The position numbers and the translations under genes were made by a program. DNA of 31,101 bases, from the IMG/VR virus record IMGVR_UViG_3300030406_005308, positions 1 through 31,101 of that record; one strand, 5' to 3'. Positions 1 through 31,101 of this stretch are shown here, one piece after another; positions within the stretch are counted from its first letter, which is position 1, and the number at the start of each line of letters is the position of its first letter. The DNA comes from a virus. Below the pieces are notes generated by a model. The model made no database searches. It was not told the DNA's origin and was given only the letters and a program-made list of their open reading frames with translations.

Positions 1-842
1 TCAACCTCAGTTACTCTTTTGCTACCTGTACTAAATTGAACTCTTACACCATTAAATCTATTTTCCATACCACTATTGTCATAGTTCCTGGTGTCAAATT
101 GAAAATTACCAGGCTGAAATGCTGGTAATGTAAATAATGATGTTGCACTATATTCACCGTTTTTATATCTATATCTATATGCAAAACTTATAAACCTATC
201 TTCAATATAGTTTTCGCCACCCGCAACATTTATCATGCTTATAGTTGGTGCAGGTAATGGAGTATCACCTGTTGCTGAACCATCTTCAAATCCTGGTGGT
301 TTTAAAACTACTGATATATCTTCTTCTTGTAAGATATCATTACCTGCAAGAGGAAAGGGATAGTTTTCGTTTACATTAATTCTTCTTGGTGGATTTTTAT
401 CATCTGTAAAAAATAATAGATTTTCTATTTTGTTAACGCCTGTAATTAAAAACTCAGGGTCAAACTTTAAAACTGATATAGATACCACATGGTATCTTAA
501 TTGTGTGTTTTGTGTATTATACGATACTATTAAATCTAAAGGCTTTCCTGTTGGTGGAAATACTGGGTCATGCACAAACCAATAAATAGTTTCTTGAGCT
601 CCATCTTCTAATGCACCAATACATTTAGCGGATGATGATAAATTTGACCCATCAAACGATAGCGTAGTAAGCTGTGTATTGCCTCTACTGTTTTCAACTG
701 CACCTATTTCTGTGGTTTCAGTAGAACCTAATCTTATATTTTGTCCATCAACATATTCACCAGGCGGTATAAGTCTTTCATCTACAGACTTATTCATTCT
801 GCCTTTAACAAATGATACAAAATCAGTTTTATTGTGAGCCAT
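1..842 (-). CDS. Large tail structural protein, N-terminal part (muzzle/stabilisation-like)
   Basis: The first 280 codons of a gene that continues past the left edge. It starts at the ATG at 842-840, two bases after the stop of the preceding gene, and reads MAHNKTDFVSFVKGRMNKSV, then DERLIPPGEYVDGQNIRLGS. The early 'D-ER-L-PPGEY-D--N-R-GS' signature and the position directly after the ring-like genes resemble the large protein called stabilisation or muzzle protein in crAss-like phages. In that family it closes the distal end of the short tail. The visible part looks beta-rich, with no signal peptide or membrane segment. The structural role is fairly likely. The exact name rests on memory and gene order. 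Confidence 0.6.
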   Translation of the reverse strand, partial: MAHNKTDFVSFVKGRMNKSVDERLIPPGEYVDGQNIRLGSTETTEIGAVENSRGNTQLTTLSFDGSNLSSSAKCIGALEDGAQETIYWFVHDPVFPPTGKPLDLIVSYNTQNTQLRYHVVSISVLKFDPEFLITGVNKIENLLFFTDDKNPPRRINVNENYPFPLAGNDILQEEDISVVLKPPGFEDGSATGDTPLPAPTISMINVAGGENYIEDRFISFAYRYRYKNGEYSATSLFTLPAFQPGNFQFDTRNYDNSGMENRFNGVRVQFSTGSKRVTEV

Positions 843-844
843 AA

Positions 845-1759
845 TTACTTAATCCATTTGTTCTGGCCTCTTAAATTCATCAAGAGTCTACCAGGATGTA
901 TATTACTTAATCTTAATTTAGCATTTCTAAGTAGTGAGGATTTGTCTTTACGAGCTCTATTTACTATGTATTCTTGAACACCAACCCTACTGTTAAGTAT
1001 TGCATATTTAATATATGCATAAATAAATTCTTCAAATAATTTATTTACACTCACCTGGGAATCATCACCGTTTTCCATACCATCAGATACATATTCTAAA
1101 ACAATAGAATCCTGACCTCCAGCAGTGCTAAAATATATTTTACCAGCTTGTTTGTCTATTTTAAATGTAGGGTTTTGATTAGCAGTTTCAGTATTGAGTC
1201 CAAACCTGGAACCAACCTGATAGTCAAAATACCAACACCCATCAACACAATATCCCTCGCAACCATGGAAAATACTATTTGGATTTAAGTATATGGATCT
1301 TTGTGACCTACTCAAATCTACTTCTGAGTCTTGTGGTCTTAGTGCATTACCATCTTGGTCAAATAGTATATTACTATTATTATCCTGCAAATATGCAGAT
1401 GCCCAATTAGTTTGTATGTTTTCCGAAAGTGGATATAATACACCATTTTTATATTGTGATATTCTAACCCAATTAACATAATCGGATGGTAATGTAAAAC
1501 TAAATTGGTAATCTAATTGAAGTTGAAGGATTTTTATTTCCTTCATTGCATCGTAATTTAGTTCTTGTATACCACGCTTTGCATGAAACAATACTTGATA
1601 TCTTTCAAGGTTATTTAATAATTCATGATTACCTTGATACATTAACATAAAATTATTTACGATATCTTGTAGGGAAACATATTGATATGAACCTTGCAAA
1701 GAATCTGTCGGTACTGTACCGTTGTTTTCGTAATATGTATATTGTGTTATATAAGTCAT
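845..1759 (-). CDS. Ring-like tail/portal-vertex protein
   Basis: A 304-residue protein of the head-tail module. Near the N-terminus it has a 'VSLQDIVNNFMLMYQGNHEL' segment, then 'FHAKRGIQELNYDAMKEIK', a 'LPSDYVNWVRIS' stretch and 'LFDQDGNALRP'. I associate these motifs with ring proteins around the portal of crAss-like phages and uncultured marine relatives. It lies 3 bases downstream of the preceding gene and 2 bases upstream of the putative muzzle gene, so the three are probably co-translated. In the crAss001 map a ring protein sits immediately before the muzzle, which fits this order. No enzymatic motif was seen. Confidence 0.6.
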   Translation of the reverse strand: MTYITQYTYYENNGTVPTDSLQGSYQYVSLQDIVNNFMLMYQGNHELLNNLERYQVLFHAKRGIQELNYDAMKEIKILQLQLDYQFSFTLPSDYVNWVRISQYKNGVLYPLSENIQTNWASAYLQDNNSNILFDQDGNALRPQDSEVDLSRSQRSIYLNPNSIFHGCEGYCVDGCWYFDYQVGSRFGLNTETANQNPTFKIDKQAGKIYFSTAGGQDSIVLEYVSDGMENGDDSQVSVNKLFEEFIYAYIKYAILNSRVGVQEYIVNRARKDKSSLLRNAKLRLSNIHPGRLLMNLRGQNKWIK

Positions 1760-1762
1760 AAT

Positions 1763-2773
1763 CTATGATTGTATTTGGTTATCTTCTTTTATTTCTTCTT
1801 GTCCAAATTTATATACATCTGCCTCTCTTATTTCAATACCTATATATTGACATATTTTTGCAACCAAACCTGTTTGGTCTGATATAGGTAATTCAAAATC
1901 CTGATAGTCTGCAGCTGCTTGGTTAAACAGTGGTTCACCACTTACCAGTGTAGTAAATGTCCAATTAGGCGTTACAGGATATCTTACATACTGTACTTGT
2001 ATAGCACCTTTTTGTCTAATCGTTATTGGATAAACTGTTATAGTGTTTCCTATATTAGATGTAGGCCCAGGCTGTTGGTTAGAAGAAGCACCGCTTAAAA
2101 TATACGCAGGAAACTGCGTAGTTGGTGTTGTAAGGTTAGAACTTAATAAATAATTAAGTTTTTGCTGATGCACTCTTTCAACATCTGTTATATTTTTTCC
2201 ACTATAAATAACATAGTTCTGACCATTAGCCATAATATCTTCACTCAAACTAAGAGTAGTGTCGCTATCCACTGCAGTTACAAAAGCCTGAGATATTGGA
2301 TTGGATGATGTGTTTACAACTATACTACCAATGGGAGGGTTTTGTAAAAAATTAGATGTTACTGGATACGAAGCAAAACCGCCTGTGCTGTCAATTAATT
2401 TATAACCTTGTTGAGCAGTAGTGGTTCCACTGAATAAAGCTGTAGGATAATATAATACTTTATTTATTAAATAATAGTCAGCTGGTAATTCATATAAACT
2501 TGCGTTGTTTAAATTTGCAACGGTTTGATCTAAGAATACTTGGGCCGAAAAACTATCTATTACTTCCTCTAATCCTTTTACTATGTCTGCATATCCTGTA
2601 CCAGAAACTCTTTGATTTTCTTTAATAAGCCAACTATTATATTGATAGAAATAATTTTCAAATATATCTAATTGAGCTTGTTCACAATATAAATTAAAAT
2701 CTTGTGGAGATATGTATCCATAATTGTTTTTATTGGCTATAGCCAATACGGTGTTTCTAACTTCATTTATCAT
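1763..2773 (-). CDS. Ring-like head-tail connector protein
   Basis: A 336-residue structural protein. The helical N-terminus (MINEVRNTVLAIANKNNYGY, then 'SPQDFNLYCEQAQLDIFE') and the 'LYELPADYYLINKV' segment look like the adaptor/ring proteins of short-tailed Bacteroidota phages. Residues 141-192 form a separate beta module ('IGSIVVNT... DSDTTLSLSEDI ...YVIYSG') that also occurs in the 185-residue protein at 22611-23168. The gene is first after a terminator and has its own -7 promoter element 16 bases before the ATG. The structural role is likely. The exact position in the virion is an inference from gene order. Confidence 0.6.
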   Translation of the reverse strand: MINEVRNTVLAIANKNNYGYISPQDFNLYCEQAQLDIFENYFYQYNSWLIKENQRVSGTGYADIVKGLEEVIDSFSAQVFLDQTVANLNNASLYELPADYYLINKVLYYPTALFSGTTTAQQGYKLIDSTGGFASYPVTSNFLQNPPIGSIVVNTSSNPISQAFVTAVDSDTTLSLSEDIMANGQNYVIYSGKNITDVERVHQQKLNYLLSSNLTTPTTQFPAYILSGASSNQQPGPTSNIGNTITVYPITIRQKGAIQVQYVRYPVTPNWTFTTLVSGEPLFNQAAADYQDFELPISDQTGLVAKICQYIGIEIREADVYKFGQEEIKEDNQIQS

Positions 2774-2789
2774 GTGAAATGTGTTTCTA

Positions 2790-2797
2790 CAAAGATA
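2790..2797 (-). promoter_or_regulatory. Promoter -7 element (TATCTTTG)
   Basis: TATCTTTG on the minus strand matches the Bacteroidota -7 consensus TAnnTTTG. It lies between a terminator and the ATG at 2773, and would restart transcription into the ring/tail genes. No TTG (-33) at usual spacing was seen. Confidence 0.5.
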
Positions 2798-2798
2798 A

Positions 2799-2833
2799 CA
2801 AAAAAAAAGAGGTCACTTTTTTTTGTAACCTCT
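2799..2833 (-). terminator. Rho-independent terminator after the 101-residue gene
   Basis: On the minus strand the arms AGAGGTTAC and GTGACCTCT pair with one mismatch around an A8 loop. A run of about nine T follows. It lies 25 bases past the stop of the gene at 2858-3163 and just before the promoter element of the next gene. Confidence 0.75.
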
Positions 2834-2857
2834 CTTCTCTTTAAATGATGTAATCTA

Positions 2858-3163
2858 CTATGAGAATGTTAGTCCTGTGATTTCCACAATACCACCACCC
2901 GCATCAGAGATACCAGCCAAGCTTACTTGTACTGAAGGCTTTTGCCAGTTGTACTGTAATACTTCTAAAATGTAATCTTGAATTTTATTTCTTACTTCTT
3001 CGTTGTTAGCAGCCATTGTGTCGTGTGCCACAGTAACTTTCTTTCCTGAAGTATAAATAATTTCTACTGAAGCTGTAGATGCTTGTTCTACAATAGCTAC
3101 ATCATTAACAAGAACAAGTTGATTGTCCTCGTTTTTTACTGGAATACTTAAATACTTTTGCAT
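2858..3163 (-). CDS. Small conserved-looking virion-module protein
   Basis: A 101-residue protein of unknown function between the 252-residue gene downstream of the capsid gene and the ring genes. It starts MQKYLSIPVKNEDNQLVLVN. It looks like a small beta-rich domain ('VEIIYTSGKKVTVAH') followed by a helix ('EEVRNKIQDYILEVLQ') and a Gly-rich end. No catalytic motif, signal peptide or membrane segment is visible. It is the only gene here with both a dedicated -7 promoter element and palindrome upstream and a strong terminator downstream. That suggests it is transcribed separately and perhaps in large amounts, for example as an accessory capsid protein. The role is not established. Confidence 0.65.
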   Translation of the reverse strand: MQKYLSIPVKNEDNQLVLVNDVAIVEQASTASVEIIYTSGKKVTVAHDTMAANNEEVRNKIQDYILEVLQYNWQKPSVQVSLAGISDAGGGIVEITGLTFS

Positions 3164-3186
3164 AATATAAAAAATTAAGTGTTATA

Positions 3187-3200
3187 CGAGAATATTCTCG
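3187..3200. promoter_or_regulatory. Perfect 14-bp palindrome, operator-like
   Basis: CGAGAATATTCTCG is a perfect palindrome without a spacer. It starts 3 bases after the minus-strand -7 element at 3204-3211, so it covers the expected transcription start of the 101-residue gene. A dimeric repressor site or a short 5' RNA hairpin are both possible. Confidence 0.45.
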
Positions 3201-3203
3201 ATA

Positions 3204-3211
3204 CAAAGATA
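3204..3211 (-). promoter_or_regulatory. Promoter -7 element (TATCTTTG)
   Basis: A minus-strand TATCTTTG, identical to the elements at 2790 and 26707, lies 40 bases before the ATG at 3163 and next to the palindrome at 3187-3200. No clear -33 TTG is present. Confidence 0.5.
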
Positions 3212-3214
3212 CTA

Positions 3215-3973
3215 TTATTTTTTATCACTATCTAAGCGTTTTTTCAGAAGCTTATATAGTTCTATACCATCATCACTTTGAAAATGAGAAGCCACAATAA
3301 AATATGGGTCTTCACCAAAAGGAACTGTCAATAGTTTCTTTTTGTTTTTAGGTAAATTAAAATATACATCTTTTGAAGAGTTTTTAAATACTAAATAAGC
3401 TTTATCAAAAAACCTGTAAACAGTGTCTTGCATTTCCAACATTGGATCGTTAAGAGTATTTATAAAGTCTTCTGGATTATTTTTTGCATATATAAGTATA
3501 TCTCTTCTTAATTCTATAGAAGACATTTTGTCAACATTAGCACCCATCAATACTCTGCATACTGATATCAGTTTATCAAACTCTAAGTTTTTAGCCAAAA
3601 TTTGTGCTTCTAATCCAGACTCAACATATTCTAATTCCTCTGCCGCATCTCTTTCTTTATTAATTTCTTCAAAGACCATATCTCTTTGAGGATGATAATA
3701 TAAAAACTTTTGAAGCACTTGATTAGATTTAGGAACATGCAATACTCCATCTTCAAACACAATTGGTTCTAATATAGCATTACCATCCTGTTCATCCTCG
3801 AAAGGAGACTTTTGGTTTCTTGCATATCTTAAGGGTCTATTGATTCCCTTTTCTTCATCAAACCAAAGTAAAGGGTATCTTGCTGAATTTCGAGATGCCA
3901 GCATATAAGTAAGAGGAGCTGTATCTCTTTTTAATTTGTAGAATTTTTCTACTAATACTTTTTTATTTTTCAT
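3215..3973 (-). CDS. Head-module protein of unknown function
   Basis: A 252-residue protein encoded directly downstream of the major capsid gene, beyond its terminator. The N-terminal part has 'YKLKRDTAPLTYMLASRN', a 'PFEDEQDGNAILEPIVFEDG' stretch and 'LHVPKSNQVLQKFLYYHP'. An acidic helical middle region and a Lys-rich C-terminus (LKKRLDSDKK) follow. No enzyme motif is recognised. Gene order and phage context suggest an accessory structural or assembly protein. The ATG follows an A/T-only leader (TTAAATAAAATG), typical of this genome. No promoter element was seen, so expression probably comes from read-through past the capsid terminator. Confidence 0.6.
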   Translation of the reverse strand: MKNKKVLVEKFYKLKRDTAPLTYMLASRNSARYPLLWFDEEKGINRPLRYARNQKSPFEDEQDGNAILEPIVFEDGVLHVPKSNQVLQKFLYYHPQRDMVFEEINKERDAAEELEYVESGLEAQILAKNLEFDKLISVCRVLMGANVDKMSSIELRRDILIYAKNNPEDFINTLNDPMLEMQDTVYRFFDKAYLVFKNSSKDVYFNLPKNKKKLLTVPFGEDPYFIVASHFQSDDGIELYKLLKKRLDSDKK

Positions 3974-4000
3974 TTTATTTAATTTTAATTTTATTTAATT

Positions 4001-4031
4001 TAAAAATAATCAGGGGTGGTTTCCCACCCCT
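4001..4031 (-). terminator. Rho-independent terminator after the capsid gene
   Basis: A perfect 8-bp stem, AGGGGTGG/CCACCCCT (4012-4031), with a 4-base loop. On the minus strand it is followed by GATTATTTTT. It begins 15 bases after the capsid stop codon and probably gives the capsid message a defined 3' end while letting some transcription through. Confidence 0.75.
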
Positions 4032-4046
4032 AATTACTATTGCTTA

Positions 4047-5513
4047 TTATGCATCTTGGAATAAGAAGAAGTTGTTTGCACCTAAAGTACATACAGCTCT
4101 CTCACTCAAGAAGTTGACTTCCATCGCATCTAAGTCAGAAGTTCTTGCTCCACCAGCTGAACCAGTGATCCAAGTTTTATATCTTCTGTCTTCAGTTTCA
4201 GAAGCTCTATATCTAACATGCAAGAATGGTCTCTTAGCGTTTTTACCAAGGATTTGGTCATAAACTGTAGTAGAACCAGCTGGAACTAATAGTCCGTTGA
4301 TTTTACCACCTACTAATCCACCTCTCATTGTTGGGTCATTTAGATATTTCCAGTCTGACTTATAGAAGTCATAACCTCTTCTGAATCCACTGAATCCAAG
4401 ATTTAGTGCCATTTCTTCATCATTGTCAAATAGACCATATGAAGTACCACCAACTCCATAAGAGTTTTGTGCCGCTAACATATCATCAATATCAAATGAG
4501 AAGTTTCTGTTTAAGAAAATAACATTTTCTTCAATTGCACCTTGCTTATCTAATCTTGAAATAATAGAATCAAACTCAGATAATGTTGAAGGATTACCTC
4601 CACCATATACATTACCTCTATTAGAAACAGAGAAGAAAATTCCATCAGAACCATTTAGGTTTGCAACAGAAGCTCCTGCTCCAACTCCTTGTAAGAAGTC
4701 ACCAGCACCTGATGCTGCTTCTGCAGGAACTGCTTCAATCATTGCAGTTTCTAAATAGTCTTCAAATCTTAATCTTGTTTCATGCTCAGATTTTAGATAC
4801 CATAAGTATCCGCTTGCTCCGTTTTCAGTTGTGACTTCAATCCAACCAATTTGAGCCATATCAGAACCAGAAACAGAATATTTGTCTTTGATTATAATTG
4901 GCTTATTGTCAAAAATGAAATCATCAGCCTCTAAAGAGCCTACCATTCCGTTAGTTCCTTTGTTAAATTCAGAACCATAAATGAAAATATCACACGCTAC
5001 ACCTGCTGCTACTGCTTGACCTGCTGCTTCGTAGTACGCAATTGTTACTTGGTTTACTGCGTTACCACCTGAGCCTGGGCCTTCAGTTACAATACCTTTG
5101 TTAACTAAGTTAGAACCTGGAGTTCTATCAGAGATAACAACTGTTTGTCCAACTCTAAGAGCTGCAGAATTTGGTGTTCCAGCTAATGCAGGGTTAAAGT
5201 TGCTAATGTTGTTAGGTATAGTCCATTGTGCTGAAAGTGCTGCTGCTGCACCACCTGAAGTACAAGACTGATATTTAACATGTAGTCTGCCTTGCTCTGC
5301 CCATTTGATAAGGTCAGAGTTAGAAGGCATTTCAGCTCCAACCATTCTTAGGAAGGAACTTATAGATCGATTGCCATATCTTTCAAACTCTTTTTCATAA
5401 GTATCAGGTAGATACTGATTCAAGAAATTAAAGTCTGTAATATAATTTGTAGACAACGGTACTTGTTGGCTACTTGGTTGCAAATCAAAACCTGGAGTTA
5501 CATTTACTGCCAT
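4047..5513 (-). CDS. Major capsid protein
   Basis: A 488-residue protein following a scaffold-like gene and followed by a strong terminator, the usual setting of a major capsid gene. Near the N-terminus (about residues 39-78) it has 'EKEFERYGNRSISSFLRMVG' and 'AEMPSNSDLIKWAEQGRLH', which I recognise as a signature of crAss-like HK97-fold capsid proteins. The C-terminus ends 'SERAVCTLGANNFFLFQ', also typical. The middle contains 'FRRGYDFYKSDWKYLNDP', in the region expected to form the HK97 core. The length matches crAss-like capsid proteins (about 490 residues). The start follows an A/T-only leader with no Shine-Dalgarno sequence. Confidence 0.88.
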   Translation of the reverse strand: MAVNVTPGFDLQPSSQQVPLSTNYITDFNFLNQYLPDTYEKEFERYGNRSISSFLRMVGAEMPSNSDLIKWAEQGRLHVKYQSCTSGGAAAALSAQWTIPNNISNFNPALAGTPNSAALRVGQTVVISDRTPGSNLVNKGIVTEGPGSGGNAVNQVTIAYYEAAGQAVAAGVACDIFIYGSEFNKGTNGMVGSLEADDFIFDNKPIIIKDKYSVSGSDMAQIGWIEVTTENGASGYLWYLKSEHETRLRFEDYLETAMIEAVPAEAASGAGDFLQGVGAGASVANLNGSDGIFFSVSNRGNVYGGGNPSTLSEFDSIISRLDKQGAIEENVIFLNRNFSFDIDDMLAAQNSYGVGGTSYGLFDNDEEMALNLGFSGFRRGYDFYKSDWKYLNDPTMRGGLVGGKINGLLVPAGSTTVYDQILGKNAKRPFLHVRYRASETEDRRYKTWITGSAGGARTSDLDAMEVNFLSERAVCTLGANNFFLFQDA

Positions 5514-5534
5514 TTTTTTTAATTTTAAATTGTT

Positions 5535-6671
5535 TTACACTTTTTTAATACTTCTAATCTTGAGTCCTCTTCCACTGTTAGATGTGTCACTTTGAACTGA
5601 CCTAATTTTTAGGCCATCCTTTGTAACAAAACTTGGTGCTTTTCTCACATCCATGTTGATGTTTTTAGATTTTTTACTAACACTTTCAACAGCCTGTGAA
5701 ACACCTAAGTCATAAAAATGTTTAGCAAACTTGTCTGGATTTAATGCTACTGATAAAGATTTATGGTATGCTGTTGGATTTTTGAGAAGACCATTGTCAT
5801 CTAAAAACTTCTTACGGAAGTTACCAAAATCCTTTTGCACATTATAAAGTTCATCCTTAGCTCCAGGCTTATAAGTGATATTTTTATCTCCCACACTGAA
5901 CTCAAAACCTTTAAATTCATCTGAAAAAACTTCTTTAGTTTTTTCTTGAAAATAATCATACCGCTTTTTGTTTGCCTCATTAGCAGTTTCAGATTCCTCG
6001 ATATACTTCCTATAAGCATTTAATTGTTTTTCTTGATCTTCTGATAATCCACCCCCACTTGACTCAAGAGGGATTTTATACTTATCCTTTTGTTCATTAA
6101 AAAACTTTTTCGCTTTCGCAAGTTCTCGTTTTTTTGCTAACTTTTTTTTCTTAATATCTTTTGGGTCATCAAGCTCTTCATCATATGAAAACTTATCCTC
6201 CAAGATATCTTGAATATCAATTGCATCCAATCCTTCTTCTTGATTGGCTACATAGTTAGCGAGTACAACATCATCTTCCATGCTATCATAATCTTTTTGT
6301 AATTCATAAAAATCATTAATACCACGACCAGTTTCCTGTTTGTACTTTAGATATGCAGAGACATCTTCGGGTAATGGCTCATTTGCTTCTTTTTCTGCGA
6401 AAAGGTCATCAACCGAATTTATGTCTTTATCATATCTGCTCTTTAAATATGAAAGAACATCTTCATCACTTAACTCTGATGAGGGAGTTGTTTTTTCTTC
6501 CACCTCTTTAGAGGTCTCTTCTGCTTCAACTTCAACTTTTTCAGTTTCAGTTTCTGGAGCCTTTTGCTCTAATTGAGCCTGCTCTTCTTCATGCTTCTGT
6601 AAAAGTTGCTCTTCTACTTCTGCTTTTGACTTATTTTCGCTGCCTTCGACAGCTCTTACTTTTATTTCCAT
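5535..6671 (-). CDS. Scaffolding-like protein
   Basis: A 378-residue, highly charged protein between PAP2/portal and the major capsid gene, the standard place for a head scaffold. Residues 1-65 are a very acidic, Glu-rich low-complexity stretch. The middle is Lys/Glu-rich and probably coiled coil ('KKKKLAKKRELAKAKKFF'). The C-terminal 60 residues are basic, with a repeated 'GLKIRS' motif ('DGLKIRSVQS' and 'RGLKIRSIKK') that could bind capsid subunits. Low sequence complexity makes homology hard to judge, so the call rests on composition and position. A -7 element lies 22 bases upstream of the ATG, giving the scaffold-capsid pair its own promoter. Confidence 0.7.
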   Translation of the reverse strand: MEIKVRAVEGSENKSKAEVEEQLLQKHEEEQAQLEQKAPETETEKVEVEAEETSKEVEEKTTPSSELSDEDVLSYLKSRYDKDINSVDDLFAEKEANEPLPEDVSAYLKYKQETGRGINDFYELQKDYDSMEDDVVLANYVANQEEGLDAIDIQDILEDKFSYDEELDDPKDIKKKKLAKKRELAKAKKFFNEQKDKYKIPLESSGGGLSEDQEKQLNAYRKYIEESETANEANKKRYDYFQEKTKEVFSDEFKGFEFSVGDKNITYKPGAKDELYNVQKDFGNFRKKFLDDNGLLKNPTAYHKSLSVALNPDKFAKHFYDLGVSQAVESVSKKSKNINMDVRKAPSFVTKDGLKIRSVQSDTSNSGRGLKIRSIKKV

Positions 6672-6693
6672 TAGATTTAATTTTTGTTTTTTA

Positions 6694-6701
6694 CAAAGTT
6701 A
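6694..6701 (-). promoter_or_regulatory. Promoter -7 element (TAACTTTG)
   Basis: A minus-strand TAACTTTG matches TAnnTTTG in the 50-base gap between the PAP2 gene and the scaffold gene. It probably boosts scaffold and capsid expression. No -33 TTG was found. Confidence 0.45.
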
Positions 6702-6721
6702 TACATTTATTTATTTAATTT

Positions 6722-7261
6722 TTAAGCGTTTTTTTTGTAGTGTTCGTACAAATCATCGCCTAACTTTTCTCCCGCATCCGTATCTGACTTATAATGAACA
6801 TGACCCGCAAGCCTGCTATTTGAAATGTTTTTAGCCGCTTGTTGAAACTCAGCTGTGTGAACTGGGTGCAAGTCAGACAATACATTTGCTATCAATTTTG
6901 CTTGTGCAGAATGTCCAGAAGGAAACGCTGGTGTTTGAGCACTACTCATATAAAATTGCTCAACCTTTATTCCAAATTTTTCTGCAGCTTTATGTGGTCT
7001 TGTTCTATTGTGATAGTTTTTTATTTTTAAAATCACTGGTTTTGATTTTACAATAAGTTCTCCGACTAATTCTCTTGGGTAACTTAATCTTCTTTTTTCA
7101 AATATCCTTTCAAATACGGGGCTGATTTTATCAAACTTGTTAGCATAAAAACTATTCAATGGTATATCATTCAAAGCCATAAGCTCTTGTAGCTCTTTCA
7201 TAGAACCGCTTTTTGGATATTTTAAATATTTGTATTTATCAATAGAAAATTTATCAAACAT
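6722..7261 (-). CDS. PAP2-family (type 2 phosphatidic acid phosphatase-like) phosphatase
   Basis: A 179-residue protein with all three PAP2 signature motifs in order: K-x6-RP at residues 81-89 (KNYHNRTRP), PSGH at 114-117, and SR-x5-H-x3-D at 149-160. Catalytic His117, His156 and Asp160 are present, so an active acid-phosphatase-type enzyme is expected. No signal peptide and no clear membrane helices are seen, unlike bacterial lipid phosphatases of this superfamily, so it resembles the soluble branch. Its ATG shares one base with the portal stop (TAATG), so it is co-translated with head genes. The substrate is unknown. A virion-associated or early-infection role is possible. Confidence 0.85.
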   Translation of the reverse strand: MFDKFSIDKYKYLKYPKSGSMKELQELMALNDIPLNSFYANKFDKISPVFERIFEKRRLSYPRELVGELIVKSKPVILKIKNYHNRTRPHKAAEKFGIKVEQFYMSSAQTPAFPSGHSAQAKLIANVLSDLHPVHTAEFQQAAKNISNSRLAGHVHYKSDTDAGEKLGDDLYEHYKKNA

Positions 7262-9696
7262 TATCTTGGATCAAATTCTGCCATATCGAAACCATCTAAG
7301 CTATCTTCGTTGGATTCAAAATCAATTGCAGGTAAATCGTTCTTTTTCTGTTCAATCATTTTTGATGTTTGTGTAGACTGTTGGCTAATTCTTTTGGATT
7401 TGCCCTTTTCTTTTTCCTTTTCTCTTGCATCTATTTGTGACTGTTCCATTCCTTTGAGCTGCATATTATATGCAAACTCTTCAGCCATTAATGCTAATTT
7501 TAATTCTTTTTCAGCAGTAAGTTTTTGAACTTCGTATTCTGCCTTGGCTTTTTCTAAAGCCATTTTACTTTCGGTTTCCATAGCAACCTTTTGCTGTTCT
7601 GCTTGAGATTTCATTTGTGTAATCTCCATTTGCTGTTGTGCCTGCATCTGTTGCATTTGCATTTGTTGTTGTTGCTCTTGTTCTTGTTTTCTTTTTCGCT
7701 TGAGTTTTAATAATTGATTTGCCATTTTAATATTGTGAATTTCACGAATATCAATAGCATCTTCAAGGTTGATATCTTGTTTTGATAAAGCCATTTGTAT
7801 ATTTTGCTCCAACATTGCTTTTTGTTCTTCATCAGGAGCTAATTCTATAAAAATACCAAAGTCGTATATATACAACTCTTTAATGTCATTTAAAATAGCT
7901 GTATTAAATTTTCCAATTTGCATTGCAAACTCATCCGCAAAATCTGCATATTTTAAAACATCTGCAGTTCTGACTGCTAAACACTCAGCTAAAGTTCTTG
8001 TTATATATAAACTACCATTTAATATATGTCTTGTTGCAACATTGGAATTAAGTGCTGCAAGTTTTTGAACTCCAACTAAAGAATTAGGGTCAGGAGTTGA
8101 ACCATCTCGAGCTTCATTTAAACCAGTAACGGTACGAATCATATCTAAATAATGATTGTAATTTCCAATCAACATTTGTAATTTACTTGCACCACTGTTT
8201 GTAGTTAACTGTTGAATTGGAACTCTTGCGTTATTAAATTCACCATCACCTGTGTAGCTTCTACCAACTACACTACCAGTTTGAAAATATAACCTTAATG
8301 CATCTTCTGGATTATATGCGGCACCTGTGCCTAAATCAACTTCGTTTAACCCATCAGCATCTATAAAAACACCATCTGGCACTACTCGTGCTACAACTTG
8401 TTGTATTTTTAAATGTGTTACTTGAATTAAATCAGCAAAAGGAATCATCCTTTTACATAATGATTCCATAATACCTTTATAACTTCTTGGTGCACATGCA
8501 ACATAGTTTGGCCACGCAAACTGATTGGCTGATTTTGGTCTTACCATATTCTCCATCAATCTCCATTGTAATAGTATGTTTGTACCCATAACCATTACAC
8601 CCTCATACCAAACATCAATTTTCTTTTCTACTCTTTCAAAATCCCCCTCTTGCTGCATTTCTTCAGGCGGGTCAAAAGATGGATCTTTTGCAACTGTCTT
8701 ATATGTACCATCTGCCATTCTCTTTTTTTTGTAAACAAATGAGTTGGTAGTTTTGTAATTAAAATATAATAAAGTTGCTGTATCTCTATAAAACATAGAG
8801 TTCTCATATATTTGTGCAGTATTATAATAATTGTACCAAGATTGACTGTATTTAGATATTTCAGATAAATCAGCGTTAGTAAGCTCAGGGTCTATTTTTA
8901 CCAACTCAGTCATTGGTACGGTTTTAATTTCGCCCCAATAAAAACAATCTTTGAAATAAGGGTCTTCGGTATAACTATAAACCACATTAACTGGGTCAAC
9001 ATATTCAACAGTTACTCCTTGACCTAATAAAAAATTGTGTTTACAAATACCAATGCCTAATGTGGCGATATCATAGTCAACACGCTTTCTTGTTTCTTCA
9101 TAATGATTTTCATCTAATAATGTATTGATTGCTTCTTCACAAGCTATTTCAATCGCTGGTTTATATTTTAAGTTCATAAATAATTCCAGCTCTTCTGATG
9201 TTTCAGGTAATTCTTCTTCTGGTACATTAAATACATCAATACCGAAGTCCTGAGTCATTTGACTTAGAACTGGTTTTGCTACCATATCGGCTTCTACCAT
9301 TTCCTGAAACTGTGTTCTTTTTTCTGCAGATAGTGCATCTTGTGCATACGCTTTTACCTTGAAAAGCCTGTCAGACATTCCGTTTACAACTATGTCAATA
9401 AATTTTGGAATGATTGGAACTGGTGTCCAATCTAAATTAAGATAAGATAAATCTCCATCTACAGCTAATTCATTTTTATATTTAGCTACAGACTGTTCTC
9501 CACGAGCATATAATCTGAGTTTATTGAACTCAGCCCACTGATTATAAAATCGGCATGAACCATTGTCTCTTCTAAACCACTCGTATTGTATGGCTTGACC
9601 TATTTGTAACCCATACTCCGAAGTGTTTTTTTCTGAATCTGAAACAAATTGATCTGGAAAAGCTGCCGCCTTTATGTCTATATTTACCTGCTTCAT
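7261..9696 (-). CDS. Portal protein
   Basis: An 811-residue portal protein, placed directly after TerL with an ATGA overlap. Residues about 60-120 contain 'LRLYARGEQSVAKYKNEL' and 'DWTPVPIIPKFIDIVVNGM', which I recognise as a strong signature of crAss-like portal proteins. The length agrees with that family. The C-terminal 150 residues (from about 660) form a Gln/Lys/Glu-rich coiled coil with a Gln/Met tract around residues 668-690, then an acidic tail (ESNEDSLDGFDMAEFDPR). The portal forms the dodecameric DNA channel at one capsid vertex and docks the terminase. Confidence is high from position, size and signature together. Confidence 0.88.
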   Translation of the reverse strand: MKQVNIDIKAAAFPDQFVSDSEKNTSEYGLQIGQAIQYEWFRRDNGSCRFYNQWAEFNKLRLYARGEQSVAKYKNELAVDGDLSYLNLDWTPVPIIPKFIDIVVNGMSDRLFKVKAYAQDALSAEKRTQFQEMVEADMVAKPVLSQMTQDFGIDVFNVPEEELPETSEELELFMNLKYKPAIEIACEEAINTLLDENHYEETRKRVDYDIATLGIGICKHNFLLGQGVTVEYVDPVNVVYSYTEDPYFKDCFYWGEIKTVPMTELVKIDPELTNADLSEISKYSQSWYNYYNTAQIYENSMFYRDTATLLYFNYKTTNSFVYKKKRMADGTYKTVAKDPSFDPPEEMQQEGDFERVEKKIDVWYEGVMVMGTNILLQWRLMENMVRPKSANQFAWPNYVACAPRSYKGIMESLCKRMIPFADLIQVTHLKIQQVVARVVPDGVFIDADGLNEVDLGTGAAYNPEDALRLYFQTGSVVGRSYTGDGEFNNARVPIQQLTTNSGASKLQMLIGNYNHYLDMIRTVTGLNEARDGSTPDPNSLVGVQKLAALNSNVATRHILNGSLYITRTLAECLAVRTADVLKYADFADEFAMQIGKFNTAILNDIKELYIYDFGIFIELAPDEEQKAMLEQNIQMALSKQDINLEDAIDIREIHNIKMANQLLKLKRKRKQEQEQQQQMQMQQMQAQQQMEITQMKSQAEQQKVAMETESKMALEKAKAEYEVQKLTAEKELKLALMAEEFAYNMQLKGMEQSQIDAREKEKEKGKSKRISQQSTQTSKMIEQKKNDLPAIDFESNEDSLDGFDMAEFDPR

Positions 9697-11969
9697 CTAT
9701 TAAGTAGTTGACTTACTGTACTCTTATTACTGTATCTTGCAAAGTTAATGCTAATTTTCGACTTTTCTTTAGTCGGTGTATATAGGTGTTTTTGATTAGC
9801 CATTATTGCCAAACCACTACTTATAGCGGCATCAAATTTAGTTCTGTTGTTTATATCAAACCTTGCCCAATCTTCTAATGTTCTTTGAAAAAACATATTA
9901 CCAACATCACCTTTTTCTCTAAATAAACCCTCCATGTCATAGCCAATGTATTTCTCAATATAAGATTCGATTGCGGAAGCATGTGCTTGTTTTACATCTT
10001 CAGAAGTATTTGGTATACCACCCAACTCTCTTTCAGTTTTTGAAAGTTTGTTAAATACTTTATCAGGTCTATTCATACAAAAATTTCTATATCCTCTATT
10101 TTTAAAATGATACAATAATCTGGGTTTGTTGTTTTCAACCAATATTGGCATACCATAAAATACACAAGCCATCAACACTTCTTCAAAAAATATCTCAGCG
10201 GTTTGAGGTCTTGCAATGTATTCTAAAAAAAACTGGTTAGATGGCCATTCATCCATATTGAATTTGGTCATTCCATGTAAAGAACCGTTTGACCCTTTAC
10301 CAACAACTACACCAGAAATATCATATGAGTCACATCCAAACGAGCCTAAATGTTCATTGCCTGGATAAAACCTGCCATTTCTTTTTTCAACTTTATTTTG
10401 TTGTTCTTTTTTAGGTAAGTAAGATACAAAAAATCTACCTCTTGTATCTGGGCTCCATAAAACTTCAGTATCTTTTACCCCATTTTTCCAATAAAATTTA
10501 CCCTGAACCACATGTCTTTTCATAATCAAACTATCATTGTAATCTATTTGCTGATATATTTTTGTTAAATTAAATAAAGATTGTTTGCTTTCATCTCTAA
10601 ACGCATGAGATTCTGAACGAGGAAATTGTCTGTAATATTCATTCAAAGCATCAGGATCTAATGCTAACGATTCTACTTCATTTTCCCAATAATTAATTGC
10701 ACCTTGATATATCGGTTCTCCATCAATACCTTTTACTTCCTGTTCGGGATTTTGTAATACAGGATTACCATATTTATCAATAAAACCTTCCATGTTCCAT
10801 TCCATAGGAATAAATAAATTATAGAGACCGCTTTTGGTTTGACCGTTTGCATTTCTGTTAGATGTGTCTGAATCGTAAAATAATTGTTTAAAATTACTTC
10901 CGCCTTTGTCTAAAGCGTTTGATGTTGAACCCATCATACATTTGCCAATAATTTTACTACCCAATCTCAAACAAGTTTTAGTTACTCTCCAATTATTTAA
11001 TATATTTTCTGGCCTTTCCCATTTACCACTTTCATCATGTATAAGCAGTTGTAATTTTTCTCCATCGTAACTATTGTCTGATGTATTTTTCCAATCTATT
11101 GTTGTATCTAAACCATCTAAATCCTCTTCGCCCTGGTCATACATATTCTTCTTTGTAATTTTTGATGCTGGTATTCTGTAGGCCAATTCTGTTTTTGGTT
11201 TGTCCATACCATCTTGAATGGGTTTAAAAAAGAATGGATAGTTATTTGAAATTGGAACTATTTTATCTGTAAACATTTTTTTTGCATCTGACCCTGTTTT
11301 TGATAGCACACCGATTCTTGAATCACGAGACAGTGTAGCTGTATTGACACCTTCACACGAACTCATAAACGAAAATCCAGACCTTCTTATTTTTAAATAG
11401 CATATTCCAAAACTTCTTTTGTCTACCTTACAAGCCTCCCAATATATATAAAACAATCTATTTGCTTCTCTAAAATCTGGATGTCCTACATCAATTTTAG
11501 TCCACTGTAAATACATATAATGAGTGCCAGTAACATATGTTGGTTCACCATTATTTAAAAACCAATGTCCATTCTCTCTTCTATTAAACTCTTCTTCAAT
11601 ATAATTTATCCACTTATCTTTGAAATTAGGTGGTGCATCATACCACTGAAATATTGTTTGTATTCTTTTTAACTCTTTGGGATATACAGATGCTTTCCAG
11701 TATTGGTCTTTAGGTTTTTTGTCTGAAGAAAGTGTTGGTGTAGATGGAAGTGCTATTTTTAAATTATTGATAAAATAAATATCACCAATAGTGCCATCTC
11801 TTGATATTATAATAATATCGTACTTTTCGTTATACCCAGGTTGCCAAGCGTGTGCTTTGTTTTTTCTGGATAAAACATTTTTAGGAATTACATTGTCCAA
11901 TAAAACATAAAGTTTATTTGGATCGTGATTCTGCAAATCCTTTTGGTGTATTTGTTTTTTTAATTTCAT
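9693..11969 (-). CDS. terL: Terminase large subunit
   Basis: A 758-residue packaging ATPase/nuclease. An ATPase domain is suggested by a Walker-A-like 'RRSGFSF' at residues 195-201, a Walker B 'LLIHDES' at 308-314 and a coupling motif 'GSTSN' at 347-351. The nuclease domain shows Asp547 (FGCDSYD), Glu612 (LVENNK) and Asp713 (KFDAAIS). The Walker A lacks the canonical GKT/S lysine, as in several divergent phage terminases in which an Arg near the loop may take over. The first 56 bases overlap the end of the upstream small gene. The ATG lies only two bases after an AGAAGG stretch, probably too close to act as a ribosome site. Confidence 0.88.
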   Translation of the reverse strand: MKLKKQIHQKDLQNHDPNKLYVLLDNVIPKNVLSRKNKAHAWQPGYNEKYDIIIISRDGTIGDIYFINNLKIALPSTPTLSSDKKPKDQYWKASVYPKELKRIQTIFQWYDAPPNFKDKWINYIEEEFNRRENGHWFLNNGEPTYVTGTHYMYLQWTKIDVGHPDFREANRLFYIYWEACKVDKRSFGICYLKIRRSGFSFMSSCEGVNTATLSRDSRIGVLSKTGSDAKKMFTDKIVPISNNYPFFFKPIQDGMDKPKTELAYRIPASKITKKNMYDQGEEDLDGLDTTIDWKNTSDNSYDGEKLQLLIHDESGKWERPENILNNWRVTKTCLRLGSKIIGKCMMGSTSNALDKGGSNFKQLFYDSDTSNRNANGQTKSGLYNLFIPMEWNMEGFIDKYGNPVLQNPEQEVKGIDGEPIYQGAINYWENEVESLALDPDALNEYYRQFPRSESHAFRDESKQSLFNLTKIYQQIDYNDSLIMKRHVVQGKFYWKNGVKDTEVLWSPDTRGRFFVSYLPKKEQQNKVEKRNGRFYPGNEHLGSFGCDSYDISGVVVGKGSNGSLHGMTKFNMDEWPSNQFFLEYIARPQTAEIFFEEVLMACVFYGMPILVENNKPRLLYHFKNRGYRNFCMNRPDKVFNKLSKTERELGGIPNTSEDVKQAHASAIESYIEKYIGYDMEGLFREKGDVGNMFFQRTLEDWARFDINNRTKFDAAISSGLAIMANQKHLYTPTKEKSKISINFARYSNKSTVSQLLNR

Positions 11970-12189
11970 TTCCTTCTAATATGGCTTTCTCATCTTCAAT
12001 TCTTTTTAATATTTCAAAAGCATCAAAGATAGCCAGCTTTTTTGTAGCGGCTGCATTTTTTAATCTGTCTGCAGCCAGCTCATCTTCAGGGTCTGGTTTT
12101 ATAATTTCTTCTTTTGCAACTTTAATTAATTGTCTAACAGCTCGTTCACCAGCCTTTATAATTTCTAATTTAATTTCTTTAATTTCCAT
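11914..12189 (-). CDS. Small helical protein, possible terminase small subunit
   Basis: A 91-residue, almost entirely helical and charged protein directly upstream of terL. It starts MEIKEIKLEIIKAGERAVRQ and contains 'DPEDELAADRLKNAAATKK'. Its end overlaps the start of terL by 56 bases and its start overlaps the preceding gene by 11 bases. Size and position fit a small terminase subunit, which recognises phage DNA and recruits TerL. However, no helix-turn-helix is obvious and I do not recognise a family. A long opposite-strand reading frame covers the same DNA. The minus frame is preferred because it fits the operon spacing. Confidence 0.6.
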   Translation of the reverse strand: MEIKEIKLEIIKAGERAVRQLIKVAKEEIIKPDPEDELAADRLKNAAATKKLAIFDAFEILKRIEDEKAILEGNEIKKTNTPKGFAESRSK

Positions 12190-12751
12190 TTAATTTTATT
12201 GTTATGTGGTCTGTAAACATTCTATACAAAACCTCATCTTCTATTACAAATTCATATTCGCTATCAGGTTTATAAACCACCTCATCCCCAACTTTTAGCC
12301 CTAAATTTAACAGCTCTTTATTTATATATTTTATTGTACCAACTAAAGGTTCTTTGCTACCCGACTTTTGCAAATAAGAATCTTTTTTATCAGATGGTTT
12401 TACAAAACAATATTTATCATGACCTACCCAATCGCCATCTTTTTTATATAAAAAAAACTGGTCATAATCTATAAGAAATAAATTTTCTTTTAGATAACTT
12501 CTTCCGCTTTTTCTTCTACCATACATATCGTTGTAAAATTTAAAAACATTATGATGAACCACCATAATGTCTCCTTTTTCAATTTCACCCTTATACCCTA
12601 ATGGCGTTTCTACAACCTTTGCAAATCTATTAGCTGATTTATGGTCTTCTTCAGATGTGCTTGTTATAAAATCAATATCACCTATTTTTTTTATATTATC
12701 ATATCTCCTGTTTTTCAGTGGAGTAACTATGAAATAGTGTGGTGAACGCAT
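12179..12751 (-). CDS. Double GroES-like (Cpn10-fold) protein
   Basis: A 190-residue protein that reads as two GroES-like units. The first (about residues 5-105) has 'FIVTPLKNRR', a possible mobile loop around 'IDFITSTSEEDHK', 'AKVVETPLG' and 'IEKGDIMVVHHNVFKF', matching the Cpn10 order. The second (about 113-186) has 'PLVGTIKYIN', 'LKVGDEVVYKPDSEYEF' and 'EVLYRMFTDHITI', again with the Cpn10 'GD-V' turn and C-terminal strand. GroES-like partners cap chaperonins, and T4 gp31 is a known phage example needed for capsid folding. The gene sits beside the terminase and head genes, 15 kb from the phage groEL. The family assignment is by eye. Confidence 0.6.
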   Translation of the reverse strand: MRSPHYFIVTPLKNRRYDNIKKIGDIDFITSTSEEDHKSANRFAKVVETPLGYKGEIEKGDIMVVHHNVFKFYNDMYGRRKSGRSYLKENLFLIDYDQFFLYKKDGDWVGHDKYCFVKPSDKKDSYLQKSGSKEPLVGTIKYINKELLNLGLKVGDEVVYKPDSEYEFVIEDEVLYRMFTDHITIKLNGN

Positions 12752-12975
12752 TAAAAGTTTATGTTATATTCCAAAGAAATTGGTAGTGTAGTTTTAAACT
12801 CTTTCCATAAAACAACTTCATCTTTTTGAACAATCCAAATTTTGTAAGATTCGTTTTGAATGTCTTGCTGAATTAAATGAATAGAATAATTACCTCCCAA
12901 TACTTCTTGCCCTACAATGTAATGCATTGCTCCAGACTTATAGTCTGCTCCTATAGAAATTTTTCTTATGTCCAT
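12751..12975 (-). CDS. Small conserved-looking hypothetical protein
   Basis: A 74-residue protein of unknown function. It starts MDIRKISIGADYKSGAMHYI and appears to be a compact beta domain ('YSIHLIQQDI', 'YKIWIVQKDEVVLWKEF'). No signal peptide, membrane helix or catalytic motif was found. Its stop shares one base with the start of the double GroES-like gene (TAATG), and it begins 4 bases after the preceding gene, so it belongs to the packaging operon. The ATG follows an A/T-rich leader. I have the impression of having seen close relatives in uncultured marine phages, but cannot verify this. Confidence 0.6.
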   Translation of the reverse strand: MDIRKISIGADYKSGAMHYIVGQEVLGGNYSIHLIQQDIQNESYKIWIVQKDEVVLWKEFKTTLPISLEYNINF

Positions 12976-12979
12976 TTAA

Positions 12980-13489
12980 TTAAAATAATGAGTCTACAGT
13001 AAGAACTCTATAAATTATATTAAAATACAATACGCCTGTGCCTTGTGTGGGATTTGAAGCTGTGCTCAATGTTATTGCTGTGTTTTCAGTCATAGTTAGA
13101 TTTGAAGTTAACTCTGATTTCAAAACATCTACAGCTGAGTTTATTTCATTTTGGTCAATATTAACTCCAGCGTTTGTTAATATTACATTAGCAAAATCAT
13201 AAGCTTGAGCACCTGCATCTACAAAATATGAAACTCGCATAGTATCAATAACTTTTCCTGCACCAGGGGCGTTTATCAAAGTTACTGGGTTGCCAGAAAG
13301 CGTTAACAAGGCGGCACTACTAACAGTAACTTTTGCTATAAGAGTATCTACTCCGAACAGCTTTTGAACATCTCCTAATGTGCATGATTTAGTTAATAAA
13401 TTATCTGATTGGTCAGTTAATATTAAATAATCTGTAGCTACTGGTGTAGCTAAATTAGGATATGCTGAAGTGTTACTTATTTTCGCCAT
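12980..13489 (-). CDS. Small fibre-like virion protein
   Basis: A 169-residue virion-type protein. The N-terminus MAKISNTSAYPNLATPVATD followed by 'YLILTDQSDNLLTKSCTLGD' has the 'MA-IS-----D--I--D--N---TK--T--D' pattern also seen at the start of the 248-residue fibre at 18832-19578. In phages of Bacteroidota I associate this with N-terminal attachment of fibres to the virion. The C-terminal part is a Ser/Thr/Asn-rich beta domain ending 'GVLYFNIIYRVLTVDSLF'. It overlaps the end of the preceding 84-residue gene by 17 bases. Its exact virion location is unknown. Confidence 0.6.
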   Translation of the reverse strand: MAKISNTSAYPNLATPVATDYLILTDQSDNLLTKSCTLGDVQKLFGVDTLIAKVTVSSAALLTLSGNPVTLINAPGAGKVIDTMRVSYFVDAGAQAYDFANVILTNAGVNIDQNEINSAVDVLKSELTSNLTMTENTAITLSTASNPTQGTGVLYFNIIYRVLTVDSLF

Positions 13490-13727
13490 TATCTTCTTTT
13501 TTTGCTGGAGGTTTTACTTCTCCTGTTTTTAAATCAACAACTGCATCCTGACCATATTCTTCAATAAGCCTTTGTTCTATTGCCTTGAACTCAGCTTGTA
13601 AGGCGTTTATCTCAGCTATTAATTTAGCCTTGTTTAGTTCAGCATCTGCTATACCAACTTTAGCTTGTAAAAACTTATTATTGATACCTTGTATCTCTTT
13701 TAATTGATCTTCCGATATTTTTTTCAT
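13473..13727 (-). CDS. Small coiled-coil protein
   Basis: An 84-residue protein dominated by one long helix or coiled coil (residues about 3-62, 'QLKEIQGINNKFLQAKVGIA' onward) with a short Lys/Pro-rich tail (PPAKKEDNGENK). It is the first gene after the large fibre and has its own -7 promoter element 30 bases upstream of the ATG. Its end overlaps the next virion gene by 17 bases. Such small coiled coils can be fibre chaperones, internal virion proteins or tape-like helpers. Nothing in the sequence decides between these. Confidence 0.6.
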   Translation of the reverse strand: MKKISEDQLKEIQGINNKFLQAKVGIADAELNKAKLIAEINALQAEFKAIEQRLIEEYGQDAVVDLKTGEVKPPAKKEDNGENK

Positions 13728-13757
13728 TGTATTAAATTTAAATATTATATATAATTA

Positions 13758-13765
13758 CAAATATA
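13758..13765 (-). promoter_or_regulatory. Promoter -7 element (TATATTTG)
   Basis: A minus-strand TATATTTG in the 49-base gap after the large fibre gene, 30 bases before the ATG at 13727. It would start the packaging operon. The flanks are almost pure A/T and no -33 TTG is seen. Confidence 0.5.
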
Positions 13766-13776
13766 GTAAATTAATT

Positions 13777-16617
13777 TTAGGAATCAGGCTGGTCACATTC
13801 GCTAACACTATCGCTACAGCTTGAACCTTGCACTACACCTGAGGCTCCTATCTGAATATAATATCTCGCACCACCACCTGAATATAAGTATATATATCCT
13901 GCTGATGCTACAGTTGAACCTGTTGCAGATGTATATACTTTATCTCCAGATGCAGGATAACCATTATTACCATTACAGCCTGATGTGTTGTCGTAATAAT
14001 AAGATTGGTCTGCATCTGGTGGTACATTTGCATTTGCAGGACAAATAGTATTAAAGTTTTCTACTGTTGAACCTAAGAATAGTGTTCTTGAATTTTGACC
14101 ACTTCCTGTAGATGTAACTGTTCTATCTACATTATTTACAAATCCAGCTAAATAGTTTACATTTCTATACTTAATTTGTATATACCAAGGCCCATTAAAT
14201 GTTCCAGAACTTACTTCAGCATTTTGACCCACTCTTGCAATAAAAGGTCTATTTAAAAGTGATGCAGTATCTGCAGCTTCCGAGTTATTAACATTGTAAG
14301 GTCTGTTAGACTGCCACATCCATGTTCCTGATCTGCTTGTAACTTGTGAAGCTATTGAGCCCCAAAACTGAAATGATTTTTGGTTTCCAAACATTTGACA
14401 GTTGGAAGTTGGAGAAGCTTGTTCACAAAAACCAAAATATACTTGCCCCATATTTGGATTGCTACCCGCACTTTTGTAAACTGTAATTGAATCTACGAGA
14501 ATAAATGTATTAGTTCCTTGTGCAGGAATTAAGATACATCCATTAGTAAACCAATTATAAAAACCGTTTTGTTGTATTTTAATGGTTTCAATTTTTTGAT
14601 GTTCTACAAATATACCTGAATTACCCCAGGCACCTGAAAATTTAGGCTGTTTGTCATCATTACCAAATCCTGAATTACCAAAAAATTCTCCATTACCATA
14701 GTTACCTGCCTGTATATAATTGTTATCTTTTGGACTAAAAAATTGTTTTTCGTTACAATTTAATCCTTGCGTGTTGATTGTTCCTACTACTTCAAAAGCT
14801 GAAGTAGGATTTATTGTTCTATATCCAACTCTTCTGTTTTGTGTATCCACAAATAATGTAGCTGTACTACTACTTGTTGGGTCTCCTAATGTTATTGTGT
14901 TTGTTCCAAAAGTGATGTCTCCATCACCAATAGATGAACTGCCTGTAAATTTTGCAACTTTACCTGATGTACCGCTACCTGTTATTCCACCAGATGCTGG
15001 AGCACTATTTGTAATTGTAAAGTTTGGATAACTTCCTGAAATAGTAATACCCGTACCGCCTGTTAAAGCAACTGTTTGATCGGGTGCTGAATTTGTTACT
15101 GTTATGCTGCCCGAACTTGTAACTGGTGAGCCTGAAACAGATATACCTGTGCCAGCAGTTATGCCTACACTGGTAACTGTACCAGTATTTGTTGTGGCAG
15201 AGGTGTTTATGGTTACAGTGTTTCCAGAACGAACTGTAGTTATATTAGTGCCACCAGCAATATCTACAGTTTCTGCATCGTCAATGGTTGCGGTGCCTCC
15301 ACTATCGGCAGTAAGTTTCCAAGTCGACATAGTTCCACCACTACTTGGTGAACTGTTTGTTATTGTAAAGTTTGGATATGTACCAGAAACTGATATACCT
15401 GTACCAGCTGTTAAAGCTACGGTTTGGTCTGGTGCATCGTTTGTTATTGTTAGTGTTGGTATAACACCACTTGTGCCCAAAACAGTGCTAATTCCAGTAC
15501 CACCTGCAATATCTACTGTTCCTCCGTTTCCAATAGAAATATCAGTACCTGAATCCCCACGAACTGTCCAAGAAATCATCCCACTATTAGATATAGTGTA
15601 AACACCATTAGAGTCGGAAACACTAATTCCTACACCACTTCCTTGAATTGCACAAGCACCAACTGTCGTACCAGTTGCGTTGTTTATACTTATGGCAGGA
15701 GCAGTGCCACCTGAACTTACTATAGGTGCAGTGCCAGTTACCCCTGTAACAGTTCCTCCGCTGCTTGGTGAACTATTTGTTATTGTATAAACACCGTTGT
15801 TATCCGAAACCGATATTCCTGTTCCTGCTTGAATAGCAGCAGCACCTACTGTTGTACCAGTTGCATTGTCAATGCTAATTGTAGGACTTGTTCCTCCTGA
15901 TGAATTTATTGGACTGGTTGCACCTACACCTGTTACTGTTCCACTTCCAGTTCCTGCACCAATCAAACTTCTTACTTCAGCTCCAGTAATTCCAGTGTTT
16001 AAGCTTGGTGAAGTACCATCGGATAAAATGGCTGGCACTCCAGTATCGGGTGAACTATTAGTTACTGTTATACTACCAGAACTGGTAATTGGAGAACCAG
16101 ATACAGATATTCCTGTACCCGCAGTAATTCCTACACTTGTAACAGAACCACTTCCTGTTCCTGCACCGATATCACTTCTTACTTCCGCACCAGTTCTGAA
16201 ATCTACATTACCATCAGAATCTAATACTAAAAACTTATCAGTATCTGTACCTGCATTTACTATTGAAGGAATTTTATATGCACCAGCTGAGGTAATTAAT
16301 TGTGAACCAGTTGTGCCTGTGCCTGATGAAGGCTTTAAGTATAACCCATCTTTAAAAAGTAATTTACCATCTGCAAGAACAGAAAGTCCTTGAGCCGAAG
16401 TAAATTGAAAACTTGCACCACTACCATAAGAAGACCCATCACTGTGATAAAAGGTCATTTCGCCAAACTGTAATTGAGAAGTTTGGTCAGAAAATTCTAT
16501 CTTAGCCCCTGAGCCATTGCTTGTGTTCAACAACCTTAGTAAAGGGTTGCTACTAATACTCCCCTCTATCGTTAACTGTCTGTCAATCGACTGGTCTGCT
16601 AAAAATCGAATCGGCAT
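13777..16617 (-). CDS. Long tail/head fibre with repeats and cysteine-rich tip
   Basis: A 946-residue fibre. The N-terminus MPIRFLADQSIDRQLTIEGS is related to the start of the neighbouring 727-residue fibre (both M-x-IRFL), suggesting the same attachment site. Residues about 150-545 are Gly/Ser/Thr repeats built on 'AGTGISVSG' and 'W...DSG.....VDIAGGT' units, expected to form a beta shaft. Near residues 565-610 there is a fibre-type 'RRVGYRTINPTSAFEVVGTI' segment. The last 340 residues are non-repetitive and probably form the receptor-binding head. They end in a domain with several Cys ('NTICPA', 'TSGCNG', 'GSSCSDSVSECDQPDS') that may be disulfide-bonded. No protease or chaperone tail was recognised. 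Confidence 0.8.
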   Translation of the reverse strand: MPIRFLADQSIDRQLTIEGSISSNPLLRLLNTSNGSGAKIEFSDQTSQLQFGEMTFYHSDGSSYGSGASFQFTSAQGLSVLADGKLLFKDGLYLKPSSGTGTTGSQLITSAGAYKIPSIVNAGTDTDKFLVLDSDGNVDFRTGAEVRSDIGAGTGSGSVTSVGITAGTGISVSGSPITSSGSITVTNSSPDTGVPAILSDGTSPSLNTGITGAEVRSLIGAGTGSGTVTGVGATSPINSSGGTSPTISIDNATGTTVGAAAIQAGTGISVSDNNGVYTITNSSPSSGGTVTGVTGTAPIVSSGGTAPAISINNATGTTVGACAIQGSGVGISVSDSNGVYTISNSGMISWTVRGDSGTDISIGNGGTVDIAGGTGISTVLGTSGVIPTLTITNDAPDQTVALTAGTGISVSGTYPNFTITNSSPSSGGTMSTWKLTADSGGTATIDDAETVDIAGGTNITTVRSGNTVTINTSATTNTGTVTSVGITAGTGISVSGSPVTSSGSITVTNSAPDQTVALTGGTGITISGSYPNFTITNSAPASGGITGSGTSGKVAKFTGSSSIGDGDITFGTNTITLGDPTSSSTATLFVDTQNRRVGYRTINPTSAFEVVGTINTQGLNCNEKQFFSPKDNNYIQAGNYGNGEFFGNSGFGNDDKQPKFSGAWGNSGIFVEHQKIETIKIQQNGFYNWFTNGCILIPAQGTNTFILVDSITVYKSAGSNPNMGQVYFGFCEQASPTSNCQMFGNQKSFQFWGSIASQVTSRSGTWMWQSNRPYNVNNSEAADTASLLNRPFIARVGQNAEVSSGTFNGPWYIQIKYRNVNYLAGFVNNVDRTVTSTGSGQNSRTLFLGSTVENFNTICPANANVPPDADQSYYYDNTSGCNGNNGYPASGDKVYTSATGSTVASAGYIYLYSGGGARYYIQIGASGVVQGSSCSDSVSECDQPDS
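14982..16170 (-). repeat. Protein-repeat region of the 946-residue fibre
   Basis: About 35-60-residue units recur here. Two nearly identical 'SVGITAGTGISVSGSP' units are encoded at 16046-16144 and 15082-15180 with many synonymous differences. 'NATGTTVG(A)' units and 'LT(A/G)GTGI(S/T)(V/I)SG' units also recur. Confidence 0.75.
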
Positions 16618-16629
16618 ATTAAATTATAT

Positions 16630-18813
16630 TTATGACACCTTAGTGATCAATATTCTTATTGCGTTTGCTGAAGGTGCTGTAGTAAAGTCTACTGTTACTT
16701 GACCAGTAGTGTTTCTTGTTACATCAGCATAAACAGTGTCATAAGTAGAGTTGTCATAAAGCTGCACTATTACATCTCTTGTACCCAACCCATGGTTTAC
16801 TGCTATAGAAGCTGCTCCTCCAATATCTGCAGCATATTGCTCGTTTGCAGCAATACATGTGCTAACTGCAGTACAGAAATCACTTACTTGTGATGCGGTA
16901 ATATCAATGTCTTGTTGAGCAGCTGATTGTGCAACACCAAACTTATCAAAGTTTACAGTAACAGTTTTACTTGCACTACCATAATTTTGTGCTGTTATAC
17001 CTTGGTCAATTAATTGAATCCAACCACTTGCAGTTGCAGTAAAGACAGCATTATCAAATCCAGCAACACCTTTTACTGTAGCCCCATCTGTTGCTCCTAC
17101 ACCCGCTATACTTTGTCCTGACTGAACAATAGTGTAATCAGATAAACTTGGTGTTGAGCTTGCAGCAATTGTACTATTTGCAAATATTAAATCTCCAACT
17201 TCTAATGTCTCTGTAAAGAATGAGCCTCCAGTAGTTACTGCAAAAAAGTCACCCTGGTCTAAAGCAATGTTGCTTCCTCCAGTCAATGCAGGTGAGTTTG
17301 TTGATGCATTATAGCCACCTCTAAATATTCCGACTCCTGCAGCTATAGATTGAACTTGTGCTAAGTTAACACCATCTGTTCCTGCGACTCCATCAGCCAC
17401 ATCTAATAGTTTAAATCCGCCAAAGTCTACATCTGCTTCTGCATCACCCCACTGATCTAAATGTATATCTGCTGGTGTAATTTTTCTGTTACCATTATTA
17501 TTGTCATCATAAAATATTAATGAATCATTAGCATCATCTATTGAGCTGCTTGAAGTAATTTCATTTAAATCAAGCTTTACAGTTACCGTTCTTCCTGATT
17601 CGGAAGTATCAATACCTGCATTTGCTCCTGAGCCTGAACCAGCTATTGTGACTGTTTGGCCATTATTAACTGTACTTGAACCAGAGTCACCTGCTATAGT
17701 CCATGATGACATCGTTCCGCTTCCAGCTGCTGAAATCGTTATTGTTCCAGAACCGTTATCAGCGGTTGTAATACCTACACCTCCTTGAATAGTGAGTGTT
17801 CCTTGGTTAGAAATAGTTGAAGAACCAGAGTCAGCTGCTGTTCCAATATTATCAAATGGCTTATCATTTGTAATGGTCAAAGTATCAGTTGCTGAAGCTG
17901 CGGTTGAAATACCTGTACCCCCAGCAAATGTAGCTGTGTTACCATCACTAATTGTTTGACTTGAACCAGAATCTCCTGCAAGAGTCCATGATGTCATTGT
18001 TCCTGCACCACCATCTGATGCTGCTGTAATTCTACCCTTTGCATCAACTGTAATGTTTGCAGATGTATACGAACCAGCTGTGACTGCTGTACTAACTAAA
18101 TCAATTTGTAGATTATTTGAATTGGATGCTACAGTTGATATGTTATTTGATGTTCCAACAATTTCAACTGTCTCGCCAGAAGTTATTGTTTGAGTTGTTC
18201 CGCTATCACCTTTTAAATCCCAATCGTAGTTTTCTGCAGCTGGGAAAGTGATTGTTTGAGTGTTTACTCCTGAAACATGGCCTTCAGAAGTAGTTGTGAT
18301 TGTGCTTACTACATCTACAGTTCCACCATAACCAGGTGAAGATGAATTTGTAGTGTTGGTTCTTGATACCGCACCATGATTAATAGTTACTGTATCAGTT
18401 GCCCCTACTACAGTGTCGATTATGTCTCCACCCGCTACAGTTACTGTTTCTCCTGAAGCTATATCTTGTGCAGAACCTGTATCTGCATCTAAAGTCCATC
18501 CAGAATAACTTGAGCCTGTAGCTGCAATAGTAATTGTACCATTTCCGTTATTTGTAGTAGATACTCCAGTTCCTGCCGCTATTGTTAGAGTGTCTCCATT
18601 ACTAATAGTGGAGTTAGACCCCGAACTCGCTGCAGCCTCAAAGCTACTCATTGTTCCAGCTCCTATATCTCCTAATATTTGTGATTTTGTTCTTCTTTCA
18701 ATTAATCCTGAAGTAGATACTAATATACCATCATATCCTGCATTAGCATCTTGGTTTATAGTAGCGGTTACTGTACCATCTATATTAAGTGCGTTTAAAA
18801 ATCTTATTGCCAT
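16630..18813 (-). CDS. Fibre protein with DSG repeats
   Basis: A 727-residue fibre encoded 12 bases upstream of the 946-residue fibre. The N-terminus (MAIRFLNALNIDGTVTATIN) matches that neighbour. Residues about 56-425 hold at least six copies of a roughly 45-residue 'W-L-(A/G)DSGS---I--G-TVTI-GG-GIST' repeat. Then comes a stalk signature, 'DFGGFKLLDVADGVAGTDGV', followed by 'NLAQVQ', often seen in trimeric fibres. The C-terminal 60 residues ('IAVNHGLGTRDVIVQLYD ... ILITKVS') form a small beta domain whose pattern recurs at the end of the 248-residue protein just upstream. The role is probably host binding or decoration of the virion. Confidence 0.8.
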   Translation of the reverse strand: MAIRFLNALNIDGTVTATINQDANAGYDGILVSTSGLIERRTKSQILGDIGAGTMSSFEAAASSGSNSTISNGDTLTIAAGTGVSTTNNGNGTITIAATGSSYSGWTLDADTGSAQDIASGETVTVAGGDIIDTVVGATDTVTINHGAVSRTNTTNSSSPGYGGTVDVVSTITTTSEGHVSGVNTQTITFPAAENYDWDLKGDSGTTQTITSGETVEIVGTSNNISTVASNSNNLQIDLVSTAVTAGSYTSANITVDAKGRITAASDGGAGTMTSWTLAGDSGSSQTISDGNTATFAGGTGISTAASATDTLTITNDKPFDNIGTAADSGSSTISNQGTLTIQGGVGITTADNGSGTITISAAGSGTMSSWTIAGDSGSSTVNNGQTVTIAGSGSGANAGIDTSESGRTVTVKLDLNEITSSSSIDDANDSLIFYDDNNNGNRKITPADIHLDQWGDAEADVDFGGFKLLDVADGVAGTDGVNLAQVQSIAAGVGIFRGGYNASTNSPALTGGSNIALDQGDFFAVTTGGSFFTETLEVGDLIFANSTIAASSTPSLSDYTIVQSGQSIAGVGATDGATVKGVAGFDNAVFTATASGWIQLIDQGITAQNYGSASKTVTVNFDKFGVAQSAAQQDIDITASQVSDFCTAVSTCIAANEQYAADIGGAASIAVNHGLGTRDVIVQLYDNSTYDTVYADVTRNTTGQVTVDFTTAPSANAIRILITKVS
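17538..18650 (-). repeat. DSG-repeat region of the 727-residue fibre
   Basis: Tandem units of about 45 residues, including 'SGWTLDADTGSAQDIASGET', 'YDWDLKGDSGTTQTITSGET', 'TSWTLAGDSGSSQTISDGNT' and 'SSWTIAGDSGSSTVNNGQT'. The same unit occurs at least twice in the adjacent 946-residue fibre. Confidence 0.75.
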
Positions 18814-18831
18814 GTCTTATACTTTTTATTT

Positions 18832-19578
18832 TTAATTAAATATTGCAACTCCAGTAAAATTATTAGTAAAATCCAACTGGACTTGATTAACATTTAAATA
18901 TGTTACCGTACATCCAACCTCTTCGGTGGGTGCCGCTGTTGTGCCAAAACTGACACTAACTGCGGGGAACTTATTTAAGTTATGAGTAACGGTATATGTA
19001 TTATTGCCTGTTAACTGAGCACTAACTTCATTCTTGTCTCCGCCACTACTACTATGTTTTAGCAAAGATATAAAATAATCCTTTTCATTGGTTAAGCCCC
19101 CGTTACCCGCAACATAGGTTAAGCCTATGTTAAAAAATGTAGGCTCACCTCCTACTTGTGCCGCAGAGTTCCATTTAAAAATAGCCCACTGCGTTATATC
19201 ATCACACTGTGTTATTAAAACATCAGATCCTGTTAATGGTGAAGTATACCATGTGGATACATTCAGTGATGTGCCACCTTGGTTTTCAGCATACTGACTA
19301 AGAACAAATGTAGTTATTGTGCTGAAGTCTACAGTAAACGCACCACCATTTAAAAATGTAATTGACTCATCTGGTCTTGGTACTCCAGGAGGAGATGGTG
19401 CTTCATTGCTATATTGATAACGCAATAATTGAGACTCAGATGCTTTTTTGTTAATAAAATCAGCAACTGCCTGGGCGGTAAAGTTTTTTGTTTGAAAATT
19501 GTTCTGCGAATCAGAACCAATCCACTTATCACCACCTACTACATTTAGGTCGTTAACATATGTTGAAATTCTTGCCAT
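18832..19578 (-). CDS. Short fibre/baseplate-type virion protein
   Basis: A 248-residue virion protein. The N-terminus MARISTYVNDLNVVGGDKWI and 'GSDSQNNFQTKNFTAQAVAD' share the 'MA-IS ... D--I--D--N---TK--T---V' anchor pattern with the 169-residue protein at 12980-13489. The C-terminal 'YTVTHNLNKFPAVSVSF ... VQLDFTNNFTGVAIFN' matches the 'HNLG-----V------V--DF' end domain of the 727-residue fibre. It thus carries an anchor seen in one neighbour and a tip seen in another, as if assembled from interchangeable fibre parts. It begins one base after the holin stop, so lysis and fibre genes are in one transcript. Confidence 0.7.
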   Translation of the reverse strand: MARISTYVNDLNVVGGDKWIGSDSQNNFQTKNFTAQAVADFINKKASESQLLRYQYSNEAPSPPGVPRPDESITFLNGGAFTVDFSTITTFVLSQYAENQGGTSLNVSTWYTSPLTGSDVLITQCDDITQWAIFKWNSAAQVGGEPTFFNIGLTYVAGNGGLTNEKDYFISLLKHSSSGGDKNEVSAQLTGNNTYTVTHNLNKFPAVSVSFGTTAAPTEEVGCTVTYLNVNQVQLDFTNNFTGVAIFN

Positions 19579-19579
19579 T

Positions 19580-19984
19580 CTATTTTTTTATAGATTTACC
19601 CTTCTCGTAACTACGCCCACCAAAATAGGCTGCTGTGATTGTTATGAGAAGCATTTTTAAAAGTTCCTTCCACTCATCATCAACTGCAAAGTTAATAAAT
19701 CCTGAGTCAATAAATATAAGCAGAACAGTAGATACAAATAAAAAAATGAGAGATAATGGCCTAACTGATTTTGCTAATTTATTGTCAGATGCCATATCTG
19801 CTTTCCATCTTTCAGTTACATTTTTTTGTTGCTCTTGCTCAGCTTTTATAAAAACCTCTGTCATTTCTTTTTCAAATCGAGCTTTTTCTTCTTTGCTAAA
19901 AACATGCTGTCCTATTATGTTGCTTAATTTTTCAGCAACACCTACACCAGCTCCGCCAAATATTTTTGCTAATACTTCTTTCAT
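19580..19984 (-). CDS. Holin, 3TM gene-transfer-agent-like family
   Basis: The start at 19984 (MKEVLAKIFGGAGVGVAEKL, 134 residues) is chosen because the ATG follows the amidase stop after one base. An upstream in-frame ATG would overlap the amidase by 71 bases. The protein has a Gly-rich amphipathic N-terminus, a charged helix ('FSKEEKARFEKEMTEVF'), then 'SVRPLSLIFLFVSTVLLIFI' as a membrane helix and a second one around 'LLKMLLITITAAYFGG', ending RSYEKGKSIKK. The 'D...S.RP ... G.R.YEK' layout resembles the 3TM holin family (PF11351, from memory). With the adjacent amidase it would form the inner-membrane lesion and release the endolysin. Confidence 0.72.
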   Translation of the reverse strand: MKEVLAKIFGGAGVGVAEKLSNIIGQHVFSKEEKARFEKEMTEVFIKAEQEQQKNVTERWKADMASDNKLAKSVRPLSLIFLFVSTVLLIFIDSGFINFAVDDEWKELLKMLLITITAAYFGGRSYEKGKSIKK

Positions 19985-19985
19985 A

Positions 19986-20393
19986 TTATAAATCTTTATA
20001 TTCAAATTTTGCATCAAAACTCGGACATGCTTTTGGAGAAAAATCTCTGTGTCCATGTATTACTGCGTGTGGAAATATATTTTTTAAATATTTTAACAGC
20101 ATTAATAATGAGTCTATTTGTTGCCCAGTTCTATTATCTTCAGGTTCCATTTTTTCATCTACCCCACCGCAATAACATACACCTATGCTTGATTTATTGT
20201 GACCCTTTACATGGGCTCCAATTTTTTCAATAGGCCTGCCTAATTCTATTTGACCATCTCTTTTGATTACATAGTGGTATCCTATTCCAGACCATCCTCT
20301 TTCTTTATGCCACTTATCTATAACTTTAGCATCCACATGCATATGTGGTGGTGTTGCTGAGCAATGAATAAATATTTTATCTATTTCTCTCAT
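19986..20393 (-). CDS. N-acetylmuramoyl-L-alanine amidase (T7-lysozyme-like endolysin)
   Basis: A 135-residue amidase_2-type enzyme that would cleave the amide bond between muramic acid and the peptide stem. Zinc ligands corresponding to T7 lysozyme are visible: His10 (FIHCSATP), His115 (GHRDFSP) and Cys123 (ACPSFD), with the catalytic-type Lys121 just before. 'GYHYVIKRDGQIELGRP' and 'GAHVKGHN' are also characteristic. There is no signal peptide, so it depends on the holin encoded immediately downstream. The length is slightly below T7 lysozyme (151). Its start overlaps the stop of the outer-membrane-protein gene by ATGA, tying the lysis genes together. Confidence 0.92.
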   Translation of the reverse strand: MREIDKIFIHCSATPPHMHVDAKVIDKWHKERGWSGIGYHYVIKRDGQIELGRPIEKIGAHVKGHNKSSIGVCYCGGVDEKMEPEDNRTGQQIDSLLMLLKYLKNIFPHAVIHGHRDFSPKACPSFDAKFEYKDL

Positions 20394-21625
20394 AATCTAA
20401 AATTTAATCCAACGCTACTATTATAGATCTCAGAATCCCAAAATTTAGCATATTCACCCTCAACAAATATTCCGAGTGTTTTGCTAATTTTCCAACCGAC
20501 TATCAACCCACCTTGATAATCACTCCACTGTTTACCTTTCAGTAAATTGTTGTGGCCCCCGAGCCCCCAGCTATCACGATGCAAGTAACTGAAGTCGACA
20601 TTGCCCTTGAAATATTTATGATATGGTAAAATCCAGTTAGCATATGAATGTAACCAAAATTTACCACCCTGACTATAGTGGTAAAAATCGAAACCAACGA
20701 TGGGTGCGTATTCTGCAAAAGGGTCAAGTTCTGCCCATCTTTGCTGATTAAAATCGTTCATAAGCTGACCAAATATTAGGTCACGAAACTGTCTGTCAGT
20801 CCAAGCCACTATATCGCCTTGTGGGTTTGTCCAATACCAGTCGTAAAATGAATTACCATTTTCATCAGTTGAGGCATAGTACCAATCATCATAACCGTAC
20901 TCGAACCCCAATGTATACCAATAGTTTGCTGGATTTCCATCTTCATCAACTTCGTTCAGCCATAATTCAATAGGATTATAACCAAAAGCCTTTTGATGAG
21001 TTCTTGCTATTACACCAGCACTAATACTAAATTTTTTACCAATTGGTAATCGAGCTCTAACCTCAGCACTTTGATATTTTAAATCAACATTACCTACCTC
21101 TCTTTGCTCTATTTTAACTATATGATAGTCTCCAGTGTGTCTCAGAAAATATCGTGAATTGGTAAATACATCAGACCTTTGTCTTTCTTTTTCCCAATGA
21201 AATAAATATTCAAAGCCTTTTACAGCTGCTGTGGGTGCAGACAAAGCTTTGTTATTTTCTGTGCCATCATAATAGTTGTTACCTTTTACTTCATAATCAA
21301 ATCTTGCAAGTTTACGAATACCGAATCCAGCTCTATAATCAAACGGATGATATACAGTTTGATCTTCAACTCTTGGTATTGCGTATAAATCATCAGGATT
21401 AGTTCTAATAAAATAATCAGGGTACTGAGTTTCATATGCATTTTTCATATCACCCGCTACATATATAGTAGCGTATTTGAAAATATCATCATATAAATTT
21501 TTAAAAAACTTTTTGAACTTGTATTCACGAACAATTTTGTTTTCTAACTTATCGCTATTATCTATAACTTGTGAGTTAAGATTAAACGCAAACAATATAA
21601 ATATAAGGGTTATTAACTTTTTCAT
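20390..21625 (-). CDS. Exported, barrel-like outer-membrane protein candidate
   Basis: A 411-residue protein with a clear flavobacterial-style signal peptide (MKKLITLIFILFAFNLNSQ, cleavage probably before Q or V). The mature part is very rich in Tyr, Trp and Phe, with many short alternating hydrophobic/polar stretches ('YQGGLIVGWKISKTLGIFVE', 'WYTLGFEYGYDDWYYASTDE') and a final strand 'SSVGLNFRL', as expected of an outer-membrane beta barrel. I do not recognise the family. It is embedded in the lysis block, with one base between it and the thioredoxin-like gene and an ATGA overlap with the amidase. A role in outer-membrane disruption or surface modification (for example superinfection exclusion) is possible but inferred. 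Confidence 0.65.
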   Translation of the reverse strand: MKKLITLIFILFAFNLNSQVIDNSDKLENKIVREYKFKKFFKNLYDDIFKYATIYVAGDMKNAYETQYPDYFIRTNPDDLYAIPRVEDQTVYHPFDYRAGFGIRKLARFDYEVKGNNYYDGTENNKALSAPTAAVKGFEYLFHWEKERQRSDVFTNSRYFLRHTGDYHIVKIEQREVGNVDLKYQSAEVRARLPIGKKFSISAGVIARTHQKAFGYNPIELWLNEVDEDGNPANYWYTLGFEYGYDDWYYASTDENGNSFYDWYWTNPQGDIVAWTDRQFRDLIFGQLMNDFNQQRWAELDPFAEYAPIVGFDFYHYSQGGKFWLHSYANWILPYHKYFKGNVDFSYLHRDSWGLGGHNNLLKGKQWSDYQGGLIVGWKISKTLGIFVEGEYAKFWDSEIYNSSVGLNFRL

Positions 21626-21626
21626 T

Positions 21627-21959
21627 TTAAAATTTACTTTCTATAATTTTATCTATTTCTTTTTGAATCTTTTTTACCGAATCATCTGGTAGTTTCAAAG
21701 ATATTCCACTTTCAATTCTTTTAATTTCTTCTCCGTTATGATACAATATAACAGTAGGCAAATATTTAATTTCTTCAGAATCAAATATCTCTTGTTTATC
21801 AGTTATATGAAAAGTGTAAGTGTTATAACTTTTAAAAGGTTTGAGGGAAATTTCAGAGTCTTGTGTGAATGGTGCAGAAAATTGAACAACAGATATTTCA
21901 GATTTAAAATCTTGAGCTGTCAATGAAAGTATGGGGAATAATAATACTAACCATCTCAT
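21627..21959 (-). CDS. Exported thioredoxin-fold-like protein lacking CXXC
   Basis: A 110-residue protein with a short signal peptide (MRWLVLLFPILSLTAQ). The mature part follows the thioredoxin pattern: a strand 'ISVVQFSAPFTQDSEI' at the usual 'VV-F-A-WC--C' position, and 'YLPTVILYHNGEEIKRIESG' at the usual cis-Pro strand (Pro68). Both catalytic cysteines are replaced: the WCxxC position reads F-T-Q-D-S (31-35). Redox activity is therefore not expected, and a binding or chaperone role in the periplasm is more likely. It overlaps the TM/coiled-coil gene by ATGA and is followed after one base by the barrel-like gene, suggesting joint action at the envelope. Confidence 0.6.
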   Translation of the reverse strand: MRWLVLLFPILSLTAQDFKSEISVVQFSAPFTQDSEISLKPFKSYNTYTFHITDKQEIFDSEEIKYLPTVILYHNGEEIKRIESGISLKLPDDSVKKIQKEIDKIIESKF

Positions 21960-22267
21960 TTTTTTCTACTTATTTCGTAGAGCCTTTCATCCATTTTTGC
22001 TAAAGACTCTTTTATTTCGTTTACATCATCTTTGATGTTTGTTACATCCGATTGAATGTTATCAATCGTGCTACGAACTAATTCATCTTTGTATTGAAAT
22101 TCAATTTTACTAACCTCTGGCTTTGGGAGTTCCATTGCGGTGGTTATTTGAGCCTGTAAGGTATAGTACATACCTACGAGTGAAGCGAAACCTATAGCCA
22201 TAGCTACCATTTCTTTTAATGATAAAGTAAATTTACTTTCAGGCGATAGATTTTTATCTTGGCTCAT
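21956..22267 (-). CDS. Single-TM coiled-coil protein (inner-membrane spanin-like candidate)
   Basis: A 103-residue protein with one membrane helix at about residues 17-40 ('LKEMVAMAIGFASLVGMYYT'), preceded by a short charged N-terminus. It is followed by a Pro-containing linker and a 50-residue coiled coil ('IDNIQSDVTNIKDDVNEIKE'). This N-in/C-out layout with a periplasmic coil is that of inner-membrane spanins, which bridge to an outer-membrane partner in the last step of lysis. No lipobox-bearing outer-membrane spanin is visible nearby. The next genes instead encode an exported thioredoxin-like and a barrel-like protein. It could also be a second holin. The call rests on topology and neighbours. 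Confidence 0.6.
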   Translation of the reverse strand: MSQDKNLSPESKFTLSLKEMVAMAIGFASLVGMYYTLQAQITTAMELPKPEVSKIEFQYKDELVRSTIDNIQSDVTNIKDDVNEIKESLAKMDERLYEISRKK

Positions 22268-22335
22268 TTCTCTACATATATATAATTAAATTCGACATTG
22301 TTTCCTAAAGTGCTTGTTTGAGTAAAGTAGTTCAT
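22264..22335 (-). CDS. Possible 23-residue micro-ORF
   Basis: The 72-base gap between two genes is filled by an ATG-to-stop frame encoding MNYFTQTSTLGNNVEFNYIY plus VEK. It begins 4 bases after the preceding stop and its TGA overlaps the next ATG as ATGA. It could be a translation-coupling leader for the spanin-like gene. It may be chance, since the peptide is very short and has no family. Confidence 0.3.
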   Translation of the reverse strand: MNYFTQTSTLGNNVEFNYIYVEK

Positions 22336-22339
22336 GTGA

Positions 22340-22609
22340 TTAAATTTTAGATTCTTTTCTTTTAATTGCTTTTTGTTTTCTTTTGATATCTTTTGCTGCT
22401 CTTTCTTTTCCTATCTTTCCTTGTTCAACCATTTCTAAAGCGTTAGATATCATTAATTTTTTTCTTTTAATTGCCTTTTTCTTTCTGTTTGCTTTATTAA
22501 GCTTACTAAGTTTTGGCTTAATTAATTTTTCAATTTTTTCAGCCTGTCCTTTATGTTTGGCTGAAGCTTTTTTAAGTTCTCCTGCTATGGCTTTTAGTTT
22601 ATCTTTCAT
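22340..22609 (-). CDS. Small Lys-rich basic protein
   Basis: An 89-residue, strongly basic and probably fully helical protein with many Lys-Lys and Arg-Lys runs ('KANRKKKAIKRKKLMISNAL', 'IKRKQKAIKRKESKI'). It has two copies of 'KKAIKRK/QKAIKRK'. No membrane or signal sequence is present. The net charge suggests nucleic-acid binding or packing inside the virion, as for other tiny basic genes upstream in the same transcript. The gene starts one base after the stop of the 185-residue virion-like protein. The function is not known. Confidence 0.6.
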   Translation of the reverse strand: MKDKLKAIAGELKKASAKHKGQAEKIEKLIKPKLSKLNKANRKKKAIKRKKLMISNALEMVEQGKIGKERAAKDIKRKQKAIKRKESKI

Positions 22610-22610
22610 G

Positions 22611-23168
22611 TTACCAAATCGCTATACAAACTTGATTTCTAATTGAAGCACTACTTCCATTGCTTCTTAGTTTTTTAACTTGCACAGGAAGGTAGTTGCC
22701 TACTTTAAAATTTTTAAATGTTACAGTGTTAGGAGATTGAACCGTTCCAGAAACAGTATCTACACATACATCTACATACTCATCTCCTACTCCAGATATT
22801 GTAGCACTTGATCCAATATATAGTAAACATCCTGAAGATGAATCTATTCTTTGTTCAAATATAGGGCCTCCTTGAAACACAATATATGTATCATTAGGGG
22901 CGTTAGTAAAAATATCTGCACTAAGGTCTAATATAGTGGAGCTATCAAGCCCTGTAACCGTAGCAGCAGCTCCAGTTGCTGTATTATATACAATATCACC
23001 AATTACAACATTTGAAAAATCAGCACCTACATCAACAAGTTTGTCGGTGGTATTTGCTGTATTTGTTCCTGTCACTTGTGGACAGCCAGGATAAGGAATT
23101 GGTATTGAATCTGCGGCTATGACTGGAAGTGCCAAGCCAGTGTTTACTGTTATTTTAGGATATGCCAT
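22611..23168 (-). CDS. Virion-type beta protein
   Basis: A 185-residue protein, MAYPKITVNTGLALPVIAAD at the N-terminus. Residues 50-100 form a beta module ('IGDIVYNTATGAAATVTG', 'DSSTILDLSADIF', 'TYIVFQGG') that closely parallels residues 141-192 of the ring-like protein at 1763-2773. The rest is Ser/Gly/Val-rich with four Cys in the second half or near the end (SSGC, VDVC, NQVC and an earlier PGC). Its composition is typical of a decoration or fibre-associated virion protein. It is encoded between the array of tiny genes and the lysis block, behind a TTAAAAAAAATG leader. The exact role is unknown. Confidence 0.65.
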   Translation of the reverse strand: MAYPKITVNTGLALPVIAADSIPIPYPGCPQVTGTNTANTTDKLVDVGADFSNVVIGDIVYNTATGAAATVTGLDSSTILDLSADIFTNAPNDTYIVFQGGPIFEQRIDSSSGCLLYIGSSATISGVGDEYVDVCVDTVSGTVQSPNTVTFKNFKVGNYLPVQVKKLRSNGSSASIRNQVCIAIW

Positions 23169-23198
23169 TTTTTTTAATTTAGAGGGTTAAAAATCTCT

Positions 23199-23369
23199 TT
23201 ACTTTTTGTAAGGAAAAACTCGATTAAGAGTATCCCTACGCTTTCCGCAACCACAGTCTTCTGCTCCAGTTGCTTTTACTACTCTTGTTACTGCACTTTT
23301 AATGCCTGTAACTGTAGTAAATTTTTCTATTGTATCTCCCAAACCTCGGGATTTTTCATTTAATTTCAT
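23199..23369 (-). CDS. Small conserved-looking 'DCGC' protein
   Basis: A 56-residue protein, starting MKLNEKSRGLGDTIEKFTTV and ending 'GAEDCGCGKRRDTLNRVFPY' KK. The 'GLGDTI-K-T--TGI' start, the central Cys-Gly-Cys and the 'R-D-LN--FPY' end are a pattern I remember from small proteins of many Bacteroidota phages, with no known function. The paired Cys could bind a metal. It follows the 46-residue gene after 4 bases, and the ATG is preceded by an A-rich leader. The frame is short but the pattern makes a real gene likely. Confidence 0.65.
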   Translation of the reverse strand: MKLNEKSRGLGDTIEKFTTVTGIKSAVTRVVKATGAEDCGCGKRRDTLNRVFPYKK

Positions 23370-23373
23370 TTAC

Positions 23374-23514
23374 TTATTTTTTACAAACGCACTCTGCCAC
23401 TGGGCAGTCGCTTACATTAACTACTAATTTTGATACCAACCAGTTCCACTTGCATAATAGTTTACACCAGCTTTTCTGAATCCAGTATCCAAATTTTACA
23501 AATAATTTACCCAT
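23374..23514 (-). CDS. 46-residue Trp/Cys-rich peptide
   Basis: A small frame starting MGKLFVKFGYWIQKSWCKLL and ending 'SDCPVAECVCKK'. It has four Trp and five Cys in 46 residues, with an amphipathic basic N-terminal half. The start overlaps the stop of the preceding gene by 8 bases, and the next gene begins 4 bases after its stop, so it fits the operon exactly. It might be membrane-active or metal-binding. No family with known function is recognised. Confidence 0.5.
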   Translation of the reverse strand: MGKLFVKFGYWIQKSWCKLLCKWNWLVSKLVVNVSDCPVAECVCKK

Positions 23515-23695
23515 TTTGTTTTTTTAAATATACTTCAGGTGGAGGCACTCTGTCTATTTTTCTCGGAACATAAGGAATCTCAATAAATGTTGGAGTCGCT
23601 TTTACTTCCGTAGGTTTCGCCTCAACCTTTTTAGTTACTACTTTTTTAGCTGCAACCTTTTTTTTAGGTGCAACTTTCTTTTTACTTTTTGCCAT
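23507..23695 (-). CDS. Lys/Ala-rich histone-H1-like small protein
   Basis: A 62-residue protein. The first 30 residues are almost only Lys, Ala, Val and Pro (MAKSKKKVAPKKKVAAKKVV), like the tail of bacterial histone H1-like proteins. The rest is a Pro-rich segment ('IEIPYVPRKIDRVPPPEVYL'). The basic tail suggests DNA or RNA binding. It is one of a row of tiny basic genes and is separated by 14 bases from the preceding one. The function is inferred from composition only. Confidence 0.55.
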   Translation of the reverse strand: MAKSKKKVAPKKKVAAKKVVTKKVEAKPTEVKATPTFIEIPYVPRKIDRVPPPEVYLKKQNG

Positions 23696-23709
23696 TATAT
23701 TAAATTTAA

Positions 23710-23895
23710 TTACCTTCTACTACAGCCAAAGTTTTTAGCGTAGTTAGCCATTTTGACAACTGAAGGAGAATAATTTTTTTTCTTCTTCATTACAGCCGAT
23801 GCCGCACTACAGGCATCTTTGAACCCATTTCTTTTAGCCCAGGCTGTAAATTTTCCTTGATCCTTTTTTTTAATCTGTGGAAATTCTTTTGCCAT
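23710..23895 (-). CDS. Small basic protein with Cys pair
   Basis: A 61-residue protein (MAKEFPQIKKKDQGKFTAWA, then 'KRNGFKDACSAASAVMKKKK', ending 'NYAKNFGCSRR'). The layout is a short helical domain with two Cys and Lys-rich loops. I have the impression of similar small phage proteins with 'GKFTAWAK--GF' but know no function. It starts one base after the preceding stop and is part of the basic-protein array. Confidence 0.6.
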   Translation of the reverse strand: MAKEFPQIKKKDQGKFTAWAKRNGFKDACSAASAVMKKKKNYSPSVVKMANYAKNFGCSRR

Positions 23896-23896
23896 A

Positions 23897-24106
23897 TTAT
23901 TTTTTTATAAGCTTACTCAAATGCCCTTTTACGCTTTTTGGGTAATGCTTTTCATACTTCATTGAATGGTCTCCGCCATAAGCGTGTCCATACATTTTTT
24001 TAGACATGGCCTTTGATTCATCTCTACGGTCTTTAAAAGACTGAGACTTCTTTCCATGTTTTGCTCCTAAAGACTCATCAAGCCTATCGTTATAACCTTG
24101 TGCCAT
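23897..24106 (-). CDS. Small basic protein 'SLGxxHGKKSQSFKDRR'
   Basis: A 69-residue protein. The start at 24106 (MAQGYNDRLDESLGAKHGKK) is chosen over an in-frame ATG 27 bases upstream because it directly follows the usual A/T leader (TTAAAATTATG). The extra nine residues also look like translated leader. The protein is hydrophilic, basic and His-rich ('SQSFKDRRDESKAMSKKMYG', 'GDHSMKYEKHYPKS'). It is probably a small virion or DNA-associated protein. A -7 promoter element lies 24 bases upstream, so it heads its own sub-operon. Confidence 0.6.
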   Translation of the reverse strand: MAQGYNDRLDESLGAKHGKKSQSFKDRRDESKAMSKKMYGHAYGGDHSMKYEKHYPKSVKGHLSKLIKK

Positions 24107-24130
24107 AATTTTAATTTTTAATTGATTATA

Positions 24131-24138
24131 CAAATATA
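24131..24138 (-). promoter_or_regulatory. Promoter -7 element (TATATTTG)
   Basis: A minus-strand TATATTTG in an AT-rich gap of 65 bases, 24 bases before the ATG at 24106. It is the same sequence as at 13758, 29184 and 29680. No -33 TTG at normal distance. Confidence 0.5.
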
Positions 24139-24171
24139 ATAATATTTTACTTGTGTGCTTGAAGCAAAAAT

Positions 24172-24543
24172 TTATGCTCTTTTTTGTTTTCTGTCTGCTT
24201 GTTTCTGAAACCTTTTGCTTACACGAGTGTATTTATTTTCTGCTTTATTTTTGTTTTTTATAGTTCTTGTTCTGCCTTTTTTGTTTTTTAAAGTATTTGA
24301 AGCAACTGTTCCAGTACCATCTTTATTTACATCATAGCTTTTTCTTTTTACTGTTCCTGTTTTATTTCGTGAAGTGCTTTTTGATTTTGATTTATATGCA
24401 GATTTTTTTGAATTTAAGCCCTCCCCAATAACTGTAGTAAAATCCTTAGTCTTCATTTTAGACCTAATCTTACTGCCTTTCTTTTTGTATTTAGATTTAG
24501 TAGCGGTGGTAGAAGTAACTAATGCTTTGTTTTTCATTTTCAT
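24172..24543 (-). CDS. Very basic Lys/Ser/Thr-rich protein
   Basis: A 123-residue, low-complexity, strongly basic protein (for example 'SKYKKKGSKIRSKMKTKDF', 'KSAYKSKSKSTSRNKTGTVK', 'RVSKRFQKQADRKQKRA'). Acidic residues are rare. No motif identifies a fold, and it is likely disordered until bound to nucleic acid. It lies 9 bases after the DUF6321-like gene. It could be an internal virion protein that neutralises packaged DNA. This is inferred from charge and neighbours only. Confidence 0.6.
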   Translation of the reverse strand: MKMKNKALVTSTTATKSKYKKKGSKIRSKMKTKDFTTVIGEGLNSKKSAYKSKSKSTSRNKTGTVKRKSYDVNKDGTGTVASNTLKNKKGRTRTIKNKNKAENKYTRVSKRFQKQADRKQKRA

Positions 24544-24552
24544 AATATATTC

Positions 24553-24825
24553 TTAACATCTCCATCTTCTTCTTGCTGCACAAATTCTTTTCTCTGGAGT
24601 TTTAGAACAACTAATGTTGTGCATTTTCATTTGACCAAGAGACCTGGAGCAATAGGACTTTCTTCTTTTAGCCCTCATTTTACTGGGCTTCTTTTCAGTA
24701 ACAGCAGTTTTTAAATTACCACCTGTCTTTCTATTATATGCAGCCACACCTTTAGCTGTCATTCCAGCTCCCGATTTGGTTGACCTATAGTTTCCTCCTT
24801 TACCTATTGTTCTTGCTACTGCCAT
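24553..24825 (-). CDS. DUF6321-like small Arg/Cys protein
   Basis: A 90-residue protein matching the pattern I remember as DUF6321, common in marine phages: 'GAGMTAKGVAAYNRKTGGNL' followed by 'KTAVTEKKPSKMRAKRRKSY', a Cys motif (YCSRSLGQMKM) and a C-terminal 'RICAARRRWRC'. Four Cys and the Arg-rich tail suggest a small metal- or disulfide-stabilised, nucleic-acid-binding protein, but its function is unknown. It starts on the last base of the preceding DUF5872-like gene's stop (TAATG). The family name is from memory. Confidence 0.75.
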   Translation of the reverse strand: MAVARTIGKGGNYRSTKSGAGMTAKGVAAYNRKTGGNLKTAVTEKKPSKMRAKRRKSYCSRSLGQMKMHNISCSKTPEKRICAARRRWRC

Positions 24826-25067
24826 TATGTGTTTCTTACTTTTGCTGCAGCTGTATTGCTTACAACTGTTTTACCTCTTCTACCTTCTCTTTTTTTCTTA
24901 CGAGCAGTTTTGGCTAATTGTCTTTTGCTAAGTCTTTTTGCTTTTGCTAAAGGAAGACATCTGTCAGGATTTTTTTTATCTTTAGAAGTACCGCATGGCC
25001 CTTTGATTTTACCATCTGTACCTATACGAACCCATTTTTGTTTTACCCAATCTTTTAGTGCACCCAT
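24825..25067 (-). CDS. DUF5872-like small basic protein
   Basis: An 80-residue protein with the pattern I know as DUF5872: 'KQKWVRIGTDGKIKGPCG', then 'DRCLPLAKAKRLSKRQLAKT' and a basic tail 'ARKKKREGRRGKTV'. Two Cys (PCG and RCLP) are conserved in such proteins. The family occurs in phages and giant viruses and has no known function. It overlaps both neighbours by one base (25067 and 24825), so three genes are translated as a unit. Confidence 0.75.
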   Translation of the reverse strand: MGALKDWVKQKWVRIGTDGKIKGPCGTSKDKKNPDRCLPLAKAKRLSKRQLAKTARKKKREGRRGKTVVSNTAAAKVRNT

Positions 25068-25417
25068 TACTTTTTAAATTTATTTGATTTTTCCCATGGT
25101 AAACTTCTATCGTGTGTGTCTATTTCATCAACTGGATATATTTGTGTTGGAGATTTAGCGTTTCTTTTAAAATAATAATTATTATGATCGTATCTTAACT
25201 GTCCTTTTTGCATTTGCTTTAAATGCTCAGTCTCATGAGACACAGCCAAATCTTTATCTTTTTTACTAATTGATGAAGAAATCTCTATAACTCCGTTTGG
25301 ATTGATTTGACCTAATGTATATTTACCCAAAGGCTTTTCTACAACAAGCCTATCTCCATTAGAGTATTCACTATTATAGCCAAAGACTTCATATATGTTT
25401 CGTAGTTTAAATGCCAT
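25067..25417 (-). CDS. Small HExxH putative zinc metallopeptidase
   Basis: A 116-residue protein. Residues 57-77 read 'LAVSHETEHLKQMQKGQLRY', with a HExxH zinc motif (His61, Glu62, His65) in a helix, and a downstream 'LPWEK' (Glu109) that could give the third ligand. This layout resembles minimal metallopeptidases such as DUF4157-type domains next to phage structural genes. No signal peptide is seen, so it acts in the cytoplasm or virion. It shares one base with the DUF5872-like gene. Catalysis is predicted, not shown. It could be a processing protease for virion proteins or an injected effector. Confidence 0.6.
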   Translation of the reverse strand: MAFKLRNIYEVFGYNSEYSNGDRLVVEKPLGKYTLGQINPNGVIEISSSISKKDKDLAVSHETEHLKQMQKGQLRYDHNNYYFKRNAKSPTQIYPVDEIDTHDRSLPWEKSNKFKK

Positions 25418-25422
25418 TTATA

Positions 25423-26121
25423 TTAACCCTTTTTCTTTGGTGCAGGTTTTTTAGCCTTATCTCTTTCGGCTTTCATCTTTCTAAGCCTTCTAATTTCATT
25501 CTTATATTCAGCCTCGCTTAAACCCTTAAACCTTCCTTTCTTTATAGGAAATTCTTGTTTTTCAAAAATTTCTTTTTTCTTTACTTCAGTTTTTTTTTTA
25601 GCCAACTTTGGCTTTTTTTTAGGGTCGTATGGTGCAAACCCACCTTGTAATACTGGTTTCTTTTTCTTCTTGCTTTCTTTATCTTTCTTAGAAAGCCTAA
25701 TCATGTATTCGTTTTTAGAAAATTCCTTTTGACCCTTAGGATCTTTTTCTTTAGCTTTTTTTGGTTTCTTCATCGCCATTTTTGGCATCTTCATATCTCC
25801 TTTAGGAACACTTTTCATTTTCATCTTCGGCTTCTTCATAGCCATTTTAGGCTTCTTAGCCAAAGGTGCTTTCTCCATTTTCATCTTTGGCTTCTTCATA
25901 GACATTTTAGCTTTGTCTACTGCAGCTTTGAATTTAGGATTATTATCTAATTTACCAGCTTTTGATGCTGCTTTTAGTTTTGCGTTGAACTTAGGTTTTT
26001 GCATTGCCATTTCAGCCTTTTTCATTTTGGCCATTTTGACTTTTTTCATAGCAGCCATTTTAGCCTTTTTGTAAAACATTTTAGGCTTTTGAACAGCTGA
26101 CAACATAGGTTTTTTCATCAT
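25423..26121 (-). CDS. Lys/Met/Pro repeat protein (KPKM repeats)
   Basis: A 232-residue protein of extreme composition. The first 130 residues are built from 'MKKPKM', 'MAMKKPKM' and 'AKMKK' units, repeated about a dozen times with Lys near one third of residues and very few acids. The C-terminal half is Lys/Glu mixed, with a short conserved-looking segment 'FPIKKGRFKGLSEAEYKNEI' before a Lys/Pro tail (KKPAPKKKG). It is probably disordered and DNA-binding like histone H1 or viral core proteins. It is separated by 5 bases from the HExxH gene. The coding DNA consists of imperfect tandem repeats that could expand or shrink. Confidence 0.65.
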   Translation of the reverse strand: MMKKPMLSAVQKPKMFYKKAKMAAMKKVKMAKMKKAEMAMQKPKFNAKLKAASKAGKLDNNPKFKAAVDKAKMSMKKPKMKMEKAPLAKKPKMAMKKPKMKMKSVPKGDMKMPKMAMKKPKKAKEKDPKGQKEFSKNEYMIRLSKKDKESKKKKKPVLQGGFAPYDPKKKPKLAKKKTEVKKKEIFEKQEFPIKKGRFKGLSEAEYKNEIRRLRKMKAERDKAKKPAPKKKG

Positions 26122-26145
26122 GATTTTTAATTTTAACAGTTACAA

Positions 26146-26319
26146 TTATTTTTTTCCTTTTGCCTTTTTAGCATAGTTTGGGTCTTTACAATACTTACTT
26201 GCAGCCATATTTGCATAAGCTGATGGATAAGTATCAAAAGTTCTTTTAGCCCAAGCTATACCTGCTGGACATATTTTACTTTGCTTTGGTTTTCTTAATG
26301 ATAGTTTAGTCTTTTTCAT
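26146..26319 (-). CDS. Small 'CPAGIAWAKRTFDTYPSAYAN' protein
   Basis: A 57-residue protein starting MKKTKLSLRKPKQSKICPAG, followed by 'IAWAKRTFDTYPSAYANMAA', 'SKYCKDPNYAKKAKGKK'. The pattern (two Cys, central 'AYAN-AAS-YCKDP-YAK') is one I remember from small proteins of marine Bacteroidota phages. No function is known. Its start overlaps the end of the preceding gene by 14 bases. The stop is followed by 24 bases of A/T before the KPKM gene. Confidence 0.6.
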   Translation of the reverse strand: MKKTKLSLRKPKQSKICPAGIAWAKRTFDTYPSAYANMAASKYCKDPNYAKKAKGKK

Positions 26320-26545
26320 TACTTGACATCTTTTGATAAGTTCTGGTGTTTACTTTTTCTTTTTTCTTACCTGTTAGTTTTCTTACTCTTCTAATAAATT
26401 CTGCATTGCTAAGTTGTTTGTTTTTATACATACAGCTTAACTTTTCTTTTGTTCCAGCCTTTAGTTCTTTACAAGGATTATCCTTTGATAATCTTTTTTT
26501 TATTCTATCAGCTTTGTTTCCTATTTTAGGTTTTTTAAATTTCAT
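26306..26545 (-). CDS. Small Lys-rich protein with two Cys
   Basis: A 79-residue basic protein, MKFKKPKIGNKADRIKKRLS at the N-terminus, with 'DNPCKELKAGTKEKLSCMYK' and 'LSNAEFIRRVRKLTGKKKEK'. It has two Cys and several helices, and no membrane or export signal. It lies 2 bases after the preceding small gene and overlaps the next by 14 bases. It belongs to the basic array. The function is unknown. A compact DNA-binding domain is plausible. Confidence 0.6.
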   Translation of the reverse strand: MKFKKPKIGNKADRIKKRLSKDNPCKELKAGTKEKLSCMYKNKQLSNAEFIRRVRKLTGKKKEKVNTRTYQKMSSNEKD

Positions 26546-26547
26546 AA

Positions 26548-26691
26548 CTATCTACCTTGACCTCTATATAGTCTGCCGCTATAATATTTTCCACTCACTT
26601 GATTCGTGTGTCGATTTTTGGAGTGAACACCAGGTCTTTTCTTTTTAGATTTATAAATATAATTACTTACTATCTTTCTTGCCATTGGCAT
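26548..26691 (-). CDS. Small Arg/Lys-rich 'KKRPGVHSKN' protein
   Basis: A 47-residue frame, MPMARKIVSNYIYKSKKKRP at the N-terminus and ending 'SGKYYSGRLYRGQGR'. The pattern 'KKKRPG-H-K----N----Y-----RGQGR' is familiar to me from tiny proteins of Bacteroidota phages. The start may instead be the internal ATG at 26685 (MARK). The outer one is kept because it directly follows an A/T leader. It is the first gene leftward from the shared promoter region at 26699-26714 and so heads the array of small basic genes. Confidence 0.6.
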   Translation of the reverse strand: MPMARKIVSNYIYKSKKKRPGVHSKNRHTNQVSGKYYSGRLYRGQGR

Positions 26692-26698
26692 TTATTAG

Positions 26699-26714
26699 TA
26701 TCTTTACAAAGATA
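26699..26714. promoter_or_regulatory. Near-palindromic divergent promoter / operator candidate
   Basis: TATCTTTACAAAGATA: the minus strand has a consensus -7 element TATCTTTG (26714-26707) for the leftward small-gene array. The plus strand has TATCTTTA (26699-26706) with a TTG at 26679-26681 and 17-base spacing, for the winged-helix gene at 26729. The two elements form one inverted repeat, which could also bind the regulator itself. Confidence 0.55.
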
Positions 26715-26728
26715 ATTATTTTAATCAA

Positions 26729-27202
26729 ATGAAATTTAAAGGTCTTCAAATCCGAAACACCCGTAGTAGAACTATTCCTACACACGACTATCTTAAATAT
26801 TGGCGAGTAATAAGGATGTGGGTAAAAGCCACTTATAACATTGGTGTTCCTGATTTGGAAATGCTTTTGTTTCTATATAGTGAACAGATCTTTAATAAAA
26901 CAAGTTTTGAAGAATACAACGAACTGTTCTCCTGGGATACCAAAAGATTTAAAAGACTTAAGAAAGAAGGGTGGATTCATGTTTGGCGAGAAAGAAGAGG
27001 TAAAGAAACTACTTTATATGAATTAACATACAAAGCTAAACGCATGATTAATAGTGTGTATAAAAAACTTAATGGTGAGGAGATACCTGAATACACAAAT
27101 CCTATGTTTAGACATGATGCTACTTATATGCAAAAGGTCACAAAGAAGTTTATAAAGAAACTAAACAAGTCTATAAAACAACAACAACATCTCTCTCACT
27201 AA
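26729..27202 (+). CDS. Winged-helix DNA-binding protein, probable regulator
   Basis: A 157-residue protein, the only plus-strand gene inside the leftward block. Residues about 20-110 have a MarR/PadR-like winged-helix layout: 'YWRVIRMWVKATYNIGVPD', 'LEMLLFLYSEQIFNKTSFEE', a recognition-helix-like 'FSWDTKRFKRLKKEGWIHVW', and a wing 'RERRGKETTLYELTYKAKRM'. The C-terminus is Lys-rich with a poly-Gln end (KQQQHLSH). It starts 14 bases after the divergent promoter repeat and runs into the 3' end of groES with a 32-base overlap on opposite strands. It is a likely regulator of the late operons. No target is shown. Confidence 0.7.
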   Translation: MKFKGLQIRNTRSRTIPTHDYLKYWRVIRMWVKATYNIGVPDLEMLLFLYSEQIFNKTSFEEYNELFSWDTKRFKRLKKEGWIHVWRERRGKETTLYELTYKAKRMINSVYKKLNGEEIPEYTNPMFRHDATYMQKVTKKFIKKLNKSIKQQQHLSH

Positions 27203-27428
27203 TAACAGTGTAAGGTTGGTCTTCAATAAACATACTGTATCCAGCAGCTTTATCGTAAAATATAATATCGTTTGATTTAATTACATTGACATCAGTTCCA
27301 GGTTTTACAACCTGACCCTTTTGATATCTATAAGACTCAACATCTTCAGCTGAAAGTAAAAGACCTGATTTGGTTTTCTTTTCTTCTTTAATTTTCTTTA
27401 TTACTATATACTTCCCTATCGGCTGCAT
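27171..27428 (-). CDS. groES: GroES-type co-chaperonin
   Basis: An 85-residue Cpn10 protein. The start at 27428 (MQPIGKYIVIKKIKEEKKTK) is chosen because it follows an A-rich leader and matches the family start. An ATG 33 bases upstream would add 11 residues lacking family resemblance. The mobile loop that contacts GroEL is visible at about residues 16-30 ('EEKKTKSGLLLSAED', with GLLL where host GroES has GIVL). Next come 'KGQVVKPGTDVN', 'SNDIIFYDKAAGYSMFIED' and 'YTVISERDVVVVL', all in Cpn10 order. It pairs with the phage GroEL encoded just upstream. Its 3' end overlaps that of the winged-helix gene. Confidence 0.85.
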   Translation of the reverse strand: MQPIGKYIVIKKIKEEKKTKSGLLLSAEDVESYRYQKGQVVKPGTDVNVIKSNDIIFYDKAAGYSMFIEDQPYTVISERDVVVVL

Positions 27429-27588
27429 ATTTTTTTTCTTTGTTATAAACATAGAATCCATGACTTTCTAATAAAGCTATGGCTTTTTCTATTTCTTCTC
27501 TTTTTAATCTATATGTGTCAAATATTTCATTATGTATTGGCATATCATTAAATTTAAATGTTGAATTATTCTTGTCTGATTCTTGCAT
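27388..27588 (-). CDS. Small protein between groEL and groES
   Basis: A 66-residue frame, MQESDKNNSTFKFNDMPIHN at the start, then a helical 'FDTYRLKREEIEKAIALLES' and 'HGFYVYNKEKKYAADREVYS'. It overlaps the end of groEL by 23 bases and the start of groES by 41 bases, as expected for a translation-coupled gene. No family is recognised. An adaptor for the phage chaperonin is conceivable, but the frame could also only relay ribosomes to groES. Confidence 0.55.
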   Translation of the reverse strand: MQESDKNNSTFKFNDMPIHNEIFDTYRLKREEIEKAIALLESHGFYVYNKEKKYAADREVYSNKEN

Positions 27589-29158
27589 GTGTTACTATTG
27601 CATTGGTTGATAATATTGTGGTTGCTACACTAACCGCATTTATAAAAGCGTTCTTTGTAACTTTCAATGGGTCTATAACTCCTAACTTGAACATATCTCC
27701 ATACTTTTCGTTTTTTACATCAAACCCATAATTTTTATTCTTTGTTAATTTTATAGAGTCTGGATCTATTCCTGCGTTTTTGAGTATTTGTTCAAATGGA
27801 GCAACGATAGATTGCGATAATATATAACGAGCAATTGACCTGTCTTTTAATTTTATATCATCTTTAATCAAGTCCTTTGCAATATTATATAAGGCTAATC
27901 CACCGCCTACAACTATACCTTCATCAAGTGCTGACTTTACAGCACAGACCGAGTCATCGACTCGGTCAAATTTTTCTTTTTGCTCAACATCACTATTCCC
28001 TCCAACATATATACATCCAATTGCACCGCTTAAGCTTGCCACCCTTTCGTTTATAAATTTTTTCTCTTCTGGATGTGTGGTATTTTCTTGTTGAACTTTT
28101 AATTCTTTTATCCTTTCTTCTATCTCATCAGTCATTTGATTGTGCTTTATAATAACTGAAGAATCTTTTCCAACAATAATTTTATCTGCTGTACCTAAAT
28201 TTTGTTCGGTAATCAAACTCAAATCATCACCAGTTTTTTCTGAAAAGTATTTTGCACCAAGTGCAATCGCAATGTCTTGCATAAGCTCATGCTGTTTGTA
28301 TCCAAAGTTTGGTGGTGTGATATTACAAAACTTTAAACCATTACGAACAACATTTGCGGCCAAAGTGTTTATTACATTTTGAGAACACTGACCTATAATC
28401 AAAAGCTTTTGCTGATTATTTATAATTGGTTTTAGTACACTTTCAATTTGTAACAAGTTGCTTATCTCTGTATCGCAAACTAAAACTTTTACATCTTCTA
28501 AAACACACTCATCTTTTCGTTGGTCATTAATAAATAAGTTTGAAGTGTAACCTCTATCTACTTTTATTCCATTAGTAACCTCTGCATAAGTTTCCGAGGT
28601 CATAGATTTTTCTACAGTGACAATTCCGTTTACTCCAACTTTCTTATATGCTTCGCTAATTATATGACCTATCTCTTTATCGTTGTTGGCAGATATTGTA
28701 GCAACATCAAGTAAATCGTTCTTCTTAATTTTTTTCGATTGTTTGTCTAAATCTTTGAGAATTTGTTTTGAAAGACTTTGTATTTCTTTTATAACTTCAG
28801 TTTTGTTTCCTCTATCTGAAAGCATCTCGCTTCCATTTTTAATCAATGCTTCAGTAAGTACGATTGCTGTCGTTGTTCCATCCCCAGCAACATTTGCGGT
28901 TCGAGAAGCTGCATCTTTCATCATCTGAATTGAAAGATTTTCTACTGGATCATCTAAGAAAATACTTTTGGCTACTGTTACTCCATCTTTTGTAATGGTG
29001 ATTCCGCCTAAATGGTCTGGTGATTCTATCAATACGGTTTGACCGCATGGGCCGAGGGTACTTTTTACAGCCTTAGATATTTTTGTAATTCCTTTTATTA
29101 GTTTTTCTCTTGCTGTATTATCGAATGATAAATCTTTTGGAATATATCCTTTTGACAT
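27566..29158 (-). CDS. groEL: Phage GroEL chaperonin
   Basis: A 530-residue group I chaperonin, collinear with bacterial GroEL (548). ATP-site motifs are intact: 'ITKDGVTVAK' (54-63), 'GDGTTTA' (92-98), Asp402 of 'VDDSVCAVKSALDEG' (E. coli D398 position), and 'GIVVGGG'. The usual TLGPKG is TLGPCG (34-39). The apical domain has 'RGYTSNLFIND' (202-212) and 'NITPPNFG', where host proteins have 'RGYLSPYF' and 'KAPGFG', so the substrate-binding face differs. The C-terminus ends HARIRQE without the GGM repeats that line the host cavity. A -7 element lies 25 bases upstream. It probably folds phage capsid or fibre proteins. Confidence 0.93.
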   Translation of the reverse strand: MSKGYIPKDLSFDNTAREKLIKGITKISKAVKSTLGPCGQTVLIESPDHLGGITITKDGVTVAKSIFLDDPVENLSIQMMKDAASRTANVAGDGTTTAIVLTEALIKNGSEMLSDRGNKTEVIKEIQSLSKQILKDLDKQSKKIKKNDLLDVATISANNDKEIGHIISEAYKKVGVNGIVTVEKSMTSETYAEVTNGIKVDRGYTSNLFINDQRKDECVLEDVKVLVCDTEISNLLQIESVLKPIINNQQKLLIIGQCSQNVINTLAANVVRNGLKFCNITPPNFGYKQHELMQDIAIALGAKYFSEKTGDDLSLITEQNLGTADKIIVGKDSSVIIKHNQMTDEIEERIKELKVQQENTTHPEEKKFINERVASLSGAIGCIYVGGNSDVEQKEKFDRVDDSVCAVKSALDEGIVVGGGLALYNIAKDLIKDDIKLKDRSIARYILSQSIVAPFEQILKNAGIDPDSIKLTKNKNYGFDVKNEKYGDMFKLGVIDPLKVTKNAFINAVSVATTILSTNAIVTHARIRQE

Positions 29159-29183
29159 TGGATTTAATTTAAATTATATAAAA

Positions 29184-29191
29184 CAAATATA
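29184..29191 (-). promoter_or_regulatory. Promoter -7 element for groEL (TATATTTG)
   Basis: A minus-strand TATATTTG, 25 bases before the groEL ATG, in the A/T-rich gap upstream. No -33 TTG is seen. Confidence 0.5.
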
Positions 29192-29391
29192 TATAAAATA
29201 ATGTTAGAAATGTTAAACTATACAGAAATTATTAACACTTACAAATATTTCTTTATATATATATTTATACTGTAAATTATTTACTATAATATTAACATTT
29301 TCAACATTTTTATTGTAAAGTATTGAAAATAAGTAAGTTAAGTAATGTTGATTTTCTGTTGATTCTGTTGATATAGGCTTTAAATTAAGAA
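29192..29391. other. AT-rich non-coding gap upstream of groEL with short repeats
   Basis: No convincing gene. Notable are direct repeats ATGTTA at 29201 and 29210, its complement TAACAT at 29293, and three GTTGAT hexamers at 29347, 29358 and 29367. These might be binding sites for a regulator or replication protein, or chance in AT-rich DNA. Confidence 0.4.
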
Positions 29392-29413
29392 AGAGGCCCA
29401 ATAATGAACCTCT
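29392..29413 (-). terminator. Possible weak terminator after the 69-residue gene
   Basis: Arms AGAGG/CCTCT around a 12-base loop, then TTTCTTAATTT on the minus strand. It lies 41 bases past the stop at 29454. The stem is only 5 bp, so the call is tentative, but the arms begin like those of the terminator at 2799-2833. Confidence 0.35.
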
Positions 29414-29453
29414 AACTTTCACAAATAATCAAAACAGAACAAATTGGGAACTC

Positions 29454-29663
29454 TTAAAATTCGTAAATGTCTTTATCGCCATCCATTCTCATCTTAGCTC
29501 TCTCAATTCCATCAGCGATTTGATCTATCTTATATTGTTTCTTCATTTGTTTTCTATATAATGAAGCTTTTTGTATGCCAGTCATACCTGGCTCTATTTG
29601 TTCGTTGATTAATCTTCCGTTTTTGATAGTTAATCCATCGTAGTATCCAAATGCGTTTGCCAT
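29454..29663 (-). CDS. Small hypothetical protein
   Basis: A 69-residue hydrophilic protein, MANAFGYYDGLTIKNGRLIN at the N-terminus, then 'GMTGIQKASLYRKQMKKQYK' and 'IADGIERAKMRMDGDKDIYE'. No export signal, membrane helix or catalytic motif is seen. It is the first gene on the leftward side of the central non-coding region and has its own -7 element 16 bases upstream and a possible weak terminator downstream. Separate transcription suggests an early or regulatory role, but the function is unknown. Confidence 0.6.
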   Translation of the reverse strand: MANAFGYYDGLTIKNGRLINEQIEPGMTGIQKASLYRKQMKKQYKIDQIADGIERAKMRMDGDKDIYEF

Positions 29664-29679
29664 AATTATATATTTTCTA

Positions 29680-29687
29680 CAAATATA
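29680..29687 (-). promoter_or_regulatory. Promoter -7 element (TATATTTG)
   Basis: A minus-strand TATATTTG, 16 bases before the ATG at 29663, at the edge of the central non-coding region. Same sequence as three others in the window. Confidence 0.5.
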
Positions 29688-29699
29688 GTGAAAATATTT

Positions 29700-30100
29700 T
29701 TAGAGATTCAGATATATAGGGGTTGAGGATTATTATATGTTATATGTGCTGTACCCCCCAATAGAAAAACGATTTTTTTTTGTGCCGATTTGTAAAAAAA
29801 AAATTTTTTTGTGCAATTTTTTGACTTTTTGCCCTGCTGTTTATTGGTTGCCCTGTTTGGTGGTGGTGGTGGTGCCTGTTGTTTGTCCTTCCCTCTGTTT
29901 GTTTTGCCTGTTGGGTCTGTTGGGGCGTGTCCTTCCCCCCTTTTGTGTCGCATACACAAAGGAAAACCCCCCTTAATGTCTACACGATCCGCAATATATC
30001 TAAACGAAATAACCCCCTAAACTTTTTATTTCTTCCTGTAAATCAATTATTTAGAAAAAAATTGAAAGTATTTACATAATTATAGTAATATTTAATATTT
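29700..30100. other. Central non-coding region: A/T tracts and G/T-rich core, possible origin
   Basis: This region separates leftward from rightward genes. From 29772 to 29825 there are long T and A tracts (T9 at 29773, A10T7 at 29794-29810) with 'TTTGTGC' repeated. From about 29830 to 29935 the plus strand is G/T/C-rich and nearly free of A, with several copies of CCTGTT-like words and five GGT triplets in a row (about 29858-29873). A 7-bp hairpin TTTGTGT/ACACAAA lies at 29942-29960, followed by runs of C. Frames crossing this region give only low-complexity peptides, so I treat it as non-coding. An origin, a structured RNA or a promoter hub are possible. Confidence 0.5.
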
Positions 30101-30106
30101 ATTTTG

Positions 30107-30114
30107 TAGATTTG
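30107..30114 (+). promoter_or_regulatory. Promoter -7 element for rightward genes (TAGATTTG)
   Basis: TAGATTTG on the plus strand matches TAnnTTTG and lies 41 bases before the first rightward ATG at 30156, in an AT-only stretch. No -33 TTG at normal spacing is seen. Confidence 0.45.
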
Positions 30115-30155
30115 GAAAAGATATATAATAAATTAACAATTAAATTATAATAATT

Positions 30156-30362
30156 ATGAAAAAAGAGACTTTAAAAATTAAAGCATTTAACAACCCTGAA
30201 ATAATTTCCTGGAACATTGTCGGACATTTAAAAGATAATCACAATATCGCTTTAAACCCTGGAGAATTTAAACTTATTTATAATTCAGTAATTCAAACTA
30301 TTAGACAATTAGGCGAGAATGATTTATTGAAACATGATGCCGAAACTATTATAAACGGATAA
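30156..30362 (+). CDS. Small hypothetical early protein
   Basis: A 68-residue protein, MKKETLKIKAFNNPEIISWN at the N-terminus, then 'GHLKDNHNIALNPGEFKLIY' and 'SVIQTIRQLGENDLLKHDAE'. It looks like a small alpha/beta or helical domain with no recognised family, export signal or membrane helix. It is the first rightward gene after the central non-coding region and therefore probably early. Its leader (ATTAAATTATAATAATTATG) is shared in form with the next two genes. Confidence 0.6.
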   Translation: MKKETLKIKAFNNPEIISWNIVGHLKDNHNIALNPGEFKLIYNSVIQTIRQLGENDLLKHDAETIING

Positions 30363-30391
30363 TTAACAATAACTATTAAATTAATATAATT

Positions 30392-30628
30392 ATGAAAACT
30401 TTTAATAATAATACCAATTTAACAAATTTTAAATTTTGGAGCGGTGCAAAAACATTTGCGGAAAAATTGACTTATAACGAACTTTTAGAAATAGAATTTC
30501 ATTTAATGGAGTTGTATCCTGATGGAATAAGCGAAACGCATTTAAACGATCTGTTTAGGTTTGAAGAAGATTTTTTATGTGAGTTAATTGGCGAAACTTC
30601 TGAAGAGGTATACAATAGGGAATATTAA
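30392..30628 (+). CDS. Small conserved 'FWSGAK ... YPDGISET' protein
   Basis: A 78-residue acidic protein. 'FKFWSGAKTFAEKLTYNELL', 'LMELYPDGISETHLNDLF' and 'RFEEDFLCELIGE' match a widespread small family in phages and plasmids that I recall having no assigned function. It is probably a compact helical domain. It lies 29 bases after the preceding gene, with a near-copy of the same A/T leader. An 87-base gap with a C/G hairpin follows. An early regulatory or host-takeover role is likely from position only. Confidence 0.65.
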   Translation: MKTFNNNTNLTNFKFWSGAKTFAEKLTYNELLEIEFHLMELYPDGISETHLNDLFRFEEDFLCELIGETSEEVYNREY

Positions 30629-30662
30629 AATTCTGATGAGTAAAGGTTTAAACACCTACGAA

Positions 30663-30682
30663 ACCCCTCAATTTTGGGGGGT
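30663..30682 (+). terminator. C/G hairpin between early genes, terminator or attenuator
   Basis: Arms ACCCC (30663-30667) and GGGGT (30678-30682) around a 10-base loop, followed by CAATTTTAACC. The T run after the stem is short, so partial termination or an RNA structure controlling the next gene is possible. Confidence 0.4.
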
Positions 30683-30715
30683 CAATTTTAACCTAATTAA
30701 ATTAAATTAAAAATT

Positions 30716-31000
30716 ATGAAAACACGAGTAAAAAATTTACTTAGCCCTCGTACTTATAACCCTGTGGCGAATCAGTACGAAATTAACACACCGAAAGAAA
30801 TTTTCTTTCAGTCGTATCAGTCAATAATTGCAAAGCAATGTAAAGTCTCAAGAAAGATTTATTTAGATTCTTATTATTGGGATTATTCACGAACTACCTT
30901 AAAATATTTAAAGCAATTTTTAGGAATTGACAAAAGCAAAAGAGAAATAGAAAAAGATATCAAAGAGGGGATATATATATTAACCGATCTAAATAATTGA
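30716..31000 (+). CDS. Small conserved 'SPRTYNPVANQYEI' protein (DUF8033-like)
   Basis: A 94-residue protein. 'LLSPRTYNPVANQYEINTPK', 'FFQSYQSIIAKQC' and 'IYLDSYYWDYSRTTLKYLKQ' followed by 'FLGI' match a small family common in phages of gut and environmental bacteria, which I recall under the name DUF8033. No function is known. It is probably a single small beta/alpha domain in the cytoplasm. The start follows the shared A/T leader (AATTAAATTAAAAATTATG). The next frame begins two bases after the stop. Confidence 0.7.
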   Translation: MKTRVKNLLSPRTYNPVANQYEINTPKEIFFQSYQSIIAKQCKVSRKIYLDSYYWDYSRTTLKYLKQFLGIDKSKREIEKDIKEGIYILTDLNN

Positions 31001-31001
31001 T

Positions 31002-31101
31002 ATGAGAAAAGAAGACAACACAAAAGAAAATTTAAGATTCTTATTAAAGTACAATTATATTACTTTGAATCAATATTTTTTCAGATTAAGAGCAAATAAA
31101 T
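31002..31101 (+). CDS. Start of a small rightward gene, truncated by the window
   Basis: An open frame from the ATG two bases after the preceding stop. It reads MRKEDNTKENLRFLLKYNYI and TLNQYFFRLRANK before the right edge. No stop is reached. The close spacing suggests co-translation. There is too little sequence for a function. Confidence 0.5.
   Translation, partial: MRKEDNTKENLRFLLKYNYITLNQYFFRLRANK

Follow-up and report, generated by a model that had tools for sequence, protein, structure and literature searches.

A phage-owned GroEL/GroES pair and a predicted tandem co-chaperonin encoded upstream of the terminase in a virus of Bacteroidota-type bacteria

When genes for a chaperonin and its co-chaperonin lie close together in a viral sequence, the question arises whether the pair belongs to the phage and what kind of folding chamber it would make. 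The window analysed here was a 31,101-bp IMG/VR virus record with portal, terminase, amidase and holin genes, and the host of the virus is Bacteroidota-type bacteria. An earlier note on this DNA had described a GroEL/GroES pair in it, and the pair was confirmed as real. The features of the window are listed in Table 1.

Table 1. Chaperonin and co-chaperonin genes of the window, with their domains, signals and context
Feature	Position	Strand	Evidence or remarks
Portal protein (context)	7261..9696	-	PHROG
Terminase large subunit (context)	9693..11969	-	PHROG
Small overlapping ORF between tandem gene and terminase	11914-12189		
Tandem co-chaperonin-like protein, 190 aa (phrog_13932), upstream of terminase	12179..12751	-	PHROG and predicted fold
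C-terminal Cpn10 domain of the tandem protein, residues 107-190	12182..12433	-	hhalign 97% to bacterial Cpn10; Z 8.8 to GroES
Predicted N-terminal GroES-like barrel of the tandem protein, residues 1-106	12434..12751	-	Fold prediction only
groES (Cpn10), 96 aa	27171..27461	-	Start 27461 or, from relatives, 27428; KTxSGLLL mobile loop kept, roof hairpin shortened
66-aa ORF between groEL and groES, overlapping both	27388..27588	-	Only a few relatives have it; other small ORFs in the gap elsewhere
groEL, group I chaperonin, 530 aa	27566..29158	-	ATP-site residues intact, no GGM tail, inter-ring contacts changed
-7 promoter element, Bacteroidota-type, TATATTTG, upstream of groEL	29184..29191	-	Position conserved in relatives
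Terminator-like hairpin with T-rich tail, upstream of the groEL promoter	29392..29413	-	Consensus scan only

Pfam analysis of the window GroEL revealed Cpn60_TCP1 (E = 3.3e-58) over residues 27-523 of 530, and PHROG analysis assigned it to "chaperonin groEL" (E = 2.2e-137). The protein aligned end to end with solved GroELs and thus had the full-length Cpn60 architecture. The GroES matched Pfam Cpn10 (E = 1.4e-12), and its model had the Cpn10 fold, with Z 11.3 and 40% identity to T. thermophilus Cpn10. The GroES start in relatives corresponded to the internal Met12 of the window ORF, which gives a protein of 85 aa.

The groES gene was located downstream of groEL on the same strand in 71 of the 71 relatives checked. 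TAnnTTTG is the -7 element of Bacteroidota promoters. The bare motif occurred in the window at chance frequency (55 found, 51 expected); at the position upstream of groEL, however, 63 of 65 relatives had it, whereas 5 of 65 had it on the reverse strand and shuffled sequences gave 3.8. In the window it lay 33 to 26 bases above the annotated groEL start, and transcription of groEL probably starts from this conserved element. The terminator-like hairpin further upstream, known from a consensus scan, may insulate the groEL-groES unit. The description in the earlier note of a phage-encoded pair that forms one short operon with a dedicated -7 element was supported.

The gap between groEL and groES ranged from -16 to 545 bases among the 71 relatives and held different small ORFs, which were unrelated and of about 35 to 160 aa in different phages. 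Because both the length and the content of the gap varied, this slot looks like a hot spot for the exchange of small genes. The unit was convergent with a weakly regulator-like gene on the + strand (26729-27202), and the same arrangement was found in MW202828. Inside groEL, the + strand had a hairpin of 9 perfect pairs and a T-rich tail, GACCGAGTCATCGACTCGGTC (27947-27967).

Relatives of the window GroEL were encoded at 78 loci in viral contigs. The window GroEL was 52-74% identical to those of other viral contigs, while its best match in bacterial genomes had 39-41% identity. In a careful tree of 56 sequences, it belonged to a phage-only clade with support of 100/99, and a branch with support of 99/96 lay between this clade and all bacterial GroELs. 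A larger quick tree gave the same placement. The GroELs of Elemovirus and Panino had long branches and their placement in the tree was unsure. In contrast, the GroELs of Bacteroides phage DAC20 and Vibrio phage pv27 nested among host genes. Since the clade was phage-only and far from the bacterial GroELs, the window GroEL has long been resident in phages. The tree thus agreed with the earlier note, which had taken a phage clade apart from host genes as the mark of long ownership; the opposite outcome it had named, a pair nested in one host genus with near-identical sequence, was absent.

A recent capture of host genes, or an assembly artefact, might be considered, as GroEL genes are ubiquitous in hosts and the DAC20 gene does nest among those of Bacteroidales. 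Its probability is negligible in view of the distance to the closest bacterial GroEL (39-41% identity, against 74% for a viral contig) and the synteny conserved across dozens of viral contigs, and the tree ruled out such an origin for the GroEL. In DAC20, the 87-aa ORF preceding groEL was an unannotated GroES with a short roof. The 261 GroEL-positive records of the phage collection included probable host contamination (a Salmonella chromosome contig and short "Listeria phage" fragments), so that this count overstates the number of phage GroELs.

The pair had been presented in the earlier note as uncommon; this was not quite right, for within its own lineage it is no oddity, with groES after groEL in all 71 relatives. 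GroEL has already been described from 36 environmental genomes of marine origin with a relationship to Cellulophaga phages (phi38:1-related) (PMC5332604), and "chaperonin cpn10" is a core gene of Pervagoviridae (PMC8776804). Elemovirus (Flavobacterium), Callevirus phi38:1 and phi40:1 (Cellulophaga) and Podoviridae ctfjg026 (MW202828) likewise had groEL and groES close together and the tandem gene upstream of the terminase, and their GroELs were 37-56% identical to that of the window. Phage phi40:1 differed in that groES preceded groEL and the roof span was longer (22). As GroEL/GroES phages of this group have already been published, the pair itself is of a known kind, and alone it would be one more member of a known phage chaperonin class.

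Comparison of the working parts showed that the ATP-site residues T30, G32, P33, K51, D52, D87, D398 and D495 were all kept in the window GroEL, and these positions were 100% kept across the phage GroEL clade. Positions A109, R452 and V464 hold the two rings together in E. coli; they are conserved in hosts, yet in the phage clade they varied freely or were charged. This inter-ring set was kept in 33% of cells, compared with 77.5% for host-conserved equatorial sites, and 131 of 20,000 random sets were as low. In the window GroEL, R452 was replaced by E, which is among the changes of the engineered single-ring mutant SR1. The GGM tail was absent.

In the apical domain, L234E and E238K were fixed in the clade (27/27), and V263A and V264A were present in 26/27. 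Judged by E. coli mutants, L234E would weaken the ordinary binding of substrate or lid. A general loss at the apical binding sites was rejected, because 5,789 of 20,000 random sets of apical sites were conserved as little as the binding-site set, and the L234E and E238K changes alone are therefore noted. The GroES mobile loop carried its hydrophobic tripeptide (KTKSGLLL), with K29, T30, S32 and G33 invariant in 19 sequences. The roof hairpin of GroES was reduced, as in gp31. It spanned 15 residues, whereas the span is 17 in T4 gp31, 24 in the GroES of E. coli and 19 in roughly half of the host GroES sampled.

Taken together, the changed inter-ring sites, the missing GGM tail, the apical changes and the short roof suggest that the rings of the phage cage would pair more weakly and that its cavity would differ, which agrees with what is known of the EL chaperonin. 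The same features (shortened GroES roof, absent GGM tail, altered apical and inter-ring surfaces) make likelier the putative special folding chamber that the earlier note had suggested. To our knowledge, no lid is known for the EL chaperonin. The chaperonins of phages EL (gp146), OBP and AR9 are also phage-encoded and under reduced inter-ring constraint; those of EL and AR9 are far more divergent (about 27% identity), whereas the window GroEL is a clear group I chaperonin with its own GroES. The EL chaperonin falls into single rings with ATP (PMC7185714).

The inventory of co-chaperonins was larger than the earlier note had it: the GroES beside groEL stood, and a second, tandem co-chaperonin gene beside the terminase had been missed. 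The 190-aa product matched phrog_13932 "co-chaperonin GroES" from end to end (E = 1e-19). Its AlphaFold model, from an alignment of 45 sequences, showed two GroES-like barrels in tandem (mean pLDDT 81.5, pTM 0.76), with a pLDDT of about 51 for the putative N mobile loop in this single model. The top Foldseek match of the model was chloroplast Cpn20 (7ekq_R, E 1.2e-5). A structural aligner paired residues 1-188 of the model with residues 11-194 of that chain (161 residues aligned, Z 10.8), which covered both halves, and the next matches, single-domain GroES structures with Z up to 8.8, aligned with the C-half.

In the hhalign comparison with Cpn10, the C-half reached a probability of 97% and the N-half 16%, and profile comparison of the N-half with the C-half and with Cpn10 gave no clear match. 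Pfam detected Cpn10 in the C-half at a sub-threshold level only, and a PDB sequence search with the protein and its profile found nothing related. As the C-half was identified by sequence and the N-half by predicted fold, the double-domain reading is firm for the C-half and model-based for the N-half; the protein is predicted to be two GroES domains fused in tandem. In the N-half, an HHN motif was strongly conserved and was without an evident GroES counterpart. Putative mobile-loop motifs were observed in relatives of the tandem protein, namely KTESGLEL (phi46:3), NGLILN (elemo) and IGGVEF (Panino); in the Elemovirus proteins, the loop of the C-half was short and without a clear hydrophobic motif.

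The tandem gene was followed by the terminase in 91 of 93 loci and was present in every GroEL-positive relative that covered its site. Among 30 near-complete or partial contigs, 29 had the tandem gene and 24 had GroEL. In all seven mismatched contigs, the expected place of the absent partner, inferred from the gene spacing in the window, was beyond the contig end; loss of GroEL in the six tandem-bearing contigs among them was thereby ruled out. A search of 199 genomes of one Flavobacterium family did not find the tandem gene at 1e-12, a weak result, as the controls were also undetected there. Of the sequenced phage genomes, phi38:1, phi40:1, elemo, MW202828 and Panino had GroEL, the single GroES and the tandem gene, and the complete phages phi46:3 and phi13:2 had the single GroES and the tandem gene without GroEL. 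From this distribution, the lids may be the older part, with GroEL acquired later, or else phi46:3 and phi13:2 may have lost their GroEL.

The most likely reading of these data is that the phage has its own cage for folding virion proteins and two types of lid to close it. A separate short operon would make an ATP-burning GroEL and a GroES lid with a shortened roof, and the two would assemble into a cage in which phage proteins, probably bulky ones of the virion, are folded. The tandem lid-type protein, whose gene lies among the head and packaging genes a short way upstream of the terminase, would give the phage GroEL a further or an alternative lid; where relatives have no GroEL of their own, it would cap that of the host. 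The data establish which genes are present and how well they are conserved, that their ancestry lies in phages only, that the ATP site is intact and that the surfaces have changed, and they include a predicted double-barrel fold for the tandem protein; cage formation, ATPase activity, the substrates, the pairing of lids with rings and the timing are inferences. We think this full explanation, with a phage group I system, a cage for virion proteins and the tandem protein as second lid on phage or host GroEL, rather probable. Against it count the N-half that profiles do not recognise and that is known from a single model, the short C-half loop of the Elemovirus tandem proteins, the place of the gene beside the terminase, which a head or packaging protein with a GroES fold might also occupy, and the apical L234E change.

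The tandem protein might instead belong to the head or to the packaging machinery (at the terminase or portal, for instance), with a borrowed GroES fold and no relation to GroEL, and the chaperonin system would then consist of groEL and groES only. The fixed place of the gene just upstream of the terminase, its persistence in phages without GroEL and the conserved HHN motif of the N-half would fit such a component. However, the C-half was recognisable as Cpn10 by profile, the fold match to a genuine co-chaperonin spanned both halves, the relatives phi46:3, elemo and Panino had putative mobile-loop motifs, and a lid gene that serves head assembly has a precedent in T4 gp31, so that we regard this reading as somewhat unlikely. 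The window system resembles gp31 in the short roof span of its phage-encoded GroES and in a connection to head assembly, which in the window is one of position; gp31 differs in that it uses the host GroEL, whereas the window phage brings its own and its putative head-region lid is a predicted double-domain protein. It is also unlikely that the phage pair replaces or boosts the general chaperonin capacity of the host, under stress or late in infection, with no special chamber. The fully conserved ATP machinery and GroES mobile loop would suit this role, but the clade-wide apical changes (L234E, E238K, V263A and V264A), the short roof, the absent GGM tail and the loss of inter-ring contacts all set the phage cage apart from that of the host.

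Returning to the cage with two kinds of lid, the best structural match of the tandem protein indicates a possible arrangement. The chloroplast and apicoplast Cpn20 has two GroES domains head to tail, like the predicted phage protein, and chloroplasts likewise pair Cpn20 with a single-domain Cpn10; in green algae, rings of seven domains are built from Cpn20 together with the single-domain Cpn10 type (PMC5780408). The phage protein, a putative lid, differs from Cpn20 in that the two were 12% identical with no sequence match in profile searches, and its gene lies beside packaging genes. By analogy, tandem and single co-chaperonins might form mixed lids in seven-domain rings (e.g., three tandem and one single), which would switch the cage between substrates during infection; this proposal is tentative and on balance improbable. 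If it were true, a plastid-like two-lid chaperonin system would exist independently in viruses.

The tandem double-domain layout is otherwise described for chloroplasts, and in the open literature, of which coverage was incomplete, no paper describing a phage co-chaperonin with two GroES domains was found. The predicted tandem protein is the newer part of the system relative to the known pair. As a lid, it would be a second lineage of double-domain co-chaperonins outside plastids, kept by packaging genes even without a phage GroEL. The old question of how a paired-domain lid fits a seven-fold ring would become testable in the culturable phi38:1, phi46:3 and elemo, and so would the question why the assembly of some virions needs a custom lid.

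The annotation of these genes can also be corrected. The tandem protein is entered in current records as if it were an ordinary GroES, and the co-chaperonins of Elemovirus, Callevirus and ctfjg026 are annotated simply as cpn10/GroES or hypothetical protein. In Maribacter phage Panino, the "GroES" of the record is the tandem protein, and the single-domain GroES downstream of groEL (19129-19395) is unannotated. In the window, the neighbouring proteins encoded at 16630-18813 and 18832-19578 had a similar C-terminal region, and both matched phrog_2647 (head decoration).
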